Source: Gammaproteobacteria bacterium (GTDB lineage: Bacteria > Pseudomonadota > Gammaproteobacteria > Steroidobacterales > Steroidobacteraceae). From it: DNA of 64,000 bases. Location of the stretch: assembly GCA_030038755.1 (NCBI GenBank), contig JASHSK010000010.1:1-64000 (forward strand). Reading direction: 5' to 3'. The notes under the pieces were generated by a model. That model worked only from the letters and a program-made list of their open reading frames with translations. It was not told the origin of the DNA and did no database searches. A program made the translations under genes and the position numbers. The stretch's first letter is position 1. Each line of letters begins with the position of its first letter. Of this stretch, positions 1-64,000 are shown one piece after another.

Positions 1-147
1 GCCGCCTGGCGCTGGATCGATCCGATCCGCGATGCCTGGGCGCAGTCCGACGAGCGCCCCAGGGGCTACACCGCGGGCAGCTGGGGGCCGGCAGCGGCCA
101 GCGCACTGATCGCGCGCGACAATTGCACCTGGAACGGCGAAGTCTGA
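1..147 (+). CDS. zwf: glucose-6-phosphate 1-dehydrogenase, C-terminal fragment (5' end outside window)
   Basis: Frame 1 from base 1 reads ...AAWRWIDPIRDAWAQSDERPRGYTAGSWGPAAASALIARDNCTWNGEV*, matching the G6PD C-terminal pattern (W..IDPI..aW, Y.aGSWGP). Confidence 0.75.
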   Translation, partial: AAWRWIDPIRDAWAQSDERPRGYTAGSWGPAAASALIARDNCTWNGEV

Positions 148-230
148 GCGGGGGTCGTGCGGCGGGGCGCAGATCGCGGCTCACCGGAGGCCGCCCCCGG
201 CCGCGCCAATGCCCCCTCAGGTACCCAGCG

Positions 231-1340
231 TCACAGTATGCGGCTGAACCACAGCACCGAGAGCCCCGCCGACATGAGCGCCAGCAGCGCCGCCACGGCG
301 GTGAACATCGACGTGATCTCGGTTTCCTTGGTCTCCACGACGATGCTCTTGCTCAGCAGCCGGTACACGGCCTGCAGATCCTCGGCGCTGCCGGCGCGGA
401 AATACTGCGCGCGGGTGATGTCCGCGATCTGCTTCAGCGCCCCCTCGTCGAGCTGCGCGCGCATACGCCAGCCACCAAATCCGACGATCTCGCCCTGGGG
501 GGTCCCGAAGCCGACCGTGTAGACCCGCACTCCGTGGTTGGCAGCCGTGCGCGCCGCCTCGATGGGATCGGGCCCGGCGTTGGTCGCCCCGTCCGTCAGC
601 AGGATGATGACGGCGGATTTATCCGAGCCGGGCTCCACCGGCACCGCCTTCTTCTTCGGCGCGGCTCCCACCGGCCTGCCGCGATCGGCGAAGTTGTTGA
701 ACGGGTCGAAGGAATCTCCGGAGGTGAACGGATCGATGCCGAAGTCCTCATCCGGGAACAGTGCCGATAGCGCCGTGAGGATGCCCGAGCCGACCGCGGT
801 GCGCGGCTGCAGCTCGAAGCGGTCGATCGCCGCATTCAGACTGGCATGATCGACGGTCGGCGGCTGCACCAGGAAGGCGGCACCGGCAAACGCGACGATG
901 CCGATGATCACGCCGCGCGGCTGCTGGGCGATGAACTGCTTGGCGGCCGCCTGCATGGCCTCGATGCGCGAGGGGTGGATGTCCGTGGCACGCATGCTTC
1001 CCGAGACATCCATGGCGAGGATCACGGTCGACTTGTGTGACGCGACGCTCATGACCGCCGCCGGGCGCGAGATACCGACGATCATCAGCGTCAGCGCCGC
1101 GAGGAACAGTGCCGGCGGGACGTGACGCCGCCAGCGGCTGGTCCCGACCATCGCCTGCCGCAGCAGCCCGAAGTTGCCATAGCGGACCGCCGCCTTGCGA
1201 CGTCGCTGCAGCAGCAGCGAGTACACCAGCACCGCCAGCGGCACCAGCAGCAGCAGCCACAGGTACTGCGGCGACAGGAAGGACAGCGGAAAGTGCGCGA
1301 ACAGCCCCGGATGAGGCGGCGGCGGTGCAACGGGTTTCAT
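231..1340 (-). CDS. VWA domain membrane protein (BatA-like)
   Basis: 369 aa; MIDAS-like DVSGSM, N- and C-terminal TM segments, downstream of DUF58 and MoxR genes. Confidence 0.85.
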   Translation of the reverse strand: MKPVAPPPPHPGLFAHFPLSFLSPQYLWLLLLVPLAVLVYSLLLQRRRKAAVRYGNFGLLRQAMVGTSRWRRHVPPALFLAALTLMIVGISRPAAVMSVASHKSTVILAMDVSGSMRATDIHPSRIEAMQAAAKQFIAQQPRGVIIGIVAFAGAAFLVQPPTVDHASLNAAIDRFELQPRTAVGSGILTALSALFPDEDFGIDPFTSGDSFDPFNNFADRGRPVGAAPKKKAVPVEPGSDKSAVIILLTDGATNAGPDPIEAARTAANHGVRVYTVGFGTPQGEIVGFGGWRMRAQLDEGALKQIADITRAQYFRAGSAEDLQAVYRLLSKSIVVETKETEITSMFTAVAALLALMSAGLSVLWFSRIL

Positions 1341-2290
1341 GACGCGACCCTCTGTGGCGGCGTGGCCGCCGGCGCGTGTGTGGGAGGCACGGCAGCTGCG
1401 CCGAAACGCCGGCGGCGCATTTGTGTGAAGCGCACGACCGCATCGAGCAGATCGTCCGCGGTAGACAGCTCCAGGCAGTCGACACCGGCCTTCGCGAACC
1501 GCGCCCGCAGCGCCTCTTCTTCGCGCTGGGCAGCCGCGGCGAACCGGCGCCGAAAGCCGCGGTCGTAGGTGTCGACCAGCAGCTGCTCACCGGTCTCGGA
1601 ATCCTGAAACGCCAGCAGCCCCATGTCCGGCAGCTGTGCCTCGGCCGGATCCAGCAGCCGGATCGCGACCACATCGTGGCGGCGCGCAAGGAAGCCGAGC
1701 GGCTTGTCCCAGCCGGGAGTACTGATGAAGTCGGAGACTACGAACACCACGGCGTGACGGCGCAGCATGCCCGCGGCCTGACGCAGCACCGAACCGAGAT
1801 CGGTGGGCGCCCTGCGCACCAATCGCGGGCGCGAGGACAGCAGGTTGAGCAGGTGCAGGACCTGGCGGCGCCCGCCGCGCGGCGGCACTATGCGATCCAC
1901 CCCGGCGCTGAACAGAATCGCGCCGCAGGCATTGCCGCGTCCGACCAGCAGCCGCGCCAGCACCGCGACGAACTCGGCCAGCACCGTGCGCTTGAAGACC
2001 GCATCGGATCCGAAATCCACCGAGGGGCTGAGGTCGAGCACGAACCAGGCCGTGAGCTCGCGGTCCTCCTCGTACTCGCGCACGTGCAGTGTCTGCATGC
2101 GCGCACTGACATTCCAGTCGATGTAGCGCACGTCATCGCCGGGCTGGTATTCGCGCAGGTTCGCCAGATCGATCCCCGAACCGCGAAACAGCGTGCGATA
2201 GTCGCCCTGCAACAGCCCGTCGAGCCGCCGCAGCACCGTCCACTCGAGGCGGCGCAGGATTGCTTCAGGCGTTCGCGCTGACGCGGGCAT
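1337..2290 (-). CDS. DUF58 domain-containing protein
   Basis: Contains REYQPGDDVRYIDWNVSARM, the DUF58 signature; start taken as MPASARTPEAI, overlapping the MoxR stop. Confidence 0.85.
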   Translation of the reverse strand: MPASARTPEAILRRLEWTVLRRLDGLLQGDYRTLFRGSGIDLANLREYQPGDDVRYIDWNVSARMQTLHVREYEEDRELTAWFVLDLSPSVDFGSDAVFKRTVLAEFVAVLARLLVGRGNACGAILFSAGVDRIVPPRGGRRQVLHLLNLLSSRPRLVRRAPTDLGSVLRQAAGMLRRHAVVFVVSDFISTPGWDKPLGFLARRHDVVAIRLLDPAEAQLPDMGLLAFQDSETGEQLLVDTYDRGFRRRFAAAAQREEEALRARFAKAGVDCLELSTADDLLDAVVRFTQMRRRRFGAAAVPPTHAPAATPPQRVAS

Positions 2291-3281
2291 GCGTATCGAG
2301 CACCTTATCGGGTGCGGCCACGCTGCGCATGAGGCGCTGCACGACCTGATCGGTGGTGAGATTGTCCGCCAGCGCCTCGTAGGACAGCACGATCCGGTGG
2401 CGCAGCACATCCAGCGCCACGTCCGTGACGTCCTCGGGCAGCACGTAGTCGCGGCCGCGCAGGTACGCGAGCGCCCGGCCGCACTCGATCAGAAAGATGC
2501 TCGCCCGCGGTGAGGCACCGTACAGGATCATCGGGCTCAGCTCCTTCAGACCGACACGCTCCGGATTGCGCGTGGCCGTGACGAGACGCACCGCATAGCT
2601 GATGAGCGCGGGGTCGACGTACAGCGCACGCACCACGCGCTGTGCCGCCAGCAGTTCGTCCGCCGAGGTCACGGACGACACGTCGGCTGCCGGCCCGGTC
2701 ACCCGCTCGACGATGGCGAATTCCTCGTCGTGGGTCGGATAGCCGACGAGCACCTTCATCATGAAGCGATCGACCTGCGCTTCGGGCAGCGGATAGGTGC
2801 CCTCGGTCTCGATCGGATTCTGGGTTGCGATCACGACGAACGGACTCGGCACGCCGTGGGTCTCGCCGGCGATCGTCACCTGGTGCTCCTGCATGACCTC
2901 CAGCAGCGCACTCTGCACCTTCGCCGGCGCGCGGTTGATCTCATCGGCCAGCAGCAGATTGGCGAACACCGGGCCGAGCGACGTGGTGAACTCGCCGGTC
3001 TTCTGGTTGTAGATGCGCGTGCCGACCAGGTCCGCGGGCACCAGGTCCGGCGTGAACTGAATGCGGCGAAATCTGCCGCGCATTGCACGCGCCAGTGTGT
3101 TGACCGTCAGAGTCTTCGCAAGACCCGGCACACCCTCGACCAGCAGATGGCCGCCGGCCAGCAGTGCCACCAGCACGCGCTCGAGGAAGTGGTCCTGGCC
3201 GACCACCACCTTCTTCACTTCGTAGAGCAGCTGTTCCATCTGCGGAGCCGGAGCCGTCGTGCCGCTGTTGCCGTTCGTCAT
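2265..3281 (-). CDS. MoxR family AAA+ ATPase
   Basis: EGVPGLAKT Walker A, LLADEINRAPAKVQSALLEVMQE Walker B, ATQNPIETEGTYPLPEAQVDRF; start MTNGNSG. Confidence 0.9.
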   Translation of the reverse strand: MTNGNSGTTAPAPQMEQLLYEVKKVVVGQDHFLERVLVALLAGGHLLVEGVPGLAKTLTVNTLARAMRGRFRRIQFTPDLVPADLVGTRIYNQKTGEFTTSLGPVFANLLLADEINRAPAKVQSALLEVMQEHQVTIAGETHGVPSPFVVIATQNPIETEGTYPLPEAQVDRFMMKVLVGYPTHDEEFAIVERVTGPAADVSSVTSADELLAAQRVVRALYVDPALISYAVRLVTATRNPERVGLKELSPMILYGASPRASIFLIECGRALAYLRGRDYVLPEDVTDVALDVLRHRIVLSYEALADNLTTDQVVQRLMRSVAAPDKVLDTHARVSANA

Positions 3282-3363
3282 AATCTGCTGACCTCTCATT
3301 GGGTCCCACGGCGCAGGATGCGCCCGCTTCACACTCTGCCGTCGCTCGAGCTGCGGTGCCTCG

Positions 3364-4473
3364 TCACAGCGGGTTCTCGCCAATGGCACGGGCAGCGTTC
3401 TCGATCGGCACTGCAAAACCGATGCCGGCCCACACGCGTGCCCCCGACGGGTTGACGATGGCCGTGACGATACCCACGACCTCGCCGTCACGGTCGACCA
3501 GCGGCCCGCCCGAGTTGCCCGGGTTCACCGGCGCGTCGAACTGGATGAGATTGGTGAGCTTCGGCGGGGTATGGTCCGGATCGTCGAACTCGCGTTTGAG
3601 GCCCGAGACGACCCCGGCGCTGACCGACGGGCCGATTCCGAACGGGAAGCCGGTCGCGACCACGGTATCCCCCGGTCGCAGATTGGCGGTGGAGGCGAGC
3701 GCCGCGGCCGGCAGCTCATCCGGAAGGTGTTTGGGCTGCAGCACCGCCAGATCGTTCTCCGGCTGAGCGCCCACCAGGTCGGCGTCTGATTTGGAACCGT
3801 CAGCGAAAACCACGACCCAATGATCGGTGCTCGACACCACGTGCAGCGCCGTGAGGATCTTGCCGGTGTCGGTCACGACCACCCCGCTGCCGATCGCATC
3901 GGGTTGCGGCTCATCGGGCGAACCGGTCACCAGTGGCCGATCAGGCAGGTCGGGCGCGGCCTTGCCGTCATGCCCCTGGCCCTGCGGCGCCTGTTCGGGC
4001 GCATCGTCGGAGCCGCCCGAGTGTCCGCCGTGTCCCTTCGCGGCCTTCGCGGCCTTCGCGGCCAGAGCTGCCTCATGCTGCGGGGAGAGGAATCCCTCCA
4101 CCTCCACGACCGAGGGCGCGACGATGGCCGCAGCGCGCGCCGTATCGGCGGGCGGCTCGGGCGTATGAGTGATTGTGTAATGTACCGCCGCGTCGATGTC
4201 ATCCTGCGTCAGCGCGCGCGGCAGCGGATGCGCGAGCGAATAGATACCGACCGCCGCGAGCGCGATCAGCGCGCTCGCCACCATCAGCACCGGGCGGTCA
4301 TGACGCCGGTAGAAGCCTTTGATGTGCGCCCAGCCCCGCTCGATCGCCGAGGGTTGCTCGGGAAGCGGCTCCGGCGTGGGTGCCCCCGGCGTGCCGGATG
4401 CGTCACTCACCCACGCGGAAGCGCCGGCGCTGCGCTTGCGCGTCGCTCGGCTGTACAAGGCTTGCCTTTTCAT
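3364..4473 (-). CDS. S1C trypsin-like serine protease, membrane anchored, no PDZ seen
   Basis: Catalytic motifs TALHVV, ENDLAVL, NPGNSGGPL; N-terminal TM segment. Confidence 0.85.
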   Translation of the reverse strand: MKRQALYSRATRKRSAGASAWVSDASGTPGAPTPEPLPEQPSAIERGWAHIKGFYRRHDRPVLMVASALIALAAVGIYSLAHPLPRALTQDDIDAAVHYTITHTPEPPADTARAAAIVAPSVVEVEGFLSPQHEAALAAKAAKAAKGHGGHSGGSDDAPEQAPQGQGHDGKAAPDLPDRPLVTGSPDEPQPDAIGSGVVVTDTGKILTALHVVSSTDHWVVVFADGSKSDADLVGAQPENDLAVLQPKHLPDELPAAALASTANLRPGDTVVATGFPFGIGPSVSAGVVSGLKREFDDPDHTPPKLTNLIQFDAPVNPGNSGGPLVDRDGEVVGIVTAIVNPSGARVWAGIGFAVPIENAARAIGENPL

Positions 4474-4975
4474 AGCGTGTGGTTCCCTGCGCTACTCGCG
4501 CCGACCGGCCTTTCCGCCGCGCAGCACCTCAGCGTCCTGCCTGCGGCACTTCGGTGCCCTACCTGCGCTGCTAGCGCCAAACCTAGTCCATCTGTGCGCC
4601 CGAATGCAAAGGCCGCTGACGGAGGCGAATTCGACCCCAAAAGCCCTTAACGCCAGCATCGCCCAGATGGAGGACGACGGGAAGTCCCCCCTGCTGAGCT
4701 CGACCGGCTCTCCTGCAATGCGACGTCGAGGTTGCTTGCGGCCTCCGATCCGGGTGGCGACGGTAACGCGCGTCGCCGGCGATCGCCGCAAGGCACGCCG
4801 TCGCCTGCACGGGTGCCCTGCAAGGGCCTGATTCTTATGTGGGAAAGCGCCGGCGGCGGCCGAGTGTGGCTCCCTGTGCGCGACCGCGGTAGGCTCTATC
4901 GCCATGCCCGGCGGGCGCGGCGCCGCGTCCGACCGCGCCTCACGCCGGTCAACTCATTAACAAAAGAGCACATTC

Positions 4976-5293
4976 ATGGCCATCAAACGTCCCTCGAAGA
5001 GCCGCGGCACGCCCGTGCGCAAAACCGTCACCTCGGCGCCGATTCGACACGTCGAGGTGCGACCACACCATCAGATGGTCCCAGGGGAAATGTACACCGG
5101 CTGGCTCTGCAAGAACCGCGCATGCGGGCTCGTCATTGCGATCTCCCCGCCGCCGGCGGGGGCCAGGCCGGCGGCACCGGACCATGACGATCAGCTCACC
5201 GCCCTGAAGTGCCCGCACTGTGGTGATGAGGATCTGTACCGCTGGAGCCTGCGCGCCGAGCATCCGTACGCGCAGAAGAGCGCAGCCGGCTGA
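4976..5293 (+). CDS. small zinc-ribbon-like hypothetical protein
   Basis: 105 aa with CKNRAC and CPHC cysteine pairs; AT-rich upstream segment 'caactcattaacaaaagagc'. Confidence 0.55.
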   Translation: MAIKRPSKSRGTPVRKTVTSAPIRHVEVRPHHQMVPGEMYTGWLCKNRACGLVIAISPPPAGARPAAPDHDDQLTALKCPHCGDEDLYRWSLRAEHPYAQKSAAG

Positions 5294-5349
5294 CCGGGCG
5301 GCGGCCCGCGCCGGTCAGAGCGTGCTCGCTACCGCACACGACCGTAACC

Positions 5350-6081
5350 ATGGCCAGGCCCCGACAGGTCTCCGACGAACAGATCCGCTCCGCCGCGCGC
5401 AAGGTGTTCCAGCGCGTGGGCATCAATGCGCCCGTGGCGCTGGTCGCCAAGGCATTGGGAGTGACTCCGGCCGCGTTGTTTCACCGCACCGGCTCGAAGG
5501 AGCAGCTGTTCGTCATGGCGATGACGCCCGTGGAGCCTCGGCACTTCAAGGTGATCCAGGCGTTACGCGCGGGTCCCCTGCCCGACGGATCGGTCGACCA
5601 GCAGCTGACCGAGATCCTCACCCGTCTGAGTGCCCATCTGGCGGTGGTGTGCCCGAATATCTTTCTGATGTTCGCCGCCGGATTCGCGCGCACGCGACGT
5701 CGCGGACTCAGCGACGCTACGCGGCACGAGCTGGCGGCCTGGCTGCAACGCGCGAAGCCGCTCGCGCCATGGCATTTCCGCAGCGCCGCCGTCATGGCCG
5801 AAGCGTTGGTGGGTAGCATCGAGGCACGACATTTCTGGGGATTCCTGCACCGGCACCGCACGTCGGTGGCGGCCGAGGAGCGCTTCGTGCGCGCACTGAT
5901 CCACGAGCTGCTCGGTTCCACCGCATCGTCCGGAGTCGAGCGCGCTGCACGCCGCGCCCCGCGTGCCGCCGCGAACGCTGCGACCCCCACGACCTCCACG
6001 ACCCCCACGATCGCTGCGACCGCCGCGACCGGCACGACCGCCGCGACCGGCGGCGCGGCTATTGACGCGACTGATACCTAA
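5350..6081 (+). CDS. TetR/AcrR family transcriptional regulator with low-complexity Ala/Thr tail
   Basis: N-terminal HTH: QIRSAARKVFQRVGINAPVALVAKALGVTPAALFHRTGSKEQLF. Confidence 0.85.
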   Translation: MARPRQVSDEQIRSAARKVFQRVGINAPVALVAKALGVTPAALFHRTGSKEQLFVMAMTPVEPRHFKVIQALRAGPLPDGSVDQQLTEILTRLSAHLAVVCPNIFLMFAAGFARTRRRGLSDATRHELAAWLQRAKPLAPWHFRSAAVMAEALVGSIEARHFWGFLHRHRTSVAAEERFVRALIHELLGSTASSGVERAARRAPRAAANAATPTTSTTPTIAATAATGTTAATGGAAIDATDT

Positions 6082-6309
6082 CGCTAGGGTTAGTAATGAC
6101 CGTGACGCCGGGCGACGTCATGGCCATACGGCACCCGTCGGATTGCCTCATTCAGAAGCATCCACTGGGTCAGAATTCGGGGGCAGCTGAGCACATTCAC
6201 ATCGGATCCGTCGTCCGGTCGCTCGACTCGGCGTTGCGATCAGCTCGACGGGCAGACTTGCGGGAGCACCGCAGACAGCGCTACCGCGAGCAGTCACGCG
6301 AGGCAATCC

Positions 6310-7233
6310 ATGCACAGGTCCAGGCAACCCGCAGTGTGGCTGGCGCTGCTTTGCTCGGCGGCCGCCACGGCGCTGATTCCTCATGCGGCCGCGGCGCAGT
6401 CGCTGCTGGATGGCTACTGGAATCCGCTGTTCGATGAGGACGTCAATGAGCGCATTCCCGGGCCCGATCAGGGTGATTACGCGGGTCTGCCGGTGACCCT
6501 GGCGGCCGTGTCGGTCGCCCACACCTGGGATCCGGAGCGTCTGACACTGCCGGAGCTGCAGTGCCGGCCGCACCCCTCGATCTATGGCTTTCGCGGCGTA
6601 GGGAATCTGCGCATCTGGGAGGATCGTGATCCGTACACCAACATACAGACGCAGATCGAAACCTGGATCATGTGGCAGTCCCAGCATCGACACATCTGGA
6701 TGGTGCCGCATCCGCATCCGCCACCCTGGGCGCCCGAGAGCTGGCAGGGCTTCTCCACCGGCAGGTGGGTCGGCAACGTGCTGGAAGTGCACACCGACAT
6801 GGTGAAGGCCGCCTGGACGCGCCGCAACGGCCTGCCCACCGACGACAAAGCAACCATGGACGAGCGCTTCTTCCGCTACGGGGACATCCTCACCGACATC
6901 ATGATGATCTCCGACCCGCAATACCTGAGCGAGCCGCTGGTCAAGAGCAACGAATTCTTCCGCCAGGCCGATGGAGCCATGCAGCCCTATCCGTGCAACC
7001 AGGTCGATGAGGTCCCCCGCGCCGAGGGCATCGTCCCGATGCACCTGCCCGGCCCCGATGCGATGATGGATGAGTACGCCGTGCGTAACGGTGTACCCAT
7101 CCAGGCCACGGTCGGCGGCGCGCAGACACAGCTGCCCGAGTACCAGGATGCGATGCTGAAGATGCCGCCCAATCCGCCGCTGTCCCAGATCGAGAAGGCG
7201 GAGCAGAAGATCATCAACAACGAAGAGCAGTAG
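6310..7233 (+). CDS. secreted hypothetical protein, 'GYW' family (long form)
   Basis: Signal peptide, DGYWNPLFDEDVNERIPGPDQGDYAGLP, WQGFSTGRWVGNVLEVHTD; resembles the ORF at 51276. Confidence 0.75.
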   Translation: MHRSRQPAVWLALLCSAAATALIPHAAAAQSLLDGYWNPLFDEDVNERIPGPDQGDYAGLPVTLAAVSVAHTWDPERLTLPELQCRPHPSIYGFRGVGNLRIWEDRDPYTNIQTQIETWIMWQSQHRHIWMVPHPHPPPWAPESWQGFSTGRWVGNVLEVHTDMVKAAWTRRNGLPTDDKATMDERFFRYGDILTDIMMISDPQYLSEPLVKSNEFFRQADGAMQPYPCNQVDEVPRAEGIVPMHLPGPDAMMDEYAVRNGVPIQATVGGAQTQLPEYQDAMLKMPPNPPLSQIEKAEQKIINNEEQ

Positions 7234-7267
7234 GCGGCGTGGGCCCCACCTCTTCACGGAGTCGGCG

Positions 7268-8467
7268 ATGAATACATTCAGCTGCGAGAGGAGCGGCGGA
7301 TGCGAACGCGCTCACCGGGGCGGTCTGGCGCTGCTGCTCGCAGCGGCGGGCGTGCTGACCTGGCCGGCCGGCGCGCCGGCGCAGGCGCAGACGCAGACAC
7401 CGGGCACAGGGCCGCAATCCGCCGGCAGCAGCAGCACGGATGATTGGGCCAACCCGAATTTCTATGCCACTTATCAGGGCGATGGGCAGATTCATCCGTG
7501 GCACGCCCAGGGTGGCGTGTGGCTCATGGCCGGAGAACCCGGCATGTCCAATGTGGCCGTCCAGATCGGCAACGAGGGCGCGCTCGTCGTGGATACCGGC
7601 GTGAAACCCATGGCCGACAAGCTGCTCGCGCAGATCCAGCAGCTCGCGCAGCAGCAGGCCGGCGACCAGAAGGCCATCCGCTACGTGGTCGACACCGACG
7701 GGCTGATGGACCACATCGGGGGCAATGCCGTGATCCGCGAAGGTGGCAGCACCATCGTGGCCGGCAACTTCCAGTTCGATAATCCAGGCCTCACGCCTGG
7801 AGCGTCGGTGATCGCGAACCAGAACGTGCTGATGCGCCTGGTTCAGGAGAGCTCGAGCGGCTACGCGAATGCGGCGCCGCAGGCGCTGTGGCCGACCGAT
7901 ACCGAAGATTTCGATATCTACAACGTCCACTTCGACGGCGAGGCCGTGCAGCTGTTTCACCCGCACATGGCCACGACCGACGGCAATCTGATGGTGATGT
8001 TCCGGCGCTCGGACGTGATCGCCACCGGCGACATCGTCGACATGACCGGTTATCCGCTCATCGATACGGCGCGCGGCGGCACGATCGACGGCGAGCTGGT
8101 CGCGCTCAATCACATCATCGAGATGGCCGTCCCGGAGGATAAGCAGGAGGGCGGCACGATGATCATTCCGGGTCACGGCCGGCTGTGCGATCAGTCCGAC
8201 GTCGTGCATTACAAGAACGTCATCACGATCATCCGCAACCGCATTCAGTACTACAAGAACCAGGGCAAGACACTGCCACAGGTGCTGGCTCTGAAGCCGA
8301 GCGCCGACTACGACGATCGCTGGGGGCATGACAGCGGTCCGTGGACCACGCGCCAGTTCATCGAGGCCGTCTACAAGACTCTGCCGGCACGGGGACCGAG
8401 CTTCTCGATGCTCAACGAGACGGTGGTTCCCGCCACGGCCGCCGTCGCGGGCGGCAGGTCCTATTGA
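7268..8467 (+). CDS. metallo-beta-lactamase-fold protein with noncanonical metal motif
   Basis: VVDTDGLMDHIGGN, ATGDIVD, IIPGHGRLC; resembles the ORF at 49491. Confidence 0.8.
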   Translation: MNTFSCERSGGCERAHRGGLALLLAAAGVLTWPAGAPAQAQTQTPGTGPQSAGSSSTDDWANPNFYATYQGDGQIHPWHAQGGVWLMAGEPGMSNVAVQIGNEGALVVDTGVKPMADKLLAQIQQLAQQQAGDQKAIRYVVDTDGLMDHIGGNAVIREGGSTIVAGNFQFDNPGLTPGASVIANQNVLMRLVQESSSGYANAAPQALWPTDTEDFDIYNVHFDGEAVQLFHPHMATTDGNLMVMFRRSDVIATGDIVDMTGYPLIDTARGGTIDGELVALNHIIEMAVPEDKQEGGTMIIPGHGRLCDQSDVVHYKNVITIIRNRIQYYKNQGKTLPQVLALKPSADYDDRWGHDSGPWTTRQFIEAVYKTLPARGPSFSMLNETVVPATAAVAGGRSY

Positions 8468-8510
8468 TCGGCACCGACCCATCCGTCCGACGCGGGCATC
8501 GCACAGGACA

Positions 8511-8586
8511 GACGCGAACCTCGCAGACGGACGCGAACATCGGAGACCGACGCGAACATCGGAGACGGCCGCGAACATCGGAGACA
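8511..8586. repeat. four tandem copies of a 19-bp unit (consensus gacgcgaacatcggagacN)
   Basis: 8511-8529, 8530-8548, 8549-8567, 8568-8586 read directly; the last copy supplies GGAGA ahead of ATG 8592. Confidence 0.95.
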
Positions 8587-8591
8587 CATTG

Positions 8592-9545
8592 ATGAACATC
8601 CGTCTTGTCATCGGCTCTGTCGCCCTGGCAGCAGCCCTCGCACTCAGCCAGGGGGTGTTGGCGCAGGGGGCCGCGGGACCACCAGGGCCCGGGGCACAGA
8701 GGGGACAGCCGGGCGGCAGACCGCAGCCAACGGGGCCGCGAACCGGCCAGCAGGCCGCGCCGATCGAGCTGACCGGCTACTGGGTTTCGATCGTCACCGA
8801 AGACTGGCGCTGGCGCATGCTCACGCCACCGCACGGCGACTATGCGAGCGTGCCGCTCACTCCGATGGCCAGGAAGATCGCGGACACCTTCGATCCCGCC
8901 AGGTATGGGCCTGGACAGATCGATTGCCGCGCGTACGGCGCTGCGGGCCTGATGCGCATGCCCACCCGCGTACACATCTCATGGGCGGATCCGAATACGC
9001 TGAAGCTCGAGACCGATTGGGGTGAGCAGACGCGCATGATCCACTTCATGCCCGGCCGGCCCGAAGGCATCAGCACGATGGGCGACGATGCCAACATGCC
9101 GCCACCGGGCACGGCGGCCGACCGCGGACCGGGTGCCGACCAGAATGCCGACCAGGCCGCCCCGAGTCTGCAGGGCACCTCGGTCGCGATCTGGCAGATG
9201 CCTTATCAGATCAACTCCAATGAAGGGCAGCGCGGCCAACAGCGTGGCGGCGGCTTCGGTCGTGGACCGCAAACAACGCTGCCCGGGGGTGATCTGCGCG
9301 TGGTGACCTTCAACATGACGCCCGGCTGGTTGCGGCGCAACGGAGTGCCCTATGGCGCTCACACCCGCATGGTCGAGTACTACCAGACGTTCACCGACCC
9401 GACGGGCAAGCACTGGTTTGATGTCACCACGGACGTGGAGGACCCCGAATACCTGACGACCCCGTTCATCACCAGCGATGACTTCCGCAGCGAGCCGGAT
9501 GGCTCCAGATGGGCCCCGCATCCCTGCAAGCAGGTCGCGTACTGA
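8592..9545 (+). CDS. secreted hypothetical protein, 'TGYWVS' family
   Basis: Signal peptide MNIRLVIGSVALAAALALSQGVLAQ; IELTGYWVSIVTEDWRWRMLTPPHGDY; close to the ORF at 50490. Confidence 0.75.
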   Translation: MNIRLVIGSVALAAALALSQGVLAQGAAGPPGPGAQRGQPGGRPQPTGPRTGQQAAPIELTGYWVSIVTEDWRWRMLTPPHGDYASVPLTPMARKIADTFDPARYGPGQIDCRAYGAAGLMRMPTRVHISWADPNTLKLETDWGEQTRMIHFMPGRPEGISTMGDDANMPPPGTAADRGPGADQNADQAAPSLQGTSVAIWQMPYQINSNEGQRGQQRGGGFGRGPQTTLPGGDLRVVTFNMTPGWLRRNGVPYGAHTRMVEYYQTFTDPTGKHWFDVTTDVEDPEYLTTPFITSDDFRSEPDGSRWAPHPCKQVAY

Positions 9546-9597
9546 GCGAAGCGCGCATCACCACGTGGTGTGCGCCCCGTTCCCGGAGGAAACCGAC

Positions 9598-11358
9598 ATG
9601 AACGCAAATCGAGTGCTCGAGGCGGCAGCCTCCTCGACGAGCATGGGAATCGATCGGCGCGCTTTCCTGCGCGCGGGCAGTGCGGCCGTCGCCGGCGGGG
9701 CGCTGCTGGCGGGCGGTACGGTGCTGGCGGGCAGCACGGCGCTGGCGGGCAGTACGGCGCTGGCGCAGGACCGCGCGGCGCCCGAGCAGAATGGCTACGG
9801 CGGAGGCACCGAGTCGATCGCCCGCACGCGCCACGGGCGCGTGCGCGGCGTGCACAACGGCAAGGCGCACGTCTTCAAGGGTATCCAGTACGGCGCGCCC
9901 ACGGGCGCCGATAATCGTTTCATGCCCGCGCGCGAGCCGCAGTCATGGTCCGGCGTGCGCGATGCGTTGCGGCTCGGCCATCAGACCCCGCAGTTGACCG
10001 CGGTGATGCTCGCCGAAGAAGTGGTGTCACTGGACAACTCGCCGTTCGGCGAGGACTGCCTGTATCTGAACGTATGGACGCCGGCGCTCAACGACGGACA
10101 GCACCGCCCGGTGATGGTGTGGTTCCACGGCGGCGGCTTCACCAACGGCTCGGGTGGAGACGTGCGCTATGACGGCTCCAACCTCGCGCACAAACACGAT
10201 GTCGTGGTGGTGACGGTCAACGAGCGGCTGAACGCCTTCGGCTTTCTCTACCTCGGTCAGATCGGCGGTGAGCGCTATGCGGATTCGGGCAACGCCGGCC
10301 TGCTCGATCTGCTCACGGCGCTGCGCTGGGTGCGCGACAACATTCACGAATTCGGCGGCGATCCGGGCAACGTCACGATCTTCGGTCAGTCCGGTGGAGG
10401 CAGCAAGGTCAGCACGTTGATGGCCACCCCCTCCGCCAAAGGCCTGTTTCACCGCGCGATCTGCGAAAGCGGCCTGGCGATGAAATCCATCCAGCCCGAT
10501 GAGGCCACGGCGATGACCCGCAAGGTCATGGAGGCGCTCGAGCTGCAGCCCGGCGAGATCGACCGGCTGCGCAGCGCGTCGGTCGACGACATTCTGGCGG
10601 CCCTGAGCTTCCTGGCCGGAGCCGCTCCCGGCGGCGCGGGTGGCTTGCTGCGCTTCGGTCCGGTCATCGATCGGCGCACGCTGTTCCGCGATCCCTGGAC
10701 GCCGGATGCCCCGGCCGAATCGGCGCACGTGCCGATGTTGTTGGGCAGCGTCCTGACCGAGGGCACGTTCATGCTGACCACGCCGCGCGATCCGATCAAC
10801 GATCGCGAGCTTCATCAGCGCGTCCAGCATGGCCTTGGCATGGGCGCCGGCACCCTCTCCGCCGACGAGGCCGAACAGCTGATCGCGCTGTATCGGCGCG
10901 ACTATCCCGACGTTCCCAACACGCGCCTGTTCCAGATCATGACCGGTGACAACTGGATGATCCCCAATGTGACAGCCGTGGCCGAGCGCAAGGCAGCCCA
11001 GCAGGCCGCGCCAGCCTACGTGTATCACTGGGAATGGATCACCCCGGTGGAAGGCGGGCGGCTCGGTGCGCCGCATACGATCGAGATCCCGTTCGTGTTC
11101 GACAACCTCGACGTACCCACGGCCGATATCATCACCGGCACCGGTGAGGATCGCTTCGCCATGGCTGCTCGCGCCAGCGCTGCGTGGACGGCTTTTGCCC
11201 GCACGGGCAACCCCAACACTGCGGGTTTGCCGCATTGGGAGCCGTATTCCGCTGATCATCGCGCGGTGATGATCCTCAACAATGAGTGCACCCTTGCGAT
11301 CGACCCGCATGCCGCGGAGCGCGAGGCGATGACGCGTCTGGCACTACGGCGTACGTAG
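9598..11358 (+). CDS. type-B carboxylesterase, secreted (Tat-like N-terminus)
   Basis: DRRAFLRAGSAAVAGGALL twin-Arg-like leader; GEDCLYLNVWTP, WFHGGGFTNGSG, FGQSGGGSK. Confidence 0.9.
   Translation: MNANRVLEAAASSTSMGIDRRAFLRAGSAAVAGGALLAGGTVLAGSTALAGSTALAQDRAAPEQNGYGGGTESIARTRHGRVRGVHNGKAHVFKGIQYGAPTGADNRFMPAREPQSWSGVRDALRLGHQTPQLTAVMLAEEVVSLDNSPFGEDCLYLNVWTPALNDGQHRPVMVWFHGGGFTNGSGGDVRYDGSNLAHKHDVVVVTVNERLNAFGFLYLGQIGGERYADSGNAGLLDLLTALRWVRDNIHEFGGDPGNVTIFGQSGGGSKVSTLMATPSAKGLFHRAICESGLAMKSIQPDEATAMTRKVMEALELQPGEIDRLRSASVDDILAALSFLAGAAPGGAGGLLRFGPVIDRRTLFRDPWTPDAPAESAHVPMLLGSVLTEGTFMLTTPRDPINDRELHQRVQHGLGMGAGTLSADEAEQLIALYRRDYPDVPNTRLFQIMTGDNWMIPNVTAVAERKAAQQAAPAYVYHWEWITPVEGGRLGAPHTIEIPFVFDNLDVPTADIITGTGEDRFAMAARASAAWTAFARTGNPNTAGLPHWEPYSADHRAVMILNNECTLAIDPHAAEREAMTRLALRRT
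9718..9765. repeat. in-frame 18-bp tandem repeat in the leader of the carboxylesterase
   Basis: ACGGTGCTGGCGGGCAGC / ACGGCGCTGGCGGGCAGT / ACGGCGCTGGCG encodes TVLAGS-TALAGS-TALA. Confidence 0.9.
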
Positions 11359-11378
11359 TTCGCGCGGACGTGCTGCGC

Positions 11379-12146
11379 TCAGGCGGTGACAAATTCCGCG
11401 ATCGCCCTCACCGCTTCGGGTCGCTCGTTCAGCACGGCGTGTCCCGCCGGCGAGAACGTCCTGAGCGTGGATCCCCTGACCAGGGCGGTCCAGCTGTCCG
11501 CCTGCGCCACGGGCGCGATGCGATCCTGCTTGCCCCACACGAACAGCGTCGGCACGCGCACGCGGTGCAGGTGCTTCGAGAGCTTCGGATCGTAGAGCCG
11601 CTGCCAGCCGATGCGCGCGAGCGTGGTCATCTCGCGATAGCTCTGCACGATAAAGTCGACGTCGTGGGGATCGGGAGGTGGTCCGAGAGCGGCCAGGTTC
11701 TCCGCCAGGGCCGGCGCCAGCTCCTCGGGCTTGAGGCGAAAGATATCCGTGCTCGGATGTTCCTTGATCCACAGGCCGGCGGGAGCCACCAGCACGAGCT
11801 TCTTCAGGCGGCTCGAATGCTGCGTGGCGAAGCTCGCCGCCATCCAGCCGCCGAGCGACAGACCGACCAGATTGAACCGCTCGATCGATAGCGCATCGAG
11901 CAGATCCAGGTAATGCATGACGTAGTCCTGGATCGTGGTCATGCCAGGATCGTCCCCCGAGCCGCCGTACCCGGGATGCAGCGGCAGGTAGACCTGGAAG
12001 CGCTCGGTCCAGGGCGCCGCGAAATCCCAGCCGCCGACGGTGCCGCCCCCGTGCCAGAACATGAGCGGCTCGCCCGTGCCGGCGCGCAGCACCTGAGTCT
12101 TCAGGCCGTTGACGGTCAGCTCGATAGACTGCCAGGGTACGGCCAT
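11379..12146 (-). CDS. alpha/beta hydrolase
   Basis: FWHGGG, NLVGLSLGGWMAASFA nucleophile elbow, C-terminal PAGHAVLNERPEAV. Confidence 0.85.
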   Translation of the reverse strand: MAVPWQSIELTVNGLKTQVLRAGTGEPLMFWHGGGTVGGWDFAAPWTERFQVYLPLHPGYGGSGDDPGMTTIQDYVMHYLDLLDALSIERFNLVGLSLGGWMAASFATQHSSRLKKLVLVAPAGLWIKEHPSTDIFRLKPEELAPALAENLAALGPPPDPHDVDFIVQSYREMTTLARIGWQRLYDPKLSKHLHRVRVPTLFVWGKQDRIAPVAQADSWTALVRGSTLRTFSPAGHAVLNERPEAVRAIAEFVTA

Positions 12147-12147
12147 G

Positions 12148-13371
12148 TCAGTGCGCTCCCGCCGCGGCGCGCGCCTGCCCACCGGCCGGCTCCGCCGTCA
12201 GCGGCTGCGCCGTGGCTGACGGTTGCCGCCCACGCAGGCGTGGGATCACCTCCTCCGCGAACAGCGTCATGTTCTTGACCACCTTCCAGTGCGGCATATC
12301 GCCCAGATGATGATGGATCACGGGCCGCGAGGAATTGGCGCTCTCGCACCATTGGCCGAGGATGTTGGCCACCTTGTCGGCGGTCCCGTACACGATGCGC
12401 CACTGCGAGGTCAGCACCTGCCAGTCGAATCCGCCATGTGACGCGGTCGCCGCGGCCCGGATGCGCAGCTGCTCGGGCGAGATATAGCCCGGCGGATTGA
12501 GATAGCGCGGTGTGGTACGCGTCGTATCCTCGACCCAGTAGCGCACGTGCTCCCTGAATTCCTCCTCCGCGAGCTTCTCGGTCTCGGCCACGTAGGCCAT
12601 GACGTTGAAGAGCGCCTTGTCCGGTGTGAACTCATGGCCGTACTTCGGCATCTCCTCGCGCAGCTTGCGGAAGGTCTTCTCCTGCACGGCGATCGGCACG
12701 AATACCGAGGCGTAGCCGAAGCCGCGTTCGGCGGCGACCTGCACGGTCTCGGGGCTGCCCGAGCCGACGATCGCGATCTTCGGATGCGGCTTCTGCAGCG
12801 GGCGCGGCCAGGGATTGAGGTAGCGATAGTTGAAGAATTCCCCGTCGAATTGGCTCGGACCCTCCTGCGTCCAGGCCTGCAGCAGCACCTCGAGCGACTC
12901 ACGGAAGCGCGCGCGTGCCGTCGCGGGGTTGACGAGCGAATTCGCCCAGTACTCCATGCCGGTGCCGAGCGGCAGTGCGATCTCCAGCCGACCGCCCGAC
13001 ATCACATCGAGCATGCCGTAGGCCTCGGCGAGCCGGTTCGGCATCTCGAGGTTCACCGGCACCCCGAAGCAGCAGATCTTGGCCCGTCTGGTCAGCGGAA
13101 TCAGCGCCGCCGCCATCAGCGTGCACACCGGCATCATCGAATAGACAGTGTTGTGATGCTCGTTGACCACCAGCCCGTCGTAACCGAGCTGATCGGCAAG
13201 CACCATCTCCTTGATGTACCGCTCGTAGAGCGCGTGACCCTTCTCGGGGTCAAAGTACTTGTTGGAAAAGTCGACCCAGAGTGAGTCGAAGCGCTTGTGA
13301 TCCGGCGGCAGATACACATACGGCATGAAGTGCATGGTGTAGAACTGCAGATCATCCTGCCATTTCGCCAC
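12148..13371 (-). CDS. LLM class flavin-dependent oxidoreductase (luciferase-like)
   Basis: VVNEHHNT, MLDVMSGGRLEIALPLGTGMEY, IAIVGSGSPETV; start uncertain (GTG 13371 or ATG 13335). Confidence 0.85.
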   Translation of the reverse strand: MAKWQDDLQFYTMHFMPYVYLPPDHKRFDSLWVDFSNKYFDPEKGHALYERYIKEMVLADQLGYDGLVVNEHHNTVYSMMPVCTLMAAALIPLTRRAKICCFGVPVNLEMPNRLAEAYGMLDVMSGGRLEIALPLGTGMEYWANSLVNPATARARFRESLEVLLQAWTQEGPSQFDGEFFNYRYLNPWPRPLQKPHPKIAIVGSGSPETVQVAAERGFGYASVFVPIAVQEKTFRKLREEMPKYGHEFTPDKALFNVMAYVAETEKLAEEEFREHVRYWVEDTTRTTPRYLNPPGYISPEQLRIRAAATASHGGFDWQVLTSQWRIVYGTADKVANILGQWCESANSSRPVIHHHLGDMPHWKVVKNMTLFAEEVIPRLRGRQPSATAQPLTAEPAGGQARAAAGAH

Positions 13372-13535
13372 GACCCCCTCCTTCGGCGCCGCCACGAACG
13401 GGCTCGCGCTCGCCGGTGCCACTTTACGCCCGGGTATCCGCGGCGAAAAGGCGTCCAGACGCGGGCAGACCTGAGGCGCTCGGGATCCCGTGCGTTTCCC
13501 GGAACCCGTGAGCAGCCGGATGGTCGAGAGCCGGT

Positions 13536-14279
13536 ATGGGAGCATCCCAGTATGGACCGGTCTCGAGGTCCCCCGGGGTCGCCAGGTACCTCGCATTCGT
13601 CGCGGCCTGCGCGCTGCAGCTGCTCTTCATCCTGGCATTCGTCGAACTGGGACGCGATCACGGCACTGCCAACGTGCCGGAACCGGCCGTCACGGCTGTG
13701 CTGCTGCCTCCCGGCCAGGAAGCGCCCGCTTCAACGCCGACCGCACCGACTGCCACGCGGCGGATGCCGTCACCCCTGTCGATCCAGCCCGTGCCGCGGG
13801 TACTGCCTGCGCCCGAAATCAATTTCCCGCCGACTCAGGCCCGCTCAGCGTCACAGTCCCGGAAGGCGCGCGCCGATTGGGCGCGGGCGGCCCATCTGGC
13901 CGCCGCCCAGGTCGTGGCTGAGCAGACACTGGCGCGGCGGCGACGCCAGGCGAGCGGAGAGATGCCCTGGCCGCAGACTGAGCCTGGGCCCCGCACGCCA
14001 TCGTTACCCTGGTCACACCAGCCGCTGACGCGCTGGTTTGACTTCGATCCTGCGACGCTGGTGACCAGCCTCAATCTCGGCCGGCACTGCGAGCTGGTGT
14101 TTTTCGTGATCCTGCCGGGGTTCGGATGCATCCTCGGACACATCGATTCGGGAGCAGGCGGCCATTTCGACGCGAATTTCGATCCGACGTCCCTCGAGCC
14201 CCCGCCGCTGGAACTGCCGGGGCCGGGGCTGCCCACGCCTCCGGACCTGCAACCCTGGAAGGAAACGACCGCTCGCTAG
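13536..14279 (+). CDS. hypothetical protein with N-terminal TM segment, proline-rich
   Basis: 247 aa ORF; ARYLAFVAACALQLLFILAFVEL hydrophobic segment; C-terminal CELVFFVILPGFGC. Confidence 0.45.
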   Translation: MGASQYGPVSRSPGVARYLAFVAACALQLLFILAFVELGRDHGTANVPEPAVTAVLLPPGQEAPASTPTAPTATRRMPSPLSIQPVPRVLPAPEINFPPTQARSASQSRKARADWARAAHLAAAQVVAEQTLARRRRQASGEMPWPQTEPGPRTPSLPWSHQPLTRWFDFDPATLVTSLNLGRHCELVFFVILPGFGCILGHIDSGAGGHFDANFDPTSLEPPPLELPGPGLPTPPDLQPWKETTAR

Positions 14280-14464
14280 CCCCCTGGCAGCGGACGGACC
14301 GGAGCGCCGGGCCCTACAGGCGATCGAAGGGCCGCGCCGATGATCAATCGGCCGCCAGCTTGCGCCACTGCGCGACGCTGATGCGTCCGAGCATCACGGC
14401 GCCCTGCGCGCCGCCTGGCCTGAAGACGATCATCTCCCCTGCCTCCGGCGGGCAGCACCGCCGC

Positions 14465-14518
14465 CCCCGACAGCAGCGCAGCGCCGGACAACAGTGCCGC
14501 CCCGGACAGCAGCGCCGC
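14465..14518. repeat. three tandem copies of an 18-bp unit
   Basis: 14465-14482, 14483-14500, 14501-14518; minus strand encodes AALLSG x3. Confidence 0.9.
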
Positions 14519-14828
14519 GGAGGTCACCACGACGCGTGTCGTGTGGATCACCGAAGAAGCCTGGTAGCGCGCTGCCATCGGATTCCTCCTCGTGCAGTCG
14601 CAGCTCTCGTCGACGCCGGAACAGTACGCGCGCCAGCGTGCCTCGGTCCAGCAAATCTTATGTAAAGGCCGAAGCGCTCGACCCGTGCTCCACCTGGCCT
14701 GCCGTAGCAGGTGTCGGCTGTCTTTTCTTGACGTTCGTCTACTCCATTTGGAGGACGCGGCGCCAACGGCGCACTGACAGACTTCGCGCGTCCGCTGGAA
14801 CGCATCCGACAGGGGAAATCACCCGCCA

Positions 14829-17800
14829 ATGAAGGCACCACACCCGATGCGAACGAGAAACGCGAGGCTTGGCGCACAGGCGGCCTGCGCCGTGCTGCTC
14901 GCTGTATGTGTCGAGAGCGCTGCCGGCACGCACGCCAGCGCGAGCGGCGTGAGCGCACAGGCCGCTGCGCGCGCGCGTGCCGGTGCCGCGTACGCGCAGC
15001 AGCCGCTGATGTTCGAGGCCAATGAGGGTCAGGCCGCGCCGCAGGTGAAGCTGCTCGCCCATGGCGCCGGTTATGTCCTGCTGCTGTCGCCGCACGAGGC
15101 GATGCTGGCGCTGGCACAACCCGCAGCCGCACAACCCCCGGCGGCGCCACGCGCGCCGGCGCAGCCGTCATCGAAACTGGGCGCTTCTTTCCTGCGCCTG
15201 AAGTTTCTCGGTGCGAGCGCCGCCACGCAGATATCCGGACGCGAGCCGCTGCGGGCCAGAACCAACTACCTTTTGGGCAATGACCGCCGACTGTGGCACA
15301 CGGACGTGCCAAACTACTCCGCCGCGGAATACCGCGGCCTTTATCCAGGGATCGATGCGGTGTTTCACGGCACCGATCCACCTCAAGCAAACAACGCATC
15401 CGGAACGCCTGGCGCTTCACCGGGCGCATCGGCATCGACCCGGTCTCAACGGCTGGAGTTCGACTTCGACATCGCTCCGGGTGCCGATCCGAGTCACATC
15501 GCGCTGCAGTTGCACGGGGCGCGGCGGATGCGGCTCGATCACAGTGGCAATGTAGTGCTGCAGGTCGGTGCCCAACAGGTCGTGCTCGGCAAGCCGCGCG
15601 TCTATCAGCAGGTCGACGGACGCAGGCGCGACGTAGCCGGGCGGATGGTGCTGGGACCGCATCAAACGCTTGCGTTCGCGCTCGGACCGTACGATCACTC
15701 GCAGCATCTGATCATCGACCCGGGCCTCGACTACTCGACCTTCGTCGCCGGCGGACAGATCAATGCGCTTGCGGTTGGGACCGATAGCTCCGGGCACTCC
15801 TACGTCTACGTGACCGGCACTACTTCTTCAGGGGGGCTGGGCGCGGTCTACCCCAATCCCGGTGCCTACCAGACCAGCTGCGCCGCCTGCGACTTCATCG
15901 GCTCGGCGTTCGTCGCCAAGTACGACCCGAGCCAGAGCGGCAGTGGGTCGCTGATCTATTCGACCTACCTCGGGCCGGCGGGCGCAGGCGTAATGCCCGA
16001 CGAGCTCGGCAGTGCGGCTGGCCAGGGCATTGCCATTGACGCCAACGGGGACGCGTACGTCACAGGCTATGTCACCGGCTCGACCGGCTCCCAGTATTTT
16101 CCGACGACACCGGGCGCCCTGCTGACCGCGATGCCCGGCCAGCAGGATGCGTTCGTGTCGGAACTGGACCCTACGGGCGAGACCCTGCTGGCATCCACTT
16201 ATCTGGGCGGCGCCAACGATCTAACCGGCAATGCGTTGACCTATGGCGATGAGGGCACCGGCATCGCACTCGATGGTTCGGACAACATCTATCTGACCGG
16301 TCTCACCAACTCGTCGGGCCTTGCGACCGCGGGCGCGGCACAGTCCACCCCGGCCACGGGGTCCTTCAGTTCCAATGGCAATAGCAGCGGTAACCCGTTC
16401 GTCGCCAAGCTCAACTCGAGCCTGACCACACTCAGCTACTACACCTACCTCGGCGGCAGCAACAACACTTACGGCCTGACTGACCAGGCCACAGCGATCG
16501 CCGTCGACAGCGCAGGCGAAGCCTACGTGGTCGGCGGCACCTACGTCGGGACCTGTAACTATTATGTGTCGTGCGGTGCCGGCCAGGGGGGCGGCTCCTT
16601 CCCGACGCCGGTCACCGGGGGATTTCAGTCCCTCCCCGGCGGCGTCAACGAGGCGGGCTTCCTGGCCAAGCTCAATGCTGGCGGCACCGAGCTGCTGTAC
16701 TTAACCTACCTCGGAGGCTACTCCACCTCCTCCGATGGCACGATCCTCAACGCGGTGACACTCGACAGCGCCGGGGATGCGTATATCACCGGCCCGACCG
16801 TCGATACCAATTTGCCGACGACACCGGGCGTAGCGGGTCCGGCCGCCAGCGTGTGCCAGCCCTACGGCGGCGGGACGATCTGTCCGAGCGGCATCGTCGC
16901 CGAAGTCAACCCCGCCGCGAGTGCCGGGGGATCGGCGTCGCTGCTGTTCATGAGCTATCTGGGCGGCCTTCTGCCCAACGACAACCCTTACGACACCGTG
17001 CCCACGGGGATTGCGCTGGACAGCACCGCTGATATTTACGTCGGCGGCTACACGAGCAACACCGATCTGCCCGAGCCCGGCAACCCCGACACCGCTGACA
17101 GCGCGAATGGCTTGATCCCTTCCTCCGCGCTGCCCTGTGCGATGACACCGAGCCACTATGTCATAGGCTGCAAGAGCGCGTTCCTGGTGGAGTTCGCCCC
17201 GGGTGCTGCAGGCTCGCCACTGTATTACGGCTATCTCGCAGGCACCGGAGTGACCGGCTATGAGAGCGACCCACCCGTCGGCCTGGCGCTGGACCCGCAG
17301 GGCAACGTCTACCTGGCGGGGGAAGCGACTTCCGACTTCCCGACCACGAGCAACGCCTTTGAGCAGGCGGCTCCTGCATCGGCTCCCTACAGCTATGTGG
17401 CGCAGATCGGAGGTCTGCCCACCTCCGGCGGCACGCCCTCGAACGCCAGCTACTCGTATGACGGCGCGGCACCCGTCATCACCGGCCTCGGGCCAGGTCT
17501 GCTCGTGACGGCACCGGCCACTACCAGCCTTTCCGTGCCCCTCGTTGTGCAGAACACCGGCGGCAGCACGTTCACGATCAGCAGCATAGCGCTTGCCGGT
17601 AGCGCTTCTCCTCCCTGGTCGCTCATCAGCGTGAGCTGCGCCGGCACCAGCGTGCCGCTACCGATTCCCGCCAATGCACCCGTGAGCCTGGCCGCCGGTG
17701 CGAGCTGCGTGATCAACCTGCAGTTTGCACCGACTCAGGTGGGCACCGGACAGGACGAGCTGCTGGAGATTCTCGATACCGCCAGCACCAGCAACGTGCC

Positions 17801-19544
17801 TTCGCCGTCAGGGGTCACCGGACAATACCTGGTGCTCGGAGGAACGGCGACGGCCGCGCCGCCTCCGGCGTACGCCACCTACTCCCTCAACGGCACGACC
17901 CTCTCACAGACCAACATTCTGCTGCCGGTGATCTCGCTCGACGCGGACGTCAACGGCACGGCGACGGCGCAGCTGGAGCTGACCAACACCGGCGGGGATC
18001 CGATGACCCTCAGCGGCGTGTCGTTCATGAATCAGACAGTGACGCCGCCGCCCTGGACCATCACCAGCATCACCTGTCCCTCGGGAGTCGTCACGCCGAC
18101 GGCCAGTACGCCGGTGACCCTCGAGCCCGGTGACGCCTGCACCATCGCCATGCAATTTGCCCCGACCGCCCTCGGTGTCGACGTTGCACTGCTGAGCATC
18201 ACGGATAACGCCAGCGGTAGCACCCTGGTCGAGAACGGAACGACCGGCCAGGAGACCCTGGTGACGGGGACCGGCGGCCAGCCGTACGCGAGCTTCTCGA
18301 CCACGCAGTTGGATTTTCCAACCGCGACCCTCGCCCTCGGCAGCATCCCCGGGGGTGGTCCCGTCAGTGCGCCCGTCACGGTGACCAACACAGGCAACGC
18401 CCCGCTGGTGATTTATGGCGTCGACATCAACAACGGCAGCGGCGTCTGGAGCGGAGCGAGCAGCGGCTGTACGTCCTCATCCGGGACGGCTCTGACGTAT
18501 CCGGTGACGCTCGCACCCGATGCGTCCTGTACGTTCACCTTCCAGTTCGCTCCGACGGGCCCGGGGGAGCAGAGCGATACCGTGGCCTTCCTGGACAACG
18601 CCAGCCAGAGCAATGTCCCCGTCGAGCCGCCACAATACCTCGGCCTGTGGGTGAATAACCTGACGCTCGAGGGCACGACGCAATACCCCGCGTCACCGTA
18701 CCCGGACCAGGCCTACGCGTATTTCTCGGCGGATGCGCTGAGCTTCGATGCCTCGGGCGTACAGACCCAGAGCGTCACCATCACCAACATCGGCGGTCAA
18801 CCGCTGACGGTCAGCCTTGTCGGCATCTTCGGGGAGAGTGCCTTCACGATGCCGTCGAGCGGCTGCTCCACGCTGGCCGAGGATCAGACCTGCACCTATA
18901 CCTTCCAGTACGACCCATCGGTGAGCGGCGAGAGCTGCGGCGCGGTCTACTGTGGCGACCTGTTCTCGGGCACGGGGGCGCTGGCCCAGTTTCAGCTCAA
19001 TGGCCTGAGCAATATAGGAGCCCCTGACACGACGGGATACACCTACCCGGAGGTGTTCCTGTCCGCCCCTGGAGGGAGCCTCGTGTGTGGCAACGGCACC
19101 GACCTCGCCTATTCCCTCGGTCCGTGGGTGCGAGGCCCCAGGGGAGGCCCCTGGTCGCAGACTATCTCTATCGGCGATACGGCGGGAGATCTGCCGTTCG
19201 AGGGCTTCATCGGCATCGTGCTCGAGGGGCTCAATACGACGGTGACGGACACCGTCGCGGTCGGCGAAGACGGGGCACCCGCATCGTCGGGATTCGCGGT
19301 CTTCGGGAACATCTCGAGCGCACCTCCGCTTCTTTGCAGCGGCGACGTACCGGGAAGTCCGTACCTGACCGTCGGGCCATTGGAGTCCATCTCGCCGCCG
19401 GGAGGCAATCCGGCAGGAGAAGGTCCGATCCTGCCGGTGTCGAGCGTTCAGGTTACTTTTACCTTTAACGAGATCCCGGGCGAACCCAACACCGCGCCAA
19501 GTTACACACCGAGACTCATCATCGAAGGTACCGGAACTTATTAG
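14829..19544 (+). CDS. 1571-aa secreted SBBP-repeat / beta-propeller protein with HYDIN/choice-of-anchor-D-type Ig-like repeats
   Basis: LFEANEGQAAPQVKLLAHGAGYVLLLS N-terminal domain; repeated '..YSTYLGG..G.AIA.D..G.AYVTG.T.S..FPTT' units; repeated 'V.NTG...L.IS.I....C....V.LAPGASCTI..QFAPT' units. Confidence 0.9.
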   Translation: MKAPHPMRTRNARLGAQAACAVLLAVCVESAAGTHASASGVSAQAAARARAGAAYAQQPLMFEANEGQAAPQVKLLAHGAGYVLLLSPHEAMLALAQPAAAQPPAAPRAPAQPSSKLGASFLRLKFLGASAATQISGREPLRARTNYLLGNDRRLWHTDVPNYSAAEYRGLYPGIDAVFHGTDPPQANNASGTPGASPGASASTRSQRLEFDFDIAPGADPSHIALQLHGARRMRLDHSGNVVLQVGAQQVVLGKPRVYQQVDGRRRDVAGRMVLGPHQTLAFALGPYDHSQHLIIDPGLDYSTFVAGGQINALAVGTDSSGHSYVYVTGTTSSGGLGAVYPNPGAYQTSCAACDFIGSAFVAKYDPSQSGSGSLIYSTYLGPAGAGVMPDELGSAAGQGIAIDANGDAYVTGYVTGSTGSQYFPTTPGALLTAMPGQQDAFVSELDPTGETLLASTYLGGANDLTGNALTYGDEGTGIALDGSDNIYLTGLTNSSGLATAGAAQSTPATGSFSSNGNSSGNPFVAKLNSSLTTLSYYTYLGGSNNTYGLTDQATAIAVDSAGEAYVVGGTYVGTCNYYVSCGAGQGGGSFPTPVTGGFQSLPGGVNEAGFLAKLNAGGTELLYLTYLGGYSTSSDGTILNAVTLDSAGDAYITGPTVDTNLPTTPGVAGPAASVCQPYGGGTICPSGIVAEVNPAASAGGSASLLFMSYLGGLLPNDNPYDTVPTGIALDSTADIYVGGYTSNTDLPEPGNPDTADSANGLIPSSALPCAMTPSHYVIGCKSAFLVEFAPGAAGSPLYYGYLAGTGVTGYESDPPVGLALDPQGNVYLAGEATSDFPTTSNAFEQAAPASAPYSYVAQIGGLPTSGGTPSNASYSYDGAAPVITGLGPGLLVTAPATTSLSVPLVVQNTGGSTFTISSIALAGSASPPWSLISVSCAGTSVPLPIPANAPVSLAAGASCVINLQFAPTQVGTGQDELLEILDTASTSNVPSPSGVTGQYLVLGGTATAAPPPAYATYSLNGTTLSQTNILLPVISLDADVNGTATAQLELTNTGGDPMTLSGVSFMNQTVTPPPWTITSITCPSGVVTPTASTPVTLEPGDACTIAMQFAPTALGVDVALLSITDNASGSTLVENGTTGQETLVTGTGGQPYASFSTTQLDFPTATLALGSIPGGGPVSAPVTVTNTGNAPLVIYGVDINNGSGVWSGASSGCTSSSGTALTYPVTLAPDASCTFTFQFAPTGPGEQSDTVAFLDNASQSNVPVEPPQYLGLWVNNLTLEGTTQYPASPYPDQAYAYFSADALSFDASGVQTQSVTITNIGGQPLTVSLVGIFGESAFTMPSSGCSTLAEDQTCTYTFQYDPSVSGESCGAVYCGDLFSGTGALAQFQLNGLSNIGAPDTTGYTYPEVFLSAPGGSLVCGNGTDLAYSLGPWVRGPRGGPWSQTISIGDTAGDLPFEGFIGIVLEGLNTTVTDTVAVGEDGAPASSGFAVFGNISSAPPLLCSGDVPGSPYLTVGPLESISPPGGNPAGEGPILPVSSVQVTFTFNEIPGEPNTAPSYTPRLIIEGTGTY

Positions 19545-19556
19545 GGAGATCGAACC

Positions 19557-20225
19557 ATGAAGCGCAACTCCGTCGGCTCGGTGCTCGCGGCCTGCGCGGC
19601 GCTCGTCGCGCTGGGCACCACCGGCCACGCCTGGGCACAGGACGACGTCGATGTCACCATCGATACCGCCAGTCTGGAAGGTGAGGCGGGCTCGGAGCTC
19701 TTCATCGAGCTCACGGGCGGCGGCAGCGACTCGGGAGTCGGTTACAACACCGTCACCACCAGCCCCTTCGTGTTGGGGGGTGGTACCGCCGGAGCGGTAG
19801 ACACCGTCTACAGCACCGGCAACGTCAGCGGCGATATGACCTCGGGCGTCTCGCTCAACGACGACGGCTCGTCGTTCAACCTGTTCGGGCAGTATCTGAC
19901 GCCGGGCACCGACCTGTCCTTCGAGCTGGACCTGACCACCAACGCCAACACCGGCGCCGTCCCCGACGGCCTGACCCTGTACCTGTACGATCCATCCGGC
20001 AATTCGATTGCCACGACGAGCGATCCAAGCGGCTTTGACAGCCTCCTCGAGGTTGATTTCAACACGGCGGGGGCGCCCGCGATCAGCAACTACGACACCG
20101 CGCTGGTCAGCGCAACACCCGTCGCCGCGGCGCCCGAAATCGACCCTGGCTCGGCGACGGGCGCCGCGACGCTGCTGGCCGGCCTGCTGGCCATGCTGTG
20201 CGCGCGCCGGACGCGTCGAAGCTGA
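19557..20225 (+). CDS. secreted protein with PEP-CTERM-like C-terminal sorting signal
   Basis: Signal peptide; C-terminus APEIDPGSATGAATLLAGLLAMLCARRTRRS = PEP-like motif + TM + Arg-rich tail. Confidence 0.75.
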   Translation: MKRNSVGSVLAACAALVALGTTGHAWAQDDVDVTIDTASLEGEAGSELFIELTGGGSDSGVGYNTVTTSPFVLGGGTAGAVDTVYSTGNVSGDMTSGVSLNDDGSSFNLFGQYLTPGTDLSFELDLTTNANTGAVPDGLTLYLYDPSGNSIATTSDPSGFDSLLEVDFNTAGAPAISNYDTALVSATPVAAAPEIDPGSATGAATLLAGLLAMLCARRTRRS

Positions 20226-20281
20226 CGCACGCCCGTCGCGTGCGCGAGCGCGTCTCGGCACCGGCCGGGTGAGGCGCGACG

Positions 20282-23200
20282 TCAGGTTCCGCGTATCTGC
20301 GCGCACAGGCGCTGGGTCTCGGTCGAGGGCTCGATGTTCAGCCCGGCGCGCAGCAGTGCGCGGCAGCGCGTAAAGGCATCGAGGGCTTCGGCCTTGCGCC
20401 CCTGGGCGATCAAGCCGCGCATCAGACCGCGATGGAAGCGTTCCGCATGCGGATCGAGCTCGACCACATGTTCGTTGAGCCGGATCACGGCGTCCCACGC
20501 GTTCGCGCGCTCGAGCGTCCCCGCAAGCGCATCGGCCAACCGCATGAACCTGCTTCGCAGTCGCTCGCGAACGCCGACGATCCACGGTCGCTCCTCGTCA
20601 GGCAGGAAATGACCGGGGTAGAGATCGATCAGCTCCGTACACCATCGCTCGGCATCTGTCAGCGTCAGTGTGCCCGTCGCAAGCTGCTCGCGCAGTTGTG
20701 CGGCGCGGCTGCGGAAGGCCTCTGCATCGATCCAGGTGTTCCTCAGACTCAGCGCAATCCGCTCGGATCGGACTTCGATGGCAGCATCATCGCGCAACAG
20801 TTTGCGCAGGCGATGGATTGCCACATGGCAGGCGTTGCGGGCCCCGTCGCCTGCCAGGTCCGGCCACAGCGCCGTGCACAGCGCATCGAGGCCGACACCG
20901 GAAAGTCCAAGGCCGATCAGCGCCTTGAGCACCTCCAATGGCCTGCGCGTGGCACGCGCATTCGCCACCAGCGGCAGCTCGTCGATCTCGATGGCAAAGA
21001 CGCCCAGCGTGCGGATGCGCAGATGCACGGGCCACAGCCGTGCGATGCTCGCATTCTCAGGAGGGGCGAGCCGCTGGCTGTGAATGATCCGGCGCGTGTG
21101 CTCGGGCTCGATGCCATGCGAAAGCGCGAGTGCCAGCAGACGGGCGGCGCGCCTGGGCTGAAACAGGCTCAGTCCCCCGACCAGGCCACGTTTGACGGCA
21201 ATGCCGAGTGCAATGCGCAGGCAGCCCAACGCGGCCTCCGGGGCGGCACGCTCCAGCTCGATGCCCGCCTGCAGCATCTGTGCATCGAACGTCCAGCGAT
21301 CGCTGGGCAGTCTGGTGGCCAGTTCCAGGGCCGCCTGGGCGCATTCGGTAGCCTCCTCGAGGGCGCCCGCCTCCAGCAGCGCAGAGCTCAGAAAGCATTG
21401 CACGAAGGACGCGGAAGAGGATGCCTCGGCCAGTGTCCCGCTGGCCGCGCGTACCGCGCGAGCAACTGCCGTCGCGGCCGCCAGCCGACCGGAGAGCGCC
21501 AGGTACTGCGCCTGCAGCGCGCGGGAAATGTGCAGGACGTTGACGTGTTCGGGCGTGAGCGTGGCAAATATCTCCTCCAGAAGCTCACCGGTGCGCTCCA
21601 GATCACCCATGCTGAGGCTGGTCATGGCCTGATGGGCGGCGCAATGCCACTCGTAGATATGCAGGCCGGCGCTGCGGCACTGCGTACGTGCGCCGGTCAG
21701 TACCTCCAGGGATCGCTCATATTGCGCTCCTGTCCACAACAGGATCCCTCGCCAGATGTCGAACACCAGGGTACCCAGCGAGACCGGCGTGTCCCTCTCA
21801 CGGCCGCGCTGCAGTTCCTCCGCCAGCGCCGATGCGCCCGCCTCGTCGCCCTGCCAGGTCAGAAACCCCACCGCGATGGAGCCGATGGCGCAGCGCTGTA
21901 CTGAGTCACGCAGCCGCGGAGCCAGCGCGTGCGCGCGCGCGGCCAGATGTCGGGACACCGGATGCTCGGGACAATGGCTGACCATGTGCCCGAGCAGGGA
22001 GATGACCTGCAGCTCGATGCGTTCGGGAACGCCGCCGTGCTGTGAAAGCAGTCCTTCGAAGACGCCCATCCAACGCGCCAGCGACTCCGGCTCGCTGCCC
22101 CAGACGATGAAGTGGCTGTAGATGATTCCGGTAACCGCCAACCAGCCGCCGATCTGCTCATCAGTGTCCTGAAAGCGCACGTACGCCTGCTGCAGGCTCG
22201 CACGTCCCCGCGTAGGATCACGCAATGCGACCGCGACGCCGAACCAGTAGAGCAGCCAGCCACTGCCCAGGCGCTGCGATTCCGGCAAAGCCGCGATCCA
22301 CTGCTCCAGCGTGAGCAATTGACCCTGTTCAAACAGCGTCTCGGCCTGACACAGGATCAGACGCGCCAGTCGTTCGGCATCCCCGCTGCGTAAAGCCATG
22401 GTGGTCGCCGACCTGAGCTCGCCGCGCGCCTCGAGCAGATCCGCCGCGCGCGCCTCGAGCGCCGCGACCTTACTGCGCCCGAGCGTGAGCACCAGCATCG
22501 AATTCAGAAAATCGTGAAACAGCGGATGGAAGCGGTATGACAGGCCCGTCGCCAGGTTGCGTCGCTCGATGAAGAGCCGTTCACGGTACAGTTCAGCGAG
22601 CACGCTGCCTGCATCGGGCCGGCCGCTCAGCGCGGCTGCGGCCTCTGCATCGATGTCGGCGAGCACCGCACAGTGCAGCAGCAAATCCCGCCTGGCGGGC
22701 GTCGTGCGCTTGAAGATCTCCCCGGCAAAGTAACCGAACAGCTCGGGGCTGGCGGCGCCGGGCAGTCCCACGGCCGGGAGCGCGAACCGGCCCATGGCAC
22801 CGGGGGTTCGCAGCATCAGCTTCAACCCGGCAACCCACCCTCTGACGAGCTGATTGCACGCAGCCATGGCCGTGGCCGCCGCCGGCGCCGACAGTGCCGC
22901 CAGCGCGACTGCCTCCTCGTCGCTGAATTGCAGATCCTCCCAGCCGAGGTCCACGAACCCGGCCTCCACGCTCCAGCGTGCCAGCGACGCTGGCAGGCCG
23001 CCGCGGCTCAAACAGAGCAGCTGGCCGTGCGTCGGCAGCGATTGGAGCAGGGCGTCGAGCACGGTCCGCATCAGCGGAGCTTCCGACGGCACTTCGTGAC
23101 AGTTGTCGAGCACCACCACGAAAGAGCCCGCATACAATCCGAACAGTTGCTCGCAGAAGCGTCGCGTGAAGATCGCAAGTCCGGGTACGAATTCCGGTGT

Positions 23201-23548
23201 CAGCGGCGGCAGATTCACCCGCCGCCGACCTGCGCGGTACCGGCCGGCGATGCCAAGATAATGGAACCACGTAGCCGGATCCGCATCGCCGGCGTCCAGC
23301 GAGATCCACAAGCAAGCGCAACCGCGGGCCGCTATCCAGCTGGACGCGAGCGTGGTCTTGCCGGAGCCGGCCGGCGCGGCGATCCAGCTCCACCGGCAGG
23401 CCTGCAGCCGCTCGAAGATGCGCAGCCGCGGCACGACCGCAGGCGTCTGAGGCCGCGTGAGCTTGGCCGGCAGCGTCCTGTGCGCACGCGGTGAGCGCGC
23501 GCGCCGGCCGGCGGGTCCTTCCTGCGACCTGCGGGGATGACCTCCCAT
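20282..23548 (-). CDS. large ATPase transcriptional regulator with C-terminal SARP-like wHTH and BTAD domain
   Basis: APAGSGKTTLASSW Walker A; C-terminal LRIRTLGVFAIEID..., HVAIHRLRKLLRDDAAIEV, DLYPGHFLPDEERPWI, BTAD TPR-like end. Confidence 0.85.
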   Translation of the reverse strand: MGGHPRRSQEGPAGRRARSPRAHRTLPAKLTRPQTPAVVPRLRIFERLQACRWSWIAAPAGSGKTTLASSWIAARGCACLWISLDAGDADPATWFHYLGIAGRYRAGRRRVNLPPLTPEFVPGLAIFTRRFCEQLFGLYAGSFVVVLDNCHEVPSEAPLMRTVLDALLQSLPTHGQLLCLSRGGLPASLARWSVEAGFVDLGWEDLQFSDEEAVALAALSAPAAATAMAACNQLVRGWVAGLKLMLRTPGAMGRFALPAVGLPGAASPELFGYFAGEIFKRTTPARRDLLLHCAVLADIDAEAAAALSGRPDAGSVLAELYRERLFIERRNLATGLSYRFHPLFHDFLNSMLVLTLGRSKVAALEARAADLLEARGELRSATTMALRSGDAERLARLILCQAETLFEQGQLLTLEQWIAALPESQRLGSGWLLYWFGVAVALRDPTRGRASLQQAYVRFQDTDEQIGGWLAVTGIIYSHFIVWGSEPESLARWMGVFEGLLSQHGGVPERIELQVISLLGHMVSHCPEHPVSRHLAARAHALAPRLRDSVQRCAIGSIAVGFLTWQGDEAGASALAEELQRGRERDTPVSLGTLVFDIWRGILLWTGAQYERSLEVLTGARTQCRSAGLHIYEWHCAAHQAMTSLSMGDLERTGELLEEIFATLTPEHVNVLHISRALQAQYLALSGRLAAATAVARAVRAASGTLAEASSSASFVQCFLSSALLEAGALEEATECAQAALELATRLPSDRWTFDAQMLQAGIELERAAPEAALGCLRIALGIAVKRGLVGGLSLFQPRRAARLLALALSHGIEPEHTRRIIHSQRLAPPENASIARLWPVHLRIRTLGVFAIEIDELPLVANARATRRPLEVLKALIGLGLSGVGLDALCTALWPDLAGDGARNACHVAIHRLRKLLRDDAAIEVRSERIALSLRNTWIDAEAFRSRAAQLREQLATGTLTLTDAERWCTELIDLYPGHFLPDEERPWIVGVRERLRSRFMRLADALAGTLERANAWDAVIRLNEHVVELDPHAERFHRGLMRGLIAQGRKAEALDAFTRCRALLRAGLNIEPSTETQRLCAQIRGT

Positions 23549-23621
23549 GAGTGCCTATTCTAGGCACAGCGGCGTTCCGCCCGCTCGCGCGGTCCCGCGC
23601 GTCACGCCAGAACCGTGGCCG

Positions 23622-24293
23622 TCACAGCATCCAGCCGACCTCCTGCAGCAGGTAATAGATCAGCTCGGACTGGCGATGAGTGGCGGTTTTGGCCAACACC
23701 GCCTTCAAATGCGTGCGCGCGGTGGCAATGCGGATCCCGAGCTGCTCGGCGATCTGCCCGACCGCCCGTCCCTGCAGCAGCAGGCTGGCGAGCCAGGCCT
23801 CGGTGCCGGTCAACCCATAGGCCTGCATCAGTCGCTCCCGGGGGACCGGCGGAAGCCGTGCGGGGTCGGTAAACCACACCATGGCCATCGCTGGCTCGGG
23901 CGCCCAGCTTCCGGCGTGCGGCAGGGGCTGGATGATCACCGACAGGGGCCGCGCGCTGCCGCACCCCAGGCGCAGCGCCGTTCCCGCCGCGCCATTCACG
24001 ATCCGGGTCACGGCCGTGATCAGGCGCGCGGCATCCCCCGCCCGCGCTGCGACCAGACGGCCCTGCTGCAGCTGCAGCCCGGCAACCTGCTCGGACAGCG
24101 ATCGGCCCCGCTGGTTGATGAAGTAAACGCGGCAGTCACGGCCGATGAGGGCGATCCCATAGCGCAGGCTGTCGAGTGCCACGGCAGCGGCCGCCGCCAG
24201 CTCCGGCCGGTCCCCATCCGACCGCCGGCGGTTCAGACTCGCGCGGCTCGCGTCGCTGCCGGGCGGCCTAGCCGCGTCCCACTGTTGAAGCAT
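23622..24293 (-). CDS. LuxR-type HTH regulator with PAS-like N-terminus
   Basis: LTGTEAWLASLLLQGRAVGQIAEQLGIRIATARTHLKAVLAKTATHRQSELI. Confidence 0.8.
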   Translation of the reverse strand: MLQQWDAARPPGSDASRASLNRRRSDGDRPELAAAAAVALDSLRYGIALIGRDCRVYFINQRGRSLSEQVAGLQLQQGRLVAARAGDAARLITAVTRIVNGAAGTALRLGCGSARPLSVIIQPLPHAGSWAPEPAMAMVWFTDPARLPPVPRERLMQAYGLTGTEAWLASLLLQGRAVGQIAEQLGIRIATARTHLKAVLAKTATHRQSELIYYLLQEVGWML

Positions 24294-24489
24294 CTCCCCG
24301 TCCCATGGATTCTTCTCCCGAGCGCTTTTTCAGATGCACGCGCGGGGCGCCGAGGATGGCGGCGAGCTCTGCAAGGCTTGTAAAGCGCGCGTACCGGTTT
24401 CCGCCAGGTGCCTCGACCCGCCCGACCAGCTCGACGCGGCGACCAAGGCGCCGCCGATACACACGCACCACGTACACCTCAGGAACCAT
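24268..24489 (-). CDS. small conserved-looking hypothetical protein (73 aa)
   Basis: MVPEVYVVRVYRRRLGRRVELVGRVEAPGGNRYARFTSLAELAAILG; overlaps the LuxR start by 26 nt. Confidence 0.55.
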   Translation of the reverse strand: MVPEVYVVRVYRRRLGRRVELVGRVEAPGGNRYARFTSLAELAAILGAPRVHLKKRSGEESMGRGDASTVGRG

Positions 24490-24571
24490 CGGAAGATAGC
24501 CCTACCCCGCGGCTGAGCTCTTCGAGGCACTGAGTGTAGGGACTGGCGCTTACGTGGCGCTTACGGGAAGC

Positions 24572-27001
24572 TTACTGACCAGCAGCTTGAATCGCCGTGA
24601 GCGTCGCACGCGCCTCACTGATTCCCACGAAGGACGCGGCGCCATCGAGCGCCTCCAGCAGCTCGGTGCGCGCCTGGTCGCGGTGTCCGGCGCGCAGCTC
24701 GGCCATGCCTAGGTGGTAGTGCACCACGTTCGATTGGGGCAGCATCTGCGCCGCACGCTGCAGCTCGGGCAGCGCCCGCGCCGTCTCGCCGAGCTTGAGC
24801 TGTACCCAGCCGGCCGTGTCGATGAGGTGTGCATCGCCGGATGCCAGGAACGGTGCCGTCAGGTCGCCCGCCTCATCGAGGCTCGCGCGATCCGCGCGGT
24901 AAGTGACCAGCAGCAGCGCGAGATTCGCAGCGACGCCCAGATTCCCGGGAGTGCGCCGGTGATAGGCCTCGTAGAGCTCGATAGCCTCGCCGGGGCGGCC
25001 CTGGCTTTCGTATAGCCCGGCGAGCTGCGAAACCAGCGCCGGCTGCGGTCCGGCCGCCTGCACGCCATGCGCGAGCGTCGCGATCGCCATCGCAGGCTCG
25101 CCGGCGGCGGATTGCGTGAGGGCAAGGTTTCGATACGGCTCCCACCACAGGGGGGCGAGCATGATCGCCTGCTGCAGCTGTGCGGCGGCATCGCGGTAGT
25201 TCCGGCCGGCCAGGTCAAGCTCTCCGACGAGATTGCGCGCGCCGGCATTCGTGGGCTGCGCCTGCACGACTGCGCGGGCGCTGGCCAGCGCCTGAGCAGG
25301 GCGCCGACCGAGCACCTCGACCTGCACCAGGGCTGTCAGCGCCGGCATCGCCGTGGGATCCAGCCGCAGGGCCTGCTCGTAGGCGCGCTCGGCTCGCGGG
25401 TACTGCCGCTGCGCCTGGGCGATCAGGCCGTCCAGATACGCAGCCGTCGCCTGCGCTTCGCTCGCATGCCCGGCAGCAACCGGTAATGGCAGCGCCCGAA
25501 ACTCTCCGACAGTGCGGCTCGCCGCGGCCGGATCCGGCGCCAGAAGCTCGGCCCGGACCAGGGCCTCGCGAGTCGCGGGATCGGTGGGAGCGATCTTCAC
25601 GGCCTGCTGCAGCAGCTCGAGGGCGGCAGCGACATCATGCGTCTGCTCGAGCAAACGCGCGAGCTCGACGCGCAGCGCGACGTCGTCCGGGGTCGCATCG
25701 AGAGCGCTCCGCAGCGCCTGCACGGCGCCGGTCGCATCACCGTCGGCCAGCCGGGCACGCCCCAGCAGCTGCAGCGCCGGCGTGAAACCCGGCCGATCGG
25801 CCAGCACGATCCCCAGGTCCGCGAGCGCCGCGGCCGGATCGTAGCTCGCGAGCTCGATCTCGGCGCGCAGTTGCAGAGCCTCGTCGTCATGGGGAGCGCT
25901 GCGCAGTACCTGTCGGATCTGATCTGCAGCCGCCACCAGCTGGCCGCGGTCGGCAAGCAGCGCCGCCATGCGCTTGCGCGCGGTCAGTGTCCCGGGACCA
26001 TCGCCGCCGGCGGCGAGGGCCGCGTAGGTGCTCAGTGCCGCTGCGATCCGGCCGGATCGCTGCTGCAACAGTGCGCGCTCGAGCTGCAGGTCGCCGTCGG
26101 TGGGGCTGGCGTTGACGAATTGCTCGAGCACCTGCTGCGCCTGCACCGCCCCGCGATACTGGAACAGGAACTCCACGTAGGCGAGCTTCGGTGCATCGTT
26201 GTCGGCGGCCGTGGCGACCGATTCCTTCAGAACGCGCTCGGCCTCATCGAGCCTGCCGGCACGCACGTACAGCTGCGAGAGCCGATAGCGCTGCGCAAGC
26301 TGGTGCGGCTGCAGCGCCGCGGTTGCCGCGAGCTGCGCGAGCGCGCGATCCGGCCGCTCGAGCTGAAGGTACATCTCGGCGAGCGCCAGGTGCAGATCGA
26401 CGGAGCGGGGGTCGTTCTGGAGCGCCGCGGCGAGCACGGCGGCCGCCGCCGCGCCCTGGCCATCCTGCTGCAGCAGTGAACCCCGCAACAGGATCGCGTT
26501 CTCGTTCCTGGGCGCGAGCTTCAGCGCTCGGGTCGCGTCGGCGAGCGCACCCTGGCGGTCGTGCAGCTGCGCGCGTGCCATCCCGCTGGCGACCAGCAGA
26601 TCCGCATCATCCGGGTGCTGCAGCAGTACCGGACCGAGCAGCTCGAGCGCCCGGTCCGGGGTGCCGGCAGTCACATACGAGCGCGCCAGACTCTCATACG
26701 CGGGCATGAAGTCGGGCGCCAGTTCGATGCTCGAGAGGTACAACTCATCGGCGTCCCGCGTCTCGCCGAGCAGTTCGGCAACCCGCCCGCCGAGGTAGCG
26801 TGCCGTGGCGCTGTAGGGAGCCACCTGCGTGGCCTCACGAAACTCGGTCTGCGCACGTAGCAGATCGCCATCCGCAAGGTACTGCTGACCGCGCTGCAGA
26901 TGCGCGGAGAGGCGCGTATCCCTGCCCTGGCATCCGGCAAGCGCCAGTGCGCAGGCGAACGTCGCAGCGACGAAGACCCCACCCGGCATGTCGATCTTCA
27001 T
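24572..27001 (-). CDS. TPR-repeat lipoprotein resembling PEP-CTERM-system PrsT
   Basis: Lipobox CALALAGCQG; about 800 aa of TPR repeats (HLQRGQQYLADGDLLRAQTEFREATQVAP...). Confidence 0.8.
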   Translation of the reverse strand: MKIDMPGGVFVAATFACALALAGCQGRDTRLSAHLQRGQQYLADGDLLRAQTEFREATQVAPYSATARYLGGRVAELLGETRDADELYLSSIELAPDFMPAYESLARSYVTAGTPDRALELLGPVLLQHPDDADLLVASGMARAQLHDRQGALADATRALKLAPRNENAILLRGSLLQQDGQGAAAAAVLAAALQNDPRSVDLHLALAEMYLQLERPDRALAQLAATAALQPHQLAQRYRLSQLYVRAGRLDEAERVLKESVATAADNDAPKLAYVEFLFQYRGAVQAQQVLEQFVNASPTDGDLQLERALLQQRSGRIAAALSTYAALAAGGDGPGTLTARKRMAALLADRGQLVAAADQIRQVLRSAPHDDEALQLRAEIELASYDPAAALADLGIVLADRPGFTPALQLLGRARLADGDATGAVQALRSALDATPDDVALRVELARLLEQTHDVAAALELLQQAVKIAPTDPATREALVRAELLAPDPAAASRTVGEFRALPLPVAAGHASEAQATAAYLDGLIAQAQRQYPRAERAYEQALRLDPTAMPALTALVQVEVLGRRPAQALASARAVVQAQPTNAGARNLVGELDLAGRNYRDAAAQLQQAIMLAPLWWEPYRNLALTQSAAGEPAMAIATLAHGVQAAGPQPALVSQLAGLYESQGRPGEAIELYEAYHRRTPGNLGVAANLALLLVTYRADRASLDEAGDLTAPFLASGDAHLIDTAGWVQLKLGETARALPELQRAAQMLPQSNVVHYHLGMAELRAGHRDQARTELLEALDGAASFVGISEARATLTAIQAAGQ

Positions 27002-27188
27002 GATCCACCGGCGCCACGCTGATGAGCCGGGGCGCTTTGCGCGCCCGACCGTCGCGGCCCCGGAAGATAGTTTACGCGAGCTTGCTGCTGAGCGGCGCGC
27101 CTCGGTATGCCGCGACAGCGTATGCACCGCGGTACGTGCGACAATGGCTCCGCGGGAATCCGGGCCGCTCCTTGCCCCTCAGGCGGTG

Positions 27189-27695
27189 ATGTCGTCCATG
27201 CGCAGGCAGCTGATTCTCCTGCGGCACGCCAAGGCCGCGAAGACACTGAAGACGACTGCGCATCGCGATGCGCAGCGGCCGCTCACCAGGCGTGGCAGGA
27301 GGGATGCGAGCATCGTGGGCGCCCATCTTGACAGGCGGGGCTTCCGCCCGGACCTGATTTGGACCAGCCCGGCCCGTCGCGCGCTCGATACCGCGCGCAT
27401 CCTTGCCAGGCGGCTCGGCTACAAGCGCAAGAGCATCCAGATCGACGGCCGGCTCTATGCCGCAACGGCCGCTACGCTGTTACGGTTGATTCGTCACCTG
27501 AAAAGGGACGATGCGCGCGTGCTGCTGTGTGGCCACAATCCCGAATTGCTCGGCGCCGCCAATCGGCTGGGGGCGCGCCTGGACAGATTGCCGACTTCCG
27601 GCTGGGTGCGATTCAAGTTTGACGTGGGCGATTGGTCGCGCGTGGCCGCCGCGAATCTCGCGCGCGTACACAGTGATCGCCCGAAGAGAGACTGA
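27189..27695 (+). CDS. SixA-like phosphohistidine phosphatase (histidine phosphatase superfamily)
   Basis: LILLRHAKAAK RHG motif, RPLTRRGRRDA, SPARRALDTA, LLCGHNPELL. Confidence 0.85.
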   Translation: MSSMRRQLILLRHAKAAKTLKTTAHRDAQRPLTRRGRRDASIVGAHLDRRGFRPDLIWTSPARRALDTARILARRLGYKRKSIQIDGRLYAATAATLLRLIRHLKRDDARVLLCGHNPELLGAANRLGARLDRLPTSGWVRFKFDVGDWSRVAAANLARVHSDRPKRD

Positions 27696-27714
27696 GGCCA
27701 CGCAGCCGCGCGCC

Positions 27715-28446
27715 TCAGCGATCTGTCACGCAGCCGCGCTGGTCCTGATCGAACTGATCGAACAGCCGTGCCGCCCCGGGCCCCGAAAGCGTCTCGATGC
27801 GATGCCCCTGACCCTCCTCCACCCGGTAGGTCAGCGGCATGCCGCGGGCGCGGAACTCCACGGCCTCCTGCTGCATCGGCTTGTCGAAACCGAGCTCGTC
27901 GTGCTGGCCAACGAACATATGAATGCACATCCTGGAGATGGCGGCGATGTGCGCGGCCGTGGGGAAGAGCAGGTAACCCGGGAATGCCGTGATCGATACG
28001 AAGTACTGCGGATAGAGCGAGGCGACTTCGAAGGCGCTGATCCCGCCATTGGACAGCCCGGCGGCGCGAAACTTACTGTCCTTGATCTTATAGCTCGCGA
28101 GGATCTGACGCAGAAATGCCGGGATGATCCGCTCGCCGCCCTGGAAGAACAGTTGCCCCTCGGGCGCCGCGGGCATGACGACGATGTAGCCGCGCCTTTC
28201 GGCCTCGTGCCGAAAGGTCGTGGCCACGATGCGCTGGTCGAGGTCGGCGGTCTGCGGGCCGGGACCGAACGCAAGGATCGCCGGATAGGCCCTGGAGGCG
28301 TCGTAGCCGTTGGGCAGCACCACCTCGTACTGAACCGTCGAACCATCGATCCGGGTGGTTTTATCCACCACCGTGGCCTCCGCGAGCTGCACGCCGGCGC
28401 TCAGGACCAGGACCGCAGACCACAGCAGCCATTTGCAGAATCCCAT
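27715..28446 (-). CDS. secreted alpha/beta hydrolase (esterase/depolymerase-like)
   Basis: Signal peptide MGFCKWLLWSAVLVLSAG; AAGLSNGGISAFEVA nucleophile elbow. Confidence 0.75.
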   Translation of the reverse strand: MGFCKWLLWSAVLVLSAGVQLAEATVVDKTTRIDGSTVQYEVVLPNGYDASRAYPAILAFGPGPQTADLDQRIVATTFRHEAERRGYIVVMPAAPEGQLFFQGGERIIPAFLRQILASYKIKDSKFRAAGLSNGGISAFEVASLYPQYFVSITAFPGYLLFPTAAHIAAISRMCIHMFVGQHDELGFDKPMQQEAVEFRARGMPLTYRVEEGQGHRIETLSGPGAARLFDQFDQDQRGCVTDR

Positions 28447-28492
28447 CGCTTTCACCCCGTTGTCATCGCCCGCGATCATCTCCACGGGCCGA

Positions 28493-29893
28493 TCATCGTG
28501 GCAGACGAATCTGAGCCGTATCCCCCCGCACGTCAATCACGGTGCCGAACGGGCGCGACAGCTCGGCGAGCCGCTCGAGGATGTAGCGCGCCTGCGCACC
28601 CACCGCCGGCGCCGGCAGTCCGCGCGTATCCAGGAACTGGTTGTTGGTGTATTCGCTGTGAACGTCCGGCTGCCCCTGGCCGATGTCGTTCAGCGCGATC
28701 GGCTGCAGCGAGATCGAGCGCAGCTTGCCGCCGGTGAAGCGCACATAGGCCAGGGCGCTCTCCCAGGCCATCGGCTCGTCAATGTACGTCAGAGTCGGCG
28801 GCACGTTATAGAGCAAATTGCCGAGGTCGTAGAAGATCGGCCGCCCGCGGTAAATCTCGATACCGTGCAGCAGCGGTGCGCCGTGCATCACCACGATGTC
28901 GGCGCCGGCGTCCACCTCGGCGTGCACCCAGCTTTGCAGCCAGCGGGCAGGCCGCAGACGCTGCGGCATGCCTTCGAGAAAGATCGTCGCGAACGATTCG
29001 TTCTCGAAGACGTGATTGTGCTGATACACGATGACCAGATCGGCGTGCCGCCTGGCCTCACGGATGCTCCGCAGAATGCGCTGCGCATCCTGTGCGTTGG
29101 GGATGTTCGCCGGCGCGGCCGGCAGATCCGCGGTCGCTTCGTTCTGCCGCCCGCCCGCTTCGATGCGCAGTTCGTCGACACCGGGGTGATCAACGCCCGC
29201 GGCAGCCCCGGGGCCGATCAGACCCGAGGCACTGGCCACCAGCGCGACTGTCCCTTGGGCCGTTCTCAGATAGGCCGGACTGGCCGCTTGCGCCTGCGTG
29301 TTGCCGGTTCCCGCGTGCACCAGGTGGCGGCGGTCGGCCTCACGAATGGTATTTTCGATTCCCGCACCCTGCAGATCGAACGCGTGGTTGTCCGCCAACG
29401 CCAGCAGGTTGAAACCGCAGGCCTGCAACGCGTCGAGCGCCGCGGGCGGAGTGAGAAATCCGCGACCCTGGTGGACTGATTGGCCCGGCTCGGCGACGGT
29501 GCCTTCCAGGTTGGTGAAGCGCACGTCGCCCTTCAGCAGCGAGCGGATCGTCTGCACGGTCGCGGGCGCGGTCGCGCGGATATCCGAGCGGATCATCGAC
29601 TGTCCAGCCAGCGTGATCGTCAGGTCAGCCGCTTGCGGCCACGCCGGAGCGCCGCTGAGGACGGCGGTCAGGGCCGCCAGTGTGACGACGACGAGCGAAG
29701 CTGGTCGCCCCGCATCGCCCGAGCAACCCGAATGACAACCCGAACTACCCGTTGAGCCCTGCATGACGGTGTGGGGTCTCGCGGTGGCATCGGCGGCAGT
29801 GGCCGCCAGGCGCGTCCGTAGCCCCTGCAGCATAAGGCGAGCCCCGTGCGCTGGTCCAGATCGCGCTCGGGACGATTCGGGCGATCGCGACAT
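28493..29893 (-). CDS. CapA family protein (poly-gamma-glutamate biosynthesis-like)
   Basis: DVRFTNLEGTV, NLLALADNHAFDLQGAGIENT, DIVVMHGAPLLHGIEIYRGRPIFYDLGNLL; start ambiguous. Confidence 0.85.
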   Translation of the reverse strand: MSRSPESSRARSGPAHGARLMLQGLRTRLAATAADATARPHTVMQGSTGSSGCHSGCSGDAGRPASLVVVTLAALTAVLSGAPAWPQAADLTITLAGQSMIRSDIRATAPATVQTIRSLLKGDVRFTNLEGTVAEPGQSVHQGRGFLTPPAALDALQACGFNLLALADNHAFDLQGAGIENTIREADRRHLVHAGTGNTQAQAASPAYLRTAQGTVALVASASGLIGPGAAAGVDHPGVDELRIEAGGRQNEATADLPAAPANIPNAQDAQRILRSIREARRHADLVIVYQHNHVFENESFATIFLEGMPQRLRPARWLQSWVHAEVDAGADIVVMHGAPLLHGIEIYRGRPIFYDLGNLLYNVPPTLTYIDEPMAWESALAYVRFTGGKLRSISLQPIALNDIGQGQPDVHSEYTNNQFLDTRGLPAPAVGAQARYILERLAELSRPFGTVIDVRGDTAQIRLPR

Positions 29894-29919
29894 CGCCGGC
29901 TACGCAGTAGGATAGCTCG

Positions 29920-30924
29920 GTGATGAAAATCGCAGTGATCGGCGCCGGCGCCGTCGGCGGGTATCTGAGCGCAAAGCTCGCGGCGGCGGGCGAGCAGGTG
30001 ACCGTGATTGCTCGCGGCGCGAACCTTGCGGCCATCAAGACACGAGGGCTGCGACTGATCCAGGAGGACGGCAGCGAGGTTCACGCCACGAACCTGCGCG
30101 CCTATGCGCACCCCGAGGAGGCTGGGACACAGGACTTCGTGCTGCTGGCAGTCAAGGCCCACCAGGTCGAGGCGGTCGCAACCAGCATCGCGCACCTGTG
30201 CGATGAGCGCACCGCGATCGTCACGCTGCAGAATGGGATCCCCTGGTGGTACTTCTACAACCACGGAGGCATCCATGCGGGTCGAGCTGTGCACGCAGCC
30301 GATCCGGGCGGCACCGTCGCGGCGCATATCGATGCCGCGCGGGTGATCGGCTGCGTGGTCTATCCGGCGGCAACACTGATCGCTCCTGGGACCATCCAGG
30401 TGGTTGAAGGCAATCGCTTCACGCTGGGCGAGCCGGATGGGACGGAATCCGAGCGCGTCAGAACGCTCGCTGCGTGTCTCCTCAACGCCGGCTTCAAGGC
30501 TCCCATCACCGCGGATATTCGCGGCGAGATCTGGCTGAAGCTGTGGGGGAATCTGACCTTCAATCCGCTCAGCGCGCTGACCCACGCGACGCTGATCGAC
30601 ATCTGCCGGTTCGCCGCCACGCGCGAGCTTGCCGCCACCATGATGAGGGAGGCGGAGACCGTGGCGAACAAGCTGGGGATCGTGTTTCGAGTCGGCATAG
30701 AGCGCCGCATCGCTGGAGCCGAGAGAATCGGTGCGCACAAGACGTCGATGTTGCAGGACGTGGAGCAGGGCAGGCCCATCGAGCTCGATGCACTGATGGG
30801 CTCAGTGGTGGAGCTCGGCGCATTGACCGGGACGCCCACGCCATGCATCAGCGCCCTGTATGCGATCACGAGCCTGCTCGCCAGGACCCTGGAGACGCAG
30901 CACGGCCGGCTGCGGATCAGCTAG
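29920..30924 (+). CDS. panE: 2-dehydropantoate 2-reductase (ketopantoate reductase)
   Basis: [24 protein letters not shown] Rossmann; [20 protein letters not shown]-terminal [24 protein letters not shown]. Confidence 0.85.
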
Positions 30925-32165
30925 ATCACCTTCGTGCTGCGCAGCGCGCCGATCGCGGCGCTGGTATAGCCGATCTCCGTCAGGATTTCCTCGGTGTGTT
31001 CGCCGAGCAGGGGTGAGCGCCTCACCTGCGTGACGCTCGCGCTCAGCTTGATGGGATTGCCGACGCTCAGGTAGGTGCCGCGCTGCGGGTGCTCCACCTC
31101 GACGATGGTACCGTTTGCCCTGAGCGCTGCATCATTGGCGAGCTCTTGCATCGATAGGATCGGGCCACAGGGAATATCGTGCTCGTTCAGTATCGCCATC
31201 GCCTCGTACTTGGTCTGAGTGATCGTCCACGCCTCGACGGCGGCGAAAACCTCGTCCAGCCGCGCCAGCCGCGCCTCCGGGGTGCAGAAGGCCGGATCGG
31301 AGATCCATGCCTCCCTGCCGATCACCTGACAGATCTGCTGCCAGACGGGCGCCTGCGCAATGAAATATAGATAGGCGTTCGGGTCGGTCTCCCATCCCTT
31401 GCACTTCACGATGGTTCCCGGCTGCCCTCCTCCGGAGGCATTTGCCGAGCGCGGCACGGCACTGCCGAAGCGTCCGTGGGGGTACTGTGGATACTCCCTC
31501 AGAACCCCCTGGTGCCCCAGTCGCTGCTGATCGCGCAGCTTGACGCGGCATAGGTTCAGAACGCTGTCCTGCATGGCCGCCAGCACGCGCTGCCCGTGCC
31601 CCGTCGCCGTGCGCTGGTACAGCGCCGCCACGATCCCGAGCGCGAGATGCAGCCCGGTGCCGCTATCACCGATCTGCGCACCAGTGACCAGCGGGGGGCC
31701 GTCGTCGAAACCCGTGGTCGAGGCCGCGCCGCCCGCACATTGCGCAATGTTTTCGTATGCCTTGCACTCCTCGTAAGGACCGGGACCAAAGCCCTTGACG
31801 GAGGCGACGATCATGCGGGGGTTGAGCGCCTGAATGCGGTTCCAGCTGAAGCCCATCCGATCCAGCGCTCCCGGGGCAAAGTTCTCGACCAGCACGTCGC
31901 AATACTGGACCAGCCGCTCGAGTACCTGCTTCCCATCGACACTCTTGGTGTCCAGGGTGATGGAGCGCTTATTGTGGTTCAGCATCGTAAAGTAGAGGCT
32001 GTCGACGCCGGGAATGTCGCGCAGCTGCTGGCGTGTGATATCGCCGCCCGGCTTCTCCACCTTGATGACGTCGGCTCCGAGCCAGGCCAGCAGCTGCGTG
32101 CACGTGGGTCCCGACTGCACATGGGTGAAATCAAGAATGCGTACGCCGTCCAATGCCCGTCCCAT
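30921..32165 (-). CDS. frc: CaiB/BaiF CoA-transferase, formyl-CoA:oxalate CoA-transferase-like
   Basis: [71 protein letters not shown]. Confidence 0.85.
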
Positions 32166-32369
32166 GAGCACACCCCCGCTTGCGACGATCCAAGGCGCAG
32201 CATTCTACTCACTACGCCCCACCACCGCCGAACGCCCCGCCACCGCTGACGCGGTGCTGTGCCTCCGGCGCGGCGGCTCATCCCCCGAGGCGCCCCGGCG
32301 CGGCGCAGCAGGCAACTTTGACCCGCACTGATAGAATCACGGCCTTTGCATCGTCGCGCCGACGGAACC

Positions 32370-32873
32370 ATGAACGAGCCGCGCAGTAGCAGTCCAGACG
32401 CCGGATTCAACGAATGGAACGAACTGCGTCTGGGAAGACAGTGTCCCTTCGATGAACCGCGACCGGCATCCAGCGACGGCTGGGATGTCGTCGGCACTCT
32501 GCAGGTCTCGACACTGTATCTCGGCGGGAATCAGAGCTACCGCGGCCACTGCCTGCTGATCCTCGATCTGCGACACGCCACTCGGCCGGACGAGCTGTCC
32601 CGCGAAGAGTGGCTGCGCTTCTGCGCCGATCTGCACGCGGCGCAGAGCGTGATCATCCGCACTCTGCATCCGGACCACATCAACATAGCCTCCCTGGGCA
32701 ACGTCGTACCGCACCTGCATTGGCATATCATTCCCCGCTACCGAGGCGACCCCCGCTGGGGTGCGCCCATATGGACGACCGATACCGGTGAAATGCCGGA
32801 CGTCAGACTGGCCCCGCACGAGCGCAGCAGACTGCTGCAGAGTCTGCGTGAAGCTCTCGCTTCAACAGGATGA
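32370..32873 (+). CDS. HIT family protein
   Basis: HLHWHIIPRY HIT motif; ATG with upstream 'gacggaacc'. Confidence 0.8.
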   Translation: MNEPRSSSPDAGFNEWNELRLGRQCPFDEPRPASSDGWDVVGTLQVSTLYLGGNQSYRGHCLLILDLRHATRPDELSREEWLRFCADLHAAQSVIIRTLHPDHINIASLGNVVPHLHWHIIPRYRGDPRWGAPIWTTDTGEMPDVRLAPHERSRLLQSLREALASTG

Positions 32874-32890
32874 TTTAATTCAGATAAATG

Positions 32891-33913
32891 TCAGCGCCAG
32901 CCGAGCGCTGGCGCGACGTGAGTGAGCACCGCCTCGATGACGTGTGCGTTGTAGGTAACGCCCAGCTGGTTCGGAACCGTCAGCAGCAGGGTGTCCGCCT
33001 CCGAGATTGCCTGGTCCTCGCGCAGCTGCTCGATGAGCACGTCGGGCTCCGCGGCGTAGCTGCGGCCGAAGATCGCACGCGTCTTCTCGTCGATGAAGCC
33101 GATCTGGTCCGCCTCGCTGCCGTCACCCCCGAAATAAGCCCGGTCCTGGTCATTGACCAGCGCGAAAATGCTGCGACTCACCGATACCCTCGGCTCCCGT
33201 GCATGACCCGCCTCCTTCCAGGCGCTGCGAAAGGCGCGGATCTGTGCGGCCTGCTGAATGTGGAACGGCTCCCCGCTCTCATCGTTCTTCAGCGTGGAGC
33301 TCTGCAGATGCATGCCGAGCTTCCCCGCCCACGCCGCGGTAGCGTTGGAGCCGGCACCCCACCAGATGCGCTCGCGCAGTCCGGTCGAATGAGGTTCGGT
33401 TCTCAGCAGACCGGGCGGATTGGGGAACATCGGCCGCGGATTCGGCTGCGCGAAGCCCTCGCCGCGCAGCACTTCGAGTAGTACCTGCGCATGGCGGCGG
33501 CCCATATCGGCATCACTCTCACCTTCCGCGGGCTGATACCCGAAGTAGCGCCAACCCTCGATCACCTGTTCGGGTGAGCCGCGGCTGATACCCAGCTGCA
33601 GACGCCCGCCGGCGATCAGGTCCGCGGCACCCGCATCTTCGGCCATGTACAGCGGATTCTCATAACGCATATCGATCACGGCGGTGCCGATCTCGATCCG
33701 GCGGGTCCTGGCTCCCACAGCGGCCAGCAGTGGGAACGGAGAGGAGAGCTGGCGGGCGAAATGATGGACACGGAAAAAGGCGCCATCCGCGCCGAGCTCC
33801 TCGGCCGCCACCGCGAGGTCGATGGATTGCAGCAACGCGTCCGCCGCCGAGCGCGTCTGCGAGCGGGGTGAAGGCGTCCAGTGTCCGAAGGAAAGAAAGC
33901 CGATCTTCTTCAT
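32891..33913 (-). CDS. LLM class flavin-dependent oxidoreductase
   Basis: MKKIGFLSFGHWTPSPRSQTRSAADALLQSIDLAVAAEELGADGAFFRVHHF; ADLIAGGRLQLGISRGSPEQVI. Confidence 0.9.
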   Translation of the reverse strand: MKKIGFLSFGHWTPSPRSQTRSAADALLQSIDLAVAAEELGADGAFFRVHHFARQLSSPFPLLAAVGARTRRIEIGTAVIDMRYENPLYMAEDAGAADLIAGGRLQLGISRGSPEQVIEGWRYFGYQPAEGESDADMGRRHAQVLLEVLRGEGFAQPNPRPMFPNPPGLLRTEPHSTGLRERIWWGAGSNATAAWAGKLGMHLQSSTLKNDESGEPFHIQQAAQIRAFRSAWKEAGHAREPRVSVSRSIFALVNDQDRAYFGGDGSEADQIGFIDEKTRAIFGRSYAAEPDVLIEQLREDQAISEADTLLLTVPNQLGVTYNAHVIEAVLTHVAPALGWR

Positions 33914-33968
33914 GGGTGTACAGTAACCGATAAGCCGATCTGCGGTCACGGCATCTGGAGAAAGCATC

Positions 33969-34820
33969 ATGGTCCAAGGCTCGTGCTTCTGCGGAACCGT
34001 CCGCTACCAGGCCAGCGGGCCGTTCGACTCGATGATCAGCTGTCATTGCTCGATGTGCCGCAAGCACCACGGCGCGGCCTTCGCCACGTACGTAGCGACA
34101 CCGCTGGACGGCTTCCGCTGGGTACAGGGCGAAGACGCCCTGCTGAGGTACCAATCCTCCCCGCATTCGGCACGTAACAGCTGCAGCGTTTGCGGATCCA
34201 CGGTCCCCACCGTGCTGGAAGCACACGCGCTGGCGGTGCTTCCCGCCGGAGCTCTCGAAGGAGAGCTCGGTATCAGGCCCCAGGCTCATATCTTCGTCGG
34301 CTCAAAGGCGCCCTGGTACACGATCACCGACGACCTGCCGCAGCACTGCGAGAATCCGCCGGAATTCGCGACACCGGGACTGTCTCGCCCGGAGATCAAG
34401 GCGCGTCCCGGAATCACCGAGGGCAGTTGCCTGTGCGGCGCCGTGGCTTACGAGGCGGCAGGCGACGCGCTGTTCATGCAAAACTGTCATTGCCTTCGGT
34501 GTCGTCGCGCGCGGGGCGCGGCGCACGGTACCAACCTCTTCTACAAGGACACTCAATTCCGCTGGCTGCGCGGCGGCGAGTGGGTCGGTGAATATAAGCT
34601 GCCCGAAGCCAGGTTCTATACGACGGCTTTCTGCCGCCAGTGTGGCGCCGCCGTACCGCGTGTCTCTTCGGACCGCGGCATCGTCGTCATTCCGGCGGGA
34701 GGTCTCGACACCGATCCGCCGCTGCGGCCGCAGCGTCATATCTTCACGCACCACAAGGCGGCGTGGTTCGAGATCACCGACCCGCTGCCGCAGTTTGCCG
34801 ACGCGCCGCCGGCCATCTAG
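33969..34820 (+). CDS. GFA (CENP-V/GFA) family protein with two tandem GFA domains
   Basis: GSCFCGTVRYQASG...CHCSMCRK...CSVCGS and GSCLCGAVAYEAAG...CHCLRCRR...CRQCGA. Confidence 0.9.
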   Translation: MVQGSCFCGTVRYQASGPFDSMISCHCSMCRKHHGAAFATYVATPLDGFRWVQGEDALLRYQSSPHSARNSCSVCGSTVPTVLEAHALAVLPAGALEGELGIRPQAHIFVGSKAPWYTITDDLPQHCENPPEFATPGLSRPEIKARPGITEGSCLCGAVAYEAAGDALFMQNCHCLRCRRARGAAHGTNLFYKDTQFRWLRGGEWVGEYKLPEARFYTTAFCRQCGAAVPRVSSDRGIVVIPAGGLDTDPPLRPQRHIFTHHKAAWFEITDPLPQFADAPPAI

Positions 34821-34889
34821 CTGCGGCGCCACTGCTGACGGTGCGCTCGCCAGGCGCCCCTGCTAACCACTGGCCCGCGGTTCGCCCGG

Positions 34890-35855
34890 CTAACTGGTCG
34901 CCTCCACCGGCACCACATCCAGTCGGGTGCGCCGCCCGCGACGGACGACTTCCAGAGCGAGCGGCACGCCGATACGCGAGCCGATCAGCAGCCGATGCAG
35001 GTCATCCACGCCGCCGACCGGCTGGCCGTCGAACGCGACGATCAGATCTCCGGCCTGCGCCCCGGCTCGTGCGCTCGGTCCGTCGCTCGTCACGCTGATG
35101 ACACGTGCCGCGCTGGGTTGCGGAATCTCGAAGTGTCGCCTCAGCCGCTGCGCGACCGTCACCGTCTGGGCAGCCAGGCCGATGCTCGCGCGGCGCACGC
35201 GCCCGTGGCGCAGCAGCTCGAGCGCCACCTGCCGGACCGTCTCGATGCCGATCGCGAAGCAGATTCCCTGCGCACTGCCGATGATCGCCGTGTTCATGCC
35301 GATCACCTGACAACGCCAGTCGAGCAGCGGACCGCCAGAACTCCCGGGATTGAGCGGAGCATCGGTCTGGATCACGTCCTCGATCAGGCGGCCGGAGTAG
35401 GCCCTGAGCGTGCGCCCCAGGGCGCTGACGACTCCCGTCGTCACGGTGCAGTCGAACCCAAAGGGATTGCCGATCGCGATCACGAGCTGCCCGACACGCA
35501 GGGCGCCCGACGAGCCCAGCGCGAGCGTCGACATCGGACGGCCGACGCGGATCAGCGCTGTGTCGGTGTGCGGATCCTCACCGAGCAGATCGGCCTGCAG
35601 TTCCTCCCCACGCGCCGTATTGACCCGCAGTGCCTCGGCGCCGTGCACCACGTGGCTGTTGGTAAGGATCAGCCCATCCGGCGTAAAAGCGAATCCTGAA
35701 CCGCTGCCTGCGGCGCGCCCGCCTCGCTTCTCGGCGGTGATCGCAACGACCGCCGGGGTAGCGCTCTCTGCGACGCGCACGACGGTGCGCGAGTAATCAT
35801 CGAGCGATTGTGCCTCCGCATCGCGCAGATCCTGCTCGGGTGCGAGTGCGCTCAT
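34890..35855 (-). CDS. HtrA-like S1C serine protease with PDZ domain
   Basis: LTNSHVV, DTALIRV, NPGSSGGPL, PDZ region ARAGAQAGDLIVAFDGQPVGGVDDL. Confidence 0.9.
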   Translation of the reverse strand: MSALAPEQDLRDAEAQSLDDYSRTVVRVAESATPAVVAITAEKRGGRAAGSGSGFAFTPDGLILTNSHVVHGAEALRVNTARGEELQADLLGEDPHTDTALIRVGRPMSTLALGSSGALRVGQLVIAIGNPFGFDCTVTTGVVSALGRTLRAYSGRLIEDVIQTDAPLNPGSSGGPLLDWRCQVIGMNTAIIGSAQGICFAIGIETVRQVALELLRHGRVRRASIGLAAQTVTVAQRLRRHFEIPQPSAARVISVTSDGPSARAGAQAGDLIVAFDGQPVGGVDDLHRLLIGSRIGVPLALEVVRRGRRTRLDVVPVEATS

Positions 35856-36370
35856 AGCGACAACTCCCCACTGCGCGCGGCAGCCGCAATCGCTTCGGCG
35901 CGCGTGCCGACCGCGAGCTTGTGGAACAGCGCGGCCACATGAAACTTCACGGTATTGGGCGACACCTGCAGAGCACGCGCGATGCCCTTGTTCGACACTC
36001 CACCCGCGACCAGCGCGAGCACCTCGCGCTCACGCGGCGTGAGCCGGGGTTGTCCGCGAGAGGCCCCGCGCGGCAGTCCCGCGCCGGCGCTCGGCCAGAT
36101 GAGCACCGGCACTCCGTGCTCGAGGCCGAAGCGCGCAAGCTCGGCGGCCTCGGACAACCCCGGTCCACTCGCGACAAGCAGATCGCCGCGAGGGTCCGGG
36201 CGCAGCGCCAGTTGTCTGCGCAGCGCTTCGGTGAGCTCCGAGGGCGTATCGGCGACAATCAGTACGACGTCGGCCGCAGCTCCTGGCCCGCGACCCTCCC
36301 TGTCATCCGTCAGACGAGCGCGCAGCGGCGCGCGGAGGGCGGCGTCCTGGCTGGCGATGACTACTTCCAC
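35852..36370 (-). CDS. LuxR-type HTH regulator with atypical receiver-like N-terminus
   Basis: LTPREREVLALVAGGVSNKGIARALQVSPNTVKFHVAALFHKLAVGTRAEAI. Confidence 0.85.
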   Translation of the reverse strand: MEVVIASQDAALRAPLRARLTDDREGRGPGAAADVVLIVADTPSELTEALRRQLALRPDPRGDLLVASGPGLSEAAELARFGLEHGVPVLIWPSAGAGLPRGASRGQPRLTPREREVLALVAGGVSNKGIARALQVSPNTVKFHVAALFHKLAVGTRAEAIAAAARSGELSL

Positions 36371-36424
36371 TTCCTGGACATGGTGACGACCGCGCGCTTC
36401 GCAAGTCGTCCCGTCTGCCGCCGC

Positions 36425-37384
36425 TCAGGGCCGCGGACGCTCCGCGACTGAAAGCGTGCGCAACTCCGCGATGCCGCCGCGCAACAGGCCCAGGCGCAGC
36501 GTCTGGCCCACGGTCGATTGCACGAGCGTGTCCCGCAGGCCGTCCACGCCGTCTACCTCGTGCTCATCGATCCGGTCGATCAGATCGCCGGGCATCAGTC
36601 CGGCCGCGGCCGCGGGGGAGTCCGGGTCGACGCCGGCGACCACGCAGATGCGCACTGAGCGGCGAGCTAAACGTGCCGCAGCGGCTGCATCGAGCCACAA
36701 TGCCTGCAGACGCAGGCCCAGGTACGGGCGCGGCAGGTAGCCGTGCCGTTCGACACGGCCGATGACGCGCTCGATCGTGGAGGTTGGTATGCCCAGTGGC
36801 CGGCCGCGCGGTCCCCGCACCATCATGGCGGCGATGCGGCCCTCGGTCGTGGCAACGAGCGCTCCCTCCCAGCGCCCATCCACCTCGGCCGCAAACTCGA
36901 GTCGCTGGTCGATCTGCCCACCGCGGCGCGAGCGCCACGCCGGTCCGGCGGCACGCACGCTTGACCAGGTGGCCAGCGCCGCGTGCCAATCCCGACCCAC
37001 GATCGCCACGCTCTCGCCGAGCTTCAGCGGCTCGGACTGCGGGGCGTCGGTCGGCTGCCCGATCGCCGGCGCGCCGCTCACGCGGATCACCGCGACATCG
37101 GTCGGCAGATCCACTGCCACGACCTCTCCCTCCCGCTCGCCCACGGAGGCCTCATCCGCTCTCGTGTCCACCGGTGGTGGCGTCGCGGGTGGCGCGTACA
37201 GGCGCACCTGTTCGACGTCGCCGAGGGCCTCGGCGGGCCCGATGAGGTAGGGGCCGCGCCAGTGAATGGCTGATACCGTGTGATGGCCCGAGCCGCCGAT
37301 GGCCCAGCTGCGGGGAGTGAGCGCGGCGATCAAGGCGGCGCGCTCGGCCGATAGCTGCTGTTGAAGTGTGGCTGACATGCTCAC
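36425..37384 (-). CDS. degenerate trypsin-like protease with PDZ domain (pseudoprotease)
   Basis: PTDVAVIRV retained; His and Ser motifs replaced (GPYLIGPAEAL, DGRWEGALVAT); PDZ AAAAGLMPGDLIDRIDEHEVDGVDGL. Confidence 0.75.
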   Translation of the reverse strand: MSMSATLQQQLSAERAALIAALTPRSWAIGGSGHHTVSAIHWRGPYLIGPAEALGDVEQVRLYAPPATPPPVDTRADEASVGEREGEVVAVDLPTDVAVIRVSGAPAIGQPTDAPQSEPLKLGESVAIVGRDWHAALATWSSVRAAGPAWRSRRGGQIDQRLEFAAEVDGRWEGALVATTEGRIAAMMVRGPRGRPLGIPTSTIERVIGRVERHGYLPRPYLGLRLQALWLDAAAAARLARRSVRICVVAGVDPDSPAAAAGLMPGDLIDRIDEHEVDGVDGLRDTLVQSTVGQTLRLGLLRGGIAELRTLSVAERPRP

Positions 37385-37483
37385 AGCGTGCTCCGATCAC
37401 GTTGTCGGAACAGCTACCCGGATGGGTGGCTACCCCCGCGCGCGCACCGATTGCGCTAAGATCGGGGCAAACGGGGACACATC

Positions 37484-37723
37484 ATGGGCGCATTCAACGC
37501 CATCATGCGGGTTGTCAGCAGCCTGATCGGGCTGCTGATGGTCGCGACAGGGGGCATCTGGATCCTGCAGGGCCTGGATCTGGCCTTCCGGGTGGGCTTT
37601 ATGGTCGGCCAGCGCCGATGGGTCCTCTTCGGGGCAATCCTGGCGCTGATCGGGATCGCGCAGACCGTCTGGAGCAACATCCGCCATCCGTCCGTCTCCA
37701 CCGTGCAGGCCACCAAGCCCTGA
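37484..37723 (+). CDS. small two-TM membrane protein
   Basis: 79 aa, VVSSLIGLLMVATGGIWILQGL and WVLFGAILALIGIAQTVW. Confidence 0.65.
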   Translation: MGAFNAIMRVVSSLIGLLMVATGGIWILQGLDLAFRVGFMVGQRRWVLFGAILALIGIAQTVWSNIRHPSVSTVQATKP

Positions 37724-37869
37724 CCCGCCGCTGCGAATCTCAATGACGGTGTCGGTGCCGCTCCGGCGGGTTGTAGTGCATCGGCCCACAACGTGTCAGC
37801 CGACGGCTGCACGTAAATGCTTTACGACCATGGCAGCCGCCGCGCGCTCCGTCTGTATGGTAGTGACCG

Positions 37870-38964
37870 ATGGGGCGATCCGAGCACATCGACTACCTCG
37901 ACGGATGGCGTGGCCTCGCAATCCTGGTCGTATTGATCGCCCATTTCGGACACCTCGAAAGCACCAATCTGGGGCTGTTTGGCGTCGAGCTGTTCTTTGT
38001 GCTGTCGGGACTGCTGATGGCCCGGATTCTGTACGAGCAGCGCATGCCCATCGGGGAGTTCTATCGGCGCCGCATCGCGCGCATCTGCCCGCTGCTCTAC
38101 CTGTTCATCCTCGTCGTGCTGGTGGCGGAGTGGGCTCGCGGCGCCCACGTCGGCTGGAAGGAGGCGCTCGCGCTGCCGACCTTCACGCGCACGTATGTGG
38201 GTTCCTACGTCTTCGATGATCCCTTTCCCGTACAGCACATCTGGTCGCTGAACGTAGAGGAGCACTGCTACCTTCTGCTGGCCGTGGTGGCATCGATTGC
38301 CGTACTGCGGAACAGGGCCGCAGCCGTTCTCGTTACCCTGGCGATGCTGACCTTCGCCGCCCTCGGCCTGCACCACCTGTTGCAGGGCCAGGCCCGCAAG
38401 TACCTCTACGACACGGAGTGCGCGGCGACCGCTCTGCTGCTGTCGGCCGGCTATCGGCTGCTGTACCGGCGTGTCCGGGTCCCGGCCTACCTGCCCTTGC
38501 TCGCCCTCGCCCTCGCGCCGTGGTTCTACCTGCCGACGACGCCGGGAGCCACGCGTCTGCAGTTCATGGCACAGGTCACGGTTCCGCCGTTCCTGCTCGC
38601 CTTCGCGGTAAACCATCTGGAGACGGCCCCAGCCTGGTTCCTGTCCCTGCTGCGGGCGCGCTGGTTGCGATTGCTCGGCGTCATTTCCTACTCGGTATAC
38701 ATCTGGCAGCAGCCGCTGTATCTCTCATCGAATCGCTTCCCGTTCCATTCGGCGGTGCTGTGCGCGGTGCTGATCGGGTGCGCATCATTCTATCTGTATG
38801 AAAGCCCTGTGCGCCGCTGGCTGAACCTTCACTGGTCGGGACCGCGTCGGCACCAGCCTGAAGCGATCCCGGAGACGGCACAGCCGGCGTCGCCAGCACC
38901 GCCGCCGCTTGAAATCACTGCTCCCGCCACGGCCATCAGCCAGGCAGCGCAACACCTCCGTTAG
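37870..38964 (+). CDS. acyltransferase 3 family membrane protein (OafA/YrhL-like)
   Basis: IDYLDGWRGLAILVVLIAHFG; multiple TM; GVELFFVLSGLLMARIL; FYRRRIARICPL. Confidence 0.9.
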   Translation: MGRSEHIDYLDGWRGLAILVVLIAHFGHLESTNLGLFGVELFFVLSGLLMARILYEQRMPIGEFYRRRIARICPLLYLFILVVLVAEWARGAHVGWKEALALPTFTRTYVGSYVFDDPFPVQHIWSLNVEEHCYLLLAVVASIAVLRNRAAAVLVTLAMLTFAALGLHHLLQGQARKYLYDTECAATALLLSAGYRLLYRRVRVPAYLPLLALALAPWFYLPTTPGATRLQFMAQVTVPPFLLAFAVNHLETAPAWFLSLLRARWLRLLGVISYSVYIWQQPLYLSSNRFPFHSAVLCAVLIGCASFYLYESPVRRWLNLHWSGPRRHQPEAIPETAQPASPAPPPLEITAPATAISQAAQHLR

Positions 38965-39087
38965 GCTCCTCGCGTTCCCAGGCTCCTCGCGTTCCCGTGA
39001 GAGTCTTCACATCCTTTGCGTGCCGGCCACGCCGGGGAAAGCGTACGCACTGTGATATCGTTGCGGGCCGCCTGGAGAAGATCTCAC

Positions 39088-40923
39088 ATGACGCAACAGA
39101 TCCATCGCGCTGCCTTGCGAGTTCCCTCGCGACTCGGCGATTACTCGCTCGACCCGCGGGTCCTGCTGATCAGCGCACTCGCGCTGGCGGTTGGCGCGGT
39201 GGCGGCGGTAGTAGCGGACGCCCTGCTGAAGCTGATCGGACTGATAACCAACCTGGTCTTTTACCAGCGCGTCGCTACCGGGCTGGTCGCTCCGGGCGCC
39301 GGCGATCATCACTGGTGGTTGATACTCGCCGCCCCGGTGCTCGGTGGGCTCATCGTCGGACTCATGGCGCGCTACGGGTCCGAGGCCATTCGCGGGCACG
39401 GCATGCCGGAGGCGATCGAAGCGATCTTGCGCGGCGGCAGCAAAATCAAGCCTCGCATCGCCCTGCTGAAGCCGGTATCCGCGGCGATCGCCATCGGCAC
39501 CGGTGGACCCTTCGGCGCCGAGGGTCCCATCATCATGACCGGCGGTGCGTTTGGATCATTGATGGCGCAGACGCTTTCTCTGACTGCCGATGAGCGCAAG
39601 ACGCTTTTGGTCGCCGGCGCCGCCGCCGGCATGGCGGCAACCTTCAACGCGCCTCTGGCATCCATCCTGCTGGCCGTCGAGCTGCTGCTGTTCGAGTTCC
39701 GGCCGCGCTCGTTCGTACCCGTGTCGATCGCCGTGGTAGTTGCTACGGCGCTGCGCTGGCGTCTGCTCGGTGCTGCGGCGCTTTTCGCGACGCACCGGGC
39801 GCTGCCGACGCTCACGCCCGCCGACCTGCTGCTGTGCGCCGCGGCGGGCATCGTCGGGGGCTTCGTCGCCTGGTTCGCGACCTCGCTCGTGTACTTGTCC
39901 GAGGACGCCTTCCGCAAGCTACCGATCCACTGGATGTGGTGGCCGGCGATCGGTGGTCTCATCATCGGCGTCGGTGGACTGTTCGAACCGCGCGCACTCG
40001 GCGTGGGATACGACGTGATCGGCACCTTGCTTGCGGGCCATGCGACGCTCGGGTTGATCGTCGGGATCCTGGTCGTCAAGACGCTGATTTGGAGCCTGTC
40101 GCTCGGTTCCGGCACGTCCGGGGGAGTGCTGGCGCCGGTGTTCATGATCGGCGCGGCGCTGGGTTCCGTGCTGGCCTACGTGTTTCCGCCGGTCGCGCCG
40201 GGCTTCTGGGCGCTGATGTCCCTCGCGGCGGTGGTCGGAGGCGTGATGCGCAGCCCCCTGACCGGTGTGGTATTCGCGATGGAACTCACGCATCAGTGGG
40301 ACGCCGTCATGCCGCTGGTGGTGGCATCCACAGTTGCGTTCCTGCTGTCGGTACTGGTGCTCAAGCGCTCCGTGCTGACCGAGAAGGTCGTGCGCAAGGG
40401 TACCCATTTGACGCGCGAATACTCCGTAGATCCGCTGGAGATCTTCCTCGTCGGCGAGATCATGCCCGGCAGCTTCCTGGGCTTCCGCAGCGGCACCAGC
40501 CTTGCGGCCGCCGTACAGACGGCGAAGGCTGCCTGGCTCGCCGCCGGACGGCAAAAACTCGCTGAGATCCAGCGGCTGTATCCGATACTCGATGGGGACG
40601 ACCATCTGGCCGGGGTCGTGACCCGCCAGCAACTGCTCAGCGCCGGGTCGCGGCTCGACAACCCGCGTGCGAACATCGACGAGTTGATGGTGAACGAGGT
40701 CGTCGTAGGGTATCCCGATATGACCCTGCGCGAGCTCGCCAACCTGATGGCAGAGCGCCAGGTTTCAAGTGTCCCGATCGTCGAGCGCATGAATGGACGA
40801 CGGGTGGTGGGCGTGATGGCGCTTGATCAGGTGCTGGAGGCGCGCCTGCGCGATGTCAATGAGGAGCACAAGTCCGAGCGGGTGCTGAACTGGCTTCAAC
40901 CCCACCGTGGAGTACGACCATGA
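39088..40923 (+). CDS. ClC family chloride channel with C-terminal CBS domains
   Basis: GTGGPFGAEGPIIMTGGAFGS; SLGSGTSGGVLAPVFMIGAALG; CBS-like end. Confidence 0.9.
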   Translation: MTQQIHRAALRVPSRLGDYSLDPRVLLISALALAVGAVAAVVADALLKLIGLITNLVFYQRVATGLVAPGAGDHHWWLILAAPVLGGLIVGLMARYGSEAIRGHGMPEAIEAILRGGSKIKPRIALLKPVSAAIAIGTGGPFGAEGPIIMTGGAFGSLMAQTLSLTADERKTLLVAGAAAGMAATFNAPLASILLAVELLLFEFRPRSFVPVSIAVVVATALRWRLLGAAALFATHRALPTLTPADLLLCAAAGIVGGFVAWFATSLVYLSEDAFRKLPIHWMWWPAIGGLIIGVGGLFEPRALGVGYDVIGTLLAGHATLGLIVGILVVKTLIWSLSLGSGTSGGVLAPVFMIGAALGSVLAYVFPPVAPGFWALMSLAAVVGGVMRSPLTGVVFAMELTHQWDAVMPLVVASTVAFLLSVLVLKRSVLTEKVVRKGTHLTREYSVDPLEIFLVGEIMPGSFLGFRSGTSLAAAVQTAKAAWLAAGRQKLAEIQRLYPILDGDDHLAGVVTRQQLLSAGSRLDNPRANIDELMVNEVVVGYPDMTLRELANLMAERQVSSVPIVERMNGRRVVGVMALDQVLEARLRDVNEEHKSERVLNWLQPHRGVRP

Positions 40924-41537
40924 GCCTCACCTTTTACTATGCGCCGATGAGCACCGCCGGAATCACCGACCTGGTCCTCGAGGAGTTGGCCGTGCCTTGC
41001 GAGAGGATCAAGCTGGATATCCGCGGCGGCGGCACGCGTACGCCGGAGTTTCTGCGACTGAACCCGAATGGCAAGGTTCCGCTCATCGTCCATGATGGCA
41101 CGCCGATCTGGGAATCGGCGGCCATCACGATGTATCTGGGCGAAGTATTCGGGGTAGAAAGGCACCTGTACCCTGGCGCGGGAACACAGCGCGGCGAAGC
41201 GATGAAATGGATCGTATGGACGAACGTTACCTGCGGCGATGCGGTTTACCGCTTCATGCGCAATACGAGCGAGTGGACGCCCGCCGAGCAGCACAACGCG
41301 AAGGCAGCCGACGTGGCCAAGGCCGACATCTTGAACTGCCTGCGCATCCTCGACGAGGCGCTGTCGGGACGGAATTTCCTGATCGACACTTATACGCTCG
41401 CCGATACGCATTTGAATTCCTTCGTCGACTGGCTGCGTCACATGCAGATGGATCTTTCGGCGTATCGCCATCTGAATGCCTGGAGTGAGCGCTGCAGGCA
41501 AAGACCTGCCTACGCTCGAGCCATGGCGCGGGGCTGA
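40920..41537 (+). CDS. glutathione S-transferase family protein
   Basis: YYAPMSTAGITDLVLEELAVPCE, NPNGKVPLIVHDGTPIWESAAITMYL. Confidence 0.85.
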   Translation: MSLTFYYAPMSTAGITDLVLEELAVPCERIKLDIRGGGTRTPEFLRLNPNGKVPLIVHDGTPIWESAAITMYLGEVFGVERHLYPGAGTQRGEAMKWIVWTNVTCGDAVYRFMRNTSEWTPAEQHNAKAADVAKADILNCLRILDEALSGRNFLIDTYTLADTHLNSFVDWLRHMQMDLSAYRHLNAWSERCRQRPAYARAMARG

Positions 41538-41695
41538 TAAGCAAACAGCTGCCCCGCAGGCGGCCACGCCGCTGCCGCGAGCGCGGCTGGTTACGGCGAC
41601 GGTCCCCCGCCTCGCGGAACCATGCCCAGCGCCCGGGTGACCTGATCCGCGAATGCCCGCGCCGCGGCCCGCCGCAATCTGTCGCGGTTTTAGTT

Positions 41696-41736
41696 TAAAA
41701 TATCACCATAACATGCTGTTATAAATAAATATTTTA
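41696..41736. promoter_or_regulatory. AT-rich nested inverted repeat
   Basis: Outer arms TAAAATAT (41696-41703) / ATATTTTA (41729-41736); inner ATAACA-tgc-TGTTAT (41708-41722). Confidence 0.6.
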
Positions 41737-41924
41737 CGGGATAACGCTGCTGATCGCGGCTCGGCACGCGCTGCGCACTGCGCGGCGGCGCCGCCCGGAG
41801 AAACCACCCTGGCCGCGGGGAGCGCTGGTGGGCGTAACCCTATAGGCAGTGTAATGGTCGAAGCCCCTCGAGGTGCTGATCAAGCGATCGTCGCTCCTGC
41901 GGCTTTCCTGGGAGGCAACAGCCG

Positions 41925-42212
41925 ATGACTACCAAACAAGAGTTCGTCGCCGGTTTTGGCGAGGCCATCAATGAGGCGCTCGAGCAGTGCACCGCTCGTG
42001 GCTTTGTGCCCCCGCTGCACTACGTGCTGCTCGCCACCAACGGCAGCATGGTCGCCATTCGCGTCGAGGAAGAGGGTCGCCGGCTGCTGACGCGCCACTA
42101 TGAGCCGGAGGGCTGGCGCATGCCGACCACGATTCTGGTGATGGACGCCCACGCAAACAGGTCGCTGTTCATAGTGCCCGCTCTCGGGGCTGCCATCGAG
42201 CGGGTTTACTGA
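41925..42212 (+). CDS. hypothetical protein (95 aa)
   Basis: Compact ORF MTTKQEFVAGFGEAINEALEQ...; 'gggaggcaac' ahead of ATG. Confidence 0.6.
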   Translation: MTTKQEFVAGFGEAINEALEQCTARGFVPPLHYVLLATNGSMVAIRVEEEGRRLLTRHYEPEGWRMPTTILVMDAHANRSLFIVPALGAAIERVY

Positions 42213-42326
42213 GCCTTGCCGGCGCGATTTGACCGCCAGCGTAGATCGGAGTATCCCAATGCCACTCCGTGCTGGCGTCCGGATGTCGTCCCCACGAGCG
42301 TGGGAATGCCTGATAGGAGAATACCA

Positions 42327-42872
42327 ATGAAGATCTTGTCCCGGGCTGGTGTTGTCGCGCTGATTGGCTTTCTACTCGTTCGTCCCGGGCTCGCGGCCGT
42401 CATCGCCAACGATACGGATGCTTTGACGCATAGCGGGCCAGTCACGACGTCCATCCCACTGCCCGACCCGACCCATATTCCGATCGTTTTCGGCAAGGAC
42501 ATCAAATGGAGGAACGGGGAGGGAGAATCGCTTCTGTTCGGAGATCCCAGCAAGCCCGGCATTTACGGCGTTCTTATCAAATGGCTGCCCGGCCACAACA
42601 GCAAGCCGCATTTCCATTCGACCGACCGTTACATCTACGTCGTTTCCGGCACCTGGTGGGTCAGTGCGAGCACCACCTACGACAAGAGCAAGATGTATCC
42701 GGTCCCCGCCGGAAGCTTCGTAACCGACATTGCCAATACCGTCCATTGGGATGGCGCCAAAGAGAGTACCGGCCCCTGCCTCCTCATGCTGGTCGGCGAA
42801 GGCCCCATGCACACCACCCCATTGGTGCAGGCGGATCCGAAGAGTCCGGTATTCACGATGCCCAAAAAGTAG
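42327..42872 (+). CDS. secreted cupin domain protein
   Basis: Signal peptide; IKWLPGHNSKPHFHSTDRYIYVVSGTWWV cupin motif; SD 'taggaga'. Confidence 0.8.
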   Translation: MKILSRAGVVALIGFLLVRPGLAAVIANDTDALTHSGPVTTSIPLPDPTHIPIVFGKDIKWRNGEGESLLFGDPSKPGIYGVLIKWLPGHNSKPHFHSTDRYIYVVSGTWWVSASTTYDKSKMYPVPAGSFVTDIANTVHWDGAKESTGPCLLMLVGEGPMHTTPLVQADPKSPVFTMPKK

Positions 42873-42990
42873 CGGGGGCGTGCGCCGCGCTTCTGGGTCC
42901 GGCTGTCCTCGCCGACCCTTCTGGGCCCTGCGTCCCAAATCCGCGCCACAGCGGGCTGTAAGATCGGCTATGGTCAGAACCTGAAGCCGC

Positions 42991-44514
42991 ATGTCGCTGT
43001 ACCTGCCCATAGCCTTCCTTCTGCTGCAGCTCGCCGTCCTGGCCTTGTTCGGGCCTGCGGTGACCGGTCCGGCCTCTTATATCCTGATGGTGGTTGCGCC
43101 ACTGTTCGCGGCCGCGGCGACGTTCTGGCGTGGCCGCTCGCACACCAGCACGATCCGCTTCGGCTGGTATGCCCTCTCTCTGTCACTGACCATCTGGGCG
43201 GTGGGTGCATTCGACAATCTGTGGCAGGAAATGATCCTGCATCGTCGCGACGAGATGTATCGCACCGCCATGGAGGCCTTCAGTCTGGCGGTGGTTCCGA
43301 CCACCTTTCTGGTGGCCAGCGACTGGCGACTGAATGATCGACAACTGTTGCGCGTGGTCGATGCGCTGGTAGCACTCGCACTTGGCTGCTCCTACTTCCA
43401 ATACACCTGGAGCATGATCCACGATCACGCCAGCTCCACGGAAGCCGGCGTGACCTACCTCGTGTGGCTGCTGGATTTCCAGAATCTCTACCTCGCCCTC
43501 GCAGCGTTGGTGCGCTGGTACGTGGCCGAGGACAGCGACGAACGCGACCTGTTCCGAGCGCTCGCGGTGCACCTGTGGGTCTACTTCGTCATTGTTTTTG
43601 TCAATGACCACTACTTCGCGGGCAACCCGGCGTTCGGGCCGCAATACGGCACGGTCGTCACGGTGGCCTTTGCGGTGCTCTGCGGGTTCGCGTTACGCGG
43701 CCCCTCGGGCCAGCCGGTGCGCCTGGTGAATTCGGCTGTCGTACGCACGGTACGAAGCGGCATTCCGATCCTGCTGGCACTCGCGCTGCTCACCGCGTCC
43801 TTGCTTTTGATTCGAGTGGAGTATCTCTGGGGTTGCGCAGGCATTCTGATCGCGGTGCTCGGCATCGGCGTACGCACCACGCTGATCCAGGTGCACCACA
43901 TCCAGCATCGAGAAGCCCTGAAACGGGAAGCATCGGCACTCCAGACCATCGCCTGGACCGACGCATTGACCGGCGTGCCGAACCGCCACTTCTTCACCGA
44001 GGCACTGACACGCGCCTGGCGCGACGAGCGCCGCCCGGCAATGCATGCGATCCTGATGATCGACATCGATCATTTCAAGCTGCTCAATGATCGGTATGGT
44101 CATCCCGTAGGTGACGGCTGCCTGCGCGAGGTCGCTCGCGTCCTGCAGGGCGCGTTGGCGCGTCCAGACGACGTGCTGGCGCGCTACGGTGGCGAGGAAT
44201 TCATCGCGCTCCTACGGGGCTGCACCGCGGCTGGCGCCCAGGTCGTGGCCGAGCGTCTGCGATCCGCGGTTCAGCAATTGCGCCTGGAAAATGCCAGCAG
44301 TCCCGAGCTGGTGGTCACCATCAGCATAGGCATAGCCAGCGGTGCGCTTGCTGACGGCGCCGCCGCGGGACGGTTGGTCGAGGCGGCCGATCGCGCCCTC
44401 TACGAAGCCAAAATCAGCGGGCGCAACAGGGTCAGGTTGGCAACGAACCGCATCAGTCCCGATGCCGAGACCGAAGCAAGCATCAGCGCCCGACACCGGC
44501 GATTGCGCAGCTGA
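42991..44514 (+). CDS. membrane GGDEF diguanylate cyclase
   Basis: Seven or so TM segments; DALTGVPNRHFF, RYGGEEFIALL active-site motif. Confidence 0.9.
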   Translation: MSLYLPIAFLLLQLAVLALFGPAVTGPASYILMVVAPLFAAAATFWRGRSHTSTIRFGWYALSLSLTIWAVGAFDNLWQEMILHRRDEMYRTAMEAFSLAVVPTTFLVASDWRLNDRQLLRVVDALVALALGCSYFQYTWSMIHDHASSTEAGVTYLVWLLDFQNLYLALAALVRWYVAEDSDERDLFRALAVHLWVYFVIVFVNDHYFAGNPAFGPQYGTVVTVAFAVLCGFALRGPSGQPVRLVNSAVVRTVRSGIPILLALALLTASLLLIRVEYLWGCAGILIAVLGIGVRTTLIQVHHIQHREALKREASALQTIAWTDALTGVPNRHFFTEALTRAWRDERRPAMHAILMIDIDHFKLLNDRYGHPVGDGCLREVARVLQGALARPDDVLARYGGEEFIALLRGCTAAGAQVVAERLRSAVQQLRLENASSPELVVTISIGIASGALADGAAAGRLVEAADRALYEAKISGRNRVRLATNRISPDAETEASISARHRRLRS

Positions 44515-44580
44515 TGCGAGCGCCGCGTCCAGGCGCGTAGTCGACAGGGAGATCGGTTGGCTCAGGCACTGAGTCCTTCG

Positions 44581-45096
44581 TCAATGCGCTTTGGATCCGG
44601 GCACGTGCAAAGACATGTCAATGACATAGCCATTTATGCTGCTGAACCAGTGCGGCGTATTCTCGGGGACGACGAAAAAGTCGCCCTTCGCGACCGGCAC
44701 GGCCGTGCCTCCCGCAATGGAATCGCCTCTGAGATTCTCGGCATTCGTCTGAACCGCGTGCACCAGCTTACCGCCGGTGACGAATACTCCACTGCCATCG
44801 ATCACGTAAAAGAACTCGTCTTCATGTACGTGCACGGCGGCGGGGCCGACCGCCGTGCGGTACTCGAGATTGGCCCCATAGGGGGCAAGACGCAGCAGTG
44901 GCTCTATCACGGTAGCCTGACCGGGCTTGTGGTCGCGCTTCGCCTTGCTGATCAGGGCAGCGACATTCTGCGCTGAAGCGAATTCCTTCGTGGCCAGTCG
45001 CAAGGTTGGCCGGCCCGCGGGTGCTTGAGCAGAGCTGCTTGCGGCCCCGAGGATGGTGGCCGCCGCGACAGTAAGTACGCAGTGTGCTGGACGCAT
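44581..45096 (-). CDS. secreted cupin domain protein
   Basis: Signal peptide; VHVHEDEFFYVIDGSGVFVTGG; VPENTPHWF. Confidence 0.8.
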   Translation of the reverse strand: MRPAHCVLTVAAATILGAASSSAQAPAGRPTLRLATKEFASAQNVAALISKAKRDHKPGQATVIEPLLRLAPYGANLEYRTAVGPAAVHVHEDEFFYVIDGSGVFVTGGKLVHAVQTNAENLRGDSIAGGTAVPVAKGDFFVVPENTPHWFSSINGYVIDMSLHVPGSKAH

Positions 45097-45288
45097 AGTT
45101 GTCTTCCCATGCTGCTGAATCATCGGCTTACGGGTTGCCGCCGCCATAGCGTAATCCGTTCCTCGCCGGCCGCGAAGCCTCTGTCATGAACGCTCGGATT
45201 TCATGATCGGGGCGACCGATCGGCGCTAGTATCCGCAAACCCCCGGAGATCCGCAGCACCATCGACTACAGCGGGCCCAGGGGCTGCC

Positions 45289-45567
45289 GTGAAAGCGTTG
45301 ATTGCCTATTTCTGGCCATTTGCCGCCTATCGCGATGTTGGGCGGGGCAGTGTGCTGGAGCGGGCCGCAGCGTGGCGCCACAACCGGCAGCTCTCGAGCT
45401 CCCTGCCGCTCTACATCAGGCGCTGGGCGGTCTGCGTGGCCCTCGAGCTGATTCTGATCGCCACCCTGCCGTCGCCGCTGACGCGGCCGCTGGCCGTGCT
45501 GCTGACCCTGTCCTTCTGCGGGCTGCTGCACCTGCTGAGCGTGTGGCTGTTGCTTAGGCGACGCTGA
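45289..45567 (+). CDS. small membrane hypothetical protein
   Basis: 92 aa with two hydrophobic segments. Confidence 0.45.
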   Translation: MKALIAYFWPFAAYRDVGRGSVLERAAAWRHNRQLSSSLPLYIRRWAVCVALELILIATLPSPLTRPLAVLLTLSFCGLLHLLSVWLLLRRR

Positions 45568-45586
45568 GCACCGGCCAGACAAGAAA

Positions 45587-45620
45587 GCGCCGCGCTGATG
45601 CCGGAGTATCAGCGCGGCGC
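45587..45620 (-). terminator. hairpin terminator for the Amt gene
   Basis: Perfect 13-bp arms gcgccgcgctgat/atcagcgcggcgc, 8-nt loop; on the minus strand followed by TTTCTTGTC. Confidence 0.75.
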
Positions 45621-45667
45621 TGGAAGTGGCTGCGTGGCAACGTAGCCCGACCAGTCTCCTTCGGTGA

Positions 45668-46987
45668 CTAGTCTCCTTCGGTGCCGATCGCGTAGGCGGT
45701 CTCGCCGTGAACCGCGTCGTCGCCCACCTTCAGCATCGCCTCGTCCATGCGCAGCGGCGTGAAGAACGAGATCACCTTGAGGATGATGTAGGTGGCGATG
45801 ATGTTGTACACGATGATGAACGCGGCCCCTTCGATCTGCAGCACGAACTGATGGAAGTTGCCGTAAGCCCAACCCGTCACGCTCACCCCGGGGGCATCCT
45901 TGGCGGTGCCGATGTACTCGAGCATTTTGGGGTTGGCGAGGATGCCCGTGAGCAGCCCGCCCATCAGACCGGCGCAACCATGAGTCGAAAATACGCTCAG
46001 CGTATCGTCCACCTTCATGAGCAGCTTGGTCTTCTGGAGCTTGTTCATCGCGAGCCAGGGGATGATCCCGGCGCACACGCCGATGATGATGGCGCCCCAG
46101 CCGTCCACGTAACCGGCGGCCGGGGTGATCGCCACCAGACCGGCGATCATCCCATTGACGGCCCCGATGACCGACGGCTTGCCATACGCCATCTTGTCCA
46201 TCAGCGTCCAGACCAGCAGGGCTACCGCGGTGGCCGTGTTGGTGTTCAGCACGGCTGCGCCGGCGTCGGCATTGGCGAAGTACGGATCGCCGCCGTTGAA
46301 GCCGTTCCAACCCAGCCACAGGATCCCCGCGCCAACCAGCGTGATCAGCAGGCTATTGGGCGGGAAATGCTCCCGGTCCTGCTGCAGGCGCGGGCCGACC
46401 ATTGCCGCGGCGACGAAGCCGGAGACCCCGGCCGCCAGATGGATCACGTAGCCGCCCGAGAAGTCGGCGACGCCCTTGGCCGCAAGCCAGCCGCCGCCCC
46501 ACAGGCTGAACGCCCCCACGGTGTAGACCAGGGTCATCCAGATCGGGCAGAAGATCACCCATGCCCTGAAGCTCATCCGTCCGAGCACCGAGCCGCCCAG
46601 AATGATGACGGTGATGGCAGCGAATACGAACTGGAAGAACACCAACGTAGCCATCGGGAACGCCATCGCCGGCATGCCCGAGGCGGCCGCCGGAATGGTC
46701 GCCTGGCCGGTTGTGAACATGGCCGACGTGGCCAGCATCGGCTTGCCCAGGAAGGAAAACCACTGCGGCCCGAAGGCCATGTTGTAGTCGAATAATATCC
46801 AGACGACCAGGACCGAAGCGAAGGCGTAGAGCGTCATGAAGGCCGAGTTGATCGCCCATTTCTTCTTGACCACTCCGCCATAGAGGACCATCAGGCCTGG
46901 AATGCTTTGCAGGCCGACGAACGTGGCAGCCGCGAGTTGCCAGGCGTTGTCGCCAGTATCGAGCCATTGCGGTGACGGTACGAGCAT
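45668..46987 (-). CDS. amt: ammonium transporter (Amt family)
   Basis: WQLAAATFVGLQSIPGLMVLYGGVVKKKWAINS; GGYVIHLAAGVSGFVAA; VFSTHGCAGLMGGLLTG. Confidence 0.92.
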   Translation of the reverse strand: MLVPSPQWLDTGDNAWQLAAATFVGLQSIPGLMVLYGGVVKKKWAINSAFMTLYAFASVLVVWILFDYNMAFGPQWFSFLGKPMLATSAMFTTGQATIPAAASGMPAMAFPMATLVFFQFVFAAITVIILGGSVLGRMSFRAWVIFCPIWMTLVYTVGAFSLWGGGWLAAKGVADFSGGYVIHLAAGVSGFVAAAMVGPRLQQDREHFPPNSLLITLVGAGILWLGWNGFNGGDPYFANADAGAAVLNTNTATAVALLVWTLMDKMAYGKPSVIGAVNGMIAGLVAITPAAGYVDGWGAIIIGVCAGIIPWLAMNKLQKTKLLMKVDDTLSVFSTHGCAGLMGGLLTGILANPKMLEYIGTAKDAPGVSVTGWAYGNFHQFVLQIEGAAFIIVYNIIATYIILKVISFFTPLRMDEAMLKVGDDAVHGETAYAIGTEGD

Positions 46988-47174
46988 AGTTTCTCCCCTT
47001 CTTGTGCGTGCTATGCAACGCGCGAAGGGCAGGTGCAAAAAATATACCGGGGCGTCGCCGACCTGATCCAATGCGTGCGGGTTGCCCGACTCCGCCCGCG
47101 CAGGCGCATGGCGCCCGCTCCACATCGGTGGTTAGATACGCCCATAATCCGCCGGCATTTATCAAACAACACGA

Positions 47175-47540
47175 ATGCAGCGCAGCCGAACCCACCCTGC
47201 TGATGTCCACGTCACGACGCGGATATTCGTGACCGCTGCCTGGCTCGCGGCCGTGGCGATCGGCGCAGTCGCCTCGCCCGCTTTTGGTGCAACGCAAGCC
47301 GTCACGACGGCCTTGTGCACCAATTTGGCGAGCGGTACGAGCTGGCGGATCACGATCGACTTTGCGAAAGCCACCGTGGATTACTATCCGGCCCGCATCA
47401 GCGTCGCCCGGATCTCGTGGCACGACGCGAAAGACGGCGGCAACTACACGCTTGACCGCAAGTCCGGAAAGCTCACCGTGATATTCGCTTCGAGCACCGG
47501 TGGCTATTTCATCTACGATCAATGCAGGCTGGAGAACTGA
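47175..47540 (+). CDS. secreted hypothetical protein
   Basis: 121 aa, signal-peptide-like N-terminus, short beta-rich domain. Confidence 0.5.
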   Translation: MQRSRTHPADVHVTTRIFVTAAWLAAVAIGAVASPAFGATQAVTTALCTNLASGTSWRITIDFAKATVDYYPARISVARISWHDAKDGGNYTLDRKSGKLTVIFASSTGGYFIYDQCRLEN

Positions 47541-47609
47541 GGACACCGAGGCTCGGTCGCGCCGCGCCACTCAACCGGTCCACGGCACTGCGTGGCTGGG
47601 GTGGCCGCA

Positions 47610-49316
47610 ATGGCTGAGCGCATTTCTGCCGTCAGGGCGAGCGTCGGGTTCCACTCGGCGACGGGGCCGCGCCGTGACAATGAGGACTTCGCCGCAGCGC
47701 TCGTGGGGGCAGACCTGCCCGAGCCGCGCCGGGAAGTGATCGCGGCAATCGCCGACGGCATCGGCAGCGCCAAGGGCGGTCGAGTCGCGGCCGAAACCGC
47801 GGTGCGCGGATTCCTGGACGGAATGTCCGAGCTGCCCGAAACCACCGAGGTGAACCGCTCGGCAGCCCGGGTCTTGAACGCCCTCAATGCTTGGATGTAT
47901 TCCCAGGGTCAACGGGATCCGAGACTGGCGAGCATGGGCTGTACCTTCACCGCCCTGGTGTTGCGAAACCGGCTCGCTCACGTGCTGCACATCGGCGACA
48001 CGCGGGCGTATCGACTGAGCGGTACTCGCCTGACCTGCCTGACCACCGACCACGTGAGCGCAGCGGGCGCGCGCCGACCGGGCACGCTCTATCGGGCGCT
48101 GGGTGTGGAGTCAGAGGTGCGGCTGGAGTACGCCGCGCAGCCGATGGCGCGGCACGACCGATTCCTGCTGTGCAGCGACGGCCTGCACGGATGGCTGGGG
48201 GATGAGAGCATCGCCGAGATTCTCAGCGATCGGTCGGCTCCCACGGATACGGCCCGAGCGCTGGTCACAGCCGCGCTGCGATCCGGCGGCAATGATAACT
48301 GTACGGCCCTGGTGCTGGACGTCATCGAGCTGCCCACGGCCGAATCGGCCAACGTCGGCGCTGCGCTCGTGCAGTTGCCCATCATCCCGGTGCCGCTCGG
48401 CGGGGAAACGATCGATGGATTCGTGCTCAAGGCGCTGATATCCGACGGTCGCTACAGCCGCCTGTTCGCTGCGGAGGACGAAATCGAGGGCGGGGAGGTC
48501 GCACTCAAGTTCCCCAAGCCCCGCGTGGCGGAGGTGCAGGCCCACCGTGCGGCATTCATTCGCGAAGCATGGGTGGGCGGGCGCGTGCACAGCCCCGGAG
48601 TCGGCCGCGTCATCGAGCTGCCGCACGGGCGGCAAACCTGCCTGTACACCGTCATGCCCTTGTATTCCGGCGAGCTCCTGGAGGCGCGACTGAGCCGCCC
48701 GCCGTCCGTGGGTCTCGAGGAAGGCCGTAACATTGCGATCCGGCTGGCCCGTGCACTGGCGGTTCTACACCGCGATGGCATCATTCATCGCGACGTCAAG
48801 CCCGACAATGTGATCCTCGAGCCGAATGGATCATTGAAACTCATCGATCTGGGCGTCGTGCGCGTACGGGGGCTCGAAGACGCTGCAGCCGACGAGATTC
48901 CCGGAACCCGGGCCTACGTGGCGCCCGAGATGTTCACCGGCGAAGCCGGCAACGAGGCAACCGATATCTACGCGCTGGGCATCACCATGTTCCGCGTCTT
49001 CACGGGCGAGTTTCCCTATGGCAACTCCGATGCCACCGCACCACCGACCCGGGAGCGGCCATTGGAGCTCACCGCCTTACGCCCTGACCTGCCGGCGTGG
49101 CTGCAGGCGGTGCTCGGCCGAGCGATCGCAATCGATCCCGCGGAGCGCTTTCGCGACATGAGCGAGTTCGAGGCGGAGATGGAAGCGGGACCGGCGCGCG
49201 CACCGGTCATGGCGCGACGACCCCCCACGCTGTACGAGCGCGCACCGCTGCGCTTCTGGCAGGGGCTGGCGGCTCTGCTTGCCCTGGCGCTGCTGCTGGT
49301 GCTGCTGCTGCGCTGA
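47610..49316 (+). CDS. PP2C-type phosphatase / Ser-Thr protein kinase fusion with C-terminal TM anchor
   Basis: PP2C: RRDNEDF, AIADGIGSAKGG, HIGDTRAYR, SGGNDNCTALVLD; kinase: VALKFPKP, IIHRDVKPDNVIL, LIDLG; C-terminal ALLALALLLVLLLR. Confidence 0.9.
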   Translation: MAERISAVRASVGFHSATGPRRDNEDFAAALVGADLPEPRREVIAAIADGIGSAKGGRVAAETAVRGFLDGMSELPETTEVNRSAARVLNALNAWMYSQGQRDPRLASMGCTFTALVLRNRLAHVLHIGDTRAYRLSGTRLTCLTTDHVSAAGARRPGTLYRALGVESEVRLEYAAQPMARHDRFLLCSDGLHGWLGDESIAEILSDRSAPTDTARALVTAALRSGGNDNCTALVLDVIELPTAESANVGAALVQLPIIPVPLGGETIDGFVLKALISDGRYSRLFAAEDEIEGGEVALKFPKPRVAEVQAHRAAFIREAWVGGRVHSPGVGRVIELPHGRQTCLYTVMPLYSGELLEARLSRPPSVGLEEGRNIAIRLARALAVLHRDGIIHRDVKPDNVILEPNGSLKLIDLGVVRVRGLEDAAADEIPGTRAYVAPEMFTGEAGNEATDIYALGITMFRVFTGEFPYGNSDATAPPTRERPLELTALRPDLPAWLQAVLGRAIAIDPAERFRDMSEFEAEMEAGPARAPVMARRPPTLYERAPLRFWQGLAALLALALLLVLLLR

Positions 49317-49490
49317 GGCGGATATGCAAGCCGGCTGAGCGCCGCTGGGTCGCGCAAGTACGAGTACGAGTTAAATTTTTTTTGAGTCCGCGACAAATTG
49401 ATCCGGGGTGCATAGAATCGCGCCGACCGTGTCCATCGACGGTCGGCGCTAGTGAAAGACCGACCGCGTAGATACCGGAAGGGGGCAAAC

Positions 49491-50480
49491 ATGACGCAAG
49501 CAACGAGAGCGCTCGTTCACCGGGCCGTGGCCGCCGTGCTCTCCGTAGTGGTGCTGGGGCTGTGTGGCCTGGCTTCTGCCCAGGCCGCGGATCCAGACAA
49601 CGGCGACCTGGAGGTAGTGCCCGTCAACAAGAATATCTACATGATCCCCGGTGACGGGGGAAACGTCCTGGTCCAGGTTGGCGTCGACGGTGTCGTCCTG
49701 GTCAACGCGGGCGCCGCGGACGGAACAGACCGTCTGCTGGCGACCGTGAAGAAGATAACGCCGCTCCCCATCCGCTACATCATCGATACCGACGGAGACG
49801 CGGATTCCGCCGGTGGAAATTCGGCAATCGCCGCGGCTGGTCAGAGTTTGTACAACCCTCCGATCGGTCCCGGCGCATCGATTCTGGCTTTCAGCACCGT
49901 CCTGGCGCGGGTGGCCCAGACGCCCGGGTATCCCGACAGCGGCTGGCCCACCGAAGCTTTCCTGAGCTCGCAGTACAGCCTCATCATCAACGGCGAGCCG
50001 ATCGTGGTCTTCCACCAGCCCACGGCCCACTCCGATGGCGACAGCTTCGTGCTGTTCCGCAACTCCAATGTCGTGGATGCCGGAAATGTCATGGACATGA
50101 GCCGGTTTCCGGTGATCGATCTGGCCCATGGCGGCAGTATCCGGGGTGAGATCGACGCGCTGGACAACCTCCTGCAGCTGGCGATTGCCCCGGCGCCCCT
50201 GGTCTACGACTACAACGATAACGCGACCGCCGTAATACCCGCTCATGGACGAGTGTGCGAGCAATGGGAGGTCGTCGACTATCGGGACATGGTGGTGATC
50301 ATCACCGACACCATCGCCGACATGATGAAGCGCCATATGACGCTGCAGCAGATCGAGGCGGCGGATCCGGCCAAGGCGTACGAAGCCCGATACGGATCGA
50401 CCACGGGTCCCTGGACAACGAACATGTTCGTCGCAGCCGTTTACCACAGCCTGCAGGCTGCGAATGCCAAGAAGAAATAG
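49491..50480 (+). CDS. metallo-beta-lactamase-fold protein, paralogue of 7268, noncanonical metal motif
   Basis: IIDTDGDADSAGGN, AHSDGDSFVLF, VIPAHGRVCEQ; strong SD 'ggaaggggg'. Confidence 0.8.
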   Translation: MTQATRALVHRAVAAVLSVVVLGLCGLASAQAADPDNGDLEVVPVNKNIYMIPGDGGNVLVQVGVDGVVLVNAGAADGTDRLLATVKKITPLPIRYIIDTDGDADSAGGNSAIAAAGQSLYNPPIGPGASILAFSTVLARVAQTPGYPDSGWPTEAFLSSQYSLIINGEPIVVFHQPTAHSDGDSFVLFRNSNVVDAGNVMDMSRFPVIDLAHGGSIRGEIDALDNLLQLAIAPAPLVYDYNDNATAVIPAHGRVCEQWEVVDYRDMVVIITDTIADMMKRHMTLQQIEAADPAKAYEARYGSTTGPWTTNMFVAAVYHSLQAANAKKK

Positions 50481-50489
50481 GTGGGCACG

Positions 50490-51266
50490 ATGCGAAACTC
50501 CCTGTTGAATTCCACCCTCCCGGTCACGCTGGCGTTACTGGCATCGCTGGGGGCGCAAACGCTCGCGCACGCGCAAGGCCGGCGCGGAACCGGACAAAGC
50601 AGCGCGCCGACCGCGGAAGCCACCGCTCCCATCGACCTCACAGGCTACTGGGTCTCGGTTGTGACCTTTGACTGGAGATTTCGCATGGTCACGCCCCCGC
50701 CCGGCGACTACGAGGCCGTTCCGCTGACGGCGGCCGGGAAACAGGTGATGGCCGCCTGGGATCCCGCCAGGGACACGGCGGCGGGCGAGCAGTGCAAGTC
50801 CTACGGGGCGCCGATCATCATGCGCGTACCGGGGCATCTGCACATCAGCTGGCAGGACGAGCAGACCCTGAAGGTGGAGACGGACTCGGGCGAGCAGACC
50901 CGCCTGTTTCACTTCACGCCATCGACGGCCGACGCCCACGGTCCGCCCTCGTGGCAGGGCTACTCAGTGGCCGTCTGGGACCAACAGCGCCAGGGCAGGC
51001 CGGCGTGGGGTCAACTGAAAGTGACGACCACCGATCTGAAGCCTGGATACATTCGAAAGAACGGCATCCCCTACAGCGACAGGGCGAGCGTGCTGGAATA
51101 CTTCGACCTGATGCCCCAGCAGTATCAGGGGGAGCAGATCATGACGGTGGCCAGCGTCGTGACCGACCCGGTGTATCTGTTTCAGCCGTTTGTCACCGAC
51201 GACATCTTTTCCAAGCTCCCGAGCGCCGAGGATTGGAAGCCTACGGCCTGCTCGGCAATGTGGTGA
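50490..51266 (+). CDS. secreted 'TGYWVS' family hypothetical, paralogue of 8592
   Basis: IDLTGYWVSVVTFDWRFRMVTPPPGDYEAVPLT. Confidence 0.75.
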   Translation: MRNSLLNSTLPVTLALLASLGAQTLAHAQGRRGTGQSSAPTAEATAPIDLTGYWVSVVTFDWRFRMVTPPPGDYEAVPLTAAGKQVMAAWDPARDTAAGEQCKSYGAPIIMRVPGHLHISWQDEQTLKVETDSGEQTRLFHFTPSTADAHGPPSWQGYSVAVWDQQRQGRPAWGQLKVTTTDLKPGYIRKNGIPYSDRASVLEYFDLMPQQYQGEQIMTVASVVTDPVYLFQPFVTDDIFSKLPSAEDWKPTACSAMW

Positions 51267-51275
51267 GGAGCGAAC

Positions 51276-52310
51276 ATGGCCGGTAAACAATCGCGATTTC
51301 TGTCGGCGCATTTCGCGATGCGCGGAACGATCGTGCGTGGAATGCCCTGCGCTATGGCTGTCGTGCTCGCTGCGGCTGCCCTGCCCGTTCGGGCGCAGGT
51401 CGGTATCGCTGCGTCGCCGGTAGACTTGTCCGGATCGTGGGTTTCGCCGCTCACCCAGGACGCCCTGGAGCGCGTCCCTGGACCGGTCCCGGGCGATTGG
51501 ACCGGGATGCCACTCAACGCGGGCGGCCAGGCCCTGGCCCAGTCGTATGATGCAGCGATGCTGGCTGAGCCGGAACGCGTCTGCCAGTTCTACAACCAGT
51601 GGCATTACATCGACGGGGCATTCAGCCTGAGAATCTGGCCCATAGTGACGGGGCCCACCGATGGAATTCGGGCCTGGAGGGTTGAATCAATTGAAGATGT
51701 CGGGGGGATGACGATCTGGATGGACGGCAGGCCGCAGCCCTCGAAGTATGCGCGTCATGAGCTGGGTGCATTCTCGACCGGCCACTGGGTGGGCAATATG
51801 CTCGTCGCGTATACGACGGACATGAAGCCATCCGAGATGCGCCGCAACGGTGCCATCATGAGCGACGAGGCGACACTGACCACCAACTTCATGCCCCAAG
51901 GCGACAACATGCTGACGGTCGTCATGGTGCTGCAGGACCCCATTTACCTGACGCAGCCGTACATCTACGTACGCAGCTACAATAAATCCATCCGTCCCGT
52001 CCCTACCAATTGGGGCCCCTGCATCGTCAATGACGAAGGAACCCCGGAGGGCGTGGTGCCGTTTTATCTCCCGGGGAAGAACCCGATCATCGGGCAGATG
52101 ATGCACTTCTACCATATCCCCGATTACGCCGCGGACGGTGGTGCGGACACCATGTATCCGCAATTTCGCGACCGGTTGAAGGACCAGTTCCTGAAGCTCT
52201 ATCCCACCTTCCCGAAGCAGTGTACGGACGCCCAGTACTGTGCCTATGGGCCTACTCCTCCGAGCCCGCCCCCTCCGCCTCGTCCGCAGGCGAAATCCAC
52301 TACGGAGTAG
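51276..52310 (+). CDS. secreted 'SGSWVSP' family hypothetical, paralogue of 6310
   Basis: LSGSWVSPLTQDALERVPGPVPGDWTGMPL; FSTGHWVGNMLVAYTTDMKPSEMRRNG. Confidence 0.75.
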   Translation: MAGKQSRFLSAHFAMRGTIVRGMPCAMAVVLAAAALPVRAQVGIAASPVDLSGSWVSPLTQDALERVPGPVPGDWTGMPLNAGGQALAQSYDAAMLAEPERVCQFYNQWHYIDGAFSLRIWPIVTGPTDGIRAWRVESIEDVGGMTIWMDGRPQPSKYARHELGAFSTGHWVGNMLVAYTTDMKPSEMRRNGAIMSDEATLTTNFMPQGDNMLTVVMVLQDPIYLTQPYIYVRSYNKSIRPVPTNWGPCIVNDEGTPEGVVPFYLPGKNPIIGQMMHFYHIPDYAADGGADTMYPQFRDRLKDQFLKLYPTFPKQCTDAQYCAYGPTPPSPPPPPRPQAKSTTE

Positions 52311-52478
52311 CAGCGCGGTTCTACTGCCATCCGGGTCAGGGCCGGCGCCCGGTCGGGGCGCCGAAGGCGGGGCCGGGCCGATGCCCGCCCGCCGGCGGCT
52401 GCCTGGCCCCGGTCCACCGCGCAGCATGGCATCCTGTTAACATCCCGATGCCATCTCCGCGATGCCGCGCTGCGCCTT

Positions 52479-53018
52479 ATGAAACCTCAGCCCCACGTCG
52501 ATCTGATGGTCCCCGTGGTCGCGACCGACCACTTCCTCGGACCCGTCCACGCGCCCGTGACCGTGGTCGAATACGGTGACTTCGAGTGCCCCAACTGCAA
52601 GCAGGCCGCGCCCGCGGTCAAATTGCTGCTCGAGCGCTTCCCGCAGCGGGTTCGCTTCATCTACCGACACTTCCCCCTGGAGACGCTGCACCCGCACGCG
52701 CTGCGGGCCGCCGAGGCCGCGGAATGTGCCGGCGAGCAGCAGCGGTTCTGGCCCATGCATGATCTGCTGTTCGCGAATCAGGACCATCTGACCGGACCAG
52801 ACCTGCGTCGCTACGCGCTGCGGCTCGACCTCGACATGGCGCGCTACGACGCGGAACTGCGTGATGAGGTCTATCGACAGCGCATTCGCGAGCACATTGA
52901 GGGTGGCTACAGAAGCCACCTGAAGGCCACACCGGGATTCTTCGTCGACGGCGTCATCGTGGACGTCTCCTTTGGTTTGCATGCGCTCTTTGACGCCGTG
53001 GAAGCCGGATCGAAGTAG
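52479..53018 (+). CDS. DsbA family thioredoxin-fold protein
   Basis: VVEYGDFECPNCKQAAP (CPNC active site), ATPGFFVDG. Confidence 0.85.
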   Translation: MKPQPHVDLMVPVVATDHFLGPVHAPVTVVEYGDFECPNCKQAAPAVKLLLERFPQRVRFIYRHFPLETLHPHALRAAEAAECAGEQQRFWPMHDLLFANQDHLTGPDLRRYALRLDLDMARYDAELRDEVYRQRIREHIEGGYRSHLKATPGFFVDGVIVDVSFGLHALFDAVEAGSK

Positions 53019-53057
53019 ATCCCGCCCGGCGACCCGCCCGCATGCTAAGAGACCGTC

Positions 53058-54416
53058 GTGCAGCTACAGCTCACCGCCTCACCCCGCAAGTTTCTACAGA
53101 CGCTGCTCTGGCTGCGTCTGCTGGCCGTCATCGGTCAGTCGTCGACCGTGGTGATCGCCGATCGCTTCCTCGGGATCTCCCTGCCGCTCGAGCCGCTGAT
53201 GCTCGCGATCGGCGCACTCGCCGTGACCGCTGCTCTGACGGCGGTGCGCCTGCGCACCCAGCTGCCGGTCACGCAGCTGGAGCTCGGGTTGCAGTTGCTG
53301 ATCGACGTCCTGCAGCTTGCGGCCGTGCTGTATATGAGCGGCGGAACCACCAACCCATTTGCCTCCCTGCTGCTGGTCCCGGTCGCATTCTCCGCAGCGG
53401 CACTCGCGTGGCCCTACGCGATCGGCATCGCGCTGATCACGCTCGGCGGCTATCTGTGGCTGACCGCGCACTTTCGCGCGCTGCCGTTCATGGGCGCCAA
53501 CATGATGGCGGCCTTCGATCTCCACATGGTCGGCATGCACGTCACTTTCGCGTTGAGCACCGCGCTGCTGGCGATCGCGCTCGCCGTGATGGCCACGGAA
53601 ATGCGCAGTCGCGACCGCGCAATGACGCGCCTGCGCGAAGCCGCATTGCGGAACGAGCATCTCAATGCCATGGGATTGCTGGCCGCCGGCGCTGCTCACG
53701 AGCTGAGTACCCCGCTGTTGTCGATGGCGATGCTGGTTTCCGAGCTGCGCGCGGCCAGGAGGATCGACCGGCAATTTCACTCCGACCTGGCGCTGCTCGA
53801 GCGGCAGATTCAGCTCTGCAAGGAGCGCCTCACGACATTGCTGCACGCCCGGCAGGCCTTTGGCGGCCCGGGCCCCTTACGGATACCGGCCGGGCAGCTG
53901 TTGCAGCAGGTCATCGACGACTGGAGCATCGTGCGTCCGGCGGTACAGCTGCAGGTGGACTGGGACGGGCTCGAAAGCGGCGCTCTGCTGGAGGTGGATG
54001 ACGGGTTTTCGCAGGCGCTCACCAGCCTGCTGCACAACGCTGCCGACGCCAGCGCGACGCGCGGTTCGCACCGCGTCGGTATGTGCTTCTGCCAGGACGC
54101 CACGAGCCTGCAGATCATCATCGAGGACGAGGGCATGGGCCTGGATGCCGAGATTGGCCAGCTCGCCGGCAAGGCGGTGTTCACCACAAAGCCGACCGGT
54201 TTCGGACTGGGGCTGGTGCTCTCGCACGCCAATCTCAATCGCCTCAAAGGGACCGTGACACTCAACAATCGGCCTCAGCTTGGTACGCGCACCACGGTCA
54301 GCATGCCCGTGGTCGCCACACCGACGGTCACCCAGCCGGCCGTCACACCGTCCACCGCGGCCCTGGGAGCACGAGCCAGCGCCCCATTACGGGCAGCGGG
54401 CGATGGCGGTCATTGA
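53058..54416 (+). CDS. RegB/PrrB/ActS-like sensor histidine kinase
   Basis: MSGGTTNPFASLLLVP (RegB ubiquinone/redox box-like), GAAHELSTPLLSM H-box, HNAADASATRG N-box, TKPTGFGLGLVLSHAN. Confidence 0.85.
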   Translation: MQLQLTASPRKFLQTLLWLRLLAVIGQSSTVVIADRFLGISLPLEPLMLAIGALAVTAALTAVRLRTQLPVTQLELGLQLLIDVLQLAAVLYMSGGTTNPFASLLLVPVAFSAAALAWPYAIGIALITLGGYLWLTAHFRALPFMGANMMAAFDLHMVGMHVTFALSTALLAIALAVMATEMRSRDRAMTRLREAALRNEHLNAMGLLAAGAAHELSTPLLSMAMLVSELRAARRIDRQFHSDLALLERQIQLCKERLTTLLHARQAFGGPGPLRIPAGQLLQQVIDDWSIVRPAVQLQVDWDGLESGALLEVDDGFSQALTSLLHNAADASATRGSHRVGMCFCQDATSLQIIIEDEGMGLDAEIGQLAGKAVFTTKPTGFGLGLVLSHANLNRLKGTVTLNNRPQLGTRTTVSMPVVATPTVTQPAVTPSTAALGARASAPLRAAGDGGH

Positions 54417-54996
54417 GATGATTGCGACGGGTGATGGGGAGAACACCGTCGGAGCTCGCACCGGCGGCGCTGCCGATCGCGTGCTGATCGTCGAAGATGA
54501 CCCGACGGCGGCGATGCTGCTGGCGCGCTCGCTGCGTCGCCACGCCTACGAGGTCGAGACCGCCGCCTCGGTGCAGCAGGCGCTCGAGCGCGGCGCGCTC
54601 TGCAATCCGACCGCCGCGATCGTCGATCTGCGACTCGGTCGCGAGTCCGGGCTGGCGCTGGTGCCGCTGCTCGCAGAGCGCCATCCGGGCATCCGCATCC
54701 TGGTACTGACGGGCTATGCCAGCGTTACGACCGCGGTACAGGCCATCAAGCTCGGAGCAAGCGATTACCTCGCCAAGCCCGCGCGGCTGACGGAGATTCT
54801 CACGGCGCTGCGCGGTGCTCGACCCCTGGAGCTGCAACCCGAGCTCAATCGTCCTTCCCCCCGCCGCCTCGAGTGGGAGTACATCCAGCAGGTACTCGCT
54901 GAGCAGCAGGGCAATATCTCCGCCACCGCGCGCGTACTCGGTGTGCAGCGGCGCACCCTGCAGCGCAAGCTCGCCAAGAAGCCCGCGCGCAGCTGA
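54403..54996 (+). CDS. RegA/PrrA/ActR-like response regulator
   Basis: VLIVEDD, AIVDLRLG, VLTGYASVTTAVQAIKLGASDYLAKPA; Fis-type HTH NISATARVLGVQRRTLQRKLAKK; overlaps the kinase stop. Confidence 0.88.
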   Translation: MAVIEMIATGDGENTVGARTGGAADRVLIVEDDPTAAMLLARSLRRHAYEVETAASVQQALERGALCNPTAAIVDLRLGRESGLALVPLLAERHPGIRILVLTGYASVTTAVQAIKLGASDYLAKPARLTEILTALRGARPLELQPELNRPSPRRLEWEYIQQVLAEQQGNISATARVLGVQRRTLQRKLAKKPARS

Positions 54997-55074
54997 GACG
55001 CGGGCGAGCGGACGACTCCGCTCCGGCTCGAAGCCCAAACCACGCGCCCTCGTCGGAAAGCCTCGCAGACCCAG

Positions 55075-57507
55075 GTGCGTCAATATGACGCAGCCTTCGA
55101 GCAACTCCTGCTCGCTACGATATGGCCGTTGCTGGCTTCAACACTCAACGACGGACAGCAAGGCGATCGGAGCCTCGCCCAGGGCGCGGGTTCAGGGAGC
55201 ACTGACGTGGCGGACCGGATCGAATATCCAACCAGGCAGGCACGCCTGCGGACGCGGAAGTGTGTTGCCCGCTGCGGGGTGGCGGTCCTGGTGCTGCTCA
55301 CATTCGTTCTCTCGGCGCGTGCCTGGGCCGCAGCATATGGCAGCGTAAGTGGGGTCGTTCGGGATGACAGCGGCCAGCCGGTGGCGGGAGCACAGGTGAT
55401 ACTCGAGTCTGCCGCCCACGCGACCATACGGCAGCAGACGGACTCCGCGGGACGCTTCGACTTTCCCGAGGTGGCGATCGGCCATTACCTGTTGACGATC
55501 TCGCAGCGCGGCCTCGCCTCCTCCAGCCAGTCGGTCACCGTGGAGACCGGATATTTCCCGTTCGCGAACGTCGTCTTGCCGTCTTCCACGAAGCTCGCCG
55601 AAGTGACGGTGTCAGCGACCCGGTTGCCGGTGGTCGCCTCGGTCACGCCGATCACGATGGTGAGCCAGGAGGACATCGAGAACACGCCGGGCGCGATCAA
55701 TGCCAACAGCCTCGCCATGATCACCGACTACGTGCCGGGGGCGTACGAAGCCCATGACATGCTGCACATGCGCGGCGGCCATCAGACGAACTGGCTGATC
55801 GACGGGGTCGAGATTCCAAATACCAACATCGCGGAGAACCTCGGCCCGGCGATCGACCCTCAGGACGTCCAGACCCTGGGCGTCGAGCGGGGCAGTTACG
55901 CCGCCGACGAGGGCGACCGCACCTACGGCATCTTCAACGTGATCCCCAAGAGCGGCTTCGGTAACGATGACCAGGCGCAACTCGGCGTCACGGGAGGGAA
56001 TTTCGGCCAGACCGACGACTATCTAAGCGCGGCGAGCCACACGAATGACTTCGCCTACTATGCGAGCGTCGAGGGCAATCGCAGCGATCTGGGCCTGCAG
56101 ACCCCCGTCTCCCAGGTGATCCACGACGGCTCGCAGGGGTATGGCGCGTTCACCAACCTGCAATACCAGCCGGGCACGCAGGACGCCGTGAGCTTCGTCG
56201 GCCAGCTGCGGCAGGACGATTACCAGATACCGGACTGCACCGCGCCGCTCGCTGACGACCCGCAGTGCGTCGGACAGTTCGGCGACGTGCAGAAAGAGGC
56301 GGACAATTTTGCGCTGCTGTCCTGGGCGCACACCCTCCCCAACGACGCAGTGCTCACGAGCTCGGTCATGTATCACTTCGAACGCGCGGATTATGACGGG
56401 GGCGCCGGGGACTATCCGACCATCACCACCTATCACCACAGCTCGCAGTACGAGGGCGCCGAAGAGAATCTGCGGATGACCGTCAGTCGCAATCATCTGG
56501 ATGTCGGTCTTTTCGGCTTCGCGCAGCAGGATCAGGCCGACTTCAACCTGGGGTTCACCGGCGACAGCTCCGCGACGCTCCAGGAGTTGGAGAGCCCCAC
56601 GGGCGGGCTGTTCACCGCCTGGATACAGGATACCTTCGAGGCCGCGCGCTGGCTCAACCTCTCGGCGGGCCTGCGCCAGTCAACCTTTCAGGGCCAGTTC
56701 AGCGAGAGCGCAACCGACCCGCGGCTCGGTGCCACTGTCCTGCTGCCGCAGCTGAACTGGGTGCTGAGCGCCTTCTGGGGCAAGTACTACCAGGCCCCGC
56801 CGCTCGAGACGCTCTCCGGACCTCTCGTCGCCTACGCGACTCAGCAGGACACCCAATTCCTGCCGTTGCACGGCGAGCGCGATACGGAGCGCCAGATCGG
56901 TGTGACGATCCCGGTGAAGGACTGGAGCATCGAGGCGGATCACTTCATCACCGAAGCGACCAACTTCTTCGACCACAATCCGCTCGGCGAATCGGACATT
57001 TTCCTGCCGATCACCGACCAGGGGGCGATCATCGAGGGCAGCGAGCTCACAGTGCACTCGCCGCCGTTCTGGAAGTACGGCCAGGTGCATCTGGCCTATT
57101 CGAATCAGACGGCGGATTGTTTCGGATCGATCACCGGCGGACTCGTGGTGCCTGGCACGCAGTGCGGTACCTATACCGAGCTCGACCACGATCAGCGCAA
57201 TACGCTCAACGTCGGGTACAACGCAAGCCTGCCGCGACAGTTCTTCATCGGTTCGAATCTGTCGTACAACTCAGGACTGTCCAATGGCTTCGAGGGGCCG
57301 GTCTCCGAGCCGAGCCACCTGCCGAGCTACACGGTGATCGACCTGACCGTGGGCCGCAATCTCTCCCGAGACTTGTCGGTGTCGATCACGGGCCTGAACG
57401 TCACCAACGAGCACCTGCTCACCGACAACAGCCTGACCTTCGGTGGCATACACTGGAACAATCCGTTCCAGATCTATGCCGAAGCGCGCTACAAATTCCA
57501 TTATTAG
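55075..57507 (+). CDS. TonB-dependent receptor with carboxypeptidase-like regulatory domain
   Basis: GSVSGVVRDDSGQPVAGAQV; plug MRGGHQTNWLIDGVEIPN; C-terminal aromatic FHY. GTG at 55207 is an alternative start. Confidence 0.88.
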   Translation: MRQYDAAFEQLLLATIWPLLASTLNDGQQGDRSLAQGAGSGSTDVADRIEYPTRQARLRTRKCVARCGVAVLVLLTFVLSARAWAAAYGSVSGVVRDDSGQPVAGAQVILESAAHATIRQQTDSAGRFDFPEVAIGHYLLTISQRGLASSSQSVTVETGYFPFANVVLPSSTKLAEVTVSATRLPVVASVTPITMVSQEDIENTPGAINANSLAMITDYVPGAYEAHDMLHMRGGHQTNWLIDGVEIPNTNIAENLGPAIDPQDVQTLGVERGSYAADEGDRTYGIFNVIPKSGFGNDDQAQLGVTGGNFGQTDDYLSAASHTNDFAYYASVEGNRSDLGLQTPVSQVIHDGSQGYGAFTNLQYQPGTQDAVSFVGQLRQDDYQIPDCTAPLADDPQCVGQFGDVQKEADNFALLSWAHTLPNDAVLTSSVMYHFERADYDGGAGDYPTITTYHHSSQYEGAEENLRMTVSRNHLDVGLFGFAQQDQADFNLGFTGDSSATLQELESPTGGLFTAWIQDTFEAARWLNLSAGLRQSTFQGQFSESATDPRLGATVLLPQLNWVLSAFWGKYYQAPPLETLSGPLVAYATQQDTQFLPLHGERDTERQIGVTIPVKDWSIEADHFITEATNFFDHNPLGESDIFLPITDQGAIIEGSELTVHSPPFWKYGQVHLAYSNQTADCFGSITGGLVVPGTQCGTYTELDHDQRNTLNVGYNASLPRQFFIGSNLSYNSGLSNGFEGPVSEPSHLPSYTVIDLTVGRNLSRDLSVSITGLNVTNEHLLTDNSLTFGGIHWNNPFQIYAEARYKFHY

Positions 57508-57534
57508 GATGCCCTTGCGAACCTCGCCTCGCTT

Positions 57535-58257
57535 ATGAAGCGTAGTCCCCCAACGCGCTCCGCGCGTCTGTCTCCGGCAGCCTGCTGCACACGCGCCGCA
57601 GCGACCATCCTGATCGTGAGAGCGGCGCTATGGATTGCCCCGCTCGCAGTAAACCCAGCCGTTGCGGGCAGCGAGTCCGCCGCGGCCAGCGCCGCCTCGG
57701 CGCCTACGAGCGCCGCCCGCGACGCGGCGCTGCCGAGCACCCCATCGGCAAGGCTTGCCGACGTGGCCAGCGCTATCCGCGTCGAGCAGGCCTGGATCCG
57801 CTGGCTACCCGCCGGGCTGCCGGCCGGCGGCTACGTCACGCTCACCAATCGCAGCGACCATGCGATCGTGCTGGTCGGCGCCGCAAGTCCCGACTACCGC
57901 CAGGTGCAGCTGCACCGCTCCGTCGTTCAGGGCGGGCTGTCCAAGATGGTGCCGGTCGCAGCCATCTCGATCTCTGCGCATTCCACCCTCGACTTTGTCG
58001 CGCTCGGCTATCATCTGATGCTCATGAACCCCCGTGTTGCACTGTCACCAGGCGATCATGTGCCCATCGAGCTGCGCTTTGCGGATGGCCGTTCCCTGGT
58101 TGCGACGTTCGATCTACGCCCACCCTCGGCCGTCTCGAGCGGCACCAAGCACAGCGGTGAGACGGACAACATGCCGGGGATGTCCGGAATGCCGGGCATG
58201 TCCAATATGCAATCCACACCGCACGTGCAGCAGTCGACAGCCGCCACGCCCCACTGA
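57535..58257 (+). CDS. PCu(A)C copper chaperone with Met-rich C-terminus
   Basis: AGGYVTLTNRSDHAIVLVGAASPDYRQVQLHRSVVQGGLSKM, HLMLMNP; tail MPGMSGMPGMSNM. Confidence 0.85.
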   Translation: MKRSPPTRSARLSPAACCTRAAATILIVRAALWIAPLAVNPAVAGSESAAASAASAPTSAARDAALPSTPSARLADVASAIRVEQAWIRWLPAGLPAGGYVTLTNRSDHAIVLVGAASPDYRQVQLHRSVVQGGLSKMVPVAAISISAHSTLDFVALGYHLMLMNPRVALSPGDHVPIELRFADGRSLVATFDLRPPSAVSSGTKHSGETDNMPGMSGMPGMSNMQSTPHVQQSTAATPH

Positions 58258-58608
58258 CCCTGGCGATGCACCCCGCATCGTGACACCACAACACGTCCGG
58301 GCACACCCGGTCGCGACCTCTCACAATCGGTTGGGCTTACGATCGGCACCTCCCGTCCATCGCGAGCAAATCAATCCGAGCCGTCGGCGCGGGTCTCTGG
58401 CGCGGAGCATTTGTGCACAGCGTCCGCGATCCACGCCGCGTCGACCGCGCCCATGCGGCTGGTACAGATCCTGTGCCGCGTATCGCCCGATCGATAAAAT
58501 CGTCGAGCTTGACGAACGCGCTACCGTCCAGCGTGGCGCGCTCGAATTCCATTTTGTCCGCCGCAGCAGCAGCGCCGGCGCACATCTCGGCTGCCGGGAA
58601 GCGATAGC

Positions 58609-58642
58609 GGCGCCCTGGGCTGCGACAACAGCCCAGGGCGCC
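58609..58642. other. perfect 13-bp stem-loop
   Basis: GGCGCCCTGGGCT-gcgacaac-AGCCCAGGGCGCC, no flanking T-run. Confidence 0.8.
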
Positions 58643-58653
58643 TGACCACACCA

Positions 58654-58998
58654 TCACATACCGAAGGAGAGTGACAACATGGCTAAGAGACAGTCTACGC
58701 GCCCACCGCGGCGCCGTCCGTCCATAGGTCTGTCTATCGCGGCGAACGCGTTACCGAGGAGCAGGACGCGTCGGGTCGACATACTCGAGACTGTGCATGC
58801 AAGCTGCTGATTCTTGACCAGGATTTGCGAGGCTCTTTGATAGTCCTCGTCATTATCGATATAGATGCAGCAGCGCTGAGTAACCAATGGAGAAAATGCA
58901 TATCCCTGCCTGGGATCCTTTGCTTCGCTGTCGGCTCCAGGCGGAACCTCGAAGTCTGCAGGATCAGGCTCTGGCTCCAGCTCTGGCGCCTTCGACAT
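58654..58998 (-). CDS. hypothetical acidic-N-terminus protein (114 aa)
   Basis: MSKAPELEPEPDPADFEVPPGADSEAKDPRQGYAFSPLVTQRCCIYIDNDEDYQRASQIL; 'gaggg' SD on the minus strand; overlaps the candidate microprotein. Confidence 0.4.
   Translation of the reverse strand: MSKAPELEPEPDPADFEVPPGADSEAKDPRQGYAFSPLVTQRCCIYIDNDEDYQRASQILVKNQQLACTVSSMSTRRVLLLGNAFAAIDRPMDGRRRGGRVDCLLAMLSLSFGM
58679..58810 (+). CDS. possible 43-aa basic microprotein
   Basis: SD-like gaaggagag before ATG; MAKRQSTRPPRRRPSIGLSIAANALPRSRTRRVDILETVHASC; below the ORF-track length cutoff. Confidence 0.3.
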   Translation: MAKRQSTRPPRRRPSIGLSIAANALPRSRTRRVDILETVHASC

Positions 58999-59313
58999 GG
59001 TAGTGCCCTCACTTGGATGACGACGCGAGCGTGGTCACGATTCTCGGGATGCGTCCGCTCGCCCCATGATCGCTTGCTGTCGTCGAAGAAGCACGTTGTT
59101 GACGAACGCAAGCCCCGCCCGCGGTTTCGTCATGCTCCACAGCCCCGGTCAGCGGCACTGCAGGCTTCTCCAGAGCGCGCGGAATCGACCGTCGGGTAAG
59201 GGGTCAGTGAGGACGATAGCTCATGTCGACGAGCCGTAGCGCCTCCTGTGGATTGCCAGCGCTGCAGGTTTCCCCTTGCACCCTGAGGTGGCTCCGGGCT
59301 CGTATATAGAACT

Positions 59314-59967
59314 ATGCAGACCACTCTCCCGGGCGCGTTACTCGCCGGCAGCTCGGACCCGCCGGATGTCTCGGGCACCTCCGGGGAGTGGCGGCACTCA
59401 ACGGGGGCTGGCGGCGCCCGCCTCGAGGTCGAGCAGCTGACGCGTGCACAGAACGGGGACCGGACGGCCTTTCGGGCGCTGGTGCTCGCCCATCAGGCCG
59501 CCGTCTACAGCCTGGCCTGGCGGCTGCTCGGCGTGCGCGAGGACGCGCAGGAGCTCGCGCAGGATGTGTTCATGCTGATGCATCGATACCTCGCGGACAT
59601 CACCTCGGCTGCACACCTGCGCTTCTGGCTGCGACGGACGGTCTGCCATCGCGCAATCGATCGTCTGAGGCGCAGGCCGTCGCAACCGCTGGTGTCACTG
59701 GAAACCGTTGCCGAGCTCGAGGCGCCCGCGACAGACTCCGATCCGCTGTGGCATCGGCATCTGTGCCAGTTCACGGCGCAGCTGCCAATGATGCCGCGCG
59801 CGGTGCTGCTGCTGCGCTATCAGGAAGACCTGGATCCAGCCGAGATAGCGCGCACCCTTGAGCTGCCGGTAAACACCGTCAAGAGCCACCTGAAACGCTC
59901 CCTCGCTCTGCTGCGTAGTCGTTGCGCCGAGCTGCGGAATGCGGGAAACGGAGAACGAAGCCCATGA
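59314..59967 (+). CDS. ECF-type RNA polymerase sigma factor
   Basis: AQELAQDVFMLMHRYL region 2; LDPAEIARTLELPVNTVKSHLKRSLALLR region 4. Confidence 0.88.
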   Translation: MQTTLPGALLAGSSDPPDVSGTSGEWRHSTGAGGARLEVEQLTRAQNGDRTAFRALVLAHQAAVYSLAWRLLGVREDAQELAQDVFMLMHRYLADITSAAHLRFWLRRTVCHRAIDRLRRRPSQPLVSLETVAELEAPATDSDPLWHRHLCQFTAQLPMMPRAVLLLRYQEDLDPAEIARTLELPVNTVKSHLKRSLALLRSRCAELRNAGNGERSP

Positions 59968-60431
59968 GCCCCCGCAAGAGCACGCGTGCCCTGGAGCAGA
60001 CGCTGCGAGCGGCGCTGCAGCCGGTGAATCCCGGTGCAGACTTCTATGAGCGCGTGATGGCGCGACTGGAAGCCACTGTGGCGGAACGGGACGATGGGGT
60101 CGGTCCCCTTGAATCTGCGCCACCCCTTGCCGTGCTGGCTACGCGGCACTCCGCGCGAACAGCCCTGCCTCGCTGGGCCCCAGTGGCGTTGGCTGCCCTT
60201 GTGCTCGCCGGCGCGGGCGCGCTGCGTTGGCACCATGAAGTACTCGCACATCAGCGCGCCAGCGTGGCGCGCGAGCAGCTGCTGCAGGCGCTGCGCGTCG
60301 CCAGCGCCAGTCTCGATACCGTTCGCGGGGCTCTGACTCTGCAGAGCACGCAATGCGCTGACCACTCAGCGGCTCATGCACTCACCAACTCGACCCGGAG
60401 AACCTCATGCGATTCAAATCCATTCTTGTGA
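59964..60431 (+). CDS. single-TM protein, putative anti-sigma factor
   Basis: ATG overlaps the sigma stop; cytosolic N-terminus, TM WAPVALAALVLAGAGAL. Confidence 0.65.
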   Translation: MSPRKSTRALEQTLRAALQPVNPGADFYERVMARLEATVAERDDGVGPLESAPPLAVLATRHSARTALPRWAPVALAALVLAGAGALRWHHEVLAHQRASVAREQLLQALRVASASLDTVRGALTLQSTQCADHSAAHALTNSTRRTSCDSNPFL

Positions 60432-61018
60432 TGGCGGTGGCGCTGCCGCTGCTGCCGCTGGTGGCTCTGGCCCAGCCAGGGCGGCTGGTGCTGCCGGACT
60501 TCTCTTCGCTGGCCAAGAAGGCCACGCAGTCGGTCAACGTCTCACTGGATGCGGCCATGCTCGGCCTGGCCGGCGGGGCGCTCAGCGCCAGTCCCAGCGA
60601 AGGCTCCCCCAAGAACCTGCTGAGCGGGTTGCAGGGCATCTATGTGCGCAGCTTCACGTTCGACCGGGACGACGCTTACTCGCGGGCCGACGTCGATGCC
60701 GTCAGGGCGCAGCTGGTGGGGCCGGCGTGGGTGCCACTCGTGTCGGCGCATGATCGACAGCAGCACAGCGATGTGGATATCTACGTCCGCAGGAACGGGA
60801 ATCGGACCGAGGGCTTGGCGATCATCACCACCGAGCCGCGCGAGTTCACCATCGTGAACCTCGTCGGATCGGTCGATCTCGCAAAGCTGGCAGCCCTGCA
60901 GGGCCGATTCGGCATCCCGGTGGTCGGCGTACCGACGCCGCCGCCGCCACCTGTCCCGCCCACGCCACCCCCGGTGGTGTCGCCACCGCCGCCAGTAGCT
61001 CCTGCACCGGCACCTTAG
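60407..61018 (+). CDS. DUF4252 secreted protein with proline-rich tail
   Basis: GLQGIYVRSFTFDRDDAYSRADVDAVRAQL...GLAIITTEPREFTIVNLVGSVDLAKLAALQGRFGIP. Confidence 0.8.
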   Translation: MRFKSILVMAVALPLLPLVALAQPGRLVLPDFSSLAKKATQSVNVSLDAAMLGLAGGALSASPSEGSPKNLLSGLQGIYVRSFTFDRDDAYSRADVDAVRAQLVGPAWVPLVSAHDRQQHSDVDIYVRRNGNRTEGLAIITTEPREFTIVNLVGSVDLAKLAALQGRFGIPVVGVPTPPPPPVPPTPPPVVSPPPPVAPAPAP

Positions 61019-61136
61019 TCGGATATATGCACTCCCCCTGCGTTGCAAGGGGCGTCTTCGCTTCTGGATTCAGCGTCGGACTGACGACGATCCATCCGTC
61101 CCCCGATTGAATGCGCCGTGGCTGGCCACACCGATA

Positions 61137-61784
61137 TCATCTCCGGCTCTGCATCAACGCCGCTGTGTGCAGCATCAGGAACAGCGGCACCATGAAGGCA
61201 GGAATCAGCAACAGCGGCAAGGTCGCCATCGCGCCCGTGCTAACCTCCCCCGGTGCCCCGGTGCTCAGTGCGGTCATCAGCGTTCCAATGCTGACCGCGA
61301 CGACCAGATCGAGTATGCCGAGCACATTCCAACGAATGAAGGCGGGTCGGGCGGCGAAGGTCGGGTCACGCACCAGCGCCAGCACGATCCAGGGTGCGGC
61401 AATGCCGATGGCCATGTCTCCCAAGCCAGCCGGCAGCGCAAATATGGCTGGCAGCACCTTGTGCGCGTACAGCGAGAGGAAGCCGAGGCCGGCCCAGCGC
61501 CAGGCCTGCATGCCGGCGATCAGACGCAGATCGATCGAGCGAATGAAGGTTCGAAATGACTCCGACAGTTGCAGCCAGAGGAAGAACAGCGCCAGGGGCG
61601 CCGCAAATCCGATACCCATGGCTATGGGAGGTGTCCCTGGACGTCCAACGAAGGCGCCGCTGGCACCGAGCGATACGACCAGTAGAAACCAGGCGGCCAG
61701 AACGGCGACCACGCTCCGGCGGATGCCGCCGAGCCCGGCAGACTGAAACTCGCCCGACCCGGAGACAAGGACTGTGGTGCTCAT
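61137..61784 (-). CDS. multi-TM hypothetical membrane protein
   Basis: About 6 hydrophobic segments; divergent from the HxlR gene. Confidence 0.7.
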   Translation of the reverse strand: MSTTVLVSGSGEFQSAGLGGIRRSVVAVLAAWFLLVVSLGASGAFVGRPGTPPIAMGIGFAAPLALFFLWLQLSESFRTFIRSIDLRLIAGMQAWRWAGLGFLSLYAHKVLPAIFALPAGLGDMAIGIAAPWIVLALVRDPTFAARPAFIRWNVLGILDLVVAVSIGTLMTALSTGAPGEVSTGAMATLPLLLIPAFMVPLFLMLHTAALMQSRR

Positions 61785-61805
61785 GGACTTTCTCCTGGAA
61801 GTGTA

Positions 61806-61861
61806 ACTTGCGTTGTGCAAGTCTATGCCTAATGTATCATCGTGACTTGCAGTCTGCAAGT
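61806..61861. promoter_or_regulatory. two operator-like dyads ACTTGC-N5-GCAAGT
   Basis: 61806-61822 acttgcgttgtgcaagt and 61845-61861 acttgcagtctgcaagt, in the divergent intergenic region. Confidence 0.85.
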
Positions 61862-61894
61862 CAGTGTGCTACTTGGGATCCTTGGAGAAGCACC

Positions 61895-62308
61895 TTGACT
61901 ACCCCAAAGCCGCTAACGCGCTCCGCCTGCGCGATCGCCAACTCTCTCGACATCGTCGGGGATAAGTGGTCGCTGCTCGTGGTGCGCGACATGCTGCACG
62001 GCAAGCACACGTACGGCGAGCTTGCGGATTCTCCGGAAGGGATTCCGACCAACATTCTTGCGGACCGCCTCAAACGACTGGAGGCGGCCGGGATCATTGT
62101 CAGTGCCCCCTATCAGCAGCGCCCAGTGCGATACTCCTACACCTTGACACCGAAGGGCCGCGCGCTGGGCGATGTGTTGCTCGCGTTCGTGCACTGGGGC
62201 AAAGAGCACATACCGGGTACGCTGACACTGAGCGAGGGGGCGGCGAGCGGTCGTGCTTCATCGCCGGCAGCGAAATCATCAAGCAGGCACGCAAAGCGCG
62301 GCGGATGA
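61895..62308 (+). CDS. HxlR family transcriptional regulator (TTG start proposed)
   Basis: SACAIANSLDIVGDKWSLLVVRDMLHGKHTYGELADSPEGIPTNILADRLKRLEAAGII. Confidence 0.88.
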   Translation: MTTPKPLTRSACAIANSLDIVGDKWSLLVVRDMLHGKHTYGELADSPEGIPTNILADRLKRLEAAGIIVSAPYQQRPVRYSYTLTPKGRALGDVLLAFVHWGKEHIPGTLTLSEGAASGRASSPAAKSSSRHAKRGG

Positions 62309-62691
62309 CAGTGACCGGGTGAAGGCGACCCACCGCGACCGATCGCCGATGACCGCTCCCCGGCAGCTACAATGCACCTGTCAGGCGCGCAATAGCCCGA
62401 GGCCTCGCATGGAAGTGGCCGGCATCGACGTCGTCATCCGGTTGCGCCGGCGCGGCGAGTAACCGCGGTGTACAGCCGGCTGCAGGGATGACCTGCGTGA
62501 GGCGGCGCGGTCGACCGCCAGCGGAAGAGACAGAGTAACAGCACGCCAGCACAGGCCTGCCGGGCCCCGGATGGCTGTAAGGGCGTAGAATCGCCCCGGC
62601 CACTGCCGCGGCTTCGCGTCCACGTGATCCTCGGCCGCCGGCCCCGACGGTATGTCGGGCGGTATGATCCTGGGGACAGGGGGACAGCGCG

Positions 62692-63558
62692 GTGCTGCTG
62701 ATCCGGATCAATCTGGTGCTTGTCGCGGTGCTGGCCCTGGCGGGGCTGGCGCTGGGGTGGGTCTCCTCCAGCATGCTCCAGGCCAACGCGACGCGCGAGG
62801 TGCTGCGCCAGGCGGAGCTGATGATCGACAGCGCGCTCGCCGTACGGGCTTACACCGCCAACGAGATCGATCCTCTGCTGGTCGATCAGATGCAGAGGCG
62901 CTTCCTGCCGCAGAGCGTGCCGTTTTACGCAGCCACGCAGAATTTCCTCAAGCTACGCGAGCAGCATCCCCAATACGCGTACAAGGAGGCGACCCTCAAC
63001 CCCACCAATCCGCGTGACCGGGCCACCGATTGGGAAGCGGACATCATTCAGCACTTCAGGAACGACCCCAAGGCGCTGGAGATCACCGGCCAGCGCGATA
63101 CGCCCACGGGTCGCTTGTTGTACGTGGCCCGGCCGATCCGTACCACCGCCGGATGCCTCGATTGCCATGGCCTGGCCAGCGCCGCTCCGGCCACGCTCAT
63201 CGCCCGCTACGGCCGCGACAACGGCTTCGGGTGGCAGGACAGCGAAGTGGTGGGCGCCCAGATCGTTTCGGCTCCCACCGCCGACGCCACGGCTGCTGCC
63301 GCCCACCTCTTTCATGGGTTTCTCGTCGCGATGATGCTGGTGTTGGTGGCCATCTGGCTGGCCGTCAACGCGCTGCTGTTCTTCCTGGTCGAGCGGCCGC
63401 TGCGGGGCCTGGCGCGCCAGGCCGATCTGCTGAGCGCCGGTGACATGACCGTTGCCGATTTTCCGGAACGCGGCGGCGGCGCAATCAGCGTACTGGCCCG
63501 CTCCTTCAATCGACTGCGGCGCAGCCTGGTCAAGGCTCTGGCGCTGCTCGAGTCCTGA
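62692..63558 (+). CDS. membrane sensor with DUF3365-type haem-binding domain and HAMP-like region
   Basis: GTG start; N-terminal TM; DPLLVDQMQRRFLPQSVPFYAATQNFLKLREQHPQYAYKEATLNPTNPRDRATDWE; CLDCH (CxxCH); second TM. Confidence 0.85.
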   Translation: MLLIRINLVLVAVLALAGLALGWVSSSMLQANATREVLRQAELMIDSALAVRAYTANEIDPLLVDQMQRRFLPQSVPFYAATQNFLKLREQHPQYAYKEATLNPTNPRDRATDWEADIIQHFRNDPKALEITGQRDTPTGRLLYVARPIRTTAGCLDCHGLASAAPATLIARYGRDNGFGWQDSEVVGAQIVSAPTADATAAAAHLFHGFLVAMMLVLVAIWLAVNALLFFLVERPLRGLARQADLLSAGDMTVADFPERGGGAISVLARSFNRLRRSLVKALALLES

Positions 63559-63564
63559 GCTCAC

Positions 63565-64000
63565 GTGCCGCACGATATCTTCATCAGCTACTCGCAGCCC
63601 GATCGTGACTGCGCGCTGGAGCTCACCGAGCACCTCGAAGCGGAGTGTCTGAGTGTGTGGATCGCGCCCCGCGATGTATCACCCGCGGCCGACTGGGCCG
63701 CCGAGATCATCGAAGCCCTATCGGTCGCACGCGTGATGGTGCTGGTGTTCTCCGCCAACAGCAACGAGTCGCCACAAGTGCGTCGCGAGGTGGAGCGCGC
63801 CGTGCACAAGGAGCTGCTGATCCTGCCGTTTCGCATCGAGGACGTGCTACCCTCGAAGAGCCTCGAATACTTCCTGAGCGCACAACATTGGCTGGACGCG
63901 TTTCCGCCGCCGCGCCAGCGCTACTACGGCCATCTGTGCGCGCACCTCAAGAGCCTGCTGAGCGTTGCGTCCGGCGCCGCCACAGCGAGCAGCGCTATGC
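63565..64000 (+). CDS. TIR-domain protein, truncated by window end
   Basis: GTG start 63565: MPHDIFISYSQPDRDCALELTEHLEAECLSVWIAPRDVSPAADWAAEIIEALSVARVMVLVFSANSNESPQVRREVERAV...HWLDAF. Not in the supplied ORF track. Confidence 0.9.
   Translation, partial: MPHDIFISYSQPDRDCALELTEHLEAECLSVWIAPRDVSPAADWAAEIIEALSVARVMVLVFSANSNESPQVRREVERAVHKELLILPFRIEDVLPSKSLEYFLSAQHWLDAFPPPRQRYYGHLCAHLKSLLSVASGAATASSAM

Follow-up and report, generated by a model that had tools for sequence, protein, structure and literature searches.

Several described systems resemble parts of the locus analysed here. The calycins (lipocalins, FABP/CRBP, avidin/streptavidin) share a Gly-X-Trp/Arg signature in which Gly-X-Trp lies on the first strand (PMC3367933, PMC5040251). 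Among MBL-fold enzymes, the subclass B2 beta-lactamases have Asn at position 116 and are a special case in their metal-ion requirement (PMC2422870), while the SoxH-related quinoprotein relay zinc metallohydrolases (TIGR04558/TIGR04559) are exported MBL-fold proteins with a periplasmic carrier encoded alongside. The locus described below, which occurs twice in the window (the whole 64,000-nucleotide stretch of DNA that was analysed), combines an exported trio-type MBL (M) with proteins of two further families, the TGYWVS protein family (S) and the long GYW family (L); strings of these letters give gene order. Its parts resemble known kinds, namely calycin carriers, MBL hydrolases and the SoxYZ/SoxH-like carrier-hydrolase pair; unusual are the way they are combined, the number of copies and a zinc site that has been lost repeatedly. 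A search of literature that takes in few subscription journals returned no description of the trio, no paper on DUF6152, none with TGYWVS and none that brings calycin, MBL and periplasmic together.

Like the calycins, S and L are exported, carry Gly-X-Trp on the first strand and are modelled as meander barrels. They differ in matching none of the calycin Pfam families by sequence, in weak fold scores, in an extra helical segment after strand A, in an invariant Cys pair and in a signature Arg that is not invariant; as a rule, moreover, each is encoded together with another member of its family and an MBL. The trio MBL likewise shares the exported fold and the adjacent carrier genes of the SoxH-related relay, where the carriers are SoxYZ-like, whereas those of the trio would be the predicted GYW barrels, and its zinc ligands are eroded.

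Two copies of the trio in the window

The earlier note on this DNA had reported three same-strand genes with export-type N-termini at 6310-9545 and counterparts at 49.5-52.3 kb. Both sets are present, the second at 49491-52310, and they are homologous gene by gene, as follows.

5350..6081, + strand: TetR-type regulator upstream of copy A (TetR_N, 33.7 bits)
6310..7233, + strand: L of copy A, long GYW protein of exported type, 307 aa, predicted calycin-like barrel with C-terminal helical tail (ORF, AF2)
7268..8467, + strand: MBL-fold protein of copy A (Pfam Lactamase_B, 33.6 bits against a cutoff of 22.7)
8507..8585, no strand: 19-bp tandem repeat, 4.2 copies, in the MBL-S gap of copy A (TRF)
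8592..9545, + strand: S of copy A, TGYWVS protein with export-type N-terminus, 317 aa (ORF, corrected start)
9598..11358, + strand: Tat-signal type-B carboxylesterase downstream of copy A (COesterase, 331 bits)
49491..50480, + strand: MBL-fold protein of copy B (homologous to the MBL of copy A)
50490..51266, + strand: S of copy B, 258 aa, GxW on strand A, invariant Cys pair (AF2, family alignment)
51276..52310, + strand: L of copy B, 344 aa (BLASTP to L of copy A; in a clade with five paralogs)

The start of S in copy A is the ATG at 8592, the longer ORF from 8328 being a read-through; the repeat in the gap before it (8507-8585) has the TRF unit GACGGACGCGAACATCGGA. Export-type N-termini were read from the sequence on 6/6 proteins of the two copies. 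BLASTP alignment of copy A with copy B gave 32% identity for L (E 1.7e-38), 35% for the MBL (E 1.6e-62) and 39% for S (E 2.6e-57), so that homology holds for all three gene pairs (E 1e-38 to 1e-62). Homology extends to the L and S families themselves (L of copy A against S of copy B, E 6e-21).

The two copies are not colinear, copy A reading L-M-S and copy B M-S-L, and in the tree copy A clusters with units on contigs C227 and C296, and copy B with units on C325, C82, C104 and C353. A recent tandem or segmental duplication is ruled out by the 32-39% identity and the different clades. At the far end of the window, an ORF at 63565-63999 runs off the sequence and looks TIR-domain-like by eye.

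Fold and conserved motifs of S and L

Profile searches of each protein, which the earlier note had proposed, placed the MBL of copy A in Pfam Lactamase_B and found no match for S or L in Pfam or NCBIfam; a sequence search of S against the PDB returned no homolog. AlphaFold2 models built with family alignments were confident, reaching a pLDDT of 85.5 and a pTM of 0.79 for S of copy B, and 83.9 and 0.78 for L of copy A. Both models consist mostly of antiparallel strands in a meander, with an additional C-terminal helical tail predicted for L. Foldseek against the PDB gave streptavidin as the best match of S (E 5e-3) and cellular retinol-binding protein (CRBP)/FABP as that of L (E 2e-3). No match had an E value of 0.001 or better, and TM-scores reached only about 0.5-0.6 even with normalisation to the shorter target. 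Weak as these matches are, both models point to the calycin superfamily.

The motif that gave the GYW proteins their nickname, G-x-W, sits on the first strand of the modelled barrel in both families, and its Gly and Trp are invariant (G52 and W54 in 62 S sequences, G35 and W37 in 48 L sequences). No invariant basic residue that could partner this Trp is found on the last strand of S in the alignment of 62 sequences, which leaves S and L as candidate calycins. A Cys pair is also invariant in each family (C102/C254 in S, C85/C229 in L) and, judged from the alignments, fits a periplasmic disulfide; together with the signal-type N-termini it supports the periplasmic location suggested earlier.

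Evidence that the three genes form one unit

The survey covered 11 further genomes from the family of the window genome, with matches above 240 bits taken as trio-type MBLs. An S gene lies within 2 kb of 40 of the 42 trio-type MBL genes, and an MBL within 2 kb of 41 of the 45 S matches; in contrast, S lies within 2 kb of just 2 of the 20 weaker MBL matches. In 80 named loci, from Acidobacteriota and a few Gammaproteobacteria, the same-strand runs are LMS (25), MSL (20) and MS (15), plus fused forms, and both LMS and MSL recur across the two groups. About nine loci of Acidobacteriota encode L and the MBL as a single chain (L040, L043, L060, L062, L063, L083, L087, L102 and L110).

The families also covary. 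In Mantel tests (Spearman correlation, permutation p), the S, M and L distance matrices of eight paralogous trios of the window genome correlate at 0.71-0.87 (p 0.001-0.005), and over 49 trios the correlations are again 0.71-0.87, with L-M the highest at 0.87. Because the matrices correlate even among the paralogs of one genome, the trio, as judged from its sequences, diversifies as a unit. The proposal that the trio is a functional unit is thus strongly supported by linkage, within-genome covariation and L-M fusion, which exclude an independent scattering of the three families.

Zinc-ligand loss in the MBL and a possible retention of hydrolysis

Ligands were scored at positions 116, 118, 120, 121, 196, 221 and 263, the canonical site being HxHxDH with H196 and H263, in an alignment referenced to an intact non-trio MBL of the window genome (L027). 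The MBL had been called noncanonical, and the HxHxDH position indeed reads DGLMDH in copy A and DGDADS in copy B. Copy A has lost its Zn1 ligands (D116, L118, T196) and keeps the Zn2 ligands D120, H121, D221 and H263; copy B, with D116, D118, D120, S121, H196, N221 and H263, has neither metal site complete. Of the 12 trio MBLs that were scored from the window genome, none has the complete di-zinc motif, none keeps Zn1 and 2 keep Zn2. Outside it, 23 of 70 trio MBLs have both sites intact, 27 only Zn2, 1 only Zn1 and 19 neither. The MBL of copy B scores 17.9 bits against the Lactamase_B profile, under the cutoff of 22.7, even though it is a homolog of the copy A protein.

Since its motif is that of the MBL superfamily, the intact site is taken to be ancestral. 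On an MBL tree computed with the ligand motifs left out, a quick tree with weak rooting, the label 'full' needs 11 changes, and the starred branches force 6 or more switches between full and lost. Eroded genes are under purifying selection, with dN/dS of 0.06-0.42 in nine pairs, the copy B pair of the window being the least constrained (0.42). The intact site occurs in 0/23 M-S-L operons against 15/32 L-M operons, a comparison whose events are not phylogenetically independent because the M-S-L operons cluster.

The main alternative to a loss of catalysis is that all trio MBLs are still hydrolases, those lacking HxHxDH working with a mononuclear Zn2 site or another metal arrangement, and that S and L carry the substrate or serve as structural subunits of an enzyme. 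The retention of D120, H121 and H263 despite the loss of Zn1 in 27/70 outside copies and 2/12 copies of the window genome (copy A included) speaks for it, as does the precedent of the B2 enzymes with their Asn at 116 and special metal-ion case (PMC2422870), which rank among the best PDB sequence matches; the copy A MBL alone, searched by sequence against the PDB, returned no homolog. Against it, the complete Zn2 site is also missing in 10 of the 12 window-genome copies, copy B has H121 replaced by Ser and D221 by Asn, and the eroded form seen most often has Asp in place of H118, which B2 enzymes retain. We consider this alternative possible but rather unlikely.

Neighbouring genes

Across the 80 loci and the window genome's own loci, the recurrent neighbours are DUF6152 (27 loci), Oar/TonB-type outer-membrane proteins (23), PQQ propellers (8), type-B carboxylesterase (7) and DUF6644 (7); as these vary between loci, no single pathway is implied. 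Copy A and the acidobacterial loci L055 and L077 all have the carboxylesterase behind L-M-S, which, with TonB/Oar receptors often nearby, makes the suggested periplasmic catabolism no more than plausible. The argument for an inducible pathway, which had rested on this esterase and the TetR gene, is weak because TetR is absent from the recurrent neighbours of these loci; TetR as a conserved regulator of the trio is rejected on the same ground.

The uncharacterised family DUF6152 (PF19649) lies beside or between the trio genes in about a quarter of the 80 loci, and the surroundings of copies A and B lack it. In copies selected by the string HHS (for example L032:6942-7394, L029:3051-3464, L039:7492-7887, L099:619-1083 and about 20 more loci), the signal-type N-terminus ends right before HHS, which would put His-His at the start of the mature protein, and a conserved NPH motif follows about 28 residues later; from its sequence this looks like an N-terminal-His copper site. 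DUF6644, a neighbour of DUF6152, has a weak CopD-like match. A wider, distant L-like family without MBL partners or a Pfam family, with the motif GxSxGxWxGDTLVVxT, often adjoins DUF6152 in the window genome (genes at L028:4720-5565, L029:3404-4693, L030:8157-9299, L031:7103-7852 and L032:6117-6899). MetE/URO-D-like (Meth_synt_2) genes lie near several trio operons (L019:5181-6221, the start of L017, L044:9705-10712 and L093:3-953), and an exported 332-aa protein of no known family directly follows an L-M-S unit of the window genome (L018:11857-12855).

These surroundings bear on an improbable second alternative, in which the trio is a carrier plus metallohydrolase serving maturation of, or relay to, quinoprotein (PQQ) or copper electron transfer in the manner of SoxYZ/SoxH, and not uptake or catabolism. 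PQQ propellers and DUF6152/DUF6644 are nearby, a SoxYZ/SoxH-like pair is located in the ped cluster (PMC12997753), and the SoxH-related family is the nearest named NCBIfam family for both window MBLs (SoxH_rel_PQQ_2, E 1.2e-12). Their scores of 47.8 and 45.8 bits nevertheless compare with a trusted cutoff of 280, PQQ genes stand beside only a minority of loci, S and L have no SoxYZ domain in Pfam or NCBIfam, and 15-20 copies per genome would be odd for a maturation factor. A role of the MBL in resistance or detoxification, as an enzyme of beta-lactamase type that S and L would assist as binding proteins, is very improbable, since beyond the fold and weak beta-lactamase model matches all scores are far under curated cutoffs (at most about 30 bits against 200-240 for the B1-B3 NCBIfam equivalogs), most copies lack the zinc ligands, and there is neither a PADLOC match nor a plasmid match of S. 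An anti-phage defence system is ruled out, no PADLOC model being matched.

Copy number and distribution

The window genome (3.74 Mb in 376 contigs, 86% complete) contains about 15 trio-type units, of which copies A and B are two. Sequence searches of its contigs found S and L genes in similar numbers, about 16 of each, along with 12 MBL genes of full length and a few partial ones, and nearly all of these genes are clustered; the counts rest on such searches because a simple gene caller missed or merged some ORFs, such as the S gene at C297:17144-17959. Contigs C332 and C254 may be overlapping ends.

Matches occur in 16 of 60 genomes of the same family, with a few to about 20 copies each, and at E <= 1e-40 S is confined to the window genome among 274 genomes of the class. 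The best relatives in named genomes belong to Acidobacteriota (Bryobacterales, Terriglobia, Vicinamibacteria) and a few gammaproteobacterial MAGs; ten such genomes hold 1-26 copies each, maxima elsewhere being 21-26. A sample of 149 genomes from the phylum to which the acidobacterial genome G333 belongs contained only 3 with the module. Genomes have none or, often, many copies (frequently about 10-26 in carriers, with most relatives lacking it), and this distribution and the mixture of phyla suggest spread by horizontal transfer followed by expansion. S was searched for plasmid matches and had none, by which a plasmid-borne module is ruled out.

A proposed mechanism

Our preferred reading, to which we give a probability of roughly 0.4 as a whole, is a periplasmic complex for small-molecule binding and hydrolysis that has been duplicated to serve different ligands and in which the enzyme partner has decayed time and again. 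The sequences show a conserved unit that diversifies jointly, fusion of L with M, graded ligand loss and purifying selection; barrel function, complex formation, hydrolysis and ligand diversification we infer along the following lines. The trio would encode one complex in which S and L, as homologous exported calycin-like barrels, bind a small, probably hydrophobic, molecule, and the MBL-fold partner would contact L. The ancestral MBL may have been a di-metal hydrolase whose substrate was the bound ligand, perhaps an ester or lactone. Many copies would lose Zn1 first, as in copy A, which is perhaps still a mononuclear Zn2 enzyme, and Zn2 next, as in copy B, leaving a non-catalytic binding partner that is still under selection and may help to hold or sense the ligand. 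The module would multiply in genomes that keep it, each copy being tuned to a different ligand, and ligands might be delivered via the neighbouring TonB-linked receptors. A bolder form of this reading is an undescribed periplasmic multi-ligand system with dozens of paralogous genes per genome, in whose operons two calycin-like binders accompany an MBL scaffold repeatedly turned from a hydrolase into a non-catalytic ligand-binding or sensing partner; we hold this only tentatively and think it doubtful.

Significance

S and L are two abundant exported families of soil bacteria without a Pfam or NCBIfam name, and they are now linked with one another, with an enzyme partner and with a hypothesis on their fold. 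The graded states of the zinc site within one conserved operon, with intact, half-lost and lost forms in relatives, make the conversion of an enzyme to a pseudoenzyme directly testable. If the bolder reading is true, the trio would offer a naturally replicated series of such conversions within a fixed operon. By its none-or-many distribution the module stands out as an adaptive kit that probably moves horizontally, and the findings together suggest that it handles small molecules in the periplasm and has been duplicated for this purpose.

Follow-up and report, generated by a model that had tools for sequence, protein, structure and literature searches.

How signals travel onward from transmembrane receptors whose cytoplasmic part stops at a HAMP domain has so far remained unresolved for Af1503 of Archaeoglobus fulgidus, a model HAMP protein. 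The HAMP domain is the sole cytosolic part of Af1503, and its gene is translationally coupled to that of Af1502, a separate, monomeric protein (PMC4834066). The same source gives Af1502 as the structural example of STAC, a domain with an LGPx(x)A motif (PMC4834066). A second comparison is offered by SLC5-STAC histidine kinases such as CbrA, where STAC packs under the membrane domain and has been proposed to couple it to the kinase, as a relay from membrane domain to cytosolic effector (PMC13022988). On the input side, NO-binding sensors with an sCache_heme domain have recently been described, including a P. azotoformans protein with a TM-Cache-TM-HAMP layout; no operon or partner gene is mentioned in that study (PMC12889525). 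On the output side stand the NADase TIRs, among them SARM1, AbTir, Cat1 and SPARTA; nucleic acids or nucleotide signals activate those that act in phage defence, and NAD metabolites activate SARM1.

The locus described here resembles each of these systems in part. The window, meaning the whole stretch of DNA that was analysed, comprises the first 64,000 bases of a 68,238-base contig, and sequence past 64,000 was read on the contig. A preliminary description of the window had placed a DUF3365-like sensor, with a CLDCH motif, a HAMP-like C-terminus and no output domain, directly ahead of a TIR ORF and had suggested that the two may form a split signalling pair. The open reading frames confirm both positions and the gap of 6 nt between the sensor stop and the GTG start of the TIR gene, and the Pfam matches to Tll0287-like and HAMP bear out the domain assignments (Table 1). 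Like Af1503, the sensor ends after a HAMP domain, and that domain and its tail match those of Af1503; the coupled neighbour gene likewise carries a four-helix domain with a GPxA motif. The present pair is bacterial, however, its periplasmic input is a c-haem Cache domain, and the STAC-like domain, a stand-alone protein in A. fulgidus, is fused to a TIR, kinase or cyclase. The sensor shares its CXXCH input domain and its layout with the sCache_heme proteins, but its output half is a neighbouring gene. CbrA is one polypeptide with a transporter as input and a histidine kinase as output, whereas here there are two genes, a HAMP input and a TIR output. Finally, the TIR has the fold of the NADase TIRs and a conserved Glu that aligns with a Glu of Cat1, yet it lacks a sensing domain of their kind and is paired with a transmembrane receptor.

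Table 1. Features of the sensor-TIR locus; positions are those of the window unless the contig is named
Feature	Position	Strand	Evidence
Output-less haem receptor gene, GTG start, 288 aa	62692..63558	+	Pfam PF11845 E 3.3e-36, HAMP E 3.2e-4, orthologues
Tll0287-like (sCache_heme) domain, residues 31-195	62782..63276	+	Pfam
CLDCH c-haem attachment motif, residues 155-159	63154..63168	+	CXXCH in 81/81 aligned sensors
HAMP domain, residues 235-280, sole cytoplasmic domain	63394..63531	+	Pfam and Af1503 HAMP matches
Conserved tail at HAMP end, SFNRLRRSLVKALALLES	63502..63555	+	Common to kinase-, cyclase- and TIR-linked sensors
TIR effector gene, in-window part cut by window end	63565..64000	+	Full on contig to 64266, 233 aa
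TIR domain, residues 5-113	63577..63903	+	Pfam TIR_2 E 2.4e-21; fold match to TIR structures
Glu75 codon, candidate catalytic Glu in VRREVE	63787..63789	+	Kept in 30/30 TIR effectors
STAC-like C-terminal domain	contig 64066-64242, past window	+	Profile match

The architecture of the pair is firm. The reading built on it, which is considered probable and no more than that, is a split transmembrane receptor in which the HAMP domain of the haem sensor acts through a STAC-like adaptor on a TIR response, most likely NAD+ cleavage. The receptor, probably a dimer, would present a c-haem Cache domain to the periplasm and only HAMP to the cytoplasm, and the second gene encodes a soluble effector, with the TIR at its N-terminus and the STAC-like four-helix domain at its C-terminus. 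Ligation of the haem, most likely by NO, or a change in its redox state would alter the conformation of HAMP; the STAC-like domain would dock on, or otherwise read, HAMP and its conserved tail, and would thereby control the activity or assembly of the TIR. The coupling proposed for STAC in CbrA is a precedent for this role of the adaptor. Direct contact between HAMP and STAC is inferred, there being no structure of such a complex, and so is the physiological role of the pair.

The genes flanking the pair deserve brief mention. On the 5' side of the sensor (61137-62308) lie a divergent regulator of the HxlR type (Pfam HxlR, E 4.8e-22) and an ORF of 240 aa that matches nothing in Pfam; as far as seen, neither is kept with the pair in relatives. 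The next gene past the pair is convergent and encodes a TIR protein with a PD40/WD40-like propeller (contig 64750-67077); it is not counted in the unit. DNA from the 3' end of this gene recurs near the contig end, from about 68064, where a second copy probably follows.

The sensor runs from a first transmembrane segment through the periplasmic Tll0287/sCache_heme domain and a second transmembrane segment to HAMP and a short conserved tail. Its match to the Tll0287-like family is well above the cut-off. The HAMP match, at 21.4 bits, falls just below the gathering score of 25, and HAMP is nevertheless called because PDB matches to the Af1503 HAMP domain support it. Indeed, Af1503 is the best PDB match of this HAMP domain, tail included (SIERLRRSLKVAMESLE versus SFNRLRRSLVKALALLE), and the tail aligns with the end of the Af1503 construct. 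The C-terminus lies 8 residues past the HAMP match, leaving no effector module, as expected of an output-less receptor like Af1503.

What the haem responds to is a matter of inference. In the TIR-linked sensors there is no periplasmic Cys outside CXXCH, any other Cys being located within a membrane segment, close to one, or in HAMP. These sensors thus have no fixed Cys axial ligand, which favours gas sensing; judged from sequence, an exchangeable haem ligand fits, and both covalent c-haem and NO binding are inferred for this sensor. The receptor could be split exactly as proposed and still signal the redox state of its haem, or electron flow, in place of NO, and this is a serious contender without being the expected answer. 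Stand-alone sCache_heme proteins do behave in a redox-like manner (PMC12889525), and only one HAMP-ended member of the family has been tested for gases. From that member, a P. azotoformans protein, NO nonetheless dissociates slowly (koff about 6e-4 per second), and a stable complex with O2 does not form (PMC12889525), and the absence of a third periplasmic Cys in the sensors studied here also counts against a redox signal.

Read to its end on the contig, the TIR effector continues from the TIR through a linker into a C-terminal domain some 60 residues long. The preliminary description had placed a C-terminal partner domain beyond the window; a domain is there, but a small one, and a large C-terminal fusion is ruled out by the stop at 64266. 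The TIR scores 76.9 bits against Pfam TIR_2 (PF13676), for which the gathering score is 28. The earlier suggestion that the Glu typical of NADase-type TIRs may be present also held, since Glu75 is kept throughout the TIR effectors. SARM1 and AbTir carry a Trp four residues ahead of the catalytic Glu. The corresponding residue of the window's TIR is Gln71, and Gln is found there in 29 of 30 TIR effectors, which leaves the NADase activity of this TIR open; cleavage of NAD+ is inferred. In one relative, Rhodanobacter sp. C01 (L067), the TIR effector gene is broken into two ORFs, one of 125 aa with the TIR and one of 95 aa that is STAC-like, through either inactivation or a sequencing error.

The substitution of Gln for Trp is one of the observations that would suit a different output. 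The receptor may be split as proposed while its TIR is a non-enzymatic assembly domain, recruiting another TIR or signalling protein without cleaving NAD+. Structural matches of the TIR model include assembly-type TIRs such as MyD88 along with NADase TIRs, and further TIR proteins are encoded nearby. Such an output is judged unlikely, though, given that Glu75 is invariant in all 30 effectors, beyond what would be expected of a pure assembly domain, and that the kinase and cyclase counterparts occupying the same slot (see below) carry enzyme domains.

The C-terminal domain of the effector, referred to here as the adaptor, matched no entry in Pfam or NCBIfam; the families searched did not include the DUF accession PF26309. 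An AF2 model made from 87 sequences (pLDDT 96) has four helices, at 4-18, 21-30, 36-46 and 50-63, and meets the description of STAC as two hairpins that form a four-helix bundle. In the PDB, Af1502 is the one neighbour of this model that makes structural sense (5A1Q; TM 0.62-0.65, Foldseek E 2.4). STAC domains carry LGPx(x)A between helices 1 and 2, and in the 87 adaptor sequences GP is invariant and A is present in at least 90 percent; the window's protein has LGPVA. Af1502 is also the top PDB sequence for the adaptor profile, with weak scores of E 0.019 when divergent members are included and 0.16 for the narrow profile, and its segment LLDELKKEIGPIAKIFLNKAMES is in register with the adaptor consensus RELARHIGPLAKVLVKRAAAR. 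Homology to STAC therefore rests on scores that are individually weak (the Foldseek value and the better profile value included). The adaptor is called STAC-like because fold, motif, register, receptor type and gene adjacency all agree. The name STAC refers to an association with SLC5 transporters and two-component domains, both of which Af1502 itself lacks. No such association was seen for the adaptor, which was found only with HAMP receptors and with TIR, kinase or cyclase effectors; for this reason the domain is named STAC-like and is not filed as STAC.

What the preliminary description missed is a connection through this domain, which the sensor family's kinase and cyclase effectors carry as well. 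It emerged from a profile built solely on the last 58 alignment columns, those of the C-terminal region, from six TIR effectors. Scanning 85,462 species genomes yielded 533 sensor relatives, and the best 80 of these were kept for analysis of their neighbours. The profile detected the adaptor in the effector gene beside the sensor at 73 of these 80 loci; six of the others are cut by contig ends beside or inside the effector gene, and the seventh, an acidobacterial locus (L126), is unresolved. TIR effectors contain one copy of the domain, kinases and cyclases mostly two, and one effector three.

The distribution of the adaptor can be followed independently of these sensors. It is present in 24 of 276 genomes sampled across the class and adjoins an ORF ending in HAMP with the conserved tail in 22 of 22 that could be evaluated, G222 and G310 being cut by contig ends. 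Five apparent exceptions (G159, G184, G283, G379 and G419) dissolved when HAMP-ended ORFs were found beside each adaptor. Among the 30 best Tll0287 loci, the adaptor accompanies 17 of 18 sensors with the HAMP tail (the eighteenth lies at a contig end) and none of the 12 without it. Uncut TIR proteins that bear the adaptor have a HAMP-tailed ORF within about 1.5 kb; for TIR proteins of relatives that lack it (L005, L011-L025, L027-L032), no such ORF was found within about 1.5 kb on each side. Taken together, these patterns indicate that the adaptor tracks output-less HAMP receptors and not TIRs or Tll0287 domains as such.

Divergent copies of the adaptor in G159, G184 and G419 (L150, L152 and L151) lie beside output-less HAMP receptors whose input is not Tll0287. 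By our own reading, without a profile test, this input resembles a double Cache domain, and the three receptors suggest a class of split receptors wider than the haem sensors. The adaptors in these genomes appear to be fused to DUF4388-type or roadblock-type proteins. In G283, the adaptor is fused to an apparent ACT domain (L142:185-1032) and adjoins what is left of a receptor truncated at the contig start, its HAMP end.

The pair itself is conserved. Close TIR orthologues lie directly 3' of close sensor orthologues in five of the 148 relatives searched (G009, G015, G070, G072 and G079), with gaps of about 4 to 11 nt. Counting the window's own genome, the two genes are adjacent and in the same order in six genomes from one family group, which is more than chance would give. 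The pair is also kept in three further groups, Dyella/Rhodanobacter and Massilia/Duganella among them, so that the preliminary idea of a split sensor-TIR pair, for which loss of the pair in relatives would have been the refuting outcome, is supported.

Within the best 80 of the 533 sensor relatives, the neighbour is a TIR in MAGs of the window's kind and in Dyella, Rhodanobacter, Pinirhizobacter, Massilia and Duganella. Ser/Thr kinases take this place in Accumulibacter, Zoogloea, Polaromonas, Methyloversatilis and others, and class III cyclase-type proteins do so in further MAGs. At three loci (L102, L112 and L128) a single haem sensor lies between two effectors that share the adaptor, with a Ser/Thr kinase on its upstream side and a class III cyclase on its downstream side. 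With kinases and cyclases on the same adaptor and beside the same sensor family, the TIR is one output among several that can be exchanged. The kinase-sensor-cyclase arrangement was also observed at G226:C325 and G335:C54, and a Polaromonas locus (L088) encodes a single effector with protein kinase and Guanylate_cyc matches and two adaptor copies.

Effector type requires 6 changes on the sensor tree, compared with 33 in shuffles. Two origins of the TIR-linked sensors, as drawn in a quick tree, were not upheld; a single clade is not rejected (p-AU 0.62), so the TIR may have been acquired once. Mirror-tree correlations are 0.92 for sensor and STAC and 0.86 for sensor and TIR, values that fit co-inheritance but do not separate it from common descent, and they are not used as proof.

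Adjacency is by itself no proof of contact, and the two genes could be co-transcribed while their products do not interact directly, the C-terminal domain serving another use such as effector oligomerisation, for which the two copies in most kinases and cyclases would be suited. This is improbable. The domain stays beside HAMP-ended receptors through changes of effector, of input domain and of gene order, and Af1502, to which it is likely related, is monomeric, forms a protein by itself and is coupled to a HAMP receptor (PMC4834066). The effector is upstream of, or convergent to, the sensor in some loci, and adjacency kept across gene orders argues for a partnership beyond operon order. In two Acidobacteriota loci (L093 and L114), for instance, the kinase effector is convergent to the sensor, with 3' ends facing, and still adjacent.

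By the criteria for Thoeris, SPARTA and CBASS-TIR, neither ThsA, pAgo or CD-NTase partner genes nor a SAVED or APAZ domain occur within or beside the pair, which rules out a known defence system of these kinds. That the TIR belongs to anti-phage defence and the sensor is a chance neighbour is very improbable: PADLOC models for Thoeris, Ago-TIR and SAVED-TIR match weakly and to the TIR part alone, defence partners are absent, sensor and TIR are adjacent in every relative having both, and the sensor is retained throughout, including where the effector is a kinase or cyclase.

A search of the literature, limited to open papers, turned up neither an account of STAC-like effectors that have a TIR, kinase or cyclase as output nor a paper on a TIR paired with a HAMP receptor. 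That a STAC-like domain stays beside HAMP receptors while the attached effector varies points to STAC as the reader of HAMP, a question now testable in culturable bacteria (Dyella, Rhodanobacter, Massilia and Zoogloea). More tentatively, two-gene transmembrane receptors may be a general class in bacteria, with output-less HAMP sensors that would act through a STAC-like adaptor on an exchangeable Ser/Thr kinase, class III cyclase or TIR; the TIR branch would then be a TIR controlled by a membrane receptor, a split analogue of Toll-like receptors that NO or redox state in the periplasm would gate and that would consume NAD+. The split receptor would also bring a TIR output under the control of a defined environmental receptor, a kind of trigger beyond the nucleic acids and nucleotides known so far, and would provide candidate partners for the recently described NO-binding, HAMP-ended haem sensors. 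The whole has the look of a bacterial plug-in receptor to which a TIR output of the immune type can be attached.
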